Assembly: GCF_022394535.1 (NCBI RefSeq)
Contig: NZ_CP089414.1
Span: forward strand, 3,100,001 to 3,164,000
Reading direction: 5' to 3'
DNA length: 64,000 bases
Source of the DNA: Dyella terrae
GTDB lineage: Bacteria; Pseudomonadota; Gammaproteobacteria; Xanthomonadales; Rhodanobacteraceae
Positions 1 to 64,000 of this stretch are shown one piece after another. Below the pieces are notes generated by a model. The model had not been told where the DNA came from and ran no database searches. It was given only the letters and a program-made list of their open reading frames with translations. The translations under genes were made by a program, and so were the position numbers. How positions within the stretch are numbered: position 1 is the stretch's first letter; the number at the start of each line of letters is the position of its first letter.

Positions 1-1656
1 CATGGTCAGGCCCGGCATCACCAGGGTGACCTTGATCGGGTCGATCATCACGTAATCGCGCGCCAGTTCGCCGAAGCCATGCCACGCGGCCTTGGGCGCC
101 AGCTTCCAATCGGCCTGCTTGGTGCTGACGGGCTGGCCAGCGCGCTCGCCCTCGTCCAGCCGTTCCTGCAGGCCATCCGGCTGCCATACGCTGAACCACC
201 AGTCGCCCTTCTTGATGTCATCGCCCACGTGCAGCACGGCGCGACGGAAGGCAATGGCTTCCTTATGCATCTGTTCGATCAGGCTCCGGCCGGCGCGTCC
301 TTCCATCATGCGCGAGGCGACATCGCATGAGGCGATGATGCCGTAGTGCGGTGAGGTGGACGTGTGCATCATGAAGGACTCGTTGAAGCGCTCTGCGTCC
401 AGCGCGCGCGTGCGGCTGTTACGCGCGTGGATCATCGAGGCTTGCGAGAATGCCGCGAGCAGTTTGTGCGTGGACTGCGTGGCGAAGATGATGGGGTCCT
501 GATCGCGCGGCTTGCCCTTGGCCATCGCGTAATGGTTGTCGTACATCTCGTGGAAGGCGGCGTAGCCGTACCAGGCTTCATCGAAATGCAGGAAATCGAC
601 GCCGCCGCCGATGTCCTTGGCAATCTTTTCCACGTTGTAGCAAAGACCGTCGTAGGTGGAGTTGGTTACCACGGCGATCTTGGGCTTGAAGTCCTTGCCT
701 TTGGCCTTGGCCACCTTGCTGGCCAGCGGATTGGCCGCGATGGCCTTGGCCATGGCCTTGGGATCGAACTGATCCAGGCTGATTGGGCCGATGATGCCGT
801 GCGCGTTGCGACTGGGTATGAAGTACACCGGCACTGCGCCCGTCATCACCAGCGAGTGCAGCAGCGATTTATGGCAGTTGCGGTCCACGAACACCACGTC
901 GCCACGTGCCACCGTGCCGTGCCACACGATCTTGTTGGCCGTCGAGGTGCCGTTGGTGACAAAGAAGGTGTGGTCCGCGCCAAAGTTGCGCGCGGCTTCC
1001 GTTTCGGCGGCCTTGACCGGGCCGGTATGGTCGAGCAGCGAACCGAGTTCCGGCACTGACACGGATAGATCGCTGCGGAAGGTGTTCTCACCGAAGAACT
1101 GATGGAAGGCACGCCCTTCCGCTGACTTGGTGAACGCCACACCGCCACCATGGCCCGGCGTGTGCCACGAGTAGTTCGACTCCGCCGCGTGATGCACCAG
1201 CGCCTTGAAGAAAGGCGGCATCAAGTTGTCCATGTACTCGTCGGCTGCACGCATTATCTGCTTGGCGATGAAGGCCTTGGTGTCTTCGTAGAGGAAGATG
1301 AAGCCGTGCGTGATGCTCAGCAGCTTGGTGGGAATCTGCTCCACCGTGCGGCGCTCGCCGTACAGGAAGATGGGCAGGTTCTCGCGGTAGGCCAACTGGG
1401 TGTTGAGGAACTCGTACAGGCGGTCGAACTGGTGCGGGCCTTCCTCTTCGCCATCGATGGAGATAAGCACCGCCGACGCCGCGTTGTACGTGCGCGCACC
1501 CGCTTCCGCGTCGCTCATGGTGAGGCCACTCAATACGCGATGGCCGTAGCCGCGGATCTCGTCCGCCAGCGCGCGGATGAGGATGCCGTTGATACGCGGC
1601 GATTCGTAGTCGGCATCGATGATGACGACGGGGTAATCCAGGGCGTTGAAATACAT
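1..1656 (-). CDS. Orn/Lys/Arg decarboxylase (PLP, fold type I), 3' end beyond window
   Basis: Removes the carboxyl group of a basic amino acid, consuming a cytoplasmic proton; such enzymes support acid resistance with a substrate/product antiporter. Reading from the ATG at 1654-1656 gives 552 codons before the window edge. The N-terminal wing domain (about 1-125) is followed by the PLP domain, with VTNGTSTANK, a HFDEAWYGY motif and the PLP-binding lysine in STHK (about K398). Around that lysine (TQSTHKLLAAFSQAS) it resembles lysine decarboxylases, whereas the HFDEAWYGYA segment and the upstream antiporter resemble the arginine system, so the substrate is open. GGAG lies just upstream of the start. 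It sits 41 bases after the antiporter, probably as one operon. Confidence 0.9.
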   Translation of the reverse strand, partial: MYFNALDYPVVIIDADYESPRINGILIRALADEIRGYGHRVLSGLTMSDAEAGARTYNAASAVLISIDGEEEGPHQFDRLYEFLNTQLAYRENLPIFLYGERRTVEQIPTKLLSITHGFIFLYEDTKAFIAKQIMRAADEYMDNLMPPFFKALVHHAAESNYSWHTPGHGGGVAFTKSAEGRAFHQFFGENTFRSDLSVSVPELGSLLDHTGPVKAAETEAARNFGADHTFFVTNGTSTANKIVWHGTVARGDVVFVDRNCHKSLLHSLVMTGAVPVYFIPSRNAHGIIGPISLDQFDPKAMAKAIAANPLASKVAKAKGKDFKPKIAVVTNSTYDGLCYNVEKIAKDIGGGVDFLHFDEAWYGYAAFHEMYDNHYAMAKGKPRDQDPIIFATQSTHKLLAAFSQASMIHARNSRTRALDAERFNESFMMHTSTSPHYGIIASCDVASRMMEGRAGRSLIEQMHKEAIAFRRAVLHVGDDIKKGDWWFSVWQPDGLQERLDEGERAGQPVSTKQADWKLAPKAAWHGFGELARDYVMIDPIKVTLVMPGLTM

Positions 1657-1697
1657 GTGCAGACTCCATCAAACGCGGGGGCGAGGGGAAACGATGA

Positions 1698-3040
1698 TCA
1701 GGTGCGCGGCGTGCCGGGTAGCGTGGCCCGTGAGGCCTTATCCTTCCGGCGCTGTTCGCTGAAGAACGGATAGAACACGCTGATAAACAACATGAAGAGG
1801 AAGGCGTAGGTCACCATCTGGCCGTTGGTGCCAAAGATGGCCCACAGGCAATACACCACGGTGATGCTGGTGAGCACCCAGTAGATGCCCGTGTGCACTG
1901 TGGTGTGACTCAAATCCACGGCGAAATAGCAGGCAACGCAGGAATAGATGTAAGGCAACAGGGTGAGCACCACCGCTGCCTGCGTGATCACTTCGAACTG
2001 TTCCGATGCCGACGGTGACGCGGCGGTGACCAGCACGATCAGCGACATCAGCACGCCCACGATCAGCGGCCCTGCACGGGTGTGTCGTCCTTGTTGGCCT
2101 TGCTGAAGATCTTCGGGAACAGGCCATCGTCGCCGGCGGCCTTGGCGCTCAGCGCGGTCAGCAGGATCCAGCCGCCCAGCGAGCCGCCGGCACCCAGGGC
2201 CGCGCACAGGCTCACCACGCCGCCGCCGATGTTGCCGATGGCGACCTGCGCCGCCAGCGCGAAGGGCGCGTCGGCTACTTGAAGCTGATCGTTGGGGATC
2301 ATGCCCATGATCACGGCGGAGCTGGAGATGTACACCACGGCAGCCAGTGCCACGCCTGCGATGGTGGCGATGGCGACGTTCTTCTCGGGATCCTTCACCA
2401 CTGCAGCCGACACCGACGCGGACTCCACGCCGATAAAGGCCCACAGCGTTAACGAGGCCGCACCGGAGATCGCCTGGAAATCGCCCTTGCCTGTGACGTT
2501 ATATGCGCCGGAGAACAGGTCGCTCTTGAAGAAGAACCAGCCGAAGATGGCGATACCAAACAGCGGTATCAGCGCAAAGGACGTGGTGATCGACTGGATG
2601 CGCGTGACCACCTGCGCGCCGAGGATGTTGGCGAAGGTAAACAGCCAGATAAGCACCAGCACCACGACGGTGCGCACCATCGGTTGCGACAACGCAGGGA
2701 TGAAATAGCTGAAGTAACCCACTGCCGCGACAGGCAGTGCCACGTTGCCTATCCAGTTGGCGAACCAGTAGATGGTGTTGGTCTGGAAGCCCATGTAGGG
2801 GCCGAACGCATCACGCGCGTAGGCATAGGGACCGCCCGCCTTGGGGGCGAGGCGCCCCAGCTTGGCAAATACAAAGGCCAGCAACAGCGCGCCAATGGTG
2901 GTAACCACCCAGCCCCACATCGACACGGTGCCGATCTTGGCCAGGCTGCCCGGCAACAGGAATACACCCGAGCCCATCATGTTGCCCGCCACCAGGAAGG
3001 TAGCCGCTACAACGCCAATCTTGCGCTTCTGATCTGCCAT
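1698..3040 (-). pseudogene. Basic amino acid antiporter (AdiC/CadB/PotE group), frameshifted
   Basis: An inner-membrane APC-family exchanger of the type that swaps a basic amino acid for its decarboxylation product. The first frame (3040 to 2063) gives 325 residues with VAGNMMGSGVFLLPG near residue 20 and LWAFIGVESASVSA in the middle, then stops after TPVQGR. The rest of the family sequence (PLIVGVLMSL, LLPYIYSCVACYF and the last helices) continues in another frame down to the TGA at 1698-1700. Restoring one base in the GGGCC run near 2069-2074 would give about 447 residues, the usual family length. Either a real inactivating deletion or a sequencing error. It precedes the decarboxylase. Confidence 0.85.
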
Positions 3041-3526
3041 GACGTGGCTCCCGATAGGTCAAGGGGTCAAACGCGTGCCCGCCGTCGCGCAAAGGGCGCG
3101 AAGCGAAGACGGCGATAAAAATAGTTGCGTGGGGAAAACGACGAACGCCGTCCCTGACACGCGTGGTTCCATGCGCGTGATGTTGGCCACGCCTCGTACG
3201 GCTCGCAGGATCATCGGGGGACACACTCCATGTCGGACCGACCTCACTGTCACCCGGATACAGGGAAGCGCCACACCACCCCTGGGCCCGAACTGCATTA
3301 CGACCGACGTCCATCGGTCCCTGCACGCGTCGGGTGACACCATGAAGTTTGATTGTCGTCATGTGCGCGGTCGACATACCGTGAAGGATGGTCGCCCGAT
3401 CCGCTTGGAAATGCCCTGCGCCATGCTGTTTCGGTGCGTCGACATGTCAACGGATTTTCACGTTTTGCAGTCACCTGTCGCGTCAGCATGTCCGGGCACG
3501 TCGCGCGTCTGCTATTAGGGGATGTC
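3041..3526. other. Divergent intergenic region without a supported gene
   Basis: This 486-base stretch separates the minus-strand antiporter from the plus-strand gluconate dehydrogenase operon and should carry both promoters. Short open frames cross it, but none has family resemblance or a convincing ribosome site. I see no clear -35/-10 pair, RNA gene or repeat. Confidence 0.5.
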
Positions 3527-4255
3527 ATGTCGAGCAAGCAACCCAGTTCGCCTTCGCGCCGCGACTTTCTGCGGCAATCACTGGTGGCTGTTCCGGCGGT
3601 CAGCCTGATGGGCACGGCAGCCATCGCGCAGACGCAGAGCGGCACCGCGGCAACACCTGCGGTCGCTGCCGGACCCAAATACGCGCCGCGTTACTTCACC
3701 GCACCCGAGTGGGACTTCCTGGAAGCGGCGGTGGATCGCCTGATTCCTTCCAACGAGGATGGCCCCGGTGCCGTGGAAGCAGGTGTTCCCGAGTTCCTCG
3801 ACCGCCAGATGGAAGCGGCCTATGGCCATGGCGGCCTCTGGTATATGCAGGGCCCCTTTGTTCCCGATTCGCCGCCGACGCTCGGGTATCAGTTGCGTTA
3901 CACCCCGCGCGAGCTCTATCGCAAGGGCATCGCGGCTATCGATGACTGGTGCCAGAAACAGCACAACCAGAAGTTCGCAGCACTGCCAGCCGATCAGCGC
4001 GACGCCATCTTGCACCAGTTGGAGAAGGGCGAGATCAAGCTGGACGACGTCCCCACTGCGGCGTTCTTCACTCAGTTGCTTACCAACACCAAGGAAGGCT
4101 ACTTCGCCGACCCGATGTACGGCGGCAACAAGCAGATGGGTGCGTGGAAGATGATCGGCTTCCCCGGCGCGCGCGCGGATTTCGCCGACTGGGTGGAACA
4201 GCCGGGCAAGGTGTATCCGTTCGGGCCGGTGTCGATCGAAGGGGCGAAGTCATGA
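3527..4255 (+). CDS. Gluconate 2-dehydrogenase subunit 3 (Tat-exported small subunit)
   Basis: Small subunit of a membrane-bound sugar-acid dehydrogenase that oxidises D-gluconate in the periplasm and passes electrons to the respiratory chain. The 242-residue product starts with a twin-arginine signal (SRRDFLRQS at 10-18, then a hydrophobic stretch ending near AIAQ). The mature part has FTAPEWDFLEAAVDRLIPS, typical of this subunit family, and keeps the EFLDRQ segment. The ATG at 3527 has AGGGG five bases upstream; longer frames starting at 3353 lack support. Its stop overlaps the flavoprotein start (ATGA at 4252-4255). In this family the Tat signal is thought to carry the cofactor-loaded large subunit out. 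Confidence 0.9.
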   Translation: MSSKQPSSPSRRDFLRQSLVAVPAVSLMGTAAIAQTQSGTAATPAVAAGPKYAPRYFTAPEWDFLEAAVDRLIPSNEDGPGAVEAGVPEFLDRQMEAAYGHGGLWYMQGPFVPDSPPTLGYQLRYTPRELYRKGIAAIDDWCQKQHNQKFAALPADQRDAILHQLEKGEIKLDDVPTAAFFTQLLTNTKEGYFADPMYGGNKQMGAWKMIGFPGARADFADWVEQPGKVYPFGPVSIEGAKS

Positions 4256-6027
4256 TCCGCATGAAACCGGTCGACATCGTCATCGTCGGCTTCGGCTGGA
4301 CTGGCGCCATCATGGGCATCGAGTTGGCCGATACGGGGCTGAAGATCCTGGCACTGGAACGCGGCGCTTATCGCGATACTTCGCCCGACTTCACCTATCC
4401 ACACAACGCCGACGAACTCGCTTATGGCATTCGCGGCGAACTGTTTCAGCCGTTGGCGCGCGAAACCGTTACGGTTCGCCACGCGGTAAGTGATACGGCC
4501 GTGCCCTACCGTCAGTACGGCTCGTTTCTGTTCGGCAACAACGTGGGCGGCGCGGGTATTCACTGGAACGGCCAGCACTACCGGCCCTCGCCCGAAGACC
4601 TGGAGATCCACAGCCACATCAGCAAGCGCTACGGGCAGAAGTTCATGCCTGACGACATGCAGATCCAGGATTACGGCGTCGCCTACGACGAGCTGGAACC
4701 CTACCTGGAGCAATTCGAATATCTGTGCGGTACCTCCGGCACGGCAGGCAACCTCAACGGCGATATCAAGCCGGGCGGCAATCCGTTCGAAGGTGCGCGC
4801 AAGAAGCCGTATCCCAACCCGGCCGTGGCCGACACCTACGGAGCGAAACTGTTCGCCGATGCGGCGCGCGCGGTCGGCTACCACCCGTTTCCGCAGCCCT
4901 CTGATAACGCCTCACGCCCGTATACCAATCCGCACGGCGTCCGGCTGGGGCCGTGCAACTTGTGTGGCTATTGCGAGCGCTTCGGTTGCTTCATGTACTC
5001 CAAGGCGTCGCCACAGACGACCATCCTGCCCGTGCTGATGCGCAAGCCGAACTTCGAGCTGCGTACGCATAGCCACGTCACCAAGATCAACCTCGATTCC
5101 AGCGGCAAGCGTGCCACGGGCGTCACCTATATCGACGCGCAGGGCCAACAGGTGGAACAGCCAGCGGATCTAGTGATCGTCTCGGCGTTCCAGATGCACA
5201 ACGTGCGCCTGATGCTGCTCTCGGGTATCGGCACGCCGTACGACCCAAGCACCGGCAAGGGTGTGATCGGCAAGAACTACGCGTACCAGATGATGAGCAG
5301 CATCGGCGTGTTCTTCGACAAGGACGTGGCGATCAACCCCTTCATCGGCGGCGGCTCGGGGGGCGTGCAGATCGTCGACGATTTCAACTCCGACCATTTC
5401 GACCACGGGCCGCATGGTTTCGTCGGCGGTGCCTACATCTATGGTGGACAGACGGGCGGGCGCCCGATCCAGCAATTGATCGTGCCGCCGGGCACACCGT
5501 CCTGGGGCGCGGGATGGAAGAAGGCCGCCAAGGACAATTACCTGCATGCCACCACCGTGGCCACGCATGGTTCGGTGATGTCCTATCGCGATCGCTACCT
5601 GGATCTAGACCCCACCTACAAGGACGCTTTCGGCCTGCCCCTGCTGCGCATCACCTTCGACTGGCACGACAACGAATACAAGATGTCCCAGTTCGTGACG
5701 GAGCGCGCGCAGGAAATCGTCAAGCAGATGAACCCCAAGGCGACGTCGCTGACGCTGCGCAAACCGGGGGACCATTACGACATCCGGCAATACCAGACCA
5801 CGCACACCACCGGCGGCGTGATCCAGGGAGCATCGCCCGACACCAGCGCGCTCAACCGCTTTCAACAGAGTTGGGACGTATCCAACGTGTTTGTCACGGG
5901 CGCGTCGGCGTTCCCGCAGAACTTGGGCTATAACCCGACGGGCCTCATCGGCGGCCTCACCTATATGTCCGTCAAGGCCATTCGTGAGACCTACCTCAAG
6001 CAACCCGGTCCTCTGGTGCAGGCATGA
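4252..6027 (+). CDS. GMC-type gluconate 2-dehydrogenase flavoprotein subunit
   Basis: Catalytic FAD subunit of the periplasmic dehydrogenase. The 591-residue product begins with the dinucleotide-binding segment VGFGWTGAIMG (13-22) and keeps the FAD-contact GNNVGGAGIHWNG region near 96-107. A cysteine group C235-x2-C238-x2-C241-x4-C246 is in the place where related gluconate and fructose dehydrogenases carry an iron-sulfur cluster. The C-terminal HTTGG and PQNLGYNPTGLIGGL segments match the GMC C-terminal domain. It has no signal peptide of its own, in keeping with co-export through subunit 3. It overlaps both neighbours by four bases. A longer in-frame reading back to 3949 is only upstream shadow. 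Confidence 0.93.
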   Translation: MIRMKPVDIVIVGFGWTGAIMGIELADTGLKILALERGAYRDTSPDFTYPHNADELAYGIRGELFQPLARETVTVRHAVSDTAVPYRQYGSFLFGNNVGGAGIHWNGQHYRPSPEDLEIHSHISKRYGQKFMPDDMQIQDYGVAYDELEPYLEQFEYLCGTSGTAGNLNGDIKPGGNPFEGARKKPYPNPAVADTYGAKLFADAARAVGYHPFPQPSDNASRPYTNPHGVRLGPCNLCGYCERFGCFMYSKASPQTTILPVLMRKPNFELRTHSHVTKINLDSSGKRATGVTYIDAQGQQVEQPADLVIVSAFQMHNVRLMLLSGIGTPYDPSTGKGVIGKNYAYQMMSSIGVFFDKDVAINPFIGGGSGGVQIVDDFNSDHFDHGPHGFVGGAYIYGGQTGGRPIQQLIVPPGTPSWGAGWKKAAKDNYLHATTVATHGSVMSYRDRYLDLDPTYKDAFGLPLLRITFDWHDNEYKMSQFVTERAQEIVKQMNPKATSLTLRKPGDHYDIRQYQTTHTTGGVIQGASPDTSALNRFQQSWDVSNVFVTGASAFPQNLGYNPTGLIGGLTYMSVKAIRETYLKQPGPLVQA

Positions 6028-7466
6028 ACACCTTTGGCAAGCCTCGTCGTCGTAGCGGAGGCGGCCTGTTGCGCCTCATCGTCGTGCTTATCGTACTGGT
6101 GGTGATCGCGTGGGCGGTCGCCATGCTGTTTCCTGGCGGTGGTGGCGATCCCGCTGCCAAGGCACCGGAGGCCACGACTGACCAGATCAAGCAAGGCGAA
6201 TACCTTGCACGCGTCGGTGATTGCGCAGCCTGCCATACCGCACCGGGCGGCCAGCCGTTCGCGGGCGGGCTGGCCATTGCCTCACCCATTGGCACCATCT
6301 ACAGCAACAACATCACGCCCGATCCGGATACCGGCATCGGCAAGTTCACCTATGGGCAGTTCGAGCGCGCGGTGCGGCGCGGTATCGACGACGAGGGCCA
6401 CACGCTGTATCCGGCCATGCCGTATCCCTCGTACGCGAAAGTCAACGACCAGGATATCCAGGCGCTGTACGCATACTTCATGCACGGCGTGCAGCCGGTG
6501 AAGCAGGAGAACAAAGCGGAAGGCATCGTGTGGCCGCTTTCCATGCGCTGGCCGCTCACTTACTGGCGCTGGTTGTTCGCGCCCAAGGTGACGCCGGTGG
6601 AGACGGCCGCCACAGGCGATGCCACGCTCGCGCGCGGTCAGTATCTGGTGGAAGGCCTGGGCCATTGCGGCGCCTGCCACACGCCGCGTTCGTTCACCCT
6701 GCAAGAGAAGGCGCTGGGCCCCAACCAAGGCACGGCCTACCTGAGTGGTGGCGAGAGCGACAACTGGGTTGCACCCAGCCTGCGCGGCGAACTCGCCAGC
6801 GGCCTGGGCAGCGTAAGCGAGGAAGAGATCGGCGTGCTGCTCAAGAGCGGACGCTCCGAACGCAGCGCTGTGTTCGGCGGCATGAGCGACGTGGTCGAGC
6901 ACAGCACGCAATACATGAGCGACCCGGACCTTGCCGCCATCGCGCACTTCCTCAAGTCACTGCCTCCCGCACGCGAGGAACAGGCGGTGACCTACAGCGA
7001 CGCCACGCACACGGCACTGAGCAGCGGCAATGTGAGCGCCTCGGGCGCGCAGCTTTATGTGGACAACTGCGCCACCTGCCACCGCACGGATGGGCATGGC
7101 TATGGACAGGTGTACCCCGCACTGGCCGGCAACCCCGTGCTCAATGGTGAGAACGCGGGCTCAGCCGTTCGTCTGGTACTGCACGGCGGCACCATGCCGT
7201 CGGGTCGCGACGCCCCCACGCAGTTCACCATGCCTGCTTTCCGCGAACGCCTGAACAACCAGCAGATCGCCGACATCCTTAGCTTCGTGCGTTCGAGCTG
7301 GGGTAACCATGGCGGCGCGGTGTCCGCACAGGATGTGGCGCGGCTGCGCGATCTGCCGCCCGCGGGGCAGCCCTTGATGACCGGCTACGATCCACGCCAG
7401 CACGGATCGGACGCGCCCGGCCCCAATGCCGAGGATCAGGCCGGCACGCCGGTGACGAACAAGTAG
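6024..7466 (+). CDS. Gluconate dehydrogenase cytochrome c subunit (tri-haem)
   Basis: Membrane-anchored electron acceptor of the gluconate dehydrogenase, passing electrons from the flavoprotein towards ubiquinone. The 480-residue product has an N-terminal hydrophobic anchor (about 15-36) and three covalent haem sites: CAACH at 67-71, CGACH at 215-219 and CATCH at 349-353. Three cytochrome c domains of this spacing are the hallmark of the family. The start overlaps the flavoprotein stop (ATGA at 6024-6027), so the three genes form one tightly coupled operon. The tail after about 460 is polar and probably disordered. Confidence 0.93.
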   Translation: MNTFGKPRRRSGGGLLRLIVVLIVLVVIAWAVAMLFPGGGGDPAAKAPEATTDQIKQGEYLARVGDCAACHTAPGGQPFAGGLAIASPIGTIYSNNITPDPDTGIGKFTYGQFERAVRRGIDDEGHTLYPAMPYPSYAKVNDQDIQALYAYFMHGVQPVKQENKAEGIVWPLSMRWPLTYWRWLFAPKVTPVETAATGDATLARGQYLVEGLGHCGACHTPRSFTLQEKALGPNQGTAYLSGGESDNWVAPSLRGELASGLGSVSEEEIGVLLKSGRSERSAVFGGMSDVVEHSTQYMSDPDLAAIAHFLKSLPPAREEQAVTYSDATHTALSSGNVSASGAQLYVDNCATCHRTDGHGYGQVYPALAGNPVLNGENAGSAVRLVLHGGTMPSGRDAPTQFTMPAFRERLNNQQIADILSFVRSSWGNHGGAVSAQDVARLRDLPPAGQPLMTGYDPRQHGSDAPGPNAEDQAGTPVTNK

Positions 7467-7484
7467 GCCTTTCCGTGGCGACGC

Positions 7485-9002
7485 TCAGCGCTCCGCCACG
7501 GGTTCGCTACCGGCATCACTGCCCGACCATCCACCACCGAGCGCGCGAAACGTGGCGACAGCGGCGCGGGCATCGTCGGCGTGCACGCGTGCGAGCTCAT
7601 CGCGCGAGGTGAGTAGCTGGCGATCTTCGTCCAGCACTTCGATCAGGCTGATGGCGCCGCCTTTGTAGGCATCTTGTGCGGCGGCGCGTGCCACTTCGTG
7701 TGCCTTCACTTCGTCGGTCAGGTCGCGGTGCTGCGCTTCCAGTTCGGCCAGCGAAACGATGGCGTTCTCCACGTCTTCGGTGGCGCGCAGCATGGACTGG
7801 CGATACAGCGCGAGCGCTTCGGCGTTGGCGCCCTTGGCCTGCGCTACCTCCGCGTCGACACGTCCAAAGTCGAACAAGCGCCAGTGCAGACCGAGCACAG
7901 CCTGCGGCTGGAAGGCCTGCGAGGAAAACAGCGAGCCACTGTGCAGGCTATCGAAGCCGAGCAGGCCGCCTAGCGATATCTTGGGGTAGTACTCGGCCAC
8001 GGCGACGCCGATGCGCGCATTGGATGCGGCAAGACGGCGCTCGGCGGCGATCACATCGGGACGACGGCGCAGCAGCATCGCCGGACCACCGTCGGTGGTG
8101 ATGGCGGGCACGCTATAGGTTTGCGGGCTGTCCTTCAGTTCGGTGGCATAGGTGCCGGGCGCGGCCCCCATCAGCACGTCGAGGCGATTGAGTTGCTGCG
8201 CCAGCGTGGTGCGCAGTGGCGGCAACGTGGCCTTCGCCTGCAGGACCAGCGCCTGTGCCTGCGCTACTTCGCGCGAGGTGGCAAGACCGCCGGCCAGGCG
8301 CACCTTCACCAGCTCCAGCAACTGCGTTTCCGTGTCGAGCTGCTGTTGTGCGAGGCGGATGCGTTCCTGCGCGCCGCGCACCTGGAAATAGCTGTCAGCC
8401 GCTTCGGCGGCGACAGAGATGCGCACGCCATCCTGATTTGCCTCCGCCGCTTGCGCCTCGGCATCGGCGGCTTCCGCACCGCGATGCAGGCCGCCGGCGA
8501 GATCCAATTCCCAGCTCGCGCCCACACCGATGTTCTCCAGCGTCTGTGTGCGTTTGTAGCCGGGATACTGGCTGGCGATCTCGCCCAACGGGCTCTTGGT
8601 GGATTGGTATAGCTGCGTGACCTGCCCGTCGAGGCTGCCTTGCGGTGCGAGCTGCGCACCTGCTTCGCGCGCGGCGGCGCGCGCTTGATCCACGCGCGCC
8701 ACGGCGGCAGCGAGGTCGAGGTTCTGCGCCATGACGCGGCCGATGATGCGCGTGAGTTCGGGATCATCAAAACCCTTCCACCACACATCAAGCGTAGGCG
8801 CGACACGCACCGCCTCGCGCGCCTCCAACTGGGCGTGGCTTGCATACTGGGTGTTGGATTCGATGTCCGGGCGCACGTAATCAGGGCCGACCGTACAGCC
8901 GGCCAACCCCACCATCGCCGCGCCGATCGCCACCATGCGCAGGGTGAAACGACGCGACGATAAGCGTGACACGCCGACATGGGACGAAAGCGAAGTGTTC
9001 AT
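7485..9002 (-). CDS. NodT-family efflux outer membrane lipoprotein
   Basis: Outer-membrane channel of a tripartite exporter (TolC/OprM superfamily). The 505-residue product has a signal peptide with lipobox VGLAGC near residue 36, followed by GPDYVRP, the classic start of mature NodT/OprM proteins. Two repeated outer-membrane efflux domains follow; LRRRPDVIAAERRLAASNA marks the second. It ends 18 bases from the convergent cytochrome gene. It is the last gene of the operon HxlR regulator - EmrA-like - EmrB-like - NodT, lying 27 bases behind the EmrB-like gene. The substrate cannot be read from sequence. Confidence 0.93.
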   Translation of the reverse strand: MNTSLSSHVGVSRLSSRRFTLRMVAIGAAMVGLAGCTVGPDYVRPDIESNTQYASHAQLEAREAVRVAPTLDVWWKGFDDPELTRIIGRVMAQNLDLAAAVARVDQARAAAREAGAQLAPQGSLDGQVTQLYQSTKSPLGEIASQYPGYKRTQTLENIGVGASWELDLAGGLHRGAEAADAEAQAAEANQDGVRISVAAEAADSYFQVRGAQERIRLAQQQLDTETQLLELVKVRLAGGLATSREVAQAQALVLQAKATLPPLRTTLAQQLNRLDVLMGAAPGTYATELKDSPQTYSVPAITTDGGPAMLLRRRPDVIAAERRLAASNARIGVAVAEYYPKISLGGLLGFDSLHSGSLFSSQAFQPQAVLGLHWRLFDFGRVDAEVAQAKGANAEALALYRQSMLRATEDVENAIVSLAELEAQHRDLTDEVKAHEVARAAAQDAYKGGAISLIEVLDEDRQLLTSRDELARVHADDARAAVATFRALGGGWSGSDAGSEPVAER

Positions 9003-9029
9003 CGTGATATCTCGAGAAGAGAAAGGGGT

Positions 9030-10619
9030 TCAGTGCGCATCCGCGGAGGGGCCGGCCGGCGGCGCCACTTTGCGCATCAGCGGCACCATGGCCGTGGCGA
9101 TGACGAAGCACAGCCCGATGGCGAGAAACGCGTCGGCGTAGGACAAGGTCTGCGCCTCGCGATAAGTCAGTTGCCACAGTTGGTGCAGCGATCCGTCAAC
9201 GTCACCCTGCCCCAGTTCGGCCAGATGCGCGTTGGTTTGCGCCAGCCAGCCATTCATCGCTTCATTGCTGGTGTTGAGGTGTTCTGCCAACCGGTAGAAA
9301 TGCAGGTTGGTGCGGTCGTTTAGGATGGTTGCGCATACGGCAATGCCGATGGCGCCACCCAGGTTGCGCATCAGGTTGAACAGGCCCGAGGCCAGCCTTA
9401 GCCGTGCGGGTGCGAGACTACCGAGCGTCAACGTGACAGCCGGCGGCACAGCGAGCTGTTGCGCCATGCCGCGCAAGGCTTGTGGCAGGAGCAGTTCATG
9501 CGCGCCCCAGTCGTGGGTGATGGGCGAGAAGTCCCACATCGACACCGCAAACAGCGCGAGCCCCACCATCATGATCCAGCGCAAGTCGTAGCGTCGTGCC
9601 AGGAATGCATACAACGGAATGCTCAAGATCTGGAACACACCGGTGGAGAAGATCGCCTCGCCGATCTGCAGCGCGCTGTAACCGCGCACGCGTCCGAGGA
9701 ACAGCGGCGTGAGATAGATGGTGGAGAACAGGCCAATGCCGGTGACAAAGGAGAAGAACGAGCCGAGCGCAAAGTTGCGGTCGCGCAATGCACTCAAATC
9801 CACCACCGGGTGTTCGTAGGTGAGGCTGCGCGCCACGAAAGCCACGCCCGCCAGGCCGGACACCCATGCATTGGCGAGGATGACCTGGTCGCTGAACCAG
9901 TTCCAGCGCGGACCCTCTTCCAGCGTGTATTCCAGGCAACCGAGGAAAAGGGCAAGCAACACCATGCCGAGGTAGTCGGCGTTGCGTAGCAGTGAGACAT
10001 CGGGGCGATCGATGTTCACCAACATGGGCACGGCCACGGTGACGAAGATGCCGGGTACGAGGTTGATGAAGAACAACCAGTGCCACGAGCTGTTGTCGGT
10101 GATCCAACCACCCAGCGTGGGCCCTAACGTGGGTGCGAGCGAAGCGATGGCGCCGATGGTGGCCGCCGCAATCACGCGCTGCTTGTTATGGAAGAACACG
10201 AACGCGGTGGTAAATACGGTGGGGATCATCGAGCCGCCAAGGAACCCTTGCAGCGCGCGGAACACGATCATGCTCTTGATGTCCCAGGCGACGCCACACA
10301 GCATGCTGGTGATGGTGAAGCCGGCGGCGGAGGCGGCAAACAGCCAGCGTGTGGACATCACGCGCGACAGCCAACCGGAGAGCGGAATCACTACGATCTC
10401 GGCGATCAGGTAACTGGTTTGCACCCACGCCGTTTCATCTGTACCGGCGGACAGCCCACCGCCGATGTCGCGCAGCGACGCGGACACGATCTGGATGTCC
10501 AGCAATGCGATGAACATGCCTACGCACATGGTTGCGAAGGCGAAGATCTTCTGTGACGTACTCAAGGCCGCTGGATCGATCGGCGCGGAGAACGGCATGC
10601 GGCCGGCGATGGCGTTCAT
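9030..10619 (-). CDS. DHA2-family MFS drug exporter (EmrB-like)
   Basis: Proton-driven 14-helix transporter of the inner membrane, working with the EmrA-like adaptor and NodT channel to expel toxic compounds. The 529-residue product has the expected length. It carries LLDIQIVSASLRDIGGGLSAG in the first helix, SGWLSRVMSTRW for motif A and LGPTLGGWITDNSSWHWLFFIN for motif C. Its start overlaps the stop of the EmrA-like gene by four bases, indicating translational coupling. Expression is probably governed by the HxlR regulator at the head of the operon. Confidence 0.94.
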   Translation of the reverse strand: MNAIAGRMPFSAPIDPAALSTSQKIFAFATMCVGMFIALLDIQIVSASLRDIGGGLSAGTDETAWVQTSYLIAEIVVIPLSGWLSRVMSTRWLFAASAAGFTITSMLCGVAWDIKSMIVFRALQGFLGGSMIPTVFTTAFVFFHNKQRVIAAATIGAIASLAPTLGPTLGGWITDNSSWHWLFFINLVPGIFVTVAVPMLVNIDRPDVSLLRNADYLGMVLLALFLGCLEYTLEEGPRWNWFSDQVILANAWVSGLAGVAFVARSLTYEHPVVDLSALRDRNFALGSFFSFVTGIGLFSTIYLTPLFLGRVRGYSALQIGEAIFSTGVFQILSIPLYAFLARRYDLRWIMMVGLALFAVSMWDFSPITHDWGAHELLLPQALRGMAQQLAVPPAVTLTLGSLAPARLRLASGLFNLMRNLGGAIGIAVCATILNDRTNLHFYRLAEHLNTSNEAMNGWLAQTNAHLAELGQGDVDGSLHQLWQLTYREAQTLSYADAFLAIGLCFVIATAMVPLMRKVAPPAGPSADAH

Positions 10620-11719
10620 GGCGTGCCTACGCCACCACGCGTGTCCACGTTTGCGATCACCGAAAGACCCGGGCGCAGCGTACCGAGTTCACCGTCCTTG
10701 TCATCCAGCACCACGCGCACCGGCACGCGCTGCACCACTTTGGTGAAGTTGCCGGTGGCGTTCTCGGGCGGCAACACGCTGAACTGCGCACCGGTGGCAG
10801 GCGCGAGGCTGGCCAGATGACCACGGAACACGCGTCCCGGCAGAACATCCGCGCGAATCTCGACCGACTGCCCTGCGTGCATGCGTGCGAGTTGGTCTTC
10901 CTTGAAGTTGGCGTCTACCCACAGGCCGCGAGCCGGCACTACCGACAACAGTTGCGTGCCGGCTGCCGCGTAGGCGCCCGTGCGGGCGCGGCGATTGCCG
11001 ACCACGCCGTCGACCGGCGCGCGCAGCTCGGTGTATCCCTCATTGAGGCGAGCGATGTCCTGCTCGGCTTTGGCCTGTTGCAAGGCTGCCCTCGCCTGCT
11101 GCTTTTGCGATTCGATGACGTCGATCTGCCGCTGCGCGGCCACGAGTGCGGCCTGCGCCTTGTCTGATGTAGCGCGAGCCGTCTTGTAGGTCGCGTCCGC
11201 GCGCTGCGCGCTTTCGATAGAGACGGCCGAACGGCTGGACAGATCGCGATAGCGTGCTTCGTCGTCACGCGAGCGTTGCGTTTCCGCGTCGGCTGCGCTG
11301 ACACCTGCCTGCGCCTGGCGGATCACCGCCTCCTGCAGTTTCTCGTTCGCATCGAGGTTGGCGAGTAAGGCTTGCTGTGCTGCGACGGCGCCATCCGCTT
11401 TGGCCAGCGCGGCGCGGTAATCGCGATCGTCGATCTTCACCAGCAGGTCGCCTGCGTGCACGCGTTGGTTGTCGGTCACTGCCACCTGGGCGATATAGCC
11501 CGGCACCTTGGGACCGATGACGGTGACGTCGCCACCGACATAGGCGTCGTCGGTGTTTTCGATGAAGCGGCCGACCGTCCACCAATGGGTGCCATAGACG
11601 ACGCCAGCGATCAGCGCGATCCCGATGGCGAGGCGCAGGACGTGTTTCTTCCGCTGACGCGGAATGGGTTCGACAAGGGCGGGGCTATCCGCGCGCTCGG
11701 CAGCAGTAGCGGCATTCAT
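10616..11719 (-). CDS. HlyD/EmrA-family periplasmic adaptor
   Basis: Membrane fusion protein linking the EmrB-like pump to the NodT channel. The 367-residue product has one N-terminal membrane helix (about 22-42), the first half of a biotinyl-lipoyl domain (NTDDAYVGGDVTVIGPKVPG), a long coiled-coil hairpin (about 115-205), then the second lipoyl half (LRAPVDGVVGNR) and beta-barrel (GLWVDANFKEDQL). The ATG at 11719 overlaps the regulator stop at 11716-11718; a frame extending to 11992 merely reads over the regulator gene in another frame. Four-base overlaps on both sides show a coupled operon. Confidence 0.93.
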   Translation of the reverse strand: MNAATAAERADSPALVEPIPRQRKKHVLRLAIGIALIAGVVYGTHWWTVGRFIENTDDAYVGGDVTVIGPKVPGYIAQVAVTDNQRVHAGDLLVKIDDRDYRAALAKADGAVAAQQALLANLDANEKLQEAVIRQAQAGVSAADAETQRSRDDEARYRDLSSRSAVSIESAQRADATYKTARATSDKAQAALVAAQRQIDVIESQKQQARAALQQAKAEQDIARLNEGYTELRAPVDGVVGNRRARTGAYAAAGTQLLSVVPARGLWVDANFKEDQLARMHAGQSVEIRADVLPGRVFRGHLASLAPATGAQFSVLPPENATGNFTKVVQRVPVRVVLDDKDGELGTLRPGLSVIANVDTRGGVGTP

Positions 11720-12243
11720 GACGTTGACTCCGGAGGGGTGGGATCGGAAGGAACTGGGCGTGAATTTCTGAACGCGATGCGCGCCCGCATGCGCTCGTCG
11801 GCCGCCGGGCCGGCGCGCATCTGGTGGCGTTCTCGCGTGATGGGTTCGCCCGTATGGCGATCGACGAACATCGGCTCGACCACCTGGCCGGTCTGCCGAT
11901 CGACCAGTTCGATGGCGTGGCCCTCGGGCGAGAAGTGGCGGTTGCCCCAAGCCATCATCGCCAGCAGCACAGGGCGGAAATCGCGCCCGCACTCGGTGAG
12001 CACGTAATCGTGGCGCACCGGATGGTTGCTGTAGCGGCGGCGCTCGAGCATGCCCATTTCCACCAACAGCGCCAGACGGCGGCTGAGGATGTTGGGGGCA
12101 ATCCCTAAGCTGGTCTGGAAATCGTCGAAGCGGGTCAGGCCGTAAAAGGCGTCCCGCAGGATCAGCATGCTCCAGCCGTCACCGACCCGATCCAGGGCTT
12201 GGGCGATGGGGCACTGCATGTTCTCGAAACCAGTACGGCGCAC
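11716..12243 (-). CDS. HxlR-family winged-helix transcriptional regulator
   Basis: Probable repressor or sensor for the efflux operon it heads. The 175-residue product begins with the HxlR signature: a cysteine near the N-terminus (MQCPIAQALDRVGDGWSML), then the winged helix TRFDDFQTSLGIAPNILSRR and wing RRYSNHPVRHDYVLTECG. It is longer than the usual 110-130 residues, the extra C-terminus being Arg/Pro-rich. The start used is GTG at 12243; an ATG at 12219 (MQCPIA) is a fair alternative and neither has a strong ribosome site. The cysteine resembles thiol-sensing members of the family, but redox control is an inference. Confidence 0.9.
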   Translation of the reverse strand: MRRTGFENMQCPIAQALDRVGDGWSMLILRDAFYGLTRFDDFQTSLGIAPNILSRRLALLVEMGMLERRRYSNHPVRHDYVLTECGRDFRPVLLAMMAWGNRHFSPEGHAIELVDRQTGQVVEPMFVDRHTGEPITRERHQMRAGPAADERMRARIAFRNSRPVPSDPTPPESTS

Positions 12244-12266
12244 GGTAGCGGCCCGTGTTACATTGA

Positions 12267-12286
12267 ATGACGTACATCATATAAAT
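12267..12286 (+). promoter_or_regulatory. Operator candidate, copy 1 (HxlR box)
   Basis: A 14-base near-palindrome ATGACGTACATCAT followed by ATAAAT. The same unit recurs 124 bases away in the same orientation with two base differences. It covers the -10 of the hxlR operon promoter. Binding by the HxlR regulator is inferred from position and symmetry. Confidence 0.6.
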
Positions 12287-12305
12287 CGTAACTTGCGGAA
12301 TGCAA
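12277..12305 (-). promoter_or_regulatory. Sigma-70-like promoter of the hxlR-emrAB-nodT operon
   Basis: Read on the minus strand, TTGCAT (12300-12305) and TATGAT (12277-12282) are separated by 17 bases, close to the sigma-70 consensus. Transcription would begin near 12270, leaving a leader of about 27 bases before the GTG. The -10 hexamer lies inside the first palindromic operator candidate, which fits autorepression. Confidence 0.6.
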
Positions 12306-12385
12306 GTGACTTTTCGTGATGCCTGGGTGAAGCAGCATCCCGTGAAACCGTTTGCCGCCCGACCTTGAAAGCGGGAGAAACGCCC

Positions 12386-12410
12386 TTTACATGATGTAAA
12401 TCATATAAAT
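12386..12410 (+). promoter_or_regulatory. Operator candidate, copy 2 (HxlR box)
   Basis: Contains ATGATGTAAATCAT (12391-12404) plus ATAAAT, the second copy of the unit at 12267-12286. It also overlaps a 15-base perfect palindrome, TTTACAT-G-ATGTAAA (12386-12400). It ends about 40 bases before the SDR start, where it could control the SDR promoter. Confidence 0.6.
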
Positions 12411-12450
12411 AGACATCACCCACCCCCAGCCACCACTCGGACACCCTTCC

Positions 12451-13155
12451 ATGAAACTCCAAGGCTCAACCGTTCTCGTCACCGGCGCCAATCGCGGCCT
12501 CGGCCTCGCCTTCGCCAAGGCACTGCTCGCCGCGGGCGCGCAGAAGGTCTATGCCGGTGCGCGCGATCCTTCCACCGTCACTCTGCCCGGCGTCATACCG
12601 GTGAAACTCGACGTGACCAACCCCGAGGACGTTGCCGCCGCTGCGGCCATCGCCTCGGACGTGGACATCGTCATCAACAATGCGGGTATCAGCGGCGGCG
12701 CCCTGTTGCTCGATGCGAAGGACGGCCAGGAAAATCTGCGCCGCATCATGGAAACCAATCTCTATGGCATCCACGCGATGAGCGTTGCGTTCGCGCCCGT
12801 GCTGAAGAAGAACGGCGGCGGGGCGCTGGTCAATATGCTTTCCGCACTGAGCTGGCTGAGCCTGTCCAGCACGAGCGCCTACTCGGTATCCAAAGCGGCG
12901 GCGTGGGCGCTGACCAATAGCCTGCGCAACGAGCTGCGCGAACAGGGCACGCAGGTGCTGGGCATCCATGCCGGTTACATCGATACCGATATGGTCAGCC
13001 ACGTCGATGCGCCCAAGACCAGCCCTGACGACGTCGCCCAACGCACACTGGAAGCACTGGAGCGTGGCGATTCGGAAGTACTTGCGGATGAAACTTCTCG
13101 ACAGGTGAAGGCTGGCTTCAACGCCCCGCATCCGGCCTACCTCAGCACAACCTGA
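12451..13155 (+). CDS. SDR-family oxidoreductase
   Basis: A short-chain dehydrogenase/reductase of unknown substrate, 234 residues. It has the NAD(P) motif TGANRGLG near residue 12-19, NNAGI near 74-78, and the catalytic Ser...YxxxK as SSTSAYSVSK around 140-150. It is transcribed away from the HxlR efflux operon, with twin operator candidates between them; HxlR regulators often control a divergent redox enzyme. This suggests it detoxifies or modifies the compound that induces the pump, which is inference. Confidence 0.92.
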   Translation: MKLQGSTVLVTGANRGLGLAFAKALLAAGAQKVYAGARDPSTVTLPGVIPVKLDVTNPEDVAAAAAIASDVDIVINNAGISGGALLLDAKDGQENLRRIMETNLYGIHAMSVAFAPVLKKNGGGALVNMLSALSWLSLSSTSAYSVSKAAAWALTNSLRNELREQGTQVLGIHAGYIDTDMVSHVDAPKTSPDDVAQRTLEALERGDSEVLADETSRQVKAGFNAPHPAYLSTT

Positions 13156-13321
13156 TCATTGCCCTCGCGGACGAGCCCTAGAGCCTCGTCCGCGATGGAC
13201 GGCCGGACGTCCGACCATTCGCCAACGAATGGCCGGAGGGTCGCGATTCGCTGCACTGCACTACTGGACGAAAAAGCCAGAGGGAGTCACCCTTACTGTC
13301 TCCCCAAGTGCAGGATCGTCC

Positions 13322-14341
13322 ATGAGAACACCAGCCCGTGCCGCCCCGACCCTGCTTGCTGACCTCGGCGGCACCAATGTGCGATTTGCACTGGCAGACA
13401 CGGGCCGCGCCAATCCGCTGATGGACGACAGCGTGCGCCGCTACCGGGTCAAGGACCACGCCTCACTGGCCGAAGCGATTCGCCAGTACTTCACCGACAC
13501 CGGCCTCACCGCCTCGCGCGCCGTCATTGCTGCGGCGGGCCGCGTGAGCGAAGGGGAAACGGTCAAGGTCACCAATAACCCCTGGCAGGTCGCGGCGCAT
13601 GCGCTACAGGCCGAACTGGGCATGGAAGCGGTGCATCTGGTCAACGATTTCGCCGCGCAGGCCATGGCGGTGCCGCTGCATACGCAGGAACAACTCACCT
13701 CCGTGGGCACGCAGGCCATACCTGGGCTCGGCACGAGCGATACGCAGACCTTTGTGGTGGTCGGCCCCGGTACCGGCTTGGGCGTGGCCGGGCTGATGCG
13801 TCGCGAAGGCCGCTGGATCGTGCTGGAAACCGAAGGCGGCCACGCGGGCTTCGCCGCACATACGGCGGAAGATGTGGAGATCCTGCATCGACTCAACGCG
13901 CGTTTCGGTCGCGTGTCCAGCGAGCGCATGATCTGCGGCAATGGCTTGGTGAATCTTTACCTCGCGCTGGCCGACATTGCCGGCCAGCCCCCTGAGGAAT
14001 ACACCCCGGAAGACATCACCGCACGCGCTGAAGCGGGCACCGATGCGCTGTGCGTGCGCACGGTGGAAACGCTCGCCGGCATTTTCGGCAGCGTCGCCGG
14101 CGACCTGGTGCTGAGCCTGGGCGGCTGGGACGGCGTGTTCCTCACCGGCGGCATGCTGCCGATCCTGCTGCCGTGGTTGAAGCACGGCGGTTTCCGCGAA
14201 CGCTTTGAAGCAAAGGGCCGTTTCCGCGAAACCATGGAACAGGTGCCCACGATCGCGATGATGCACCCGGATCCGGGCCTGCTCGGCGCCGCCGCTCTGG
14301 CCGTGCTCGACGCAGGCAAGCCGCTGGTGCCGAACGGCTGA
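13322..14341 (+). CDS. glk: Glucokinase
   Basis: Phosphorylates glucose to glucose-6-phosphate with ATP in the cytoplasm. The 339-residue product (family about 320-340) opens with LLADLGGTNVRFALA, the phosphate-binding loop, then has LVNDFAAQAMAVP, VVGPGTGLGVAGL and ETEGGHAGFA, the sugar-contact glutamate region. The last part has LTGGMLP. The ATG at 13322 places the phosphate loop about 15 residues in, as usual; an in-frame start at 13229 would add 31 unlikely residues. It stands alone between an SDR and a convergent small secreted protein. Confidence 0.95.
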   Translation: MRTPARAAPTLLADLGGTNVRFALADTGRANPLMDDSVRRYRVKDHASLAEAIRQYFTDTGLTASRAVIAAAGRVSEGETVKVTNNPWQVAAHALQAELGMEAVHLVNDFAAQAMAVPLHTQEQLTSVGTQAIPGLGTSDTQTFVVVGPGTGLGVAGLMRREGRWIVLETEGGHAGFAAHTAEDVEILHRLNARFGRVSSERMICGNGLVNLYLALADIAGQPPEEYTPEDITARAEAGTDALCVRTVETLAGIFGSVAGDLVLSLGGWDGVFLTGGMLPILLPWLKHGGFRERFEAKGRFRETMEQVPTIAMMHPDPGLLGAAALAVLDAGKPLVPNG

Positions 14342-14368
14342 CGTCATCGCCAGCCGTCCGTTGCCGAT

Positions 14369-14695
14369 TTATCGGTACTGACGCGTCACCAGCATCTTGC
14401 GGTCACCATCGGCACGATCCACGAAGTAGTCGAGCATGGCGATGCCGGTATGGTCGCTCGCCATGCCGGTCTGCTCGGCAAAGACGGCATGCGTCAAGCC
14501 CGACGGCCCACAACTGCCCATGCCGCCGCGCACACCGAGCAACGGCGTGCTCGAACTGCAGCCCTCATTGACGACGGCACCAACGAACCCTAGACGGCCC
14601 GTGGCTTCGTTCGCGCCACTGGCATTCGCACCAACGGCATTCGTGGCCATCACGGCCAGCGTTCCCATTGCAAACCAAAGACCGATGCGTTTCAT
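14369..14695 (-). CDS. Small secreted protein, fimbrial-subunit-like N-terminus
   Basis: A 108-residue protein with a clear signal peptide (MKRIGLWFAMGTLAVMATNAVGA), so probably periplasmic or surface-exposed. After cleavage the segment GRLGFVGAVVNEGCS resembles the first strand of chaperone-usher pilins, where such a motif ends in a disulfide cysteine; a second cysteine (GSCGPSG) could pair with it. There are no usher or chaperone genes nearby and the protein is shorter than usual pilins. The start is placed at the ATG at 14695, preceded by AGGGGCAACGTC; 30 residues of upstream open frame look non-coding. No firm function. Confidence 0.65.
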   Translation of the reverse strand: MKRIGLWFAMGTLAVMATNAVGANASGANEATGRLGFVGAVVNEGCSSSTPLLGVRGGMGSCGPSGLTHAVFAEQTGMASDHTGIAMLDYFVDRADGDRKMLVTRQYR

Positions 14696-14993
14696 GACGT
14701 TGCCCCTGAGACAGTTGATCGGTACGTCTGGCGTACGTTCCACCGGGGGCTGGCGTGCGAGTCGCGTGCGGGCGAGCGGACACATGAAATGCGCCCGGCC
14801 CGGTCGTGGCTTTCACTCCTTGCCCCCTGGCTGGATGCGTCCGTTCGACGGAATCCACCTTAGGCAGCCAATTAAGAATTTTCTGTCATCCGAAACACGG
14901 GCCTACATCAGCGCGTGCGTTGCGTCACGCTTCTCAGGAAAGACAAATTCGGGTGCTACGCTGTAACGCCCACCCCACTCAAGCGAATCCGCC

Positions 14994-15677
14994 ATGCCCC
15001 GCGCCGATACCGCCTTCTTGTTCGATCTCGACGGCACCCTCGTCGACAGCGTTTACCAGCACGTGCTGGCATGGAAGGAAGCACTGGATCGCGAAGGCGT
15101 GGAGTTGTCCGTGTGGCGCATCCATCGCAAGATCGGCATGAGTGGCGGCCTGTTCGCCAACATCTTGTTGCGCGAGACCGGGCTGGAGATCACTGAGGAA
15201 CGCCTTGCGCGCCTTCGCACATGGCACGCCGAGGCATACAACCGGCAGGCCACGCAGGGCTCCGTGCGCCCGCTGCCCGGCGCACGCGAACTGCTGGCTT
15301 TCCTGACCGACGCTGACATCCCGTGGGCTATCGCTACCAGTGGCCGCATGCAGACGGCCGCGCACAACCTGGAAGCGCTCGGTGTCGATCCGTCAAAGGT
15401 GCCAGTGGTAACGCGCGATCAAGTGCGTCACGCCAAACCCGATCCAGATCTTTTCATCACGGCCGCACAACGACTGGGCGTGGACATCCACTACAGCCTC
15501 GTCATCGGCGACAGTATCTGGGACATGCTCGCCGCTCAGCGCGCGCGCGCACTCGGCATCGGCCTGCTCTCCGGTGGCTATGGCCAGGAAGAACTGGAGG
15601 ATGCCGGCGCGTTCCGCGTCTACGAGGATCCGGCCGATCTGCTCAAGCACATCGACGAAGTCGCCGCACGTAGCTGA
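14994..15677 (+). CDS. HAD-superfamily phosphatase (phosphoglycolate phosphatase-like)
   Basis: A cytoplasmic phosphohydrolase of HAD subfamily IA. The 227-residue product has motif I FLFDLDGTLVDS with the nucleophile aspartate near residue 10, motif II ATSGR, lysine of motif III in HAKPDPDLF, and motif IV VIGDSIWDM. A helical cap lies between motifs I and II. Substrate is not determined; family members act on sugar phosphates or phosphoglycolate. It is monocistronic, preceded by about 300 bases divergent from the small secreted protein. Confidence 0.92.
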   Translation: MPRADTAFLFDLDGTLVDSVYQHVLAWKEALDREGVELSVWRIHRKIGMSGGLFANILLRETGLEITEERLARLRTWHAEAYNRQATQGSVRPLPGARELLAFLTDADIPWAIATSGRMQTAAHNLEALGVDPSKVPVVTRDQVRHAKPDPDLFITAAQRLGVDIHYSLVIGDSIWDMLAAQRARALGIGLLSGGYGQEELEDAGAFRVYEDPADLLKHIDEVAARS

Positions 15678-15810
15678 GATCGATAAGCGAGTGCTACATC
15701 CAACGCACCTCGCTTAACTCGCTTCTCATATTTGCCGTCAGGCGCGATTCATCGCGGCGCCGACGGTAGCGGTTAGTCTCGAAGACCGATCAGGAATTCT
15801 GGAGGCCGCC

Positions 15811-16143
15811 ATGCGCCGTTTCCTTGCCATGCTTCCTCTCGCGCTGCTCACTGCGTGCTCGCCAGCCTCGCCGCCGCCCGACCAGAAGCCGCCACAGCCA
15901 AAGGCCACGGCGACGGCGCGGAGCACGCCCGACAACGCCGAACTCGGCTCACCGCTATGGTATGAATGGGTCGACGAGCGCCTGCACATCAGCGACGACG
16001 GCCACGGACCGGATCGCGGTTCGGCGGAATGGAACAGCGCGGTGCAACACAAGCTCGGACAGGAAGCGCCGCAGTCACAACCGGGCTCACCGCAGTGGCA
16101 GCAAGCGGTGGATGCGCTGCTACGGACACGTCCGGCGATGTGA
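15811..16143 (+). CDS. Small lipoprotein of unknown function
   Basis: A 110-residue predicted lipoprotein: the signal MRRFLAMLPLALLTAC has the lipobox LLTAC with cysteine at 16. A proline-rich linker follows, then a polar region with repeated GSxxWxxxV units (GSPLWYEWVDE, GSAEWNSAVQ, GSPQWQQAVD), suggesting a small helical repeat. GGAG lies upstream of the ATG. I do not recognise the family. It lies downstream of the HAD gene and convergent with the SNF2 helicase. Confidence 0.75.
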   Translation: MRRFLAMLPLALLTACSPASPPPDQKPPQPKATATARSTPDNAELGSPLWYEWVDERLHISDDGHGPDRGSAEWNSAVQHKLGQEAPQSQPGSPQWQQAVDALLRTRPAM

Positions 16144-16255
16144 TGACCCCAGAAGAGCAAACGTCAACGACGCGAATTCACTGCAGGAACGCACCCTGTA
16201 CGCGACAAACCTTCGCAGGTAGGGTGCCCTCCTACAGAAACACTACCGACGCCGA

Positions 16256-19288
<3,033 letters not shown>

Positions 19289-19361
19289 TCGGTCCGATGG
19301 GGTCCACTAGGGCGACCAAAAGATTCAGCTTAGCAAGGCTCTTGCGTGCGTGCGCGTCTCA

Positions 19362-19387
19362 ACCTCCGGTTTTTTCAAACCGGAGGT
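19362..19387. terminator. Perfect 11-bp hairpin downstream of gpsA
   Basis: ACCTCCGGTTT and AAACCGGAGGT flank a four-base TTTC loop. It lies 55 bases past the gpsA stop, read on the minus strand, and before the SNF2 start. No U-tract follows on either strand, so it may be a weak or Rho-assisted terminator, an RNA 3' stabiliser or a protein site. Confidence 0.5.
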
Positions 19388-19441
19388 GATCGTTTCCATA
19401 AAGCGTCCAAACGTGAACGGACGAGGCAATGCCGGGAAGCG

Positions 19442-20470
19442 TTACGCAGCAGGCGTAAACAGGTCCTTGGGGTACTCCGGCTTCTGCTCGCGGCTCATTA
19501 AACGCTTGAGCCCCTCGGCCGGGGTCACTTCGCCGTGGAGCACGGCGCGCACGCCGTTGCTGATGGGCAGGTCAAGGTCGTGCTTGGCTGCCAGGCGCGC
19601 CACTTCATCGGCAGTGAGCACGCTTTCCACGACTTGGCCGATTTCACGCACCGCCTCGTCGATGGCCTTGCCCTTGCCGAGCGCCAGGCCAAGACGGCGG
19701 TTGCGCGACAGGTCGCCGGTGCAGGTGAGCACCAGGTCGCCCAGGCCGGCGAGGCCCATCAGGGTCTCCGGGCGCGCGCCCAGCGCCACGCCGAGACGAA
19801 GCATCTCGTTCATGCCGCGGGTGATCAGGCCAGCACGAGCGTTCAGGCCCAGGTCCATGCCGTCGGCCACACCGGTGGCCACCGCCAGCACGTTCTTCAT
19901 GGCGCCGCCAAGCTCTGCGCCCAGCACGTCGCTACCGGAATACGCGCGGAAGTTGGGCGCGTGCAGCACCAGCGCCATGTCATGCGCGAAGGCGGTGTCG
20001 TCCGAATGGACGGTGACCGCGCTGGGCATACCTGACGCCACTTCCTTGGCGAAGGAAGGACCAGTGACCACTGCCGCCGCACGCCCCGGGAAGCGCTCGG
20101 CCACCAACTCATGCAGGAAGCGACCCGTGCCCGGCTCGAAGCCCTTGGTTGCCCAGGCAATGCGGGCATCAGGCGCGAGATAGGGCTGGATCTCTTCCAG
20201 GATGGAGGCAAACGCGTGGCTCGGCACCACGATCAGCACCACCTGGGCGCCGCGCAGGGCGGCGGCCAGATCAGCCTCGTAGACCAGTTCGGCCGGTAGC
20301 TCGATGTCGGGCAGGTAACGCTGGTTGCAATGGGTTTCCTCCATCGCCTTCAGCGCAGCCGCATCGCGCCCCCAGAGCCGGGTCGGCACCTGATTGCGGG
20401 CAGCCAGAGCCGCCAGGGCGGTACCCCAGGAACCAGCACCCAGAACGGCCAGGGTCGGACGCTCAACCAT
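19442..20470 (-). CDS. gpsA: NAD(P)+-dependent glycerol-3-phosphate dehydrogenase
   Basis: Reduces dihydroxyacetone phosphate to sn-glycerol-3-phosphate, the backbone that PlsB (also in this window) acylates. The 342-residue product has [12 protein letters not shown] at the N-terminus for the dinucleotide fold, [24 protein letters not shown] with the catalytic lysine region, and [18 protein letters not shown] before the C-terminal helical domain. It follows secB by 16 bases on the same strand; the secB-gpsA pairing is common in proteobacteria. Confidence 0.96.
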
Positions 20471-20486
20471 GAGCAGACCCCTTGGA

Positions 20487-20978
20487 TTAGCTGTTCAGCG
20501 TCGGAGCGGCACTGCCGCCGAGGACGCGTCGCTGCTGCTCGGCGTACAACGCGTCGAAATTGATCGGCTGCAGCAGGAACGGCGGGAAACCGCCTTCCAG
20601 CACCAGCGAAGACAACATCTGGCGGGCGTACGGGAACAGCAGGTTCGGGCAATAGCTGGCCAGAATGCCGGCCTGATCCTCTTCCGAGAAACCGGCGATG
20701 CCGAACACGCCAGCCTGGTGCACTTCAGCCAAATAGGCCGTGCGCTCACCCAGCGAGCAGGTCAGGGTCAGGCTCAGCACCACCTCGAACAGGTCGTTGC
20801 CCATGTCGGTGGACTTCTGGGCCAGGTTCAGCGCGACCTGCGGCTGCTGGTCGGTCTCACCCACATCCTGGAAGATCTGCGGGGCGTTGGGTGCCTCGTA
20901 GGACACATCCTTGATGTAGATCTTCTGCAGCACCAGCTGCGGCTGGCCAGCCTGGCCGTTGGCGGAGACGTCTGCCAT
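20487..20978 (-). CDS. secB: Protein-export chaperone SecB
   Basis: Cytoplasmic tetrameric chaperone that keeps preproteins unfolded and hands them to SecA. The 163-residue product has the typical core: [19 protein letters not shown], then VVLSLTLTC and the near-invariant [24 protein letters not shown]. The start is ATG at 20978 with GAGGAA upstream; an open frame to 21056 adds 26 residues without support. It is the first gene of a secB-gpsA unit, divergent from rpmB. Confidence 0.96.
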
Positions 20979-21084
20979 GGGGTATTCCTCGTAAAGTGTT
21001 CGGTGCGTGAAAACGCAAAGGTCTTGATTGTTCCATACATCCCCACGGCCCGCCATGCGCCCGGACTCTCAAAGTGGGTAAATA

Positions 21085-21114
21085 TTGCGCACTGCCCTGT
21101 TTTTCTGGGAGAAT
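21085..21114 (+). promoter_or_regulatory. Possible rpmB-rpmG promoter
   Basis: TTGCGC (21085-21090) and GAGAAT (21109-21114) are 18 bases apart upstream of the ribosomal protein genes. The -10 is a partial match. If used, the leader would be about 170 bases, long enough for regulation, though I see no recognised motif in it. Confidence 0.35.
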
Positions 21115-21291
21115 AGCCGGCTCGACCATGCCGACCCGGGCTTCCGGGCACGTCCGCAACGCGATGCGGCGCTTACGGCAGACGCGAACAGCTCCAGCTC
21201 CAGCATCGCGTGGCGCTTGCGCCGCTGGGCCGATGCCGCCCTGGCTAACGGGTGGCAAACGCGCCCCAGGGCGCCTACACAGGAGGTCATC

Positions 21292-21528
21292 ATGGCCCGT
21301 ATTTGCCAAGTCACCGGAAAGGGTGTGCAGACTGGTAACAACGTCTCGCACGCTAACAACAAGACCCGTCGCCGCTGGTTGCCGAACCTGCATGAGCGCC
21401 GCTTCTGGGTCCCGAGCGAGAATCGCTGGGTGAAGCTGCGCGTTTCCAACCATGCCCTGCGCACGATCGACAAGAACGGCATCGAAGCCGTGCTCGCCGA
21501 CCTGCGTGCCCGCGGCGAAAAGATCTGA
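21292..21528 (+). CDS. rpmB: 50S ribosomal protein L28
   Basis: Component of the large ribosomal subunit. The 78-residue product starts [20 protein letters not shown], the conserved L28 N-terminus, and continues with [20 protein letters not shown]. It lacks the four-cysteine zinc arrangement found in some L28 proteins. A strong ribosome site AGGAGG (21281-21286) sits five bases before the ATG and fixes the start; a longer frame from 21085 is leader. rpmG follows ten bases later. Confidence 0.97.
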
Positions 21529-21538
21529 GGATTGAGCC

Positions 21539-21706
21539 ATGGCTAACAGCAAGCAAGACAAGATCCGCCTGATCTCTTCGGCCGGCACCGGCCACTTCTA
21601 CACCACGCAGAAGAACAAGAAGAACACCCCGGAAAAGTTCGAGTTCAAGAAGTACGATCCGGTGGTTCGCAAGCACGTGATCTACAAGGAAGGCAAGATC
21701 AAGTAA
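21539..21706 (+). CDS. rpmG: 50S ribosomal protein L33
   Basis: Large-subunit ribosomal protein of 55 residues, starting [20 protein letters not shown] and ending YKEGKIK. The [21 protein letters not shown] segment is typical of the zinc-free L33 of gammaproteobacteria. It lies ten bases after rpmB, with GAGG at 21526-21529 as its ribosome site. A strong terminator follows. Confidence 0.96.
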
Positions 21707-21737
21707 GCCCCCTGGGTTTGCTTACTTCCACAAAGAA

Positions 21738-21759
21738 CCCGCCGCAAGGCGGGTTTTTT
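21738..21759 (+). terminator. Rho-independent terminator of rpmB-rpmG
   Basis: CCCGCC, loop GCAA, GGCGGG, then six T residues, starting 32 bases after the rpmG stop. Confidence 0.9.
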
Positions 21760-21820
21760 GTGGCCCGCAGAAGACCAGCCTGCTTGCCGCCGACGATCCG
21801 GTTTCGGAAGATCGGCATCT

Positions 21821-22369
21821 ATGTCACAGCCCACTGCTTTGTTCCACACGCTATTGGATCCCGCTGACTGGCCTCAGCTGCATCCGGCCGTGCAGCGCAT
21901 GCATGGTGAGGGCTGCATCATCGAAGCTAGTGGCAACGCTGACGTGGATGGTGCACGACACGCCCTCGCCCGCTGGTTGCGGCGTTGGCTCACCCTGCCC
22001 GAGCCTGGCGATGGACAAGCCATCGCTCTGACCATCGAACGGCTTGCAACTCACGAACGCTGGACGCGCCGCTTCGCACAGGGTCGGATGCATTCCAGCC
22101 TGTCCCGCGGCAACGACCCTTACCTGCGCGAACGACTAGGGCTAGTAAGCCTGCATTTTTCCTTGCGGCGCGAGGGCGATGCGATCGACTGGCAGCTACG
22201 ACGCGCGAGTCTCCTCGGCATACCACTGCCGCGTGCGCTTTGCGGCACGGTGTTTTCCCGTAGCGGTGCGCGCGAAGGGCGTTATGCCTTCGATATCGAC
22301 GTCCGCCTTCCTTTGCTGGGTCAGCTGATCGCTTATCGCGGCTGGCTGGAGATTGATCATGTCGGCTGA
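21821..22369 (+). CDS. DUF4166-type protein
   Basis: A 182-residue protein resembling the DUF4166 family, of unknown biochemical role. It opens LFHTLLDPADWPQLHPAVQRMH, has RRFAQGRMHSS and ERLGLVSLHFSLRREG, and ends with LPLLGQLIAYRGWLEI, all typical. No signal peptide is seen. The start at 21821 is chosen because family members begin just before this motif. It overlaps the DCC-type gene by 11 bases, implying co-translation; the two families often sit together. Confidence 0.8.
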   Translation: MSQPTALFHTLLDPADWPQLHPAVQRMHGEGCIIEASGNADVDGARHALARWLRRWLTLPEPGDGQAIALTIERLATHERWTRRFAQGRMHSSLSRGNDPYLRERLGLVSLHFSLRREGDAIDWQLRRASLLGIPLPRALCGTVFSRSGAREGRYAFDIDVRLPLLGQLIAYRGWLEIDHVG

Positions 22370-22772
22370 GCTTGACCATCCCATCATCGTCTTCGACGGC
22401 GTCTGCGTGCTGTGCAGCCGCTGGGTGGATTTCATTCTTCGACATGACCGTAATAGCCGCTTCCGGCTAGCTGCCATGCAGGGACAACACGGCCGCTCGT
22501 TGTTGGTTGCGCATGGCCTGTCGCCGGATGATCCCGTGTCGTTCTTGTTCGTCGATCAGGGCAAGGGCTATAGCGATACGGATGCGATCGCGCGCGTGCT
22601 GGGTCAGCTAGGTGGACGTTGGCGCTGGGCTGGCGGCTTATTGCGGGTGATACCGCGACCGCTGCGTGATCGGGGGTATCGATGGGTTGCGCGGCATCGG
22701 TATCGGTTGTTTGGGCGGCGGGAGCAGTGTCGGTTGCCTGAGGCGGCGGAGGCTTGGCGGTTTATGGATTGA
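22359..22772 (+). CDS. DCC-family thiol-disulfide oxidoreductase-like protein (DUF393)
   Basis: A 137-residue thioredoxin-like protein named for its DxxCxxC motif, present here as FDGVCVLCSRWVDF (about 11-24). YSDTDAIARVLGQLGG and the C-terminal RLFGRREQCRLP match the family. Redox activity is presumed from the cysteine pair; substrates are unknown. The ATG at 22359 is preferred over a TTG at 22353. It overlaps the upstream DUF4166 gene and is followed by a large structured repeat. Confidence 0.85.
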   Translation: MSAELDHPIIVFDGVCVLCSRWVDFILRHDRNSRFRLAAMQGQHGRSLLVAHGLSPDDPVSFLFVDQGKGYSDTDAIARVLGQLGGRWRWAGGLLRVIPRPLRDRGYRWVARHRYRLFGRREQCRLPEAAEAWRFMD

Positions 22773-22804
22773 GGGGGGTTTGGAGTGGGCCGCATCTCAG
22801 TTGT

Positions 22805-23260
22805 GCTCCCTCGCCCCTTTGGGGAGAGGATTGGGGTGAAGGGTGGATGCTCGCTTCATCGTTTCGTCTTTCTCTTCTGCCCTGGCTTTGTGTATTCGCT
22901 CTCTGCTCTCAGGGCAGGAGCAACGCGACCTACCGCGATGCGATGTGCAGCAAAGCTGCACGAGCCGTGCGCTTTCGCCTTTGACCTTCGGGCCCCTCAC
23001 GGACTGGCCGGCTTCACCGGCCAGCGCCAAGTCGGGGTGCCCTTCTCTTTGGTTGCTTTCTCTTGGGCAAGCAAGAGAAAGCAACCCGGACTGCGGCAGC
23101 AGTTCGGAAGCCCGCGGCAGGCGAGCCAGGTCGCCGTAGTGCGACGACCAAGCACAAAGTCACTGGACCCCGGCCTCCGCCGGGGTGACGGCTAAAGATG
23201 AAACGGTGAGGCTAGATTGGCCCCTCACCCCAACCCTCTCCCCGAAGGGGAGAGGGAGCT
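22805..23260 (+). repeat. Mosaic hairpin repeat, copy A
   Basis: Shares modules with the stretches at 30646-31630 and 49245-49833. Ends carry inverted copies of a GGGGAGAGG-type module (22805-22846 and 23221-23259). Internal stems: GTGCAGC-AAA-GCTGCAC (22945-22961), the CTGGCCGG hairpin, a perfect 15-bp stem (23051-23065 with 23072-23086) and ACCCCGGC/GCCGGGGT (23167-23186). It lacks the multi-branched module of the other copies. It fills the space between two convergent genes. Open frames through it show no protein family. Confidence 0.8.
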
Positions 23261-23299
23261 AAAGCGCCAGCACACACCTGTTGCTCCGCCCACAAAAAA

Positions 23300-23321
23300 G
23301 CCCGCCTTTCGGCGGGCTTTT
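23300..23321. terminator. Bidirectional terminator between repeat A and the desaturase
   Basis: GCCCGCC, loop TTTC, GGCGGGC, flanked by A6 on the left and TTTT on the right, so it can stop transcription from both sides. It lies about 25 bases past the desaturase stop on the minus strand. Confidence 0.85.
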
Positions 23322-23343
23322 CATTGATCCGGTAAAAACCAAA

Positions 23344-24537
23344 TCAGGCGCTAGCCACCGAATAACTCTTCAGGCGACCCGCAAACTCCTGCAGCGCACG
23401 AATGCCACTCTGCTCAGCCTCAGCGATCCACTGCTGCAAACCCTTCAGCGCCTGCTCCGCACCACGCTGCTCCATCAGAGCGGCAAGGCGATTGCGGAAA
23501 TCACACACGGTGCTGAGGGTCGGGCGCTTGGCCAGCACGGCCTGCATGCGATCGCGACCTTCGTTGTCCAGCCAGCGACCACCGTCAGCCAGCGCGCGAC
23601 GCATGCGGCGCGGCACCGACTTGATGCTCTCACCAGCGTGCTGCGCTTCGTCGCGCAGGGTCGGCATGATCACGTTGCGGTAGTAGTCGGTCATCGCGGC
23701 GAAGCGATGGGTGAGCACGCCCTTGAGCGTCTCGGCATCCGGCAAGTGCACGTTCGGGCGGACGTCCAGCGCCGGCGCCACGCGCAGCACCTTGGCAAGG
23801 CCCACCGCACGCAAGGCGCAGATGGCTGCCCAACCGATGTCGAACTCCCATTTGCGCAGGGCGAACTTAGCCGAGCTCGGGAAGGCGTGGTGGTTGTTGT
23901 GCAGCTCTTCGCCACCGATCCAGAAACCCCACGGAATGAGGTTGGTTGCGGTGTCGGCGCTTTCGAAGTTGCGGTAGCCCCACCAGTGGCCGATACCGTT
24001 GACGAAGCCGGCGGCCCAGAACGGGATCCAGATCATCTGCACGGCCCACAGGGCAGCACCGATCACACCGAACAGGGCAACGCTGATGAACAGCATCAGG
24101 GTCGGACCCCAGTACGGATGCGCACCATAAAGATTGCGCTCGATCCAGTCATCCGGCGTACCGCGGCCGTACTTCTCGAGGTCTTCCTTCACTTCGCTGG
24201 CGTCGCGGTAAAGCGACACGCCATCCCAGAACACCTTCTTGATGCCGTAGATCTGCGGGCTGTGCGGATCTTCCTCAGTCTCGACCTTGGCGTGGTGCTT
24301 ACGGTGCACCGCCACCCACTCCTTGGTGACCATGCCCGTGGTGAGCCAGCCCCAGAAGCGGAAGAAATGCGAGATGGACCAGTGCAGGTCCACACCACGG
24401 TGGGTCTGGCAACGGTGCAGGTACAGCGTCACCGTGAAGATGGTGAGCTGCGTCATGACCAGCATGTAGATCAGCATGGTCACCCAACTGGCGTGTGTAA
24501 GGCCGTTGGATAGGAAATTGAGCACTGCGTCGAGCAT
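23344..24537 (-). CDS. Membrane fatty acid (acyl-CoA) desaturase
   Basis: Di-iron integral membrane desaturase that introduces a double bond into acyl chains to adjust membrane fluidity. The 397-residue product has the three histidine boxes: HRCQTH near residue 41, HRKHH near 78, and HNNHH near 215, with hydrophobic pairs between them. The C-terminal 130 residues are a soluble helical extension seen in related bacterial proteins. Start taken at ATG 24537; a GTG at 24546 in frame is an alternative. Monocistronic, with its own terminator. Confidence 0.92.
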   Translation of the reverse strand: MLDAVLNFLSNGLTHASWVTMLIYMLVMTQLTIFTVTLYLHRCQTHRGVDLHWSISHFFRFWGWLTTGMVTKEWVAVHRKHHAKVETEEDPHSPQIYGIKKVFWDGVSLYRDASEVKEDLEKYGRGTPDDWIERNLYGAHPYWGPTLMLFISVALFGVIGAALWAVQMIWIPFWAAGFVNGIGHWWGYRNFESADTATNLIPWGFWIGGEELHNNHHAFPSSAKFALRKWEFDIGWAAICALRAVGLAKVLRVAPALDVRPNVHLPDAETLKGVLTHRFAAMTDYYRNVIMPTLRDEAQHAGESIKSVPRRMRRALADGGRWLDNEGRDRMQAVLAKRPTLSTVCDFRNRLAALMEQRGAEQALKGLQQWIAEAEQSGIRALQEFAGRLKSYSVASA

Positions 24538-24711
24538 GGGAAACACCCAAGTGTAAGAAATTTCAGTGTAAGCGAGGGGTTTCCGTACCCGCCAGCATGG
24601 ACCCGCACATTATTGTCGCACCCCTTTGAGGTAGCGAAGTTAATGTGCTGTACCGCCCAAGGGCACTCCCTCCCCGTTGTGTGAACGTGGGGCCGCCGTG
24701 ACAATCATGCA

Positions 24712-25449
24712 ATGACCGCGCCTACCGCTGTATTGCAACTGGATCACATCAGCCGACATCGGGCGGGACGCCCGGCCGTCTCCGATCTCAGCCTGACGCT
24801 GGACGCGGGGCAGGTACTGGGTTTGCTGGGGGTCAACGGGGCGGGCAAAAGCACCACGCTGGCCATGATCGCGGGGGCGCTGATACCCGATAGCGGCGCC
24901 ATCAAGCTGAATGGAAAGGACTTCCTGGAGCATCCGGAGCTGGCCCGTCGCAGCCTGGGGTGGCTGCCGGAACGTGCCCCGCTGTGGCCAGAATTGACCG
25001 TCTTGGAACATCTGGACGCTCATGGCCGCCTGCGTGGCCTGGGTGGCGCGGCGTTGGCAAAGGCGCGCCAGCGCATCGTCGAGCGCCTGGAACTTGGCGC
25101 ACTGGCGCGTCGGCTGGCCGGGGTGCTCTCGCAAGGCCAGCGCCAGCGTCTGGGCCTGGCCTGCGCGCTGCTGCACGAACCCTCGCTGCTCGTGCTGGAC
25201 GAGCCGGCCAATGCGCTCGACCCGGTGCAGGTCGCCGCGCTGCGTGGGGTGATCCGCGAACAGGCAGCCATGGGCACCGCCATCATTCTGTCCACGCACC
25301 TGTTAGTGGAGGTCACCGCAGCGTGTGATCGCGTGGCGATCCTGCACGAAGGGCAGCTGCGTTACGACGGCCCCATCACCGACGACGATCACAAGATGCT
25401 CGAACAGACTTTCTTCGATATCGCCATGCGCGGGGCACAGGCCGCATGA
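24712..25449 (+). CDS. ABC transporter ATP-binding protein (GldA-like)
   Basis: Cytoplasmic ATPase of a four-gene export or membrane-remodelling system. The 245-residue product has Walker A GVNGAGKST (near 43-51), the signature LSQGQRQRLGLACALL, Walker B LLVLDEPANALDP and the switch histidine in ILSTHLL. It overlaps the permease gene by four bases. The gene order (ATPase, ABC-2 permease, Gld-G-type protein, DUF4340 protein) matches the Gld-like ABC sets first studied in gliding Bacteroidetes but widely spread in bacteria. Substrate unknown. Confidence 0.92.
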   Translation: MTAPTAVLQLDHISRHRAGRPAVSDLSLTLDAGQVLGLLGVNGAGKSTTLAMIAGALIPDSGAIKLNGKDFLEHPELARRSLGWLPERAPLWPELTVLEHLDAHGRLRGLGGAALAKARQRIVERLELGALARRLAGVLSQGQRQRLGLACALLHEPSLLVLDEPANALDPVQVAALRGVIREQAAMGTAIILSTHLLVEVTAACDRVAILHEGQLRYDGPITDDDHKMLEQTFFDIAMRGAQAA

Positions 25450-26240
25450 GCGTGCTCGCCGTGACGCGGCTGGAGCTGCGCCGTCTCGTGGTTCGACCGC
25501 TTGCCTGGGTGCTCGCCGCCTTGACGGTGGCGCAACTGGCTGGGCGCTTCATGCTGTTGGTGCAGATTTTCACCACCCATCAGATCCAGTGGGCTGCACA
25601 ACCCGCCGGGCCGGGCTATACCGACATCGTCGGCGTGCCGATGCTCAGCAGTATTCTCACCAGTGGTGCGCTACCCATGCTGCCGTTTGGCCTGGCCGAG
25701 CTGGCGCTGGTGGTGGTGCCGCTGCTGACCATGTCCACGCTCGCTAGCGAGCGCAGCCACGGTACGTTGCCGCTGTGGTTCGCCATGGGGCAATCGCCCT
25801 TCGACATGGTGATGGGCAAGTTCCTCGCCCTGCTGGTGTGGCTGGCGATCTGGCTGCTGCTGACACTGGCCATGCCGTTGAGCCTTGCCCATGGCATGAC
25901 GCTCGACTGGGGCAAGCTCGCCGCCGCCTCGCTGGGACTGCTACTGATGCTGTCAGCGCTATGCGCCATTGGCATCGCCTGCTCGGCCTACGCCTCGCAC
26001 CCCGCCATCGCCGCTGCCGCCAGCCTGATGCTCGGCCTTGCGCTGGTCAGCCTCAATGTCGGCGCCATGATGGCTGGCGTCGATAACGGCTTCGTCAATT
26101 GGCTGGCGATGAGCACGCACCTGGATTCGCTCATCCGCGGACTGGTCTCCAGCACGGATGTCGTGTGGTTCCTGCTGGTCACCGCGGTGGCGTTGATCCT
26201 GGCCACCCAGCGACTGGGCGCGGAAAGGGGGCGTGGCTGA
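25446..26240 (+). CDS. ABC-2-type permease (GldF-like)
   Basis: A 264-residue integral membrane protein with about six helices, including a long first loop between helices 1 and 2 and the segment LTMSTLASERSHGTLPLWFAM, characteristic of ABC-2 permeases. It starts in overlap with the ATPase stop (ATGA, 25446-25449) and its TGA shares one base with the next ATG (26238-26242). It forms the membrane channel of the Gld-like ABC system. Confidence 0.9.
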   Translation: MSVLAVTRLELRRLVVRPLAWVLAALTVAQLAGRFMLLVQIFTTHQIQWAAQPAGPGYTDIVGVPMLSSILTSGALPMLPFGLAELALVVVPLLTMSTLASERSHGTLPLWFAMGQSPFDMVMGKFLALLVWLAIWLLLTLAMPLSLAHGMTLDWGKLAAASLGLLLMLSALCAIGIACSAYASHPAIAAAASLMLGLALVSLNVGAMMAGVDNGFVNWLAMSTHLDSLIRGLVSSTDVVWFLLVTAVALILATQRLGAERGRG

Positions 26241-27598
26241 TGACTCGCACGTTCCGACGCCTCCATGGCTGGTTGTTCGCCCTGCTGCTGCTCGCCTGCG
26301 CAGGTGCTATCGGCTATTTCTCCGCACGCTACGACCACGTGTCCGACTGGACGTACGGTGGCCGCGCTTCGTTGCCGACCGAAACACTCGCGGTGCTCAA
26401 GGCGCTCGACGGCCCGGTGGACATCGTCAGCTACGCCAACCCGCAGGACGACGTGCGCAGTAACATCGCCGGCTTCCTGCAGCGCTACCAGCGCACGAAG
26501 CCCGACCTCACGCTGCGTTTCGTCGATCCGCAGCAAGACCCGGCAGCGATGCGCGAACTCGGCATCACCACCAACGGCATGCTGATCCTGCACTATCGAG
26601 GACACGAGCAACGCCTCGACGCATTGGATAACCGCAGCCTCACCAATGCCCTGAAGCGCCTGTTGCGCGGCAGCGATCGCATCGTCGCCTTCATCTCCGG
26701 CGACGGCGAGCGCAGCCCCTCCGATGCAGGCAACCCTGACCTCGGCTTGTTTGTTGCACAGATGCAGGAAAGCGGTATCCGCGCAGTACCGCTGAACTTC
26801 GCGCAGGTCGCCACCGTGCCGTTGCATACCGACCTGGTAGTGCTGGCGAGTCCGCAGCATGCGCTCTCCTACGGTGCGGTCAAAGCGCTTACCGACTATG
26901 TGGCTGAAGGCGGCAACCTGCTGTGGCTGACCGAGCCGACCAATGACGATCAACACCTGTCACCGCTTGCCGACGCCCTCGGTCTGCATGTGCTGCCGGG
27001 CGTACTGGTGGATGGCCAGGGTACGGCAATCGGGCTGAACGATCCTCGCGTGCTCGCGCTTGGCGACTATCCGGAACACGCGATTACGCACAGCTTCCGT
27101 CTCAACACGCAGTTCCAACAGGTATCCGCGCTGGCGCTCGCGTCGCAGACGGCGTGGCATGCCCTGCCGTTCCTACGCTCGAGCCCGCAGAGCTGGACCG
27201 AGTTCAAGCCGATCAACAATGACGGCGCATCCACCATCCGCTTCGACGCCAGCGCAGGCGAGCTGAAAGGCCCGCTCGATTTCGGTTTTGCGCTGTCACG
27301 CCTGTCGCCCAGCCCAGACAAGGCGGAGCAACGTGTGGTGATGATCGGCGATGGCGACTTCCTGTCCAACGCCTACGTCGGTACCGACGGCAACCGCGAA
27401 CTCGGTCGCCGTGTTGTCGACTGGCTGCTGGGCGACGATGCCCTGGTCAACATGCCGCGAGCAGCGGGTGCACCAGATCGACGACTGGACATGACTCTCG
27501 CCCGGTTGAGTGCGGTGTCGTTCGGCTTCCTGGTGGTCGTACCGCTGCTGCTGTTGATCGCCTGCGGCTTGATCACCTGGCGTCGCCGCCGCGCATGA
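26240..27598 (+). CDS. Gldg-family ABC auxiliary protein
   Basis: A 452-residue membrane-anchored protein with an N-terminal helix (about 8-27), a large extracytoplasmic domain and a C-terminal helix (about 425-446) ending in RRRR. It resembles the Gldg/ABC-type uncharacterised transport family, with VDIVSYANPQDD near 55 and FISGDGERSPSD near 150, and ends with a MIGDGDFLSNAYV motif. The start at 26240 overlaps the permease stop, so the longer frame from 26099 is not used. The role is probably to bind cargo or stabilise the permease; not established. Confidence 0.85.
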   Translation: MTRTFRRLHGWLFALLLLACAGAIGYFSARYDHVSDWTYGGRASLPTETLAVLKALDGPVDIVSYANPQDDVRSNIAGFLQRYQRTKPDLTLRFVDPQQDPAAMRELGITTNGMLILHYRGHEQRLDALDNRSLTNALKRLLRGSDRIVAFISGDGERSPSDAGNPDLGLFVAQMQESGIRAVPLNFAQVATVPLHTDLVVLASPQHALSYGAVKALTDYVAEGGNLLWLTEPTNDDQHLSPLADALGLHVLPGVLVDGQGTAIGLNDPRVLALGDYPEHAITHSFRLNTQFQQVSALALASQTAWHALPFLRSSPQSWTEFKPINNDGASTIRFDASAGELKGPLDFGFALSRLSPSPDKAEQRVVMIGDGDFLSNAYVGTDGNRELGRRVVDWLLGDDALVNMPRAAGAPDRRLDMTLARLSAVSFGFLVVVPLLLLIACGLITWRRRRA

Positions 27599-28101
27599 AA
27601 CGTTCGACGCGCCAACTGGTGTTGCTAGGGGCGTGTGCCCTGGCCTTGATTGCCGCCGCCACCTGGCAGTGGCGGCGTGACGCCGCGGCCGCGCCAGGAA
27701 CGCTGCTGTCACTGGAACCCTCGTCTATCACGCGCATCGAGCTGGTGATCGGCCATGGCTCGCCAGCGCACTACGCCAAGCGAGAAGGTCACTGGTGGCG
27801 CGTCGACGGCACACCGGCGCGCACCGATGACGGCCGACTCGGCGAGCTGGCCGATACCGCCAGCGCTGCCGTGCTGAGCTGGCGGCCCGCCAGCGATTTC
27901 GACCCCGCAAAGATCGGACTGACGACGCCCGTCTCCGTGCTCACGCTCGACGGCCAGCGCTTGGAGTTCGGGGAAACCTCGGTGACGGGACCGCAACGTT
28001 ATGTTCGCGCCGGCGACCGCGTGGCACTGATCTCCTTGCGCTACACGCCAAGGGCTCCGGCCTCGGAGAGTCGCACGCTGGACGCCGGCATGAATCGCTG
28101 A
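27595..28101 (+). CDS. DUF4340-type membrane-anchored protein
   Basis: A 168-residue protein with one N-terminal helix and a periplasmic domain of the DUF4340 type (SSITRIELVIGHG, then GHWWRVDG and SDFDPAKIGLTTP). It is shorter than multi-domain family members, carrying a single repeat. It overlaps the Gldg-type gene by four bases (27595-27598) and closes the four-gene system. Function unknown. Confidence 0.8.
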   Translation: MKRSTRQLVLLGACALALIAAATWQWRRDAAAAPGTLLSLEPSSITRIELVIGHGSPAHYAKREGHWWRVDGTPARTDDGRLGELADTASAAVLSWRPASDFDPAKIGLTTPVSVLTLDGQRLEFGETSVTGPQRYVRAGDRVALISLRYTPRAPASESRTLDAGMNR

Positions 28102-28203
28102 CACGTCGCAGCCACCCTTCACCCCATTCTTCGCTCGACAGCGTACCTTGCACCGACTCATGGACTCCCCATATGGAATCCATACCTCGACAGGAGCGAC
28201 CAG

Positions 28204-29613
<1,410 letters not shown>

Positions 29614-29719
29614 GGCAGCGGCAACCGTCGTTGACTGACGTACAAGTAGGACGCCGCGGCCGCGCACCTGTGTGCGGCCGCATGGTGAGGCGCCCTTACC
29701 TTTCCGACCGAGATCCGCA

Positions 29720-30547
29720 GTGCCCGAACTCCCCGAAGTCGAAACCACCCGTCGCGGCATCGCACCGCACCTGATCGGTCGGCGTGTCACCGCGGTGACA
29801 CTGCGTCGCCCCGACCTGCGCTGGCCGATTCCGCCGGAGATCAGCACGCAATTGCCCGGCCAGCGCATCGACGCCGTCGAGCGCCGCGCGAAGTACCTGC
29901 TACTGCACACGCAAATCGGCAGCGCGCTGCTGCATCTGGGCATGACGGGCGTGTTGCGCGTGCTTCCTCCGGATGCCTTGGTAGGCAAGCACGATCACGT
30001 CGATATCGCACTGGAACCCACCGCCACCGAAGGCCCCCGTGTACTGCGCTTTACCGACGCCCGTCGCTTCGGCTGCCTGCTATGGCAACCGGTCGGCGAA
30101 ACGCATGAACTGCTTGCCGACCTTGGCCCTGAACCACTCACCGATGATTTCGACGGCGACGTGCTGTGGCGACTGTCACGCGGGCGCACCGCTGCGGTGA
30201 AACTATTCCTGATGGACAACGCCATCGTGGTTGGCGTCGGCAATATCTATGCGAGCGAAGCACTGTTCGCGGCCGGTATCGACCCTCGGAAGCCGGCAGG
30301 TTCGATTTCGCGAGCGCGTTATGCGCGGCTGGCCGCTGAAGTGAAGCGCATCCTGGCGTGGGCCATCGAGCGCGGCGGCACGACATTGCGTGATTTCATC
30401 AATCCCGATGGTGCGCCTGGGTACTTTTTTCGCGAGTTGCAGGTGTATGGGCGCGAGGGGGAGGCATGCCGGGTGTGTGGCACGCCGATCAGACAGGTGG
30501 TGTTGGGGCAGCGGTCGACGTTTTGGTGTTCGAGGTGTCAGAAGTAG
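29720..30547 (+). CDS. mutM: Formamidopyrimidine-DNA glycosylase
   Basis: Base-excision repair glycosylase/AP lyase that removes 8-oxoguanine. The start must be the GTG at 29720, because the enzyme needs an N-terminal proline exposed after Met removal: the product begins (M)[12 protein letters not shown], with P2 and E3 catalytic. K58-type lysine lies in ERRAKYLLL. The C-terminus has the zinc finger C-x2-C-x16-C-x2-C (CRVCGTP to CSRCQK). At 275 residues it matches the family. A structured repeat follows the stop directly. Confidence 0.96.
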
Positions 30548-30645
30548 TTGGCGAGTGTTCCGGGATGGCTCGATTGGGCGCGCTTGCGTGGGTGGTGTTT
30601 GTTTGTCCTCGTTAGCACGTTCGCTCGCTGGGCGCCCCAGTTCTG

Positions 30646-31630
30646 CCCCCTCTCCCTTTGGGGTGAGGGGTGGGTGCTCGCCTTATGGTTTCGATGGAAC
30701 CGTCATCCCGGCGCAGGCCGGGATCCAGTTGCGTCAGTGGTCGGCTGTCGCCTCGTGCGTTACCGCGATCGGGCCGCTTACGCAGCGGGCGTTTCGATCG
30801 TCTGCCGACGACGCGAAGCTAGTCCCGTGGGACACTCGAGTCACTTTTCTTTGCTTGCCCACGCACGCGCAGGAGCGCGTGCGAACGGCGAAGCCGGCCC
30901 GAAGGGCGAAGGGCAGGATGCCCGGAGTAAAGAAAAGTAACCCGAAGAAATGGCCTGACAGGCCAACGCCCGTAGCATGTCGATGGGATAAGCCCGAACG
31001 GGTGAGGAACGTTGTGGCTTGGCCACCTTCGCCGCTACACAGCGGGTACGTCGGAGCGCTTAGCAACGCGCCATGGCGGAGAGGACTTAAAGCAGGCTTC
31101 GCTACGCTTCCCGACCGGTGTGGAGAACTCGCCACGTAACGGCATCGTCCGTCTGCCCTGGCTTTGCGCGCTAAAGCGGGAGCAACGCGACCTGCCGCGG
31201 CGCGATGTGCAGCTCCGCTGCACGAGCCGTCTGCTTGTCGCTTCTGATCGTCGGGCCCCCTGTGCGGCGGTGAGGGGTGGACGAGAAGGCCCGCAGGGGG
31301 GATCGGCACGGATGCCGATCCCTTTTCGCCAGGGCAGGAGCCCTGTCGAAAAGCCCGGCCGCCCCTCACGAACTGGCCGGCTTCGCCGGCCAGCGCCAAG
31401 TGGGGGTGCCCTTTCTTCGGTTACTTTTCTTTGGGCAAGCAAAGAAAAGTGACTCGGCCTCCGGCAGGAGGGCGAAACGCCCGCCGCCTAGGCGGCCAGA
31501 TCGACGCCACGCGACAATCAAACACCGGGGCTCTGGACCCCTGCCTGCGCAGGGGTGACGGCTAAAGATGAAACGGTGAGGCTAGATTGACCCCTCACCC
31601 CAACCCTCTCCCCCAAGGGGAGAGGGAGAA
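30646..31630. repeat. Mosaic hairpin repeat, copy B (two head-to-head units)
   Basis: The left part (30646 to about 30960) is in minus sense and the right part (about 31055-31630) in plus sense. The left has a GGGTGAGGGG module (30646-30671), the ATCCCGGC hairpin (30705-30724) and the TCACTTTTCTTT/AAAGAAAAGTAACC stem (30841-30942) enclosing a loop with further hairpins such as CGCACGCGC-AGGA-GCGCGTGCG. The right repeats the order of copy C: GTGCAGC stem, multi-branch module, CTGGCCGG hairpin, GGTTACTTTTCTTTG stem (31419-31453), ACCCCTGC/GCAGGGGT (31537-31556) and the final module (31591-31629). It occupies the whole 1.1 kb between mutM and the convergent gene. Confidence 0.8.
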
Positions 31631-31647
31631 ACATCACTGGAGCAACA

Positions 31648-32406
31648 TCACTCCGCCCAGCGAAACTCAACAAACGTATTGTTGAAATCCGGATCCTCCA
31701 CCCCGCCACCCAGCGTGGCGACAAACGTCATCCCGTCCGCCTCCAACTCCTGGCCTTCCTCAAAACGCGCACCCAACGCCTCCAGTTCCGCCAGCCGCTC
31801 GCACAACAAACCTGCGCGATCACTGTCGGCTTCCGGCACGTTGCGAAGGCTGATATCCGGGCGCCCAAACTTGCGCATGCCGCGCGTGTGCACCCAGCAA
31901 TGCCCTTTCTTCTCTTCCGCATCGCGGAGGATCAGCAGGTGATTGCGAACAGGAGCACCGTCGCGCACGACGAACTGGCGGCGCCAGGTATCGGCGTCAT
32001 AGAGATTGAGCGTCTGCGGGTCGAGGATGGCCACGCCGCCCACATCGAGCAATGCGGCGAGCACACCAAGGGTGTCGCGCATGTAGCCGGTGTCGGCGCT
32101 GTCGGGAAGACGGCCGCGGATCACCAACACTTCGGGAGCGTCTAGCGCTTGTCGGTAGGCCTCCGGCGAGTCGTCCTTGAACATCCGGCCGACGCTGCCC
32201 TTGAGAGGGTAGCCCTCCCACTGGCGCAACTGCGGATGGTTGTGACTGGTCAGTTCCACGCCTTCGGGCAGACCTTCACTGCCGTAATCCAGCGACGGGG
32301 CGCGTCCGGACTGGAATTTGCCGAACACGAAGAACTGCAAAAGAATCTCTTCGTTGCTCGACTGCCAGTGGGGGCGTTGCCAGGCGGGAAAGGGGATCTT
32401 GGTCAT
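31648..32406 (-). CDS. Hypothetical protein, 252 residues
   Basis: A soluble, probably cytoplasmic protein with no signal peptide or membrane segment. It begins MTKIPFPAWQRPHWQS and has GYMRDTLGVLAALLDVGGVAILDPQTL in the centre and KKGHCWVHTRGMRKFGRPDISL later, the latter rich in His and Arg. Codon use is like its neighbours, supporting a real gene. I do not recognise the family. It lies 27 bases after the tdk stop on the same strand, so the two may be co-transcribed. Confidence 0.75.
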   Translation of the reverse strand: MTKIPFPAWQRPHWQSSNEEILLQFFVFGKFQSGRAPSLDYGSEGLPEGVELTSHNHPQLRQWEGYPLKGSVGRMFKDDSPEAYRQALDAPEVLVIRGRLPDSADTGYMRDTLGVLAALLDVGGVAILDPQTLNLYDADTWRRQFVVRDGAPVRNHLLILRDAEEKKGHCWVHTRGMRKFGRPDISLRNVPEADSDRAGLLCERLAELEALGARFEEGQELEADGMTFVATLGGGVEDPDFNNTFVEFRWAE

Positions 32407-32433
32407 ACCGGTCCTTAGGTCAGTGGTGGGGGC

Positions 32434-33066
32434 TCAATGCCCCTCGCCCAGCGGCAGTACGGGCTGCTGCAATTCAATCCTGCCGTGCCCTTCCGTAATG
32501 TTCTTGAACTCGGCGCGGCTCACCGAGACATAGCGGTCGTTGCCGCCGATCTCAACCTGAGGACCCTCGGTGACCGCACGCCCCTGTTCATCCACGCGGA
32601 CCACCATGGTGGCCTTGCGGCCGGTGTGGCAGATGGTCTTGATCTCCTCAAGGTTATCCGCCCATGCCAGCAGGTACCGGCTGCCCTCGAAAAGCTCGCC
32701 ACGGAAATCGGTGCGCAGGCCGAAGGCCAGCACCGGGACGTTGAGCTTGTCCACCACGTCACTGAGCTGCCAGACCTGGGCCTTGTTGAGAAATTGAGCC
32801 TCGTCCACGAACACGCAGTGCAACGCGCCCCGCGCGGCCACGTCCGCCTGCACCAGCGCCAGCAGGTCTTCGTCTGCGCCGAACCGGCGCGCGCTGGCCT
32901 TCAAGCCGATACGGGAGGCCACCACACCATCGCCATAGCGATTGTCCAGCGCGGGCGTGAGGATAAGCGTCCGCATGCCGCGCTCGTGATAGTTGTAAGC
33001 GCTCTGCAACAGCGTGGTGGTCTTGCCGGCATTCATTGCCGAGTAATAGAAGTACAGCTTGGCCAT
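32434..33066 (-). CDS. tdk: Thymidine kinase
   Basis: Salvage enzyme phosphorylating thymidine with ATP. The 210-residue product has the P-loop [12 protein letters not shown] at the N-terminus, the VFVDEAQFL Walker B/catalytic glutamate segment, the lasso-loop [12 protein letters not shown] and YVSVSRAEF. Only one cysteine is visible in the lasso area, so the structural zinc site of other type II kinases looks incomplete. Start fixed at ATG 33066 ([11 protein letters not shown]), preceded by GGGACATTCC; eight extra upstream residues are unlikely. Confidence 0.95.
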
Positions 33067-33141
33067 GGAATGTCCCGATAACAGGTGCACATAATACTGC
33101 GCCCGCTGCCTACCTTCCTGGCTAGTCGCGCGGTTCGGTGC

Positions 33142-34482
33142 TTACTCCCTATCCAGCGGCGTCGTGCCTCCGGTGAACTGCGCGCGCGCCTGGGTGAGTC
33201 GGTAGCGGCGTTCCGCGTTCCAGCGTCGCCAACCAAACAGCGCCATGGCGTTGTACACGGTGCGGAAGGCGAGAATGCGCGACCACACCTTGAAGGAGTC
33301 GAACACGTCGCCCGCCAGCATGGAGATCACCCCTTGCTCGATCTGGAAGACATTGTTCGGCGACCAGAACATCTGCCGCATGATCGGGCCGTTGAAGCGG
33401 TAGATGAAGAACGCAAAGCGGCGCATCCCGCGACGTTGGCGCCGTTCCAGGCGTCGTTGCAACGACGCTTCGCGACGCGGTTCGCGTAGCGCCACGTCGA
33501 CCACCTCGACCGCCTGCTCCGCGCCACTCATGGCCAGGTAAACGCCGGAGGAGAACACCGGATCGAGAAAGGCGAATGCATCGCCCACCAGAATCCAACC
33601 GGTGCCGGACATGCGCGTAGAGTCGTAGGAGTAGTTGCCCGTTACACGCACCTCGTTGTCGATCAACTCGGCATGCGCAATGCGCTTCCACAGCCCGGGA
33701 TTTATCTGCAGCGTTTCCAGCAAAAACTCCACGGTGCGGCCGCGTCGCTGCTTGAGATAATCCGGGCGACACACCGCACCGACGCTCATCACTCCATCGG
33801 GCAACGGGATCATCCACATCCAGCCGTGCTCAAAGCGGTAAATGCTGATGTTTCCCGCATCCGGGCCCGGGCGCGGTTCAGCGCCGCGAAAATGCCCGAA
33901 GATGGCGGCACTCTGGTGTTCGGGGTTCTTCCGCTTGAGCTTCCGCTTGCTGGCGAGAAAGGCATCACGGCCGGACGCATCGACAACGTAGCGCGCGCGG
34001 ATGGCGTACTGTTGATCGTCGTCCGTCGTGACCTGTACGCGCCAATCGTGGTGCCCCAACTCTTCTACGCTGCGCACTTCTTGCCCTTCCCGTGCATCGG
34101 CGCCCTGCTCGCGGGCATGCTCATAGAGCATGCGATCGAAGTCCTGGCGCCACACCTGGAAGGCGTGCGGCGGGCTGCTGCCCAGTGAACGCGAGAAATC
34201 GTAGGTGTTGTAGCCGCGTTCGTTGCCTGCCTCAAAATCCGCGCCCGGCTTGTATACGCCCAAGACCCGGACCTTCTCCATGACGCCCAGGCGCTCGAAG
34301 ATGGGCAGGTTCATCGGCAATAGCGACTCGCCAATGTGGAAACGGGGGTGGCGCTCCTTCTCTAGCGCGATCACGCGGTAACCGCGCCGCGCCAACAGCG
34401 TCGCTGCGGTGCTACCGGCGGGTCCACCGCCAATCACGACCACGTCGCACGCTTGCTCAGTCAAGTGTTTGCCATCCGTCAT
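33142..34482 (-). CDS. Flavin-dependent oxidoreductase of the halogenase family
   Basis: A 446-residue FAD enzyme. It has VVVIGGGPAGSTAATLLARR (about 14-33), HIGESLLPMNLPIFERLG, the WMWMIP form of the WxWxIP motif used to recognise flavin halogenases, and GDAFAFLDPVFSSGVYLAM near 300. The GESLLP segment places it with the halogenases of carrier-bound or phenolic substrates and related polyene-cluster oxidoreductases. No reductase, acyl carrier or biosynthetic genes are adjacent. Whether it halogenates is unknown. Stands alone, divergent from rep. Confidence 0.85.
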   Translation of the reverse strand: MTDGKHLTEQACDVVVIGGGPAGSTAATLLARRGYRVIALEKERHPRFHIGESLLPMNLPIFERLGVMEKVRVLGVYKPGADFEAGNERGYNTYDFSRSLGSSPPHAFQVWRQDFDRMLYEHAREQGADAREGQEVRSVEELGHHDWRVQVTTDDDQQYAIRARYVVDASGRDAFLASKRKLKRKNPEHQSAAIFGHFRGAEPRPGPDAGNISIYRFEHGWMWMIPLPDGVMSVGAVCRPDYLKQRRGRTVEFLLETLQINPGLWKRIAHAELIDNEVRVTGNYSYDSTRMSGTGWILVGDAFAFLDPVFSSGVYLAMSGAEQAVEVVDVALREPRREASLQRRLERRQRRGMRRFAFFIYRFNGPIMRQMFWSPNNVFQIEQGVISMLAGDVFDSFKVWSRILAFRTVYNAMALFGWRRWNAERRYRLTQARAQFTGGTTPLDRE

Positions 34483-34612
34483 ACTGTCTCCACCGCGCTT
34501 GCGACCGCTTCATCCATGGGGGCCCGATTATGACCGCCTACCCGCCCGCCGCAACGGGGTGCCGGGCTGATACGATTCGCCCCTGCCTCGCGCCCACTCA
34601 TCGCACGATCCC

Positions 34613-36595
34613 ATGCTGAACCCGCAACAATTGGCTGCTGTCGAGCACTGCGACGGCCCACTCCTCGTGCTGGCTGGTGCCGGCTCGGGCAAGACTTCCG
34701 TGATTACGCAGAAGATCGCGTACCTCATCGCGCGCAAGAAACTATCACCGTCCCGTATCGCCGCCATCACCTTCACCAATAAAGCGGCGAAGGAAATGCG
34801 CGAACGTGTGGCCAAGCTGATTAGCACGGAAGACGCCGCGGCGCTGACCGTGTGTACCTTCCATGCGCTGGGTCTGAAGTTTCTGCAGATGGAGCATGCG
34901 CGCGCTGGTCTGCGCAAGGGTTTCTCCGTGCTCGACGCGGACGACAGCGAAGGCATCATCAAGGAATTGGCGCCTAAGGGCATCAAACCCGATGCGCTGT
35001 TCGCCATCCGCAATCTGGTCAGTCGCGCGAAGAACGCAGCCCTGTCGCCCGAAGAGGCCCTGGCTGCGGCCCGCAGCCCGCGCGAGCTCGACGCCGCAAC
35101 CATCTACCAGCTCTACCAGGCGCGTCTGAGCGCATTTAATGCGGTGGACTTCGACGATCTGATCCGCCTGCCGCTGCGCATCCTAGAAGCCGACGAGGAA
35201 TGCCGCACCGTCTGGCGCGAGCGCCTGCGCTATCTGCTGGTGGACGAATACCAAGACACCAACGACGCGCAATATCGCCTGCTGAAGGCTCTGGCCGGCG
35301 AACGCGGCAGCTTCACCTGCGTGGGCGATGATGACCAGTCGATCTATGCGTGGCGTGGCGCGAACCCGGAGAACATCGATCAGCTCGGCAAGGACTGGCC
35401 GAGCCTGCGCGTGATCAAGCTGGAGCAGAACTACCGTTGCGGCAGGCGCATTCTGCGCGCCGCCAACAAGCTGATCGCCAACAACCCGCATCTTCACGAA
35501 AAGAAGCTGTGGAGCGAGCACCCGGAAGGCGCTCAGATCCGCGTGCTGGAATGCAAGGAGAACGAGCACGAGGCCGAGCGTGTGGCCGCTATCGCCACCA
35601 CGCTGGCAGAGAAGCACAAGGCGCGCTGGCACGACATCGCCATCCTCTATCGCGGCAATTTCCAGGCGCGTCCACTGGAAAAGGCGCTGCGTTTGGCGCG
35701 CGTGCCTTACCACTTGTCCGGTGCGCTGAGCTTCCTCGACCGTGGGGAAGTGAAAGACTTGCTGTGCTATTTGCGCCTGCTGACCAATCCCAGCGATGAC
35801 GCGGCGTTCCTGCGCGTGGTGAACGTGCCCAAGCGTGAAATTGGCGCGACCACGCTGGAGAAGCTCGGTGAGATCGCCCAGACGCGCCACGCTCCCTTGT
35901 TGGACGCGGCGCGCAGCGATGCCGTGCTACGCCAGCTCTCGCCGCGACCGGCATCGGCGCTGGCATCGTTCACGCAACTGATGGACGAATTGCGCAGCGC
36001 ATCGCTACACCAGAGCGCTGCGGACCTCGTACAAACCGTGCTCGATCGCACTGGCTACGCTGCGCACGTGGCCGCCAGCACCGTGGATGCCACGCTGCGC
36101 GACCGCCGCCTGGGCAACCTGCGCGAACTCGCCGAGTGGTTCCGCGCCATGCAGCGCAACGACAACACCACCGGCGACCTTGCCGCGCAGCTCGCCCTGC
36201 TCACTCATGCCGACCGCGACGAGCCAGGCAACGCGGTGCGCATGATGACGCTGCACGCCGCCAAGGGTCTGGAGTTCCGCTTCGTCTTCATCGTTGGCTG
36301 TGAGGAAGGCACGCTGCCGCACGATGGCGCCATCGACGAGGGCCGCATCGACGAGGAGCGTCGCCTGATGTACGTGGGCATCACCCGCGCCAAGGAAATG
36401 CTCACGCTATCGTGGTCCGCCAAGACCAAGCGTTACGGTGAAGTGCACAGCAACCAACCCAGCCGCTTCCTGCACGAGCTGCCGCAGGACGACCTGCATT
36501 GGCAGGGCAAGGATCCTGAGGCGGACAAGGAAGTGGTGCGCGAAACGGCCGAATCGCATATGGCGAAAATCGCCGCCATGCTCGCAGGAAACTGA
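34613..36595 (+). CDS. rep: ATP-dependent DNA helicase Rep
   Basis: Superfamily 1A 3'-5' helicase that clears proteins ahead of the replication fork. The 660-residue product begins MLNPQQLAAVEHCDGPLLVLAGAGSGKT (P-loop near 22-29 shown in part), with TFTNKAAKEM, YLLVDEYQDTN (motif II), VGDDDQSIYAWRGAN (motif III), LEQNYRC (motif IV), MTLHAAKGLEF (motif V) and YVGITRAKE (motif VI). The start residues and the VGDDDQSIY segment match Rep more than UvrD, and the length is close to Rep. Monocistronic. Confidence 0.94.
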   Translation: MLNPQQLAAVEHCDGPLLVLAGAGSGKTSVITQKIAYLIARKKLSPSRIAAITFTNKAAKEMRERVAKLISTEDAAALTVCTFHALGLKFLQMEHARAGLRKGFSVLDADDSEGIIKELAPKGIKPDALFAIRNLVSRAKNAALSPEEALAAARSPRELDAATIYQLYQARLSAFNAVDFDDLIRLPLRILEADEECRTVWRERLRYLLVDEYQDTNDAQYRLLKALAGERGSFTCVGDDDQSIYAWRGANPENIDQLGKDWPSLRVIKLEQNYRCGRRILRAANKLIANNPHLHEKKLWSEHPEGAQIRVLECKENEHEAERVAAIATTLAEKHKARWHDIAILYRGNFQARPLEKALRLARVPYHLSGALSFLDRGEVKDLLCYLRLLTNPSDDAAFLRVVNVPKREIGATTLEKLGEIAQTRHAPLLDAARSDAVLRQLSPRPASALASFTQLMDELRSASLHQSAADLVQTVLDRTGYAAHVAASTVDATLRDRRLGNLRELAEWFRAMQRNDNTTGDLAAQLALLTHADRDEPGNAVRMMTLHAAKGLEFRFVFIVGCEEGTLPHDGAIDEGRIDEERRLMYVGITRAKEMLTLSWSAKTKRYGEVHSNQPSRFLHELPQDDLHWQGKDPEADKEVVRETAESHMAKIAAMLAGN

Positions 36596-36700
36596 GCTTC
36601 GCCCCACGCGCCGGATGTGGCCGCCGATCACGCGGCCACATCCACCCAAAGCGTCGGTTCGTCGCATAGAATCGGTAGACACACACCGATGCGGACCGCC

Positions 36701-38278
36701 ATGACAGAACCGGCCCACCTTTACGCGCAATTGGTCGAGGCGTTCAATCAACGCGAATGGTTGAAGGCACGCGCGATCGCGGGCCGCCTGCTACCACTGA
36801 CACCCAACGATCCGGGCGTGTGTTACATCACCGGTGTGACCTTTATAGAGTTGCAGGAGATGCCGCTAGCACTGGGGTTCCTGCGCAAGGCGACTGACCT
36901 TGAACCCCAACGGGCCGACTACGCCGCCCAATTCGCCAAGGCATTGACCATGGTGCGCCTCTCCAGCGAAGCGCTGGACGCTGCGGACAAAGCCGCGGCC
37001 TTGAGCCCTGGCGACCCATTCACGCTCGACACGCTCGGCGTGGTCTACACGCAGGCGCATGCGCATGAGCGCGCGGCGGAAGCGTTCCGTGGCGCGGTGA
37101 AGCTGATGCCCGGGCAAGCGTCCTACCGGTTCAACCTAGCGACCGCGCTGGTGGCTATGGGCGATATCGCCGGCGCTGCGCAGGAGCTCGAAAGCTGTAT
37201 CGCGCTGGACCCCACCTTCTGGGGCGCGCACCTCACCCTCGCTCAGTTGCGCAAACAAACGCGCGAGAGCAATCACGTTGCGAACCTGCAAGCGCTGGCG
37301 GCCAACCACCCGCGCAACCAAGATGCTCAGACCTTCGTGAACATGGCGCTGGCCAAGGAGCACGAAGACCTTGGCGAATATCCCGCCGCGTTCGACCGAC
37401 TGGTGCTTGGCAAGTCCTCAGGCAAGGAAGAGCGTGGCTACTCGACCAAGCAAGACGAAGCCTTGTTCGAAGCCGTCACCCGGCGATTCCCGCAGCCGCT
37501 GGAAGCTTCATCAGGCGACCCTACCCAGGAACCGATCTTCGTCATCGGTATGCCACGCTCAGGCACCACGCTTGTCGAACGCATCATCTCCAGTCATCCG
37601 GACGTCTATTCGGCCGGTGAGCTGCAGAACTTCGGCGTCGTGCTCAAGCGACAGAGCGGCAGCACGACGCTTCCCGTGATCGACATGGACACTATCGAAC
37701 GGACCAAAGGCATCGACTGGGCCAGGCTGGGTGCCGACTATCTGTCCAGCACGCGCCCTGCCACAGGGGAACGCCCGCACTTCATCGATAAGCTGCCGCA
37801 CAATTTCTTGTATGCAGGATTCATTGCGCAGGCCCTGCCAAATGCGCGCATCGTATGCCTGCGACGCGATCCAGTGGACACCTGCCTCAGCAATTTCCGC
37901 CAACTGTTCGCGCAGCTGTCACCGTTGTACGGCTACTCGTTCGACTTGCTCGACACTGGCCGCTACTTCGTGTTGTTCGATCGCCTCATGGCGCATTGGC
38001 GGCAGGTGATGCCCGGACGCATCCTGGAATTGGATTACGAGGCATTGGTCGACGCACAGGAGGAACACTCCCGCCGCCTTCTGACTTTCTGTGGCCTGCC
38101 CTGGGACGACCGCTGCCTGCAGTTCGAGCAGAACGATGCCCCGGTCAATACCGCCAGCGCCGTGCAGGTACGTGCCCCCATGTATCGCACCGCCATTCGG
38201 CGTTGGAAGAAGTACGAAACCCAGCTTGCGCCGCTACTCGACTTGCTCGATGGCGCCGGCATTGCCTTCGAACGCTAG
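36701..38278 (+). CDS. TPR-domain sulfotransferase-like protein
   Basis: A 525-residue fusion. The first 250 residues form about six tetratricopeptide helical repeats. Residues from about 280 hold a sulfotransferase fold: FVIGMPRSGTTLVERI is the 5'-PSB loop for PAPS, FIDKLPHNFLY follows, and IVCLRRDPVDTCLSNF is the 3'-phosphate loop. Similar TPR-sulfotransferases are common in proteobacteria; targets are mostly unknown. The start at 36701 (MTEPAH) was chosen; ATG 36689 would add four residues. Confidence 0.9.
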   Translation: MTEPAHLYAQLVEAFNQREWLKARAIAGRLLPLTPNDPGVCYITGVTFIELQEMPLALGFLRKATDLEPQRADYAAQFAKALTMVRLSSEALDAADKAAALSPGDPFTLDTLGVVYTQAHAHERAAEAFRGAVKLMPGQASYRFNLATALVAMGDIAGAAQELESCIALDPTFWGAHLTLAQLRKQTRESNHVANLQALAANHPRNQDAQTFVNMALAKEHEDLGEYPAAFDRLVLGKSSGKEERGYSTKQDEALFEAVTRRFPQPLEASSGDPTQEPIFVIGMPRSGTTLVERIISSHPDVYSAGELQNFGVVLKRQSGSTTLPVIDMDTIERTKGIDWARLGADYLSSTRPATGERPHFIDKLPHNFLYAGFIAQALPNARIVCLRRDPVDTCLSNFRQLFAQLSPLYGYSFDLLDTGRYFVLFDRLMAHWRQVMPGRILELDYEALVDAQEEHSRRLLTFCGLPWDDRCLQFEQNDAPVNTASAVQVRAPMYRTAIRRWKKYETQLAPLLDLLDGAGIAFER

Positions 38279-38290
38279 GCTGATACCCAT

Positions 38291-38319
38291 CAAAAAAGGG
38301 CCCCGCTTGCGCGGGGCCC
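38291..38319 (-). terminator. Rho-independent terminator of the TonB receptor gene
   Basis: A GGGCCCCGC / GCGGGGCCC stem (38298-38319) with a four-base loop. On the minus strand it is followed by six T residues, so it terminates the TonB receptor transcript about 27 bases after its stop. The plus-strand gene upstream lacks a T-run here. Confidence 0.88.
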
Positions 38320-38345
38320 TGGGGTAAACAAACCCATGCAGGAGA

Positions 38346-41246
38346 TTACTTGGCGCTGCCGCCGAAGCTGTACTTGGCTTCCAGGTAAATCGCGCGGCCG
38401 TACACGTTGTAGTTGTCCGTGTTGTAGGGCTGGTTGGACGTGCCCAGATAGCTGTCGTCCTTGGGCGGCATCTTGTTGAACACGTTATTGACCAGCAGCG
38501 AGATACCCAGACTCCTGATCGGGTTATAGGTCACGCTTGCGTTGGACACGATCCACGGTGGCAACTTGCCCGTACCCGGAGCCTCGTAGCTGTTAAGCGT
38601 CGTGGCGAGGTAGTTGGGCGTGCTGCCGTAGCGATTGACGTACCACGTAGCACTCCAATCACCCTTGGACCACGTCAGCGAGGCATTGGCCTTCGACTTG
38701 AAGTCCGTGCTGTAGAACGGCTCGCGCAGCGCGTCGTGCTTCGGGTCGATGACGAAGTCCTGCGTGGTGTGCTTGAGCAGATCCGAGTACGACATGGCCA
38801 ACGCCAACTGACCAAACGCGCCCACCGGCTGCACGTAGCTGAAGTTCGCCGTGATGGCGTTAACCTGCTCGTTGGCCAGATTGAGCTTGGGCGTATTGAT
38901 GCTGACGATCTGGCCAAGCAGACCGTCCTTGCCGGGACCACGGGTAATCAGGTTGAACGCCTGCGCGCACGTTCCCGATGTGGGATCCAGTGAGCCCGTG
39001 TCGCACAGGTACTCGGTCTTGGACAGCTTGTCCGGATCCACCTGCGTCACTTCGTTGTTGATGTTCCAGTGCAGGTAATCAACGCTCACCGACATGCGCT
39101 CGATCGGCGCCCACACGAAGCCGTAGCTCCATACCTTGGCGGTAATGGGCTGAAGCTGGGTGTTGCCTTCCGTGAACCCCTTGTACTGCGTGAGGTCGTA
39201 CGGCACCGGGCACTTCTGGGGCGCCACGGCCGGGCCATAACCCATGCGTGCGCAGTTGAGGTAGTCAGTGACCGAGTTGTAGACGGAGCTGGGACCCTGG
39301 AATTCATCGGCCAGCGTCGGCACCTTGAAGGCGGACCCATAGCGACCGCGCAAGAGCAGGGTCTCGATGGGACGATACTCCAGGCCAACATTGAACGTTG
39401 TGTGGTCCACGGTCTGGTTGTCGACGTTGTAGGCGTCGTAACGCGAGGACAGGTCCATCGTCAGCTGTTCGAGCAACGGCAAACGCAACTCGGCCGTGGT
39501 GGCAAAGCGCGAGCGATGACCAGCGCCCGGCGTTGCACTGGTGCCGTACACGTAGTTGTCCGTATTGCCGTTAACGTCCGTGATGGTTTGCAGCAGGCGC
39601 GGATCGGGCGTGGAAGACCAGCCCTGGTTACCACCTTCCATCACCACGGCAAGACCGGCATCGCCGCCACCCAAGCGGAACAGCGACTGGTCGGTCAGCT
39701 GGCCGCGGATCATGTTGTCCCAAGTCTTCGCGTACGAGGTCGTATAGCCGGTGAAGCTACGGAAATCAGCCGGGGACGCTGGGCTGTAGAGCGCAGCGTA
39801 GTTTGGCGTGAACACCGGATAGCCACCGTACGTGCCCTGCTGGTGACCCATGACTTTATTGGCGAAGTACGATTCGATCGGACCAGTGAAGCGCGCGAAG
39901 TTGCGATTCGTCAGCTGATCGTCCGAGTGGGTGAAGCCTAGGTCGTAATCCCAGTTCGACTGACCGATGGTGCCCTTGCCACCCAAGGTCAGCATGTACG
40001 AGCTCTCGTACTGATGATCCATGATGTTTGAGAAGCCGCCGACTTCCTCAGGCGTGAAGGCGTGCTGCAACAGCATCAGGTCGTTGCGATTGGGATCCCA
40101 GAAATAGCCGGCGGTGCTACCCGCCGTAGCTACGCTGGTGCCCCAGAACGTGGTGTTGCTGCCTGACGTGTAGCTCTGCTCCTCGTAGTTGTAGAGCAGA
40201 TCGCCGTACAACTGCAGGTTGTCGTTAACGTCGAAGGTCGAGTGTGTGTAGAGGTTCGCCGTTTTGTCTTTGTTGGCCAGCGTGGCGTAGCCGGCGCTGT
40301 ACTGCGAGCCGCAGTAATAGCCCTTGCCCTGGCGGAACTGCTTCACCTCTGTGCCGTCGTAGCCCGCCGCCACGCCTGCGCAGTTATTGGGATCAAGGAA
40401 AACGTACTTACCCGTCGAACCGCTCACGGCGAGGTAATCGCGCGAAGCCGTAGGCGGTGTGGTGCCGTCGGTAAAGTACTGCTTGGTCAGATCGCGATCG
40501 TAGGCCCAGATCGGCTTCTTCTGTTCGTACTGCACACCAATCATGGTGTGGAAACGGCCGAAGTCGAAGCTGTCGGCGAAGCTGATGCGCTGACTCTGTC
40601 CGCCGCCTTCACTGAAGCCGCCGACACGCAAGTCAATCACAGGGGCATCCACGTGCTTCTTCAGCACAATGTTGACCACGCCTGCGATTGCATCCGAACC
40701 GTACAGCGATGACTGGCCACCCGGCAGGACGTCGATGTGATCGACCATCTCCATCGGGATGTTGCTCAGGTTGTTGAAGATATCGCTGCCGTTGTACAGG
40801 CCCGGGAAGTCACCCATGGGCCGGCCATCGATCAGGTACTTGGTGAAGCCCACCGGCAGGCCAAACATGCTCAGCGTCTGCGCACCCGTGGTGAAGGAGT
40901 TGTTGTCCTGCGGGCCTGCCACGCTACCGGTGGCAAAGGAGGCTTGCTGCAACGCCTCGGCAACCGTGCTGAAGCCACGTGCCTTCATGTCTTCGGCGGT
41001 GATGCTGATGACCGGCTGTGCCGTTTCCACCTGCGACTGCGGAATCAGCGAGCCAGTCACCGTAACGGTATCGAGCTTCTTGGCCTTTTTTGCCGCGTCG
41101 TCGTCCTGCGTGTTGCTTTGCGACGAAGTAGCCGTGTCTTGCGGCATGGGCGCGTTGGAAGCGGCGTCGGTAGCCGCGGCTGCCGCGGACGCACAGCCGA
41201 GCGCCAAGGCCGCCAGGACGGCGACCGTGAGTTTGGACTTCAACAT
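38346..41246 (-). CDS. TonB-dependent outer membrane receptor
   Basis: A 966-residue outer-membrane barrel that imports a ligand using TonB energy. The signal peptide (about 1-25) is followed by KKLDTVTVTGSLIPQS (TonB-box region), a plug domain with DVLPGGQSSLYGSDAIAGVVNIVLKK near 170-195, and a 22-strand barrel ending in IYLEAKYSFGGSAK. The plug with ISITAEDMKARGFSTVAEALQ and the size are typical of the large xanthomonad/sphingomonad receptor class. Its ligand is not evident; no linked transporter or sigma factor is present. Confidence 0.93.
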   Translation of the reverse strand: MLKSKLTVAVLAALALGCASAAAAATDAASNAPMPQDTATSSQSNTQDDDAAKKAKKLDTVTVTGSLIPQSQVETAQPVISITAEDMKARGFSTVAEALQQASFATGSVAGPQDNNSFTTGAQTLSMFGLPVGFTKYLIDGRPMGDFPGLYNGSDIFNNLSNIPMEMVDHIDVLPGGQSSLYGSDAIAGVVNIVLKKHVDAPVIDLRVGGFSEGGGQSQRISFADSFDFGRFHTMIGVQYEQKKPIWAYDRDLTKQYFTDGTTPPTASRDYLAVSGSTGKYVFLDPNNCAGVAAGYDGTEVKQFRQGKGYYCGSQYSAGYATLANKDKTANLYTHSTFDVNDNLQLYGDLLYNYEEQSYTSGSNTTFWGTSVATAGSTAGYFWDPNRNDLMLLQHAFTPEEVGGFSNIMDHQYESSYMLTLGGKGTIGQSNWDYDLGFTHSDDQLTNRNFARFTGPIESYFANKVMGHQQGTYGGYPVFTPNYAALYSPASPADFRSFTGYTTSYAKTWDNMIRGQLTDQSLFRLGGGDAGLAVVMEGGNQGWSSTPDPRLLQTITDVNGNTDNYVYGTSATPGAGHRSRFATTAELRLPLLEQLTMDLSSRYDAYNVDNQTVDHTTFNVGLEYRPIETLLLRGRYGSAFKVPTLADEFQGPSSVYNSVTDYLNCARMGYGPAVAPQKCPVPYDLTQYKGFTEGNTQLQPITAKVWSYGFVWAPIERMSVSVDYLHWNINNEVTQVDPDKLSKTEYLCDTGSLDPTSGTCAQAFNLITRGPGKDGLLGQIVSINTPKLNLANEQVNAITANFSYVQPVGAFGQLALAMSYSDLLKHTTQDFVIDPKHDALREPFYSTDFKSKANASLTWSKGDWSATWYVNRYGSTPNYLATTLNSYEAPGTGKLPPWIVSNASVTYNPIRSLGISLLVNNVFNKMPPKDDSYLGTSNQPYNTDNYNVYGRAIYLEAKYSFGGSAK

Positions 41247-41580
41247 CTTTGTCTCCCCTACATTCTGTAGTCAGTCGTCGCGCCGTCCCCCGGCGCGGGC
41301 TGTAACAGGAACGTCGACAAGTTGTTGCCCTCCCTGAGGCATGAACTTGCCGGTTACCTCCATGTTCCTGTCGACGCAATGTGTAGCACAAACTTTTCCT
41401 TCACAAACACACCACATCTTGCGTCGCAAATTCATGCGAGTAACTGTTAAAAGTCTGAGAAGAGAATTCTTATTCTTGACGGACTTTTACGCGCCGGAAG
41501 CCGAAGCGAACGAAAGATATTTCGATCGTTTGGATGTCCGAATAAGCTTACGCGAAGCTTACGAAATGGAAGGAAGTGCG
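41247..41580. other. Leader of the TonB receptor gene and AT-richer spacer
   Basis: This stretch follows the AI-2E-family gene and precedes the TonB receptor, both on the minus strand. The half next to the receptor has ACAGGAAC and GTTCCTGT about 55 bases apart, able to pair in the leader, and a 31-codon open frame (from ATGGAGGTAACC) ending just before the receptor ribosome site GGGGAGA. The half near 41440-41575 is AT-richer and has the direct repeat AAGCTTA-CGCG-AAGCTTA. I see no clear promoter and no gene. Confidence 0.4.
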
Positions 41581-42609
41581 TCAGATCAGCCGTTCGGCTT
41601 CCAACTCGCTCTTCAGGTAGGCGTAGTAGATCGGCGCGGCAATGAGGCCGGCGAGCCCGAACGCCGCTTCCATCAGCAGCATCGCCACCAGCAGCTCCCA
41701 CGCGCGTGCACGGATCTGGCTGCCTACGATGCGCGCGTTGAGGAAGTACTCGAGCTTGTGGATGAGAATGAGGAAACCCAGCGCAGCCACGCCAACGCCC
41801 AGCGATACCGACAAGCCGGCGATGGTGATCGCGGTATTGGAGATCAGGTTGCCGATCACCGGTAACAGGCCGGCGATAAAGGTGATCACCACCAAGGTCT
41901 TGGCCAGCGGCACGTGGATATCCATCAACGGCAGCACGCCCAGCAGGAAGATGGCGGTGAATGCGGTGTTGAGCAGCGAGATCTTGATCTGCGCAAACAC
42001 GATGTTGTGGAACGCCTCCGCCAGCCGCTGCGCACGCAGGCCAAGCGCGGAAGCCAACGGGCCGACCTGATGCGCCGGCCGCGTGCGGCTCAATGCCACG
42101 ATGGCGCCCAGCACCATACCGATAAGGATATGCACGAACACACGTGCCGCTTCCTTGCCGATGGTCTGCAGGCTCACCGAATGCTTGCGGGTGAGCTCCA
42201 ACGCCATGATGCGCAAGTCGTCCACGCTGTCTGGCAACCAGCCGACCACGGTGGCCGGTAACTGCTCGCGCGCCTTCTCCACCAGGGGCATCAACTGCTG
42301 CTGCCAGAGCAGTTCGGGGTTGCCGATCTCGTTGCGCAGAAAACTCACCGCGCTGAGGATCAACAGCACCAGCAGGCCGACCACGATGGTGCCGAGCAAG
42401 GCCACCACCAGCACACGGGCGCGATCGCTCGGTACACGCTTGCCCAGCAAGGGCGCAGTGGACTGCACCAGTTCGTAGACCAGCAGGCCCGCGAATAGCG
42501 CCGGCAGCAACCGGAGGCCCAACACCAGGACCAAGGCAATGCCCGCCAGCACGTAGCTGGTGATGCGGATGGCCGGCGACGGCGCGGTGGGAATCGAGGC
42601 AGGTTCCAT
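41581..42609 (-). CDS. AI-2E family (PerM/YdiK-type) permease
   Basis: A 342-residue inner-membrane protein with about seven to eight helices. The order (two helix pairs at the start, a central soluble region about 100-140, then helices rich in Gly/Leu ending with GLAGLIAAPIYYAYLKSEL) matches the AI-2E transporter family. Despite the name, members often have other or unknown substrates, so transport of autoinducer-2 is not claimed. It probably starts at ATG 42609; divergent from the acid phosphatase lipoprotein. Confidence 0.88.
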   Translation of the reverse strand: MEPASIPTAPSPAIRITSYVLAGIALVLVLGLRLLPALFAGLLVYELVQSTAPLLGKRVPSDRARVLVVALLGTIVVGLLVLLILSAVSFLRNEIGNPELLWQQQLMPLVEKAREQLPATVVGWLPDSVDDLRIMALELTRKHSVSLQTIGKEAARVFVHILIGMVLGAIVALSRTRPAHQVGPLASALGLRAQRLAEAFHNIVFAQIKISLLNTAFTAIFLLGVLPLMDIHVPLAKTLVVITFIAGLLPVIGNLISNTAITIAGLSVSLGVGVAALGFLILIHKLEYFLNARIVGSQIRARAWELLVAMLLMEAAFGLAGLIAAPIYYAYLKSELEAERLI

Positions 42610-42778
42610 GCAAATTCATACGGATAAGGGTGGTCGGAGTCTGTCAGCAGCGCATGACAGCCGCCAGCCCCGCCTCTCCTCTTCATCTTGCGGCGTTCAC
42701 GACCCATACCAAGGCACGGAAACGCCTCTGTCGTAAACTTGTTCGATTCTGCGCGTCTTGTTTATCCGGGAATCCACT

Positions 42779-43681
42779 ATGTCCGTACGTTTGCCGGCGG
42801 CTCTTGCTGCCTTGATCCTGCTTGCCGGTTGCGCCAGCACCGCGCCCACCAAGACGTCCGCCCCTGCCATCCCCGCAGCGCCCGTCGCCACCGCCCCGGC
42901 AGCCACGACGCCTGCTGACGACAACCTCAATGCGGTGGCCTGGAGCCAGACGGCGATCGAGCACGACCTGATCTATCTGCAGACCTACCGCGACGCACAG
43001 TCACGCCTGCTCGCGGCCATGGCCGACAAGCAGTGGGACGCGCTGCCGAAGGACGACCGCGTCGCCCCGGCCAAAGGCCTGAAGCCTGCCGTAGTGCTCG
43101 ACATCGATGAAACCGTGCTGGACAACTCGCCCTACCAAGCCCGACTGGTGAAGAGCGGCGGCGAGTACAACGAAGCCGACTGGGCCGCTTGGTGCAACGA
43201 GCAGCGCGCCCGCGCCCTGCCCGGCGTGGTGGAGTTCACCCAGTTCGCTGCCCAGCACGGCATCGCGGTGATCTACATCTCCAACCGCGCCAAGGACCTC
43301 GACCAGGCCACGCTTGCCAACCTGCGCAAGCAAGGCCTGCCGGTGTCTGGGCCGGAAGCGTTCCTGGGCCTGGGCACCTTCGTTGAGGACTGCGAACAGA
43401 TCGGTACCGAGAAGGGCTGCCGTCGCCAGCTGATCAGCCACAAATATCGCATCTTGATGCAATTTGGCGACCAGATCGGCGATTTTGTCACCGTACTCGC
43501 CAATAATGCCGAAGGCCGCCAGAAGGCCATGAAGCCTTATATGGACTGGATCGGCACTCGCTGGTTCGCGCTGCCCAACCCGACCTATGGCGCATGGGAG
43601 CCCGCTCTGTTTAATAATGACTACACGGCCCCACGCGACGAGCGTCGCCACCAGAAGATTCAATCGCTGCGTACCGACTGA
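42779..43681 (+). CDS. HAD class B-type acid phosphatase lipoprotein (e(P4)/5'-nucleotidase family)
   Basis: A surface or periplasmic phosphatase acting on nucleotides such as NMN or nucleoside monophosphates in characterised members. The 300-residue product has lipobox LLAGC with Cys near 19, a Thr/Ala/Pro linker, then the HAD motif VVLDIDETVLDNS with two nucleophile-site aspartates, WAAWC, and YISNRAKDLDQATLANLR. The C-terminal QFGDQIGDF supplies motif IV aspartates. The ATG at 42779 is preferred because it starts the signal peptide; seven residues upstream are unlikely. Confidence 0.93.
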   Translation: MSVRLPAALAALILLAGCASTAPTKTSAPAIPAAPVATAPAATTPADDNLNAVAWSQTAIEHDLIYLQTYRDAQSRLLAAMADKQWDALPKDDRVAPAKGLKPAVVLDIDETVLDNSPYQARLVKSGGEYNEADWAAWCNEQRARALPGVVEFTQFAAQHGIAVIYISNRAKDLDQATLANLRKQGLPVSGPEAFLGLGTFVEDCEQIGTEKGCRRQLISHKYRILMQFGDQIGDFVTVLANNAEGRQKAMKPYMDWIGTRWFALPNPTYGAWEPALFNNDYTAPRDERRHQKIQSLRTD

Positions 43682-43689
43682 CAGTTGTC

Positions 43690-43865
43690 GATTAAAAACA
43701 ACAACTTACGCAGCATAAGCTAAAGCATTGCTTTAAGTTTAACGGGGAAGTAAGATCTCCCCCGCCAACACCTGCTGACCTTGATAATTCCGCAGGCAAG
43801 GCCATTTCCCTTCCGGCTCTGCCGGATTACCCCGTGAGGCCCACCGCCCGCGGGGTTTTCTTTTT
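43690..43865 (+). ncRNA. Candidate small RNA or structured 3' UTR
   Basis: Between the phosphatase stop and the next gene lie two adjacent palindromes, CTTACGCAGCATAAG (43705-43719) and TAAAGCATTGCTTTA (43721-43735). Then come a CGGGGA...TCCCCCG hairpin (43743-43763), a CCTGC...GCAGG pairing (about 43771-43796), CCGGC-TCT-GCCGG (43813-43825) and a terminator. The strong terminator 150 bases after the coding region, preceded by ordered hairpins, suggests a 3'-derived or independent RNA. No promoter was identified and no known RNA class was matched. Confidence 0.4.
43829..43865 (+). terminator. Rho-independent terminator
   Basis: ACCCCG (43829-43834) pairs with CGGGGT (43851-43856), with GGC/GCC pairing inside the loop, followed by TTTTCTTTTT. 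It ends the phosphatase transcript or the candidate RNA upstream. Confidence 0.8.
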
Positions 43866-44023
43866 GGCGCCCCCGCTCCCGACAGCCTGAACGGCCCCTG
43901 GTGAGCACTTGAGCGGCCTCTCATTCCTTGGCGCCGACTCTTGTTCGTACAGAGCCGCGCCCCTTACGCTCCGCCGAGCGCCCAGTGCAGGTCACCGGGC
44001 GCCAATCAAATACCGAGATCTCC

Positions 44024-45010
44024 ATGCGTCGCTCATCCGTCTTCTACGCCGTTGGTGCGTTCATTGCCCTGCTGGTGCTGGCCACGGCAGCCGCTCTTTT
44101 CATGACCTCGCACAAGCCGGGGCCGCCGCCCGTGGTTGTGGGCGGGGACACGCCGGAACAGTCCGTCCAGCAATCGCTGGCGCTGATCAAGGTCGGCGAC
44201 TTCGCCGGCTTCTGGAAACACGCCCTGCCGCCAGCGGACTACGAAACACTGCGCGCCGATTGGACCCGCCCCCGTCCTGACGACCATCCGCTAACGCCTG
44301 AAGACCGCGCGGACTTCGTCAAGAACATGCAGCAGCTCACCGAGCCGGACGCAGAAACCAAGCTCTACGCGGTGGCCAAGCCCAAGCTTGCCCAGTTGAA
44401 GGCGCAGTACCAGGACCAGGTGCCCGTGATGATCGGCATCTTCCAGGCCATTGCCGCCACCGGCGTATCGCAGAGCAAAGAGCTCACCAACGTACAGAAG
44501 CAGCAGGCCACCGAGGTCATCAACGTACTGGCCCCGTGGGCGCAGACCGTGCCTTGGTTCGACCAGGCCCGCGCCAAGCAGGTCGTCGGCGTGGCGGTGG
44601 CCACCGCCCGCAAGCTGGACCTGAAAACGCCCGAACAACTGAAGTCCATGGACTTCGACACGGCAATGCAGAAGTACAGCATCGGCTTTCTCGGCATCAA
44701 ACAGGCGCTGACCATCTACGGACTGTCGATCGACGACACATTCGACTCGATCAAAATCACCACGGTGGAAAGCCGCAACGGGCATGCGCACGTCAAGATC
44801 GACTACACCCTGCTCGGCAAGCCGCTTTCCACGGAGTCGGACCTGATCCAGCAAGACGGCCGCTGGTACAGCCAGGACATGCTGCAGAACGTACGCGAAG
44901 CCCACGAGCGCTTGCTCGCACCGCCTGCACCGGCCAGCAGCGCCCCCGCCCCGGCCAGCACGTCCGCACCGATCCATGCGATGACGCCGGCGCCCGCCGC
45001 CAAGCACTAA
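44024..45010 (+). CDS. Hypothetical membrane-anchored protein
   Basis: A 328-residue protein with one N-terminal helix (about 6-27) and a large outer or periplasmic domain, ending in a Pro/Ala/Ser tail (APASSAPAPASTSAP). The domain has TPEQSVQQSLALIKVGDFAGFWKHALPPADY and later HAHVKIDYTLLGKPLSTESDLIQQDGRWYS, a pattern that resembles lipid- or ligand-binding NTF2-like folds, though I cannot name a family. ATG 44024 starts at the hydrophobic anchor; 32 upstream residues are unlikely. It lies upstream of plsB by 135 bases. Confidence 0.75.
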   Translation: MRRSSVFYAVGAFIALLVLATAAALFMTSHKPGPPPVVVGGDTPEQSVQQSLALIKVGDFAGFWKHALPPADYETLRADWTRPRPDDHPLTPEDRADFVKNMQQLTEPDAETKLYAVAKPKLAQLKAQYQDQVPVMIGIFQAIAATGVSQSKELTNVQKQQATEVINVLAPWAQTVPWFDQARAKQVVGVAVATARKLDLKTPEQLKSMDFDTAMQKYSIGFLGIKQALTIYGLSIDDTFDSIKITTVESRNGHAHVKIDYTLLGKPLSTESDLIQQDGRWYSQDMLQNVREAHERLLAPPAPASSAPAPASTSAPIHAMTPAPAAKH

Positions 45011-45145
45011 GCCGGCGACAGAACACCTTATTTACGATCGCTCCGGTAAAAGGCCGGGGCGATGCAGGGGCGTCGCCGGCCGCGGCCGCCCTATACATCG
45101 GCCCGAACAGGCCGGGTCACCCGTTACAATCAGGGAATGCTGAAT

Positions 45146-47773
45146 ATGTCGACCACGGACACCTCCGCCCGTAGCCGCGCGCCCTGGTGGTTCAACCTGG
45201 CCGGGCAGTTGCTCGAACCCTGGGTGCGTATCCGCCGCGATCCCGCCGAACCCGCCACCCTGCTCCAGGCCGGCGTACCGGTGTGCTACGTGATCGAGCG
45301 CGATGGCTTCTCCGATGCCCTGATCCTGGAGCGCGCCTGCCGCGAGGCCGGGCTGCCCTCACCCATGCAGCCGCTGTCAGGCACGCGCCGCAAGCGCTCA
45401 CTGTTTGCGCTGGCCCGCCGCGATGGCTGGCTGTTCGGCCGCAATCGCAAGCGCTCACCCAACGAAACCATGGGTCAATTGGTGCGCTCGCTGGAAGGCG
45501 AACCCGAACGCGACGTGCAGATCGTGCCCGTCTCCATCTACGTTGGCCGCGCGCCCACCCGCGAGTCGGGCTGGTTCAGCGTGCTGTTCTCGGAAAACTG
45601 GGTGGTGGTCGGCCGCTTCCGCCGCGTGCTCGCCCTGCTGCTCAACGGTCGCGACACGGTGGTGCATTTCTCCACGCCGGTCTCGCTGCGCACAGTGGTG
45701 AACGAAGCTGGCGACATTCGCCCGGAGCGCCTCACCCGCAAGATCGCCCGCGTGCTGCGTACGCATTTCCGCCGCATCCGTGCGGCGGTGATCGGCCCCG
45801 ATCTGTCGCATCGCCGCACCGTAGTGGACGCGGTGCTCAATGCCGAACCCGTGCGCGCCGCCATCACAGCCACCGCTGCGAAGGAAAACATCAGCCACGC
45901 CAAGGCGTGGCGTCGGGCGCACGACCTGGTGATGGAAATCGCCGCGGATTACTCGCACCCCGTGGTGCGCTCGGCTTCGTTCCTGCTGTCCAACTTCTGG
46001 AACAAGTTGTACGACGGCATCCATATGCATCACTTCGACAAAGCGCGCGCGGCTGCGCCCGGTCATGAAGTGGTGTACGTGCCCTGCCATCGCAGCCACG
46101 CGGACTACCTGCTGATGTCCTATCAGCTGCACATGTCCGGCGTGGTGGTGCCGCACATTGCCGCCGGCGTGAACCTCAACTTGCCGGTGATCGGCCCCAT
46201 CCTGCGCCGCGGCGGCGCGTTTTTCCTGCGCCGCAGCTTCAAGGGCAATGCGCTGTATTCGGTGGTGTTCAACGAATACGTGGCGCAGTTGATCGACCGC
46301 GGCGTGCCGATGGAATACTTCATCGAAGGCGGCCGCTCACGTACGGGCCGATTGCTCGCACCGCGTGCCGGTATGTTGGCGATGACGGTGCGTGCCTTCC
46401 TGCGTGCGCCGCGCCGCCCGGTGCTATTCCAGCCCGTGTACATCGGCTACGAAAAGCTGATGGAAGGCAAGAGCTACATCGGCGAACTCTCCGGCAAGAC
46501 CAAGGAGAAGGAATCGCTGATCGGCCTGCTGCGCGGCCTGAAGGTGCTGCGCCAGCGCTATGGCCACGTGGCGCTGAATTTCGGCGAGCCGATCGAGCTC
46601 AATCCGATGCTCGACGCCGCCAGCCCCGATTGGCGCACCGACGATCCCGACGCCAAGCCCGAATGGCTCGGCCGCGTGGTGGACGATCTGGCCGACAAGA
46701 TCCAGATCAACATCAACCGCGCCGCGGACGTGAACCCCATCAACCTGCTTGCGCTGGCACTGCTCGCCACACCCAAGCACGCGATGGCAGAGAACGATCT
46801 GCTCGCGCAGTTGGAACTGACCAAGGCGCTGCTGGAAGAGCTGCCTTATTCGGACCGCATGACGCTCACTTCGATGGACCCGGCCGGCATCATCGCCTAC
46901 GGCGAACAGATGGGCTGGATCCGCCGCGTACGCCACCCGCTGGGCGACGTGCTGGTCACCGAAGACGAGCAGGCGGTGTTGCTCAGCTACTTCCGCAACA
47001 ACGTGCTGCACCTTACCGCCACCGCGGCATGGGTAGCCTCGTGCTTTCTCAATAACCGCCGCATGTCGCGCGCCTCGGTACTGCGCCTGGGTCGCATCAT
47101 CTATCCGTTTATCCAGGGCGAACTGTTCCTGCCATGGGATGCGGACGGCTTCTGCCAGCAGTTGCAGTCCACCATTGATTTCTTCGTGCGTCGCGGCCTG
47201 CTCGAATCCACTGGCGAAGGCCGTGTACTGGAGCGTGGCCCCGGCCAGGACGATGCGGCCTTCCAGCTCAAGATCATCGCGCGCAGCCTGATCCAAGCCT
47301 TCGAGCGCTACTACATCACCATCGCCGCACTGGTGAAGAACGGTCCGCACACGCTGACCTCGGCGGAACTGGAAAACGCCTGCACGCTTACCGCGCAGCG
47401 CCTGAGCCTGCTCAACGAACTGTCCGCGCCGGAATTCTTCGACAAGGCGCTGTTCCGCGGCTTCATTCAGAAGCTGCGCGAAAACCGCATTGTGTGGACC
47501 GACGACGCCGGCAAGCTCGACTACGACAAGGCCCTGGAAGACATGGTGCGCGATGCGCGCGTCATTCTGGCCCGCGACGTGCGCCACTCCATCCTCAAGA
47601 TCACCCCCGGCGGCGATGGCGAGAAGGAGCACGCAGAGAAGCCGCTCCCGCCCGACGCCACCAGCGAAGCGCTGCATGAGCGCCACGTGGCTGCCGAGCA
47701 CCACGAGCATGCGCCGGTAGAAACCACCGTGGTGGAAGAAAGCGTCGAAAGAGACACCGCCGCCAAGCACTAA
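45146..47773 (+). CDS. plsB: Glycerol-3-phosphate 1-O-acyltransferase
   Basis: Membrane-bound enzyme that acylates sn-glycerol-3-phosphate, the first step of phospholipid synthesis; its substrate comes from GpsA, also in this window. About 875 residues. Acyltransferase block I is VPCHRSHADYLLMSY (catalytic H-x4-D), block II is GGAFFLRRSF, block III is FIEGGRSRTGRLL and block IV is VLFQPVYIGYE. The C-terminal tail (KPLPPDATSE to AAKH) is polar and extends past the usual E. coli length. AGGGA at 45132-45136 fits the ATG at 45146; ATG 45137 is an alternative. Confidence 0.95.
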   Translation: MSTTDTSARSRAPWWFNLAGQLLEPWVRIRRDPAEPATLLQAGVPVCYVIERDGFSDALILERACREAGLPSPMQPLSGTRRKRSLFALARRDGWLFGRNRKRSPNETMGQLVRSLEGEPERDVQIVPVSIYVGRAPTRESGWFSVLFSENWVVVGRFRRVLALLLNGRDTVVHFSTPVSLRTVVNEAGDIRPERLTRKIARVLRTHFRRIRAAVIGPDLSHRRTVVDAVLNAEPVRAAITATAAKENISHAKAWRRAHDLVMEIAADYSHPVVRSASFLLSNFWNKLYDGIHMHHFDKARAAAPGHEVVYVPCHRSHADYLLMSYQLHMSGVVVPHIAAGVNLNLPVIGPILRRGGAFFLRRSFKGNALYSVVFNEYVAQLIDRGVPMEYFIEGGRSRTGRLLAPRAGMLAMTVRAFLRAPRRPVLFQPVYIGYEKLMEGKSYIGELSGKTKEKESLIGLLRGLKVLRQRYGHVALNFGEPIELNPMLDAASPDWRTDDPDAKPEWLGRVVDDLADKIQININRAADVNPINLLALALLATPKHAMAENDLLAQLELTKALLEELPYSDRMTLTSMDPAGIIAYGEQMGWIRRVRHPLGDVLVTEDEQAVLLSYFRNNVLHLTATAAWVASCFLNNRRMSRASVLRLGRIIYPFIQGELFLPWDADGFCQQLQSTIDFFVRRGLLESTGEGRVLERGPGQDDAAFQLKIIARSLIQAFERYYITIAALVKNGPHTLTSAELENACTLTAQRLSLLNELSAPEFFDKALFRGFIQKLRENRIVWTDDAGKLDYDKALEDMVRDARVILARDVRHSILKITPGGDGEKEHAEKPLPPDATSEALHERHVAAEHHEHAPVETTVVEESVERDTAAKH

Positions 47774-47786
47774 CGGAAAAGATCGG

Positions 47787-47808
47787 AGGGGTGACGAAAG
47801 TCACCCCT
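47787..47808 (+). terminator. Hairpin terminator after plsB
   Basis: AGGGGTGAC and GTCACCCCT flank a GAAA loop 14 bases after the plsB stop, followed by only a short T-poor run. A strong hairpin but a weak U-tract. Confidence 0.6.
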
Positions 47809-47859
47809 TCTGCCATGCGAAGCTCGCCTAAGATGGCCTCTCCACCCGGGGAGCTCATC

Positions 47860-49215
47860 ATGACCAAGCGCGTTGCCTTCGCCATCGCCACAGCCCTAGC
47901 GCTGCCCGCCGCCATCGCGGCCGAACCCACCCAGGCCGCGCCGGACGTGACCGTGCTGCAATGTGCGCACCTGGTCGACACCGCGGCGGGCAAGATGCTC
48001 GGTGAAACCACGCTGGTCATCGAAGGCAAGCGGGTCAAAGAGATCAAGGCGGGTGAGGTCGACGTGACCTCCTACGCCAATGCTGCCAAGGCCGCCGGTG
48101 CCAACTTCAGTTACCACAAGATCAACGACGGCACCTGCCTGCCCGGCCTGATCGACTCACACACGCACCTCACCAGCGAAACCAGCCCCACCGGCTACAC
48201 CGACCAGTTCCGCTGGAACATCGCCGACTACGCCATCCGCTCCACCGTCTACGCCAAGCGCACATTGCTGGCTGGCTTCACCACGGTGCGCAACGTGGGC
48301 GATCAGGACAACGAATCCATCGCCCTGCGCAATGCCATCAACGCCGGCATCGTGCCGGGTCCGCGCATCTTCACCGCGGGCAAGCCCATCGGCACCACCG
48401 GTGGCCACGCCGACCCGACCGACGGTTATCGCTCCGATCTAGCCGGCAATCCCGGCCCGAAGGACGGCATCATCAACAGCGCCGACGACGCCTACAAAGC
48501 CATCCGCCAGCACTACAAGGACGGTGTCGACGTCATCAAGATCATGCCCTCCGGCGGCGTGCTCGACGAAAGCAGCAGCGCCGACAACGCGCAGATGACC
48601 ATCGAAGAGATCAAAGCCATCGTGAGCGCCGCGCACGATTACGGCTTCACCGTGGCCGCCCATGCGCACGGCGCCGAAGCCATCCGCCGCGCCGTGCTCG
48701 GTGGCGTCGACTCCATCGAGCACGGCACCTTCATGAACGACGAGGACATGAAGCTGATGAAGGAACACGGCACCTGGTACGTGCCCACCATCATCGCCGG
48801 CAAATACGTGCAGGAAATGGCCGCCAAACCCGGCTACTACCCGCCCCAGGTCGCCGCCAAGGCACTGCAGGTCGGCCCCATCATCCAGGCCACCGCCGGC
48901 AAGGCCTACAAGGCCGGCGTGAAGATCGCCTTCGGCACCGACGCGGCCGTCTATCCGCACGGTCAGAACGCCAAGGAGTTCGAGTACATGGTGCAGGCCG
49001 GCATGCCCCCGATGTTCGTACTGCAGGCCGCCACCACCCATGCCGCCGAACTGCTGCACAAGCAAGATCAACTGGGCCAGATCGCCGTGGGCCGCGTCGC
49101 CGACATCATCGCCGTGCCGGGCAATCCACTCGATGACATCACGGTGATGCAGAAGGTTGGGTTCGTGATGAAGGATGGAGTGGTTTACAAGGCTGATGGC
49201 AGGCCGGTGATGTGA
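47860..49215 (+). CDS. Secreted amidohydrolase-superfamily metal-dependent hydrolase
   Basis: A 451-residue periplasmic hydrolase with a signal peptide (MTKRVAFAIATALALPAAIAA). It has the metal-binding CLPGLIDSHTHL motif, the lysine-bearing VDVIKIMPSGG, a later HAHGAEAIRRAV, VDSIEHGTFM and FGTDAAVYPHGQN, in the order of the imidazolonepropionase/prolidase-like subset. Such enzymes cleave C-N bonds of cyclic amides or X-Pro dipeptides; the substrate here is not determined. Start placed at ATG 47860 with GGGGAGC upstream; upstream in-frame residues to 47791 look like leader. Confidence 0.92.
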   Translation: MTKRVAFAIATALALPAAIAAEPTQAAPDVTVLQCAHLVDTAAGKMLGETTLVIEGKRVKEIKAGEVDVTSYANAAKAAGANFSYHKINDGTCLPGLIDSHTHLTSETSPTGYTDQFRWNIADYAIRSTVYAKRTLLAGFTTVRNVGDQDNESIALRNAINAGIVPGPRIFTAGKPIGTTGGHADPTDGYRSDLAGNPGPKDGIINSADDAYKAIRQHYKDGVDVIKIMPSGGVLDESSSADNAQMTIEEIKAIVSAAHDYGFTVAAHAHGAEAIRRAVLGGVDSIEHGTFMNDEDMKLMKEHGTWYVPTIIAGKYVQEMAAKPGYYPPQVAAKALQVGPIIQATAGKAYKAGVKIAFGTDAAVYPHGQNAKEFEYMVQAGMPPMFVLQAATTHAAELLHKQDQLGQIAVGRVADIIAVPGNPLDDITVMQKVGFVMKDGVVYKADGRPVM

Positions 49216-49244
49216 CACGGCGCTTGGCTCTCTTTTGCAGGGTG

Positions 49245-49833
49245 CGCGTACTTCGTAGCGCTTCGCAACGCGCCGTGGCGGAGAGGACTTAAAGCAGGCT
49301 TCGCTACGCTTTCCGACCTCGAATGGAGAACTCGCCACGGAACGGCATCGTCTTTCTCTTCTGCCTTGGCTTTCAGCACTAGAGCAGGAGCAACGCGACC
49401 TGCCTCGATGCGATGTGCAGCTCCGCTGCACGAGCCTTCGGCTCGGCGCTTTTGATCGTCGGGCCCCCTGTGCGGCGGTGAGGGGTGGACGAAAAGGCCC
49501 GCAGGGGGGATCGGCAGGACGCCGATCCCTTTTCGCCAGGGCAGGAGGCCCTGTCGAAAAGCCCGGCCACCCCTCACGAACTGGCCGGCTTCACCGGCCA
49601 GCGCCAAGTGGGGGTGCCCTTTCTTCGGTTACTTTTCTTTGGGCAAGCAAAGAAAAGTGACTCGGCCTCCGGTAGGAGGTCGAAAGCCCGCCGCAGGCGA
49701 GCCAAGTAGCGACCACGCGCCAACCAAGCGCAAAGTCACTGGATCCCGGCCTGCGCCGGGATGACGGTTCTATCGAAACCATAAGGCGAGCACCCGCCCC
49801 TCACCCCAACCCTCTCCCCGAAGGGGAGAGGGA
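49245..49833 (+). repeat. Mosaic hairpin repeat, copy C
   Basis: Starts soon after the amidohydrolase stop. Stems, in order: GTGCAGC-TCC-GCTGCAC (49415-49431); a long closing stem GTGAGGGGTGG/CCACCCCTCAC (49478-49488 with 49567-49577) enclosing GGATCGGC/GCCGATCC (49508-49528) and CAGGGC/GCCCTG (49537-49553); CTGGCCGG/CCGGCCAG (49581-49601); GGTTACTTTTCTTTG with CAAAGAAAAGTGAC (49627-49661); ATCCCGGC/GCCGGGAT (49743-49762); CCCTCTCCCC/GGGGAGAGGG (49810-49832). This is the fullest plus-sense copy. It lies between two genes on the same strand, with ubiE starting 59 bases later. Confidence 0.8.
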
Positions 49834-49891
49834 GACAAAACCGCTGCCCCCAAAGAAGAAGCCCACCCCCTCGATCCGCTACCATTAGCCA

Positions 49892-50650
49892 ATGAGCGAC
49901 CAGCCCCAACCCCAAACCACCCACTTCGGTTTCCGCGACGTCCCCCTCGACGACAAGCAAAAGCTCGTCGGCCAGGTCTTCACCTCCGTCGCGCGTAGCT
50001 ACGACCTGATGAACGACCTCATGTCGTTCGGCGTCCATCGTCTGTGGAAGCGCCATTTCGTGGGAATCAGCGGTGTGCGTCGGGGCGATCGCGTGCTCGA
50101 TCTGGCCGGTGGCACGGGCGACATCGCCGCGCTGCTCAAGCCGGTCGTCGGCGCTGAGGGTGAGGTCGTCGTGGGCGACATCAATGCCGCCATGCTCGGT
50201 GTGGGTCGCGACCGCATGACGGATCGCGGCCTCGTCTCGGGCCTGCGCTGGGCTCAGCTCAATGCCGAGAGCCTGCCGTTTCCGGACAACAGCTTCGACG
50301 CAGTGACCATGGCTTTCGGCCTGCGCAACGTCACCGACAAGGACAAGGCGTTGGCGGACATCTGCCGCGTGCTCAAGCCGGGTGGCCGTGCACTGGTACT
50401 GGAGTTCTCGCGCGTGCAGAGCGATCTCTTCAGCAAGCTCTACGATTTCCATTCGTTCAAAGTGCTGCCCAAGCTCGGCCAGTTGTTCGCTGGTGACGCC
50501 GATAGCTACCAGTACCTTGCCGAGTCGATCCGCAAGCATCCGGATCAGCAGACGCTTAAAGGCATGATGGAACGTGCCGGCTTTGGTCGCGTCGACGTAC
50601 GCAACCTCACCAACGGTATCGTCGCCATCCATCGCGGGTACAAGTTCTAA
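49892..50650 (+). CDS. ubiE: Ubiquinone/menaquinone C-methyltransferase
   Basis: SAM-dependent methyltransferase of the ubiquinone (and menaquinone) pathway. The 252-residue product opens [34 protein letters not shown] in register with UbiE, has the SAM site [56 protein letters not shown] and the C-terminal YRYLAE-like [14 protein letters not shown]. Family length about 250. It follows repeat copy C and is 50 bases from the next gene. Confidence 0.96.
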
Positions 50651-50700
50651 ACGCCAGCCCCGTGGCTACTCGCAGTCCTCATCGGAAGAGGCCCTAGTTC

Positions 50701-51996
50701 ATGCGCGTACTGGTCACCGGCGCCTACGGTTTCATCGGTTCGCATATCGTCGCTGCGCTGGTGGCAGCAGACCACGACGTGGTGTGCGCCGTACGCGGCG
50801 CTCGGTTGGATTCACGTTTTCCTGGCTTGCGCGCCGTCGCCTGCGACATGTCGCGCGATGTCACGCCAGAGGTATGGTTGCCACGCCTGGACGGCATCGA
50901 TGCGGTGGTCAATTGCGCCGGCATCTTGCGTGAGCAACGCGGCGACCGCTTCGACACCGTGCACGTCCAGGCTCCTGTCGCCTTGTATCAAGCCTGCTTG
51001 CACGCAGGTGTTCAGCGCGTCGTGCAAATCTCCGCATTGGGCCATGCCGACGATGGCGAATTCATCGCCAGCAAGCATCGGGGCGATGAGCAACTCGCAT
51101 CGATGCCATTGGACGCAACGATTCTTCGCCCTTCGCTGGTCTACAGCGCCCACGGCTCATACGGCGGCACCTCGCTGTTGCGGGCCATGGCCGCGTTGCC
51201 CGGCGTCATCGTTGTCCCGCGCGCCGCGGTGGCGCCCTGTGTGCAGCCGATCGCAGCGGAGGACGTCGCGCTAGCCGTGGTGGCCTCGCTGGCACGAGCG
51301 ACGCAGAGCGTGGAAATCCTGGAGCTGGTCGGCCCGAAAGCCATGGGTCTGGCGGAATACCTGCAGGATTGGCGGCGCTGGCTCGGTTTGCGCGCCGCAC
51401 GGCTGTGGCTTGTGCCGACCGCGCTGGTGCGCGTCGCCTGCCGCGTTGGCGAGCGCCTCGGGCAAGGTCCGCTCGGCGAAACCATGCAGCGCATGCTGGA
51501 GCACGGCAATCTCGGTCAGGCGGGTGCGTTGGAACGCATGCACGAGCGACTCGGCCTGTCGCCGCGCACACTGCAACGCGCGCTGGCGGAATCGCCCAGT
51601 CACGTGCAAGACCGCTGGCACGCCCGCCTGTATCTGGCGCTGCCGTTGCTGCGCGTCACCCTGGCGCTGCTATGGCTTGCGTCGGGCGTGATTGGTTGGA
51701 TGCTTTCTTCCGATACCGTGGCGGCATCGGCGCAAGGTGGCCCCCTTTCGCCCGAGGCAACGCTGATGCTTGCCCGCGCTACCGCCACACTGGATTTGCT
51801 ACTGGGCGCGCTGTGCCTGCTGCGCTGGAGACCCCGACTCGTGCTGGGCGGCATGCTGCTCATGCTGCTGGGCTACACGATTGGCATCGGCATGCTGTGG
51901 CCGATGCATTGGCTCGATCCGCTGGGCGGCCTGCTGAAGAACGTGCCGCTGATGGCAGCCATTGCCGTTCTTCTGCTCACGGAGGAGAAGCGATGA
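50701..51996 (+). CDS. NAD-dependent epimerase-type SDR fused to a membrane domain
   Basis: A 431-residue fusion. The first 285 residues form an NAD(P)-binding atypical SDR (VLVTGAYGFIGSHIVAALV at the N-terminus, VNCAGILRE and LRPSLVYSAHG later). After about 300 come four hydrophobic helices with WLASGVIGWMLS and GGMLLMLLGYTIGIGMLW, resembling a DoxX-like module. The combination is known in proteobacteria and may act on quinones or lipids, but the substrate is not established. The next gene overlaps it by four bases. Confidence 0.85.
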   Translation: MRVLVTGAYGFIGSHIVAALVAADHDVVCAVRGARLDSRFPGLRAVACDMSRDVTPEVWLPRLDGIDAVVNCAGILREQRGDRFDTVHVQAPVALYQACLHAGVQRVVQISALGHADDGEFIASKHRGDEQLASMPLDATILRPSLVYSAHGSYGGTSLLRAMAALPGVIVVPRAAVAPCVQPIAAEDVALAVVASLARATQSVEILELVGPKAMGLAEYLQDWRRWLGLRAARLWLVPTALVRVACRVGERLGQGPLGETMQRMLEHGNLGQAGALERMHERLGLSPRTLQRALAESPSHVQDRWHARLYLALPLLRVTLALLWLASGVIGWMLSSDTVAASAQGGPLSPEATLMLARATATLDLLLGALCLLRWRPRLVLGGMLLMLLGYTIGIGMLWPMHWLDPLGGLLKNVPLMAAIAVLLLTEEKR

Positions 51997-52469
51997 CGCC
52001 CTACGTGCTGTTAAAGCTGGTGCACATCTTGTCGTCGACTTTGCTGTTCGGTACGGGCCTGGGCACGGCGTTTTTCATGTGGTTCACCTGGCGCACCGGC
52101 AACGTGCAGGCCATTGCGGCGGCATCGCGACTCACCGTGCGTGCGGACTGGTGCTTCACCACGCCGGCGGTGATCGTCCAGCCTGTCACCGGCATCGCGC
52201 TGGTGCATCTGATGGGCTTTCCGTGGAACAGCCCGTGGCTAGTCGCAGCGATGGGCCTGTACGTGCTGATCGGCCTTTGCTGGATACCCGTAGTGGTACT
52301 GCAGATGCGCGTGCGCGACGCAGCCGCTGTCGCCGCTCGCACCGGTCGGCCGCTGCCCGCCCGTTGCACCGTGCTCATGCGCTGGTGGTTCGCCTTGGGC
52401 TGGCCGGCGTTCGTCGCCGTCATGGGTATCTTCTGGCTGATGGTGGCCAAGCCCGCGCTCTGGAGCTGA
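51993..52469 (+). CDS. DUF2269-family membrane protein
   Basis: A 158-residue protein with four hydrophobic helices (about 5-25, 50-75, 80-100 and 128-150). The start LLKLVHILSSTLLFGTGLGTAFFMW is the DUF2269 signature. GGAGGAG at 51981-51987 precedes the ATG, which overlaps the upstream stop (ATGA). It pairs with the SDR/membrane fusion, a frequent neighbour; both may serve one membrane redox task. Function unknown. Confidence 0.85.
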   Translation: MTPYVLLKLVHILSSTLLFGTGLGTAFFMWFTWRTGNVQAIAAASRLTVRADWCFTTPAVIVQPVTGIALVHLMGFPWNSPWLVAAMGLYVLIGLCWIPVVVLQMRVRDAAAVAARTGRPLPARCTVLMRWWFALGWPAFVAVMGIFWLMVAKPALWS

Positions 52470-52547
52470 GACGATTTCTTGCGACGCGCCACATGCCATC
52501 GCCGAATGGCATAGTGGGAATCTGTCGCCTGATGGCCGTTCCCTGTC

Positions 52548-53207
52548 GTGAGCATTCGCTACCGCCCCCTTGCCGCTTTTGCTGCCCTGCTCGGTTGGTT
52601 CGGGCTGGCGCTACAACTCTGGTTTTCCATTCGCCTGGCGCTGGATCACGGCGGCACAGCCCTGCAGGGCGTGTGGGTGTACCTGGGCTACTACACCATC
52701 CTCACCAACCTGCTGGTGGCAGGCGTGCTGACTGCCGCGTCGTTCGACACGCGGACGGCACTGCCGCGGTTCCTGCAACGCCCAGGCGTGCAGACGGCCG
52801 CAGCGATGAGCATTGTGATTGTCAGCGCCGTCTACAACCTGATGCTGCGCCAGTTGTGGAGCCCATCGGGCTGGGTGCTGGTGGCCGACCTGATCGTGCA
52901 CGACTTCATGCCGCCGCTCTACCTGCTTTACTGGTGGCTCGCCGTGCCCAAGGGCAGCCTGCACTGGTCGCAGGTGATCGCGTGGCAAAGCTATCCGGCG
53001 GGTTATTTCACCTATGTGCTGCTGCGCGGCGCCGTGAACGGCTGGTATCCCTACCCGTTCCTTGATGTGAAGTCGCTGGGTTATCTGCAAGTCGTTATCG
53101 ATGCTCTCGCCGTGCTCGTGGCTTTCATTGTCGTAGCCACGCTGCTCGTCGCGCTCGGCCGGTGGCAGGCGCGACGACGGAACGACACGGTGGCGGAAGC
53201 CGCCTGA
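52548..53207 (+). CDS. Pr6Pr-family membrane protein
   Basis: A 219-residue membrane protein with about six helices. YYTILTNLLVAGVLTA, DLIVHDFMPPLYLLYW and YPAGYFTYVLLRGA with GWYPYPFLDV resemble the FAR-17a/AIG1-like (Pr6Pr) family. It starts at a GTG (52548) with no strong ribosome site; no in-frame ATG fits. No known substrate. It is convergent with the GST gene, one base apart. Confidence 0.75.
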   Translation: MSIRYRPLAAFAALLGWFGLALQLWFSIRLALDHGGTALQGVWVYLGYYTILTNLLVAGVLTAASFDTRTALPRFLQRPGVQTAAAMSIVIVSAVYNLMLRQLWSPSGWVLVADLIVHDFMPPLYLLYWWLAVPKGSLHWSQVIAWQSYPAGYFTYVLLRGAVNGWYPYPFLDVKSLGYLQVVIDALAVLVAFIVVATLLVALGRWQARRRNDTVAEAA

Positions 53208-53891
53208 TCAGGCGAGGCGAAAGTCCTCAGTCACCTCACCGTAGCGGTGGGTCTCCGCTTCATGCGCGTGATCGCGCCATGGCTCCGCCAGTGCAGCGGT
53301 GTACCACTCACGCATTGCGGGCAATGCCAGCATGCGTTGCACGTACGCCACTACCGCCCCATCCGCCGGTAAGCCATAGGTCTGGAAGCGGAACACCACC
53401 GGCGCGTAGAAGGCATCGACAGCGGTAAATGTCTTGCCCGCGAGAAAGGGACCACCGAAGCGTGACAGCCCTTCGTTCCACAGCTCGTTGATGCGCGCGA
53501 TATCCGCCTGCAGCGCTGCACTGATCCCATGCAAGCGCACGCGCACGCCACAGCTCATGCCGCATTCGTTACGAAGCGTGCCGAAACCCGAATGCATTTC
53601 GGCGGAAGCGCAGCGCGCCCATGCACGCGCCACGCGATCAGACGGCCAAACACCCGCGTGACTTTCCGCAAGGTATTCGGCGATCGCCAACGAATCCCAC
53701 ACGACCGTATCGCCATCGCGCAGGCAAGGCACACGGCCATTGGGTGAGAAGCGGCGGAACGCGTCCCAATTGGAGCCTTCGCCAAACACCATTAGCTGTT
53801 CGTCAAACGGCAGGCCAAGGTGCTTCATCAGCACCCACGGGCGCAGCGACCAGGACGAGTAGTTCTTGTTGGCGATGTAAAGCGTCGTCAC
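53208..53891 (-). CDS. Glutathione S-transferase family protein
   Basis: A 227-residue cytoplasmic transferase. The N-terminal thioredoxin-like domain starts LYIANKNYSSWSLRPWVLMKHLGLPF, with the Ser-Ser-Trp region in place of the catalytic residue, then PNGRVPCLRDGDTVVWDSLAIAEYLAE. The all-helical C-terminal domain follows from about 90 with GGPFLAGKTFTAVDAFYAPVVFRF. It starts at GTG 53891, overlapping the stop of a 36-codon frame (GTGA), so it is probably translated by coupling in an eamA-remnant-gst unit. Confidence 0.92.
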   Translation of the reverse strand: MTTLYIANKNYSSWSLRPWVLMKHLGLPFDEQLMVFGEGSNWDAFRRFSPNGRVPCLRDGDTVVWDSLAIAEYLAESHAGVWPSDRVARAWARCASAEMHSGFGTLRNECGMSCGVRVRLHGISAALQADIARINELWNEGLSRFGGPFLAGKTFTAVDAFYAPVVFRFQTYGLPADGAVVAYVQRMLALPAMREWYTAALAEPWRDHAHEAETHRYGEVTEDFRLA

Positions 53892-53998
53892 GGACAGGCT
53901 CCCGCTGGCTTCAGGTGTGCATCACCGAATTGCGCGAGCACGCGCGACGACCAAGCTTCCGGCAACTGCGAGGCGGCGTCGATCCAATGAATCGGCAT
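53888..53998 (-). pseudogene. 36-codon frame, possible truncated cupin gene
   Basis: A short frame from ATG 53998 to TGA 53888 encodes a 36-residue peptide beginning MPIHWIDAASQLPEAWSSRV. Its pattern (LPxAWxS then GDAHLK) resembles the start of small cupin proteins, after which it is cut off by GACP and a stop. It overlaps the GST GTG start. Likely a remnant after deletion, or a small coupling peptide. No other family signal. Confidence 0.4.
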
Positions 53999-54005
53999 TA
54001 TGCAC

Positions 54006-54926
54006 TCAGCTTTGCTTGGCGGGAGTGGCGACGACGGGCGCGGGCAATGGTCGGCGGCGACGCGCATTGGCCAGCACCACACCGCCCACCGTGATCACGC
54101 CGCCCACCAGAGTCAGCAAGGTCGGCCGCTCGCCCAGCCACACCCAACCGATCAACACGGCGATGGGCGGCGAGAAGTAAATGAAGCTGCTCACCTGCGA
54201 TGCCGAGGCGCGATGCAGCGCGGCGTTCCACGCTACGTAACCGATAAAGGTGGGCGCGATACCCAGCCACACCAGGGCACCGATATGCGACGGCGGCGCG
54301 TGCATCAGCGCCTGCGGCAAACCCAGGCCGAACGGCAGCGCACCCAGCGTGCCGGCGAAAAAGGTGAAGCCAGTGACGCCCAGCAAGGTGTTGCGGGTAA
54401 ACAAGGGCTTCTGCCCCACAAAGAAGATCGCCGAGGCCAGCACACTGACCAGCACCAGTGCAGCCATGGGCTCCACCTTCACATCCTTGCCGCTGGTCAG
54501 CACCACCACGACCACGCCCACCAGCGCCACGCCCAGGCCCATCAGGGTGCGAGCCGACAGGCGCTCGCGCAGCCAGATGGCCGACAACGCCGCCGTGGTC
54601 GCCGGCACCAGCGAGATCAGAATGGCCGCGGTGCCGCTGGCCACGCGCGTTTCCGCCGTATTGAGGCACAAGTGGTACACGGTGAGGCCGATGATGCCGA
54701 GCAGCGTCAGCACCGGCCAATCGCGGCGAGCCGGCAGCGGCACCCGCTTCACCGTCAGCAGCACGGCAAAGCACAGCGAGCCGATGGCCAGGCGCGCCAG
54801 CGCCACCTCCCCCGGGGTGAACGAAGCCAGCGCATAGGCGATCGCGGCATAGGCCGACGACCAGGTCACCAGGGCAATGCCGATATAAGTCAGGGCACGC
54901 CCGTCGAGGCGTTCCGGGGTTTGCAT
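54006..54926 (-). CDS. EamA/DMT-superfamily transporter
   Basis: Ten-helix inner-membrane permease of the drug/metabolite transporter superfamily, often an exporter of amino acids or metabolites. The 306-residue product has two EamA repeats; the first includes TWSSAYAAIAYAL and TAAILISLVPATTAALSA, and the second includes WLGIAPTFIGYVAWNAAL and IYFSPPIAVLIGWVWLGERP. The start ATG 54926 (MQTPERL) has GGA upstream; ATG 54956 in frame is an alternative. A divergent Lrp-type gene suggests amino acid-responsive control, a common arrangement. Confidence 0.9.
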   Translation of the reverse strand: MQTPERLDGRALTYIGIALVTWSSAYAAIAYALASFTPGEVALARLAIGSLCFAVLLTVKRVPLPARRDWPVLTLLGIIGLTVYHLCLNTAETRVASGTAAILISLVPATTAALSAIWLRERLSARTLMGLGVALVGVVVVVLTSGKDVKVEPMAALVLVSVLASAIFFVGQKPLFTRNTLLGVTGFTFFAGTLGALPFGLGLPQALMHAPPSHIGALVWLGIAPTFIGYVAWNAALHRASASQVSSFIYFSPPIAVLIGWVWLGERPTLLTLVGGVITVGGVVLANARRRRPLPAPVVATPAKQS

Positions 54927-55028
54927 GGGAAAATTTTCCGGAGGGGAATGGTGCAAATCGTAAGATTCGCCGCGCTGCGCTTGAATGATGAATCAGCGTA
55001 GGATGAGGATGTTTCGCCAACGAACGAA

Positions 55029-55544
55029 ATGTCCATGAACGCCGCCACCTTTGAATCGAAACCGATCTGGGACGCTACGGATTGGCTCCTGTTGGAAGCC
55101 CTTCAGCAGGACGCCCGCCTGGGCTACGCCGAGCTGGGGCGCAAGGTAAAGCTCTCCCCGCCGGCCGTGGCCGAGCGGGTAAAACGGCTGGAAGAAGCCG
55201 GCGTCATTGCCGGTTACCGGGCCGTGCTCAACCCGCGCAAGCTCGGCTACGAGATCGACGCGATGATCCGCCTGCGCTGCGACGGCGGCATCTGCGCCCG
55301 CGTGGGCGTGCTGGTCGCGGATATCCCGGAAGTGCTGGATTGCCGCCGCCTGGCGGGAGAAGACTCGGCCCTTTTGCGCGTGGTCGCCATGTCCATTGCC
55401 CACCTGGAAACCGTGCTGGACCGGCTGCTGAAGATCCACCCCAGCATCAGCACAACAACCCTGGTGGTGCTGCAGACGCCGCACGAGAACCGACCGCTGA
55501 CCCGTGGCATGTGGAATACGGCGCGCGCCCTGCTGGACGAATAG
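55029..55544 (+). CDS. Lrp/AsnC-family transcriptional regulator
   Basis: A 171-residue regulator with an N-terminal helix-turn-helix (DWLLLEALQQDARLGYAELGRKVKLSPPAVAERVKRLEEAGVI, residues about 18-60, shown only as position here for the rest) and a RAM-type ligand domain (about 80-150). It sits head to head with the DMT transporter, so it probably activates that exporter in response to an amino acid, which is inference. The first ATG (55029) is used; 55035 is two codons in. No operator can be defined by eye. Confidence 0.9.
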   Translation: MSMNAATFESKPIWDATDWLLLEALQQDARLGYAELGRKVKLSPPAVAERVKRLEEAGVIAGYRAVLNPRKLGYEIDAMIRLRCDGGICARVGVLVADIPEVLDCRRLAGEDSALLRVVAMSIAHLETVLDRLLKIHPSISTTTLVVLQTPHENRPLTRGMWNTARALLDE

Positions 55545-55668
55545 CCCTACCCGGCTCGCCTGGGGCCGCGTGATGCGCCGGGCGGGCAAGCATGGGGACG
55601 GCACGCATCTTGCCTGACTGCTGGAAACCGCCAGCACTCAGCCAGAGCCAGCCGTCCAGACGCCCGCC

Positions 55669-57024
55669 ATGGAACCTGTCGCACTCAACAAGATCATGGA
55701 TCTCCTTTGGGACGCCATCTGTGTCGTCGACATGGAGGGGCGCTATGTCTTTGTCAGCGCATCCTACGAACGCATCTTTGGATACAAACCGGAGGAAGTG
55801 ATCGGTCGGACCATGCTCGAGATGGTGCATCCGGACGACCGTGAAGCCACGCTCGACATAGCCGCCGCCATCATGGCCGGCCATCCGCAGTCGCACTTCC
55901 AGAATCGCTATATCCGCAAAGACGGCACCATCGTGCACATCATGTGGTCCGCGCGCTGGTCCGAATCCGATCGCATGCGCATCGCCGTGGCTCGGGACAT
56001 CACCGCACTCAAGCGCGCGGAATCGATGACGACGGCGCTGCACGCCATCTCCGAGGCGGCCCACACGGCGGACAACCTGACCGCGCTCTATGGCGAGATC
56101 CACCGCATCGTCGGCACCTTGCTTCCGGCCAACAACTTCTTCGTTGCGTTGTACGACCCGCAGCACGCCGAGTTGAGTTTTCCTTACTTCGTGGATGAGC
56201 GCGACCCGACGCCGCCTGCACAAGCTATGGATTCGGGCACGCTGACGGCGCAACTGATCCGTACCGGGCAGGCCTTGCTGGTCACGCCGAACGCACCCAC
56301 CGATCCATCCATACCCATCAGGGGTACCGACGCCCAGCACTGGCTGGGCGTACCGCTGTGCTCGCAAGGAACTACCGTCGGCGCGCTCGTGGTGCAAAGC
56401 TACTCCGACGCCACGCGCTACACCGAGTCGGACAAAGAGCTACTGCAGTTCGTATCCACCCAAGTAGCCGCCGCCATCGAACGCAAACAGGCCGAGGAGC
56501 GGTTGCACCATATCGCGCGGCACGACCCACTCACCGATCTCGCCAATCGCGACCTGTTCCACCAACAATTTGAGGCAGCGCTAGACAACGTGTCGCGCTT
56601 CGGCGGCAACCTCGCCCTGCTCTATATCGATCTGGACAAGTTCAAGCTGGTCAACGATCGCTTCGGCCATCACACCGGCGACCTATTGCTATGCGAAGTG
56701 GCACAACGCATCCGCAGCCACCTGCGCGAAGGCGATGTGGTAGGCCGCATGGGTGGCGACGAGTTCGTCGTGCTGCTATGTCGGCTGCAATCCATCGCCG
56801 ACAGCGTCTCCGTGGCGGAGAAACTACGCGCGGCCATCTGCGCACCGCTCCGTTTGTCCGACCACACCTTGCACGCAGCGACCAGCATTGGCGTCGCCAC
56901 CTATCCCCTGCACGGGCGGAGTTCACGCGAACTCATGCGCGCCGCCGACACCGCGATGTACTGGGTCAAGAAGAACGGTGGCAACCGCGTACACGTCGCG
57001 GCCACACAGGATATTCAGATCTAG
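55669..57024 (+). CDS. PAS-GAF-GGDEF diguanylate cyclase
   Basis: A 451-residue cytoplasmic signalling protein that should make cyclic di-GMP. The PAS domain (about 5-120) has VVDMEGRYVFVSASYERIFGY and a PAC-like motif; a GAF domain follows (about 135-270). The GGDEF domain (about 290-445) has RHDPLTDLANRDLF, DLDKFKLVNDRFGHHTGD and the intact GRMGGDEFVVLL active site. An REGD inhibitory I-site lies five residues before GGDEF, so product feedback is likely. No EAL domain or membrane segment. The ligand of the sensors is unknown. Confidence 0.94.
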   Translation: MEPVALNKIMDLLWDAICVVDMEGRYVFVSASYERIFGYKPEEVIGRTMLEMVHPDDREATLDIAAAIMAGHPQSHFQNRYIRKDGTIVHIMWSARWSESDRMRIAVARDITALKRAESMTTALHAISEAAHTADNLTALYGEIHRIVGTLLPANNFFVALYDPQHAELSFPYFVDERDPTPPAQAMDSGTLTAQLIRTGQALLVTPNAPTDPSIPIRGTDAQHWLGVPLCSQGTTVGALVVQSYSDATRYTESDKELLQFVSTQVAAAIERKQAEERLHHIARHDPLTDLANRDLFHQQFEAALDNVSRFGGNLALLYIDLDKFKLVNDRFGHHTGDLLLCEVAQRIRSHLREGDVVGRMGGDEFVVLLCRLQSIADSVSVAEKLRAAICAPLRLSDHTLHAATSIGVATYPLHGRSSRELMRAADTAMYWVKKNGGNRVHVAATQDIQI

Positions 57025-57048
57025 AACGTGCCGCGCTTACAACACGCC

Positions 57049-57180
57049 TCACTCGCCCTGATCCTGCTTGCGTTGTTCGCGCGCCATGTCGTACTTCGCC
57101 TGCAGCACCAACCAGTAGAACGCGGGAGTACGGAATATGGTGGCGAAGCGGATTGAAGCATCCTCGTTGATTCGAGCCAG
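57049..57180 (-). pseudogene. HigA-type antitoxin, C-terminal remnant
   Basis: Forty-three codons plus stop on the minus strand read INEDASIRFATIFRTPAFYW then LVLQAKYDMARE, the closing helix pattern of HigA/VapI-like antitoxins. The N-terminal helix-turn-helix is gone: the frame is cut at about 57180, where sequence resembling the end of an IS element begins. No partner toxin is left nearby. Confidence 0.6.
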
Positions 57181-57265
57181 ATGGAAGTAGAGTTTCCCAT
57201 CCAAGAAGCTCTACATGAAGAAGTCGAAGTTCAGCGAAGAACGGATCGTCCGCATCCTCAAAGAA
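57181..57265 (+). mobile_element. IS3-type insertion sequence remnant (left end and start of orfA)
   Basis: After TGGAAGTAGAGTTTCCC, which looks like an IS terminus, an ATG at 57215 starts MKKSKFSEERIVRILKE, the usual opening of IS3-family OrfA. Similarity stops after 17 codons, so the element has been deleted. The right end is not seen before the GH5 gene. A 33-codon minus frame (57267-57368) further on is unassigned; the remaining spacer to 57476 shows nothing else. Confidence 0.55.
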
Positions 57266-57476
57266 ATCAAACCCACTTCAAACTGGACAGCCGTTCGCGA
57301 TAGGCATCCCACGCCTCGAATGCGGCGATCGCAAATGAATAAACATCAAGCGGCCCCATCGTTTTCATAATTGCGCGGCGCCCGGGGCATTCGGAGTATG
57401 CATAACTGGCCGGCGCGGTGATCGTTGTGCGCCGCGTGAACGCTTCCGTTCACCCTAACCGAGAGGGTTTCCCAGT

Positions 57477-58691
57477 ATGCATTTACGCAATTGGATTGTT
57501 GCCCGAAATCGACCTCTTTTAGCTGTCCACCGCCTGTCGTTTGCAGGCCGGCCAACGTTCCGGATGGCGTCCGCGCTGCTCCTGGCCGCCAGTTTGTCGC
57601 TGCTCCCGATAAGCGGACGAGCACAGTTGGCGAGCCCAACCTATGGTTGGAACCTCGGCAACAGCCTGGAAGCCACTTGGTCGGGTGCGGTACTGCCCAC
57701 TCAGACGCTGATCAATAACGTCGCGGCCGCTGGCTTCAACACCATTCGCATTCCCTGCGCATGGGACCACAACGCTGATCCAAATACGCATGTGATCAAT
57801 GCGTCCTACATGGCGACGGTCACACAGGTCGTGCAATGGGCTCAGGCGGCCAACCTCACCGTTATCATTAACGATCATTGGGATGGTGGTTGGTTCGAGG
57901 ATTCGAACTTCAACAGCTTCGATCCAAACGTCAATGCCAAGCTGGCTTCCTACTGGACGCAGATCGCGAACAACTTCAAAGGCTACAACTCGAAGCTTCT
58001 TTTCGCCGTCGCCAACGAGCCGAACGTTACCTCACAGGCGCAGACCACGGTCCTGCTGCAGTACTACCAGAACTTTATCAACGTGGTTCGTGCTACCGGG
58101 GGTAACAACGCAACACGTTGGCTGGTACTCCAGGGGCCCGGCGGTGGAAACATTGACGACACCAATGACTGGGTAACGACGATCCCATCCGATCCAGCAA
58201 AGCATCTGGCGTTCGAAGTCCATTTCTACTCGCCGTATCAATATGCACTCATGACCGCCGATGCCACATGGGGATCAATGTGGTATTTCTGGGGAGCGAA
58301 TTACCATTCTTCGACTCTGACGAACCGTAACTCGACGTCATCCACGGAAGAGTCATACGTCACGTCGGAACTGCAAAAGATGAGCACCCAATTCATCAGC
58401 AAAGGGATCCCCGTGCTTTTGGGTGAATTCGGGGCCATTCGCCGCACCGGCACGGCAGGCTTGACGGGCACCAACCTCAACCTGCATCTCGCGTCACGGA
58501 CGTATTTCGACAAGTATGTTGTCGGTCAGGCCAACAGTCTCGGCATTCGTCCGGTGTACTGGGACGATGCCGACAACGGCACAGGCAATAATGCCTTCGG
58601 ACTTTTCAATCGGTCCACTGGGGTACTGAACCGTACCGATGACGCCCGTGCCTTGACCGGCGGTGCGGCGCTTCCGCCTCCGGGCGGCTAG
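57477..58691 (+). CDS. Glycoside hydrolase family 5 endoglucanase
   Basis: A secreted beta-1,4-glucanase acting on cellulose or related glucans. The 404-residue product has a long, Arg-rich N-terminus with a hydrophobic segment about 30-45 and a likely cleavage after GRAQ. Residues YGWNLGNSLEA open the barrel; the acid/base is E181 in VANEPN and the nucleophile is E317 in LLGEFGAI; RIPCAW and IINDHWDGGW are also conserved. GAGAGGG supports ATG 57477; ATG 57564 would give a more standard signal peptide. It ends ALPPPGG with no carbohydrate-binding module. Confidence 0.9.
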   Translation: MHLRNWIVARNRPLLAVHRLSFAGRPTFRMASALLLAASLSLLPISGRAQLASPTYGWNLGNSLEATWSGAVLPTQTLINNVAAAGFNTIRIPCAWDHNADPNTHVINASYMATVTQVVQWAQAANLTVIINDHWDGGWFEDSNFNSFDPNVNAKLASYWTQIANNFKGYNSKLLFAVANEPNVTSQAQTTVLLQYYQNFINVVRATGGNNATRWLVLQGPGGGNIDDTNDWVTTIPSDPAKHLAFEVHFYSPYQYALMTADATWGSMWYFWGANYHSSTLTNRNSTSSTEESYVTSELQKMSTQFISKGIPVLLGEFGAIRRTGTAGLTGTNLNLHLASRTYFDKYVVGQANSLGIRPVYWDDADNGTGNNAFGLFNRSTGVLNRTDDARALTGGAALPPPGG

Positions 58692-58718
58692 TTCGCTGCT
58701 AGCCAGCACTATCCGAAT

Positions 58719-58752
58719 GGTGACTACTGACAGGATGCTGGCAGTAGTCACC
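58719..58752 (+). terminator. 11-bp perfect hairpin after the endoglucanase
   Basis: GGTGACTACTG pairs with CAGTAGTCACC across a 12-base loop, 27 bases past the stop. There is no T-run, so its role as a terminator is uncertain. Confidence 0.5.
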
Positions 58753-58803
58753 TTGTACAAAGCCTCCTTGCGATTCCTACCGAGATCGAAAAGGAGAAGT
58801 TCC

Positions 58804-59202
58804 ATGAAGTTTGCATCCACCCGGCTAATCGCCCGAGACATTCATGCCGTCGTCAATTTCTACGAGAAGTTGACCCATCGAAAGGCGGAGTGGCTTGCAC
58901 CTGTATTTGCGGAGATCGTAACGACGGGGGCCACGCTTGCGATAGGCAGCGCCGAAACAGTTGCACTCTTCAAAGAAGGCACGGTCGAGCCAGCCGCCAA
59001 CCGCACGGCCATCATTGAGTTTCAGGTGGACGATGTGGAGGCGCAGTTCTCGCGACTCAAAGATGAGCTGGAGGTGGTCCTTGAGCCGAAGATGATGCCC
59101 TGGGGCAATCTCGCGGCGCAGTTTCGGGATCCCGAGGGCACCATTGTTGGCTTGTACACGCCGATAACCGAAGAAGCCAAGAAACGATTTGGTTCGCGTT
59201 AG
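58804..59202 (+). CDS. VOC-family (glyoxalase-like) protein
   Basis: A 132-residue protein of the vicinal oxygen chelate fold. It starts MKFASTRLIARDIHAVVNFY and has FRDPEGTIVGLYTP near the C-terminus, the usual glyoxalase/bleomycin-resistance ends. AAGGAG precedes the ATG at 58804. Metal ligands are only partly apparent, so enzyme activity is not assured. It lies between the endoglucanase and a convergent disulfide reductase-like gene. Confidence 0.85.
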   Translation: MKFASTRLIARDIHAVVNFYEKLTHRKAEWLAPVFAEIVTTGATLAIGSAETVALFKEGTVEPAANRTAIIEFQVDDVEAQFSRLKDELEVVLEPKMMPWGNLAAQFRDPEGTIVGLYTPITEEAKKRFGSR

Positions 59203-59295
59203 TCGAAATGTAATGGCGTGGAATGTAGCGACTGCTTTGCGGGAAAAACGTCCGCCTCCGACCCGAAGCCAGCAATTTCTATGCGGCACGCTGCA

Positions 59296-60675
59296 TTAAA
59301 GAGGCTTTAGATCACCCACAAGGGTTGGCAGTAGCTCCGATACGGTGGGATGAATGGGCACGGCCCATTCCAAAGTGTCGACCGTCTGATCCGCGTTCAC
59401 CATATCAATCACGCCATGGATGGCTTCATCGCCGCTCACACCAAGAATCGCGGCGCCAAGGATGCGTCGCGTATCGGCGTCGGCGACCACTTTCATGAAG
59501 CCTTGCGTTTCGCCCCGTTCAACGGCGCGACCAACACGCGTCATGGGACGCTTAGATACCAGCAGTCGCTTGCCGCTCGCGCGCGCCTGTGCGTCGGTCA
59601 AGCCAACACGCCCCAATGGCGGATCCGTAAACAGTGCGTAGCAAGGGATGCGTGCTGAAACACGTCGCTGCGCACTGTCGAGCAAATTGGCGGCGATGAT
59701 TTCGAAATCGTTGTAAGCGGTATGAGTGAAAGCGCCCCGTCCGTTGCAGTCGCCCATGGCCCAGATGCCAGGCACGTTCGTGGCGAGCATGTCGTCGACC
59801 ACGATGTAACCATGGGCGTCGGTTCTGACGCCGGCGCGCTCCAGTCCAAGATCGTCCGTATTTGGCCGACGGCCTACGGCCAGCAGCACATGGCTGGCCA
59901 CGATCTCCCTATCGCCGGAAGTGCAGTCGACTTTCACGACGGCGCCTTCGGTATGCGGCGCAAAGGCAATACATTCCGCGTTCGTTCGCACGGTAATACC
60001 CTCAGCCTCCATGAGGCTTTGGATCGTTTCCGAGACGTCTTCATCTTCGCGAGCAATCAACCGCGACTGACGTTCCACGATGGTGACATTGCTACCAAAG
60101 CGACGAAACATCTGTGCGTACTCAAGACCGATGTAACTGCCGCCGATCACGGCGAGGTGTCGCGGAAGCGCAGCAAGCTGGAGTATCGATGTATTGGTGA
60201 GGTAGTTGATATCGCCGGTGCCAGGCATGTCCTCAGGTACTCGCGCACGGCCGCCGACATTGATGAAGATGCGCGGTGCGGCGATGAGTTCGCCGTTGAC
60301 ACGCAAGGTATCGGGGCTTTCGAAGCGGGCATGTCCACGCAATACGGTCAGGTGCTCCATGCCATCGAGCCAACCTTCCACGTTACCGCGGGATGTCTCT
60401 GTCACCTTATGCGCCCGTGCCATGACGCGCGACAGGTCAATGCTCACATCACCATTCAATACGACACCATAATCGGCAGCCCGCCGCGCCTGATGCGCAA
60501 CGCGCGCACTGGCCACCAGCGTTTTGGTGGGCATGCAGCCGGTATTGACGCAGGTACCGCCGAAGAAATGACGCTCCACCAGCGCCACTTTCATGCCGCT
60601 AGCAGTCAGGCGGCCGGCCAGGGGCGGCCCGGCTTGGCCGGCGCCGATGACGATCGCGTCAAAAGCATTGCTCAT
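59296..60675 (-). CDS. Mercuric reductase-like FAD-dependent pyridine nucleotide-disulfide oxidoreductase
   Basis: A 459-residue flavoprotein of the class I disulfide reductases. FAD motif IGAGQAGPPLAGRL is at the N-terminus, the redox-active pair is in GGTCVNTGCMPTKT, an NAD(P) motif GGSYIGLEYAQMFRR is near 180 and the dimerisation domain has HTAYNDFEI and AILGVSGDEAIHG. The C-terminal HPTVSELLPTL supplies the catalytic His. It lacks a heavy-metal domain and a C-terminal cysteine pair, so mercury reduction is not claimed. Start ATG 60675; an ATG further upstream to 60714 lacks support. Confidence 0.9.
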   Translation of the reverse strand: MSNAFDAIVIGAGQAGPPLAGRLTASGMKVALVERHFFGGTCVNTGCMPTKTLVASARVAHQARRAADYGVVLNGDVSIDLSRVMARAHKVTETSRGNVEGWLDGMEHLTVLRGHARFESPDTLRVNGELIAAPRIFINVGGRARVPEDMPGTGDINYLTNTSILQLAALPRHLAVIGGSYIGLEYAQMFRRFGSNVTIVERQSRLIAREDEDVSETIQSLMEAEGITVRTNAECIAFAPHTEGAVVKVDCTSGDREIVASHVLLAVGRRPNTDDLGLERAGVRTDAHGYIVVDDMLATNVPGIWAMGDCNGRGAFTHTAYNDFEIIAANLLDSAQRRVSARIPCYALFTDPPLGRVGLTDAQARASGKRLLVSKRPMTRVGRAVERGETQGFMKVVADADTRRILGAAILGVSGDEAIHGVIDMVNADQTVDTLEWAVPIHPTVSELLPTLVGDLKPL

Positions 60676-60811
60676 GACTGCACCTTTGATAAGCAGGATC
60701 TGCGGCTCATACATCCTCCTTGTTTCGATTTCTATATCGAACTTTGTCGTGCAGGGCGCAGCTGTAAGTCTTGGGACACCTGAAGCGGCCGCCTTTGATT
60801 CGCGCCGTTGA

Positions 60812-61195
60812 TCACACTACTCGCTCAACCCACTGAGCACGCCAAGCAGGGGCGTCGAATGGATCGGCAAAATATTGAGTCTCGTGTGACACCTTTCCAT
60901 CCCGGAACTGCATGATGCTCACGGTGTAGACGGGCTTGCCTTCATAGGTAATCACATACTCGGTGACCCAGAGTTCGCCCTCTCCTACCATGCGACGAAT
61001 CATGAACCCCGAAGGCTTTCCTGGGTGATGGCTACGAAGCAATTGAAGATTGTGCCGACCGTGAATGACTTCACCGGACTGGGGGTATTCGCATACGGCA
61101 TCATCGTGATAGATCTCATGCTCGGCGACTTGATCTCCTTCAGCCGATGCAGCCCAATGCCGATCCAAAGCCATCTTGATGTTATGCACTTCCAT
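60812..61195 (-). CDS. SnoaL/NTF2-like domain protein
   Basis: A protein of about 127 residues with the small cone-shaped NTF2 fold: MALDRHWAASAEGDQVAEHEIYHDDAV at the start, HGRHNLQLLR, VITYEGKPVYTVSIMQFRDGKV, FADPFDAPAWRA at the end. Members include isomerases, hydrolases and non-catalytic binders. GGGAGG sits about six bases before the second of two adjacent ATGs, so 61195 is used; 61198 is the alternative. Alone in its stretch. Confidence 0.85.
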   Translation of the reverse strand: MEVHNIKMALDRHWAASAEGDQVAEHEIYHDDAVCEYPQSGEVIHGRHNLQLLRSHHPGKPSGFMIRRMVGEGELWVTEYVITYEGKPVYTVSIMQFRDGKVSHETQYFADPFDAPAWRAQWVERVV

Positions 61196-61404
61196 CATGG
61201 GCCTCCCATTTGGGCTCGCATACTTACGGCGCCAACGCGTGGTACGTACCTGACCCGTGAGTTGAGCGACGTGCCTCACACGAGGCGCTTGGACTCGCTA
61301 CGTTGCGCTTAGCCCAGCTGGCACGCAAGTGCTTGTGGCAAGTGCCGGTAACATCGGACTAACCTCTCGCCCCAATCCCAAATATTTCATAGTCGGTAAA
61401 ACCC

Positions 61405-61953
61405 TTGGCGCCAATCACACTCCAACGCTGTGCCGCAGGTAACCTCCTGATCCGACCACGATGGCCAGCGCGTGTTGTCCTCGTCGACACAGCCGCACTG
61501 GAGATACTGCAAGAGATCCAGGCGGGACTACCGAGCAACATTCAACTCGTTATAACGCGTGGTTTTGAGCCAGGAACCAGCGGACTCGGCTTTGCTCGCC
61601 GCCTGTTTCGGCGCTTTGGCGTGTTTACATTTGCGATGCTCTACCCGCGCAGACGAAATGAGATCGACGCCATATTCGGAAGCAACGGGCATGACGTGGA
61701 TGGAACGCACGTCGACTTATCTATCTGTTTGTCCGGCGGACGCATCCGTCTCTTACCATTCGGCGTGTTCACCCCTCCCTGGCTTCAGCGACAGCGATCG
61801 AGTCGGATTATTGAATCACTCACTATCGTCCAAGCGGCCATTTCGCATGCTGGCTTTGATCTCCACCTCAACGCCACCGAGCGCTTACAGATGCACTGCG
61901 ATTTGCGCAACGGATCAGCCGCCCGGACATCAATCACACACTCTAGTAGCTGA
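61405..61953 (+). CDS. Hypothetical protein with peptidase M15-like metal motif
   Basis: A 182-residue protein without a signal peptide. Its central part, FGSNGHDVDGTHVDLSICL, resembles the zinc-binding SxHxxGxAxD region of M15 D,D-dipeptidases with one residue more between His and Gly; NATERLQMHCDL near 160 could supply Glu and His. Upstream, LVITRGFEPGTSGLGFARRLF and FAMLYPRRRNEIDAIFG look structured and conserved-like. Function is not established. It overlaps the convergent PAS-LuxR gene by 11 bases at the 3' end. Confidence 0.6.
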   Translation: MAPITLQRCAAGNLLIRPRWPARVVLVDTAALEILQEIQAGLPSNIQLVITRGFEPGTSGLGFARRLFRRFGVFTFAMLYPRRRNEIDAIFGSNGHDVDGTHVDLSICLSGGRIRLLPFGVFTPPWLQRQRSSRIIESLTIVQAAISHAGFDLHLNATERLQMHCDLRNGSAARTSITHSSS

Positions 61954-63427
61954 CAACACCCCGGTCCCGCCCCCAAACCACCGCAGCACTACGCCGATTC
62001 ACGCCAATTTTTCCGTACAGTGTCGCTATGTGATTGCGCACTGTATTGCGCGATAGTTTGAGCGTAGCCGCCATGCTTTCGTCATCGTTACCCTTGCAGA
62101 TCAGCGTGAGAACCTCGCGTTCACGCGGCGTCAAATCTGCTAACCCGAGCGCCACGTCGCTTCTCTTTCCGCCACCTCGCACTTGGGCCAATTTCTCCAT
62201 CACACTTTGCGTAAACCAAGACGCATCCTTCATGACGGCATCAATCGCTTCTACCAGATCCGTTTCCGACCGCTTTCGTTCAGTGATGTCTTGCATGACG
62301 CAAAGCACGCATTCTTCGCCTTGAATCAGCACCGTTTCGGTGGAAAAAAGGCAATCCATGGTGGTCCCGGATATGGTTTGTAAGGACACCTCCAGATTCC
62401 GGATAACGTCACCAGCGCCTAGCTTGTTCAAGAGCGAACGATGATGCTTCTCAGCCTTCCATAGGCCTAATTCACTCAAGGACGTGCCAGCGACCTCTTC
62501 CGCCGCGTAGCCCATTCCCGCCAAAAATGCAGCGTTGACTTCAAGGATGCGTAACTCAGGCAGTCCACATACCATCATGGGGACAGGAGCAAGACGAAAC
62601 GCCTTGGAGAAGCGTTCTTCGCTCTGGACTAAAGACGTTTCCGCCTTCTTGCGCGGATCAAGATCGATAAAAGTGAAGAGCATGCATTTCTCTTCCTCAA
62701 TCTCAATCGGCTGGCCGGCCACGATCACAGATTTCTCCGTATCCTTTTCGGGTAGCTTCAGCACGGCCTCCCGCTGGGAAATGGTTCGCCATTCCTGCAG
62801 GTATTGAATGGCTTCGTCGCGGTCATCGGCGCTATCGAGTACGTCCAATTCGTAGATGGAGTGACCGAGTACCGCATCTCGGTCATATGTGGTCATCTCC
62901 AGGAAGCCTTGATTGACCTTGATGTACTGCAGACTCGATAGCTGACATATCAATGCTGGCGCAGGGTTGGCGTTGAATGCGCGCTCAAAGCGATCCTGGG
63001 CGCTAAATTGCGCCGACAGATCCTGGATGATCAGGACCAAAGATTCATGGGATCCCTTGGCGTCAGTGAGAACGAGACTCCGCACTTGGTGGATCCGGAA
63101 GAAATCGGGATCATCCGGTTTCGTCACCTCCACCACGACATCGGAAAATAGTTGGCCATCGAGCACACGCTCGATTGGATACTGTTCTGGCTTTAGCCCG
63201 TGGTGGTTTCGATACGTCAGGATGAACTTCTCTTGGTACTCGCTCGCTTGAGTACCGAGTTCTGCCACGGCATCGACACCGTGCATCGCAAGCGCTCTCT
63301 CGTTTGCCCAGACGATTGACCGATCCGGATCGATCAGCACAACACCCTCGGCCAGTCCGGCGATGAGTTGCTCTAGCTGATGACGATCAACTTTTGGTGT
63401 GGGGGCCGTTGCATCCATAGAGGTCAT
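61943..63427 (-). CDS. Multi-PAS transcriptional regulator with LuxR-type HTH
   Basis: A 494-residue cytoplasmic regulator. Three PAS-type domains are seen: about 16-130 (GVVLIDPDRSIVWANERAL), about 144-260 (YIKVNQGFLEMTTYDRDAVLG) and about 275-390 (VPMMVCGLPELRILEVNAAFL) with the PAC end CVMQDITERKRSE. The C-terminus (about 425-490) is a LuxR HTH: LTPREREVLTLICKG, LKLSRNTVRNHIATLYGKIG. There is no receiver domain, so it senses its signal directly. Divergent from a small His/Lys-rich protein gene that it may control. Confidence 0.9.
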   Translation of the reverse strand: MTSMDATAPTPKVDRHQLEQLIAGLAEGVVLIDPDRSIVWANERALAMHGVDAVAELGTQASEYQEKFILTYRNHHGLKPEQYPIERVLDGQLFSDVVVEVTKPDDPDFFRIHQVRSLVLTDAKGSHESLVLIIQDLSAQFSAQDRFERAFNANPAPALICQLSSLQYIKVNQGFLEMTTYDRDAVLGHSIYELDVLDSADDRDEAIQYLQEWRTISQREAVLKLPEKDTEKSVIVAGQPIEIEEEKCMLFTFIDLDPRKKAETSLVQSEERFSKAFRLAPVPMMVCGLPELRILEVNAAFLAGMGYAAEEVAGTSLSELGLWKAEKHHRSLLNKLGAGDVIRNLEVSLQTISGTTMDCLFSTETVLIQGEECVLCVMQDITERKRSETDLVEAIDAVMKDASWFTQSVMEKLAQVRGGGKRSDVALGLADLTPREREVLTLICKGNDDESMAATLKLSRNTVRNHIATLYGKIGVNRRSAAVVWGRDRGVVSY

Positions 63428-63546
63428 CGCCCTGTGAGTTTCGTCATATTCACGTGGCGCGGGCAGTCCGCGCAGGGACTAAAAGTACTAGGTCTACTGG
63501 TGCCGCTTGATCTGTTCGCAACACATTGAACCGCATAGGTTCGATA

Positions 63547-63568
63547 CGCCATCGAATTTTCGGTGGCG
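63547..63568. promoter_or_regulatory. 22-base near-perfect palindrome
   Basis: CGCCATCGAA and TTCGGTGGCG flank TT, ten pairs with one T-G wobble, 26 bases before the small protein ATG. A smaller repeat GAACC-GCATA-GGTTC precedes it (63528-63542). Either an operator for the divergent LuxR-type regulator or a hairpin at the end of the leader. Confidence 0.45.
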
Positions 63569-63593
63569 CGTCTATCTTCGGAGATGAAAACCT

Positions 63594-63755
63594 ATGAATA
63601 CGACCCACAAATCGGATTCGCAGCATTCAGATGAACGCAAGTCAGGCCAGCCTCAACGGGATGACAACAAGCAACATTCGGAGCATTCCAAGCCTAACGA
63701 GCCGAAGCAACCGAATCGGCATGAACAAGATCATGGTGCAACGCATAAAAAGTAG
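63594..63755 (+). CDS. Small hydrophilic His/Lys/Gln-rich protein
   Basis: A 53-residue protein (MNTTHKSDSQHSDERKSGQP at the start), almost without hydrophobic residues and ending THKK. Composition suggests an intrinsically disordered stress or desiccation protein. GGAG lies ten bases upstream. It lies 45 bases before a BON-domain gene, which supports a stress role. No family recognised. Confidence 0.55.
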   Translation: MNTTHKSDSQHSDERKSGQPQRDDNKQHSEHSKPNEPKQPNRHEQDHGATHKK

Positions 63756-63800
63756 AGCGTTGGTGACTCCCCTCATTTTACGCAAAGAAGGAAGCTCCCC

Positions 63801-64000
63801 ATGCGCCCCTTATTCACCCTATCGTCACTGACATTAGCAAGTCTTTTGTTACTGGGAAGCGCGCTGGATCGTCACCAGGTGACGTATGCGCAACCTCAAG
63901 ACGCCAGTCGGGCGGATTCAAGCCAACCCACCACGGATACGTGGATTACCACCAAAGTGAAAGCGGAGTTGGCGACCACTGACGGGATCAAGAGCACCGA
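63801..64000 (+). CDS. BON-domain periplasmic protein, N-terminal part (OsmY-like)
   Basis: Starts at ATG 63801 with AGGAAG upstream. A signal peptide-like hydrophobic run (LFTLSSLTLASLLLLGSA) is followed by a polar linker and TDTWITTKVKAELATTDGIKS, the first helix of a BON domain. BON proteins such as OsmY are stress-induced periplasmic proteins that bind membranes. The gene runs past the right edge. Confidence 0.8.
   Translation, partial: MRPLFTLSSLTLASLLLLGSALDRHQVTYAQPQDASRADSSQPTTDTWITTKVKAELATTDGIKST

Follow-up and report, generated by a model that had tools for sequence, protein, structure and literature searches.

The repeated hairpin found in this stretch of 64,000 nucleotides (the window) probably belongs to a dispersed, structured plus-strand RNA with a triple-helix pseudoknot module, which occurs in records carrying six phylum labels and, in this genus, within BoxC-bounded elements. 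In the structure that we propose, the hairpin stem would be stem 2 of an H-type pseudoknot, stem 1 would form between an upstream TGCCC and GGGCA in the hairpin loop, and the pyrimidine linker following TGCCC would sit in the major groove of stem 2, parallel to the purine arm, making U.A-U and C.G-C triples. The pseudoknot would constitute the 3' part of the element, and the 5' part, in several taxa and also in window copies B and C, would be a pair of GGA-loop hairpins held in a basal stem, similar to the predicted CsrA-binding RNA TwoAYGGAY. Covariation and permutation tests support both helices and the parallel third strand, and the sequence comparisons strongly support the view that the three would form one fold; it is likely that the folding molecule is RNA rather than single-stranded DNA. 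We infer an RNA molecule whose GGA loops would bind CsrA/RsmA and, by analogy with triple-helix RNAs, whose triple helix may stabilise or cap the transcript.

Three copies of the hairpin lie on the plus strand of the window: copy A with arms at 23051..23065 and 23072..23086, copy B at 31419..31453 and copy C at 49627..49661 (sequence and inverted-repeat listing for each). These are the arms and positions given in an earlier note on this DNA, and the four two-sided changes that it described between A and B/C are real; they fall on pairs 5, 10, 11 and 12, with pairing kept. The note also described one wobble, in the plus sense only: pair 4 of B and C is indeed T.G in that sense, but a stem counted to 15 bp gains a second wobble, the outermost G.T. 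Copies B and C represent a single sequence type, thus the window offers one contrast, not two. A degenerate hairpin pattern had three sites in the window and none in 100 shuffles; in the whole genome of 5.36 Mb (G000, the genome containing the window; other G numbers denote genomes and L numbers loci) it had 73 sites, 36 forward and 37 reverse, against none for the reversed-pattern control. A chance origin of the hairpin copies is excluded. Two features lay outside the earlier description: the segment upstream of the hairpin changes along with both arms of stem 2, and the loop can form a second helix.

The third strand of copy A, TTCTCTTT (23043..23050, plus strand), matches the purine arm AAGAGAAA in parallel. 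Upstream of the purine arm AAAGAAAA of copies B and C stands TTTCTTC (31412..31418 and 49620..49626, both plus strand), where the match extends to six letters only (in copy B six of seven letters match AAAGAAA; copy C was assigned by sequence and permutation test). Further copies were sought in 299 genomes of the phylum and chosen by the hairpin alone, the upstream letters being unused. The hairpin search matched 153 of the 299 genomes, many of them by chance, since the reversed control also matches; fully paired arms were chosen by eye among the matches listed, 22 genomes were listed more fully, and 40 regions were fetched. Two of the 40 (L251 and L252) were set aside as unrelated GC palindromes. 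Most of the remaining ones have an upstream run that corresponds to the arm in parallel orientation, as in L236 (arm AGAAGAAA, run TCTTCTTT), L243 (AAGAAAAG, TTCTTTTG), L255 (AAGAAAGA, TTCTTTG), L262 (AAAGAAGA, TTTCTTG) and L233 (AAAAGAAA, TTTTCTTT); three fetched regions (L234, L257 and L259) have other sequence at the third-strand site.

The statistics rest on 117 copies left after redundancy was removed; they fall into 36 groups, and G000 or Dyella contributed 39 copies. The stem filter had removed 34 of 121 exact-core matches among the matches listed, namely 22 Methylophilus copies with an imperfect 5' arm and 12 others. A parallel hexamer was present at most 26 bases upstream in 106 of the 117 copies and absent in 11, compared with a mean of 71.1 and a maximum of 84 in 5000 permutations of the arms; an antiparallel hexamer was present in 74 (permuted mean 67.8, 170 of 5000 permutations as high). 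Eight-letter matches were parallel in 56 copies (permuted maximum 35) and antiparallel in 23, a level reached in 1027 of 5000 permutations. With seven letters, no permutation came up to the observed count in either orientation (parallel 78 against a maximum of 57, antiparallel 73 against 66), an outcome that we ascribe to the common arms AAAGAAA and AAGAGAA being mirror-symmetric. Summed over the arms AAAAGAAA, AAGAAAAG, AAAAGAAG and AAAGAAGA, the match was parallel in 19 of 20 copies and antiparallel in none, and for the arm AAGAAAGA the figures were 12 and 7 of 14; among the other 83 copies, 75 had a parallel and 67 an antiparallel match, most holding both. The permutations ignore the relatedness of the copies, therefore arm switches within a genome matter: in each of G019, G207, G000 and G064, two or more arm types are found together with third strands to match. 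The linker thus matches the purine strand of stem 2 in the parallel sense, as in H-type triple-helix pseudoknots, and antiparallel matches are enriched at seven letters only. A parallel match is a mirror match, which is not expected from the copying of a palindrome and is required for a pyrimidine-motif third strand. Triple counts in two alignments were 257 of 259 in the parallel versus 249 of 259 in the antiparallel register (A1) and 102 of 102 versus 68 of 102 (A2), figures that illustrate rather than test the register because the rows were preselected for six third-strand bases; the high antiparallel count in A1 again reflects the mirror-symmetric arms.

In its general layout, stem 1 joins the first five loop bases to the five bases that precede the third strand. 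In copy A, TGCCC (23038..23042) pairs with GGGCA in the hairpin loop (23065..23069), whose first G competes with the hairpin-closing pair; in copies B and C the same TGCCC stands at 31407..31411 and 49615..49619, with partners at 31433-31437 and 49641-49645 (all plus strand). Thirty distinct strand/loop combinations, drawn from the 106 copies having a third strand, were paired at 120 of 150 positions (permuted mean 101.7, maximum of 20000 permutations 115). The third pair was seen as C-G, G-C, T-A and A-T, and the variants include TGCCC/GGGCA, TCGCC/GGCGA, GGCCC/GGGCC, CGGCC/GGCCG, CGACC/GGTCG, TGGCC/GGCCA, TTCCC/GGGAA and TGTCC/GGACA. In alignment A1 (38 of 78 rows) the pseudoknot was paired in 95.8% of cells, compared with 86.9% when shuffled and at most 63.6% when slid; the corresponding values for A2 (17 of 78 rows) were 98.3%, 88.4% and at most 65.5%, stem 1 being free of preselection in both except for the GG fixed by the search patterns. 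One of five measures, the occurrence of further pair types, gave no excess over shuffles (88 of 500 for A1, 322 of 500 for A2). Two crossing helices, the arrangement of an H-type pseudoknot, are supported by covariation.

The strand that folds can be judged from the wobbles. In 60 unique group/stem combinations, pairs 7-11 of stem 2 comprised 255 Watson-Crick pairs, 21 G.T, 1 A.C and 23 others, with G.T in 15 and A.C in 1 of the 36 groups. It must be added that the stem filter took G.T as paired, a possible bias towards it at pairs 7-10; the unaffected pairs 11-13 had 31 G.T and 3 A.C in 69 combinations, in 20 and 3 of the 36 groups. The excess of G.T over A.C points to the plus strand as the folded strand. 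Pairs 3-5 of stem 1, with zero wobbles and six A.C-type mismatches, count against plus-strand folding; we dropped the wobble argument from stem 1 because the search pattern fixed the first two G's of the loop. What had been read as selection on folded plus-strand RNA, with palindromic DNA as a possibility, is thus supported as to the folded plus strand beyond the stem, by the covariation of third strand and pseudoknot, by the G.T/A.C bias and by the GGA hairpins on the same strand (see below), whereas simple palindromic DNA is countered by the same third-strand and pseudoknot covariation.

Gene orientation, estimated from crude gene calls, gave no constant sense strand: the classes same/same, opposite/opposite, same/opposite and opposite/same contained 22, 22, 18 and 11 of the named loci, and 9, 17, 21 and 6 copies in G000. 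This makes it less likely that the element serves particular messages as leader or tail, and favours either an RNA standing on its own or a structure that the repeat itself uses. A coding origin was also considered and rejected, the three overlapping ORFs having no Pfam family above cut-off and one-base loop indels arguing against it; by the crude calls, 54 of 110 named copies and 34 of 53 G000 copies overlap an ORF of at least 110 aa.

Of 96 copies, 50 have hairpins with ANGGA-type loops on their own strand no more than 260 bases upstream, and one has them on the opposite strand; in random stretches the count was 101 of 5000. The same-strand hairpins mostly lie 50-125 bases upstream of the pseudoknot and occur in 11 of 32 groups (21 are without them), 28 of the 50 carrying copies being from G000 and Dyella. 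In copies B and C two GGA-loop hairpins are enclosed by a basal stem, as in TwoAYGGAY. The basal stem of copy B spans 31270..31369 (31270-31280 with 31359-31369) and encloses GGGATCGGC-ACGGAT-GCCGATCCC (31299..31322) and CAGGGC-AGGA-GCCCTG (31330..31345; both by sequence and class test), and a further hairpin, CTGGCCGGC-TTC-GCCGGCCAG, follows at 31373..31393. That of copy C spans 49478..49577 (49478-49491 with 49564-49577, from the inverted-repeat listing) and encloses hairpins with the loops AGGAC (49507..49529) and AGGAG (49537..49553). GGA hairpins were not found in copy A, which has the GC-rich hairpin CTGGCCGG...CCGGCCAG just upstream (23004..23024; all these features are on the plus strand). 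The fold shape of the basal stem and GGA hairpins of copy B was also computed for two other G000 copies. G000 has a CsrA gene, and ANGGA-type loop hairpins on the folding strand together with a CsrA gene in the genome are what a CsrA/RsmA-sequestering RNA would call for.

TwoAYGGAY (RF01731), proposed as a CsrA-binding RNA in the passages devoted to it in PMC4333381 and listed in the corresponding part of PMC2864571, matched Pseudoalteromonas locus L275 directly upstream of the pseudoknot with 51.3 bits (Rfam cut-off 43); the scores of L274 (41.5 bits) and of L248 and L249 (36.9) were below the cut-off. At gathering cut-offs Rfam had no match in the window, TwoAYGGAY included, and TwoAYGGAY was absent among the matches in eight loci (E<=1) and in seven of eight loci of another set (E<=5). 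Another candidate, sRNA-Xcc1, was not among the matches in eight loci at E<=1. An alternative 5' module, a UGUCUGAG...CGAGUU hairpin, precedes the pseudoknot on the same strand in 12 of 96 copies; the opposite strand had it in one copy of the 96 and the background in 6 of 5000. This hairpin looks k-turn-like and was seen in L021, L033, L038, L105 and L233 and in the fetched loci of G207, G170, G219 and G126.

The window copies are flanked by BoxC/TMECO-like purine-motif triplex sequences, so that a single element has triplex motifs of two kinds nested within it. Copy A has such a motif on its left at 22805..22843 (plus strand; inverted pair, motif as defined in the relevant part of PMC4666352) and on its right at 23221..23259 (minus strand; inverted-repeat listing and motif expression). 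Copy B has a BoxC-like left end (30648..30674, plus strand) and a right motif (31590..31626, minus strand; inverted-repeat listing for both, motif expression also for the right one), and for copy C the motif expression located the right motif (49801..49832, minus strand). Near the left end of copy B the inverted-repeat listing shows a partial hairpin (30837..30861, minus strand) of which only the purine side is kept, the 5' arm being replaced; left-end copies with the 5' arm replaced by GCGCTCCTGCGCGTGCGT-type sequence include, besides this one, L161, L165, L166, L198, L200 and L202. A loose expression picks out 70 hairpins in G000; in 42 of these an inverted BoxC/TMECO-like motif stands 136-284 bases to the 3' side and in 5 to the 5' side, and random stretches had it in 254 of 4000.

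In this genus the pseudoknot module often comes as outward-facing pairs inside mosaic elements with BoxC boundaries, and orthologous sites may either carry such an element or lack it. The 20 fetched copies of G312 (L276-L295) form a single aligned element: two pseudoknots face outward at a distance of 375-387 bp in 18 copies and 581 in two, and the ends are BoxC-like and carry GCTCC...GGAGC (of the 20 copies, 13 have a left end and 9 a right end that the motif expression detects). Loose-pattern counts, with those of the reversed control in brackets, were 2 (2) in G299, 7 (0) in G310, 67 (35) in G000 and 129 (7) in G302; high control counts in some genomes make these numbers rough. From species to species of the genus, the intergenic sites of copies B and C (30548-31647 and 49216-49891 in the window) are occupied by elements that vary in size or kind, or are empty; in 5 of 20 loci of this comparison the left gene was not reached. 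At the site of copy C the intergenic gap is 676 bases in G000 and 82, 52 and 64 bases in G300, G310 and G316; G307 and G312 have short BoxC pairs only. The occupied and empty sites may reflect insertion or deletion.

Some of these properties would also suit a different molecule. The same pseudoknot triplex could form in single-stranded DNA, on the lagging strand or in a transfer intermediate, and serve the spreading of the repeat, the RNA being incidental. The many copies per genome (from 7 in G310 to 129 in G302), the outward-facing pairs at near-constant spacing in G312, the orthologous sites both occupied and empty and the lack of a constant orientation to genes are all in keeping with this. 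We nevertheless consider it rather unlikely, since the GGA-loop hairpins, which are of a protein-binding type, occur on the same strand only and are joined by the TwoAYGGAY match, in the outward pairs the structure changes strand from one end to the other, an arrangement from which IS200/IS605-type ends differ, and clear target duplication was not seen by eye in the 20 G312 copies. Mobilisation of the units as REP/REPIN sequences by a Y1 (RAYT) transposase is extremely unlikely. The element resembles REP/REPIN in consisting of short, dispersed palindromic extragenic units, often in inverted pairs, and PF01797 (Y1 transposase) had a match in 11 of 20 genomes of the genus, including the copy-rich G302, G304 and G317; unlike REP/REPIN, however, it shows three-strand covariation and does without a Y1 transposase in G000 and several copy-rich relatives, PF01797 not being found in G000, G312, G307, G300, G309 or G311 and being present in the copy-poor G299 (count 2).

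Two further explanations would dispense with a folded single strand as the selected structure. The third strand and the 5' arm together make a mirror repeat, so that the conserved thing could be H-DNA in the duplex; this is very unlikely, because H-DNA could form without stem 1 and without an inverted repeat made by the purine arm, yet stem 1 covaries, and because of the strand asymmetry between G.T and A.C in stem 2. Template-switch correction of an imperfect palindrome at replication is known to yield two-sided changes in hairpins and could maintain the stem with its structure unselected, but it would not yield the parallel match of a third segment, the covariation of stem 1 or the G.T versus A.C asymmetry, and its probability appears to be minimal.

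The exact 22-base core occurs in at least 120 stretches of other genomes. Among the matches listed, isolates of Dyella, Lysobacter, Methylophilus and Methylocaldum are represented, as are metagenome-assembled genomes (MAGs) named Selenomonadaceae, Chitinophaga, Latescibacterota, Thermodesulfobacteriota and Rhodoferax; the plasmid collection, searched by distant BLAST, added Ilyobacter polytropus (Fusobacteriota), two Pseudoalteromonas records and one Aeromonas record. With the phyla that we assume for the MAG names, this makes six phylum labels, four of which come from MAGs only, where misbinning is possible. Viral contigs gave two exact matches and phage records none. The core sequences were not found in the open-licence literature searched.

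It is instructive to compare the plus-strand RNA that we favour with known systems. Like TwoAYGGAY it would have two GGA-loop hairpins in a basal stem, and the above-cut-off match in L275 adjoins the pseudoknot; the descriptions of TwoAYGGAY in the pertinent passages of PMC4333381 and PMC2864571, however, mention neither a pseudoknot nor a triple helix, the window is below the cut-off, and some other taxa have a different 5' module. With the PIT, BoxC and TMECO intrastrand triplex repeats, as far as the relevant part of PMC4666352 presents them, it shares the dispersed intergenic location in bacteria and the single-strand triplex potential. Its order, Hoogsteen strand, pyrimidine strand, purine strand, with stems of 6-15, is that of class IV in the same part of PMC4666352, although the inter-arm loop of stem 2, mostly 8 bases, exceeds the 1-6 bases to which the search made there was limited. 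TMECO, by contrast, is a G/C-rich purine motif (class II) without a pseudoknot, and the part of PMC4666352 in question treats the G/C-rich BoxC and does not describe the A/T-rich pyrimidine-motif pseudoknot. In this genus the purine-motif BoxC and the pyrimidine-motif triplex co-occur. The order of crossing helices, and a linker able to lie alongside the purine strand, in parallel, within the stem-2 major groove, are shared with the SAM-V and guanidine-III riboswitches, as the excerpts describing these outline them. Telomerase RNA also has an H-type pseudoknot with a major-groove triple helix. Unlike such triple-helix pseudoknot RNAs, the element is a multicopy dispersed repeat without constant gene orientation or known ligand. 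Searches of the open-licence literature for triplex repeats, for triple-helix pseudoknots and for BoxC together with CsrA brought up no description of it that we recognised.

Covariation of base triples across taxa, in a multicopy element not matched as such by Rfam, is unusual, and the copies amount to a series of naturally occurring triple-helix mutants. Should the element be RNA, it would connect triplex-forming bacterial repeats with predicted CsrA-binding RNAs and with triple-helix pseudoknots, three subjects kept apart in the literature surveyed, and the role of abundant intergenic repeats would become testable. A wider interpretation, to which we would give somewhat less than an even chance, is that of a new RNA superfamily with a common 3' triple-helix pseudoknot and a swapped 5' module (GGA hairpins or the UGUCUGAG...CGAGUU hairpin), a cross-phylum multicopy repeat of mobile or mosaic nature, in which the triple helix might be the cap or recognition site for one widespread factor.

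A few copies deviate from the general layout. The 5' arm is broken by a short insert in L011, L016, L061, L084, L111, L122 and L124, which belong to Dyella and Lysobacter-like genomes. In L063 and L107 the upstream side ends in a different common sequence, TTGCACTTGATATTAGAGAC, perhaps the end of an insertion sequence within the motif. Most of the 22 exact-core matches in Methylophilus (L015, L024, L031, L043 and others) have an imperfect 5' arm, with TTATT or TTGTT before CTTTGGGC, and these imperfect-arm copies fail the stem filter; some Methylophilus exact-core copies are in tandem (L064). In genome G064 (family f32), L269 and L270 face each other at a distance of 93 bases, the reverse of the arrangement in G000.
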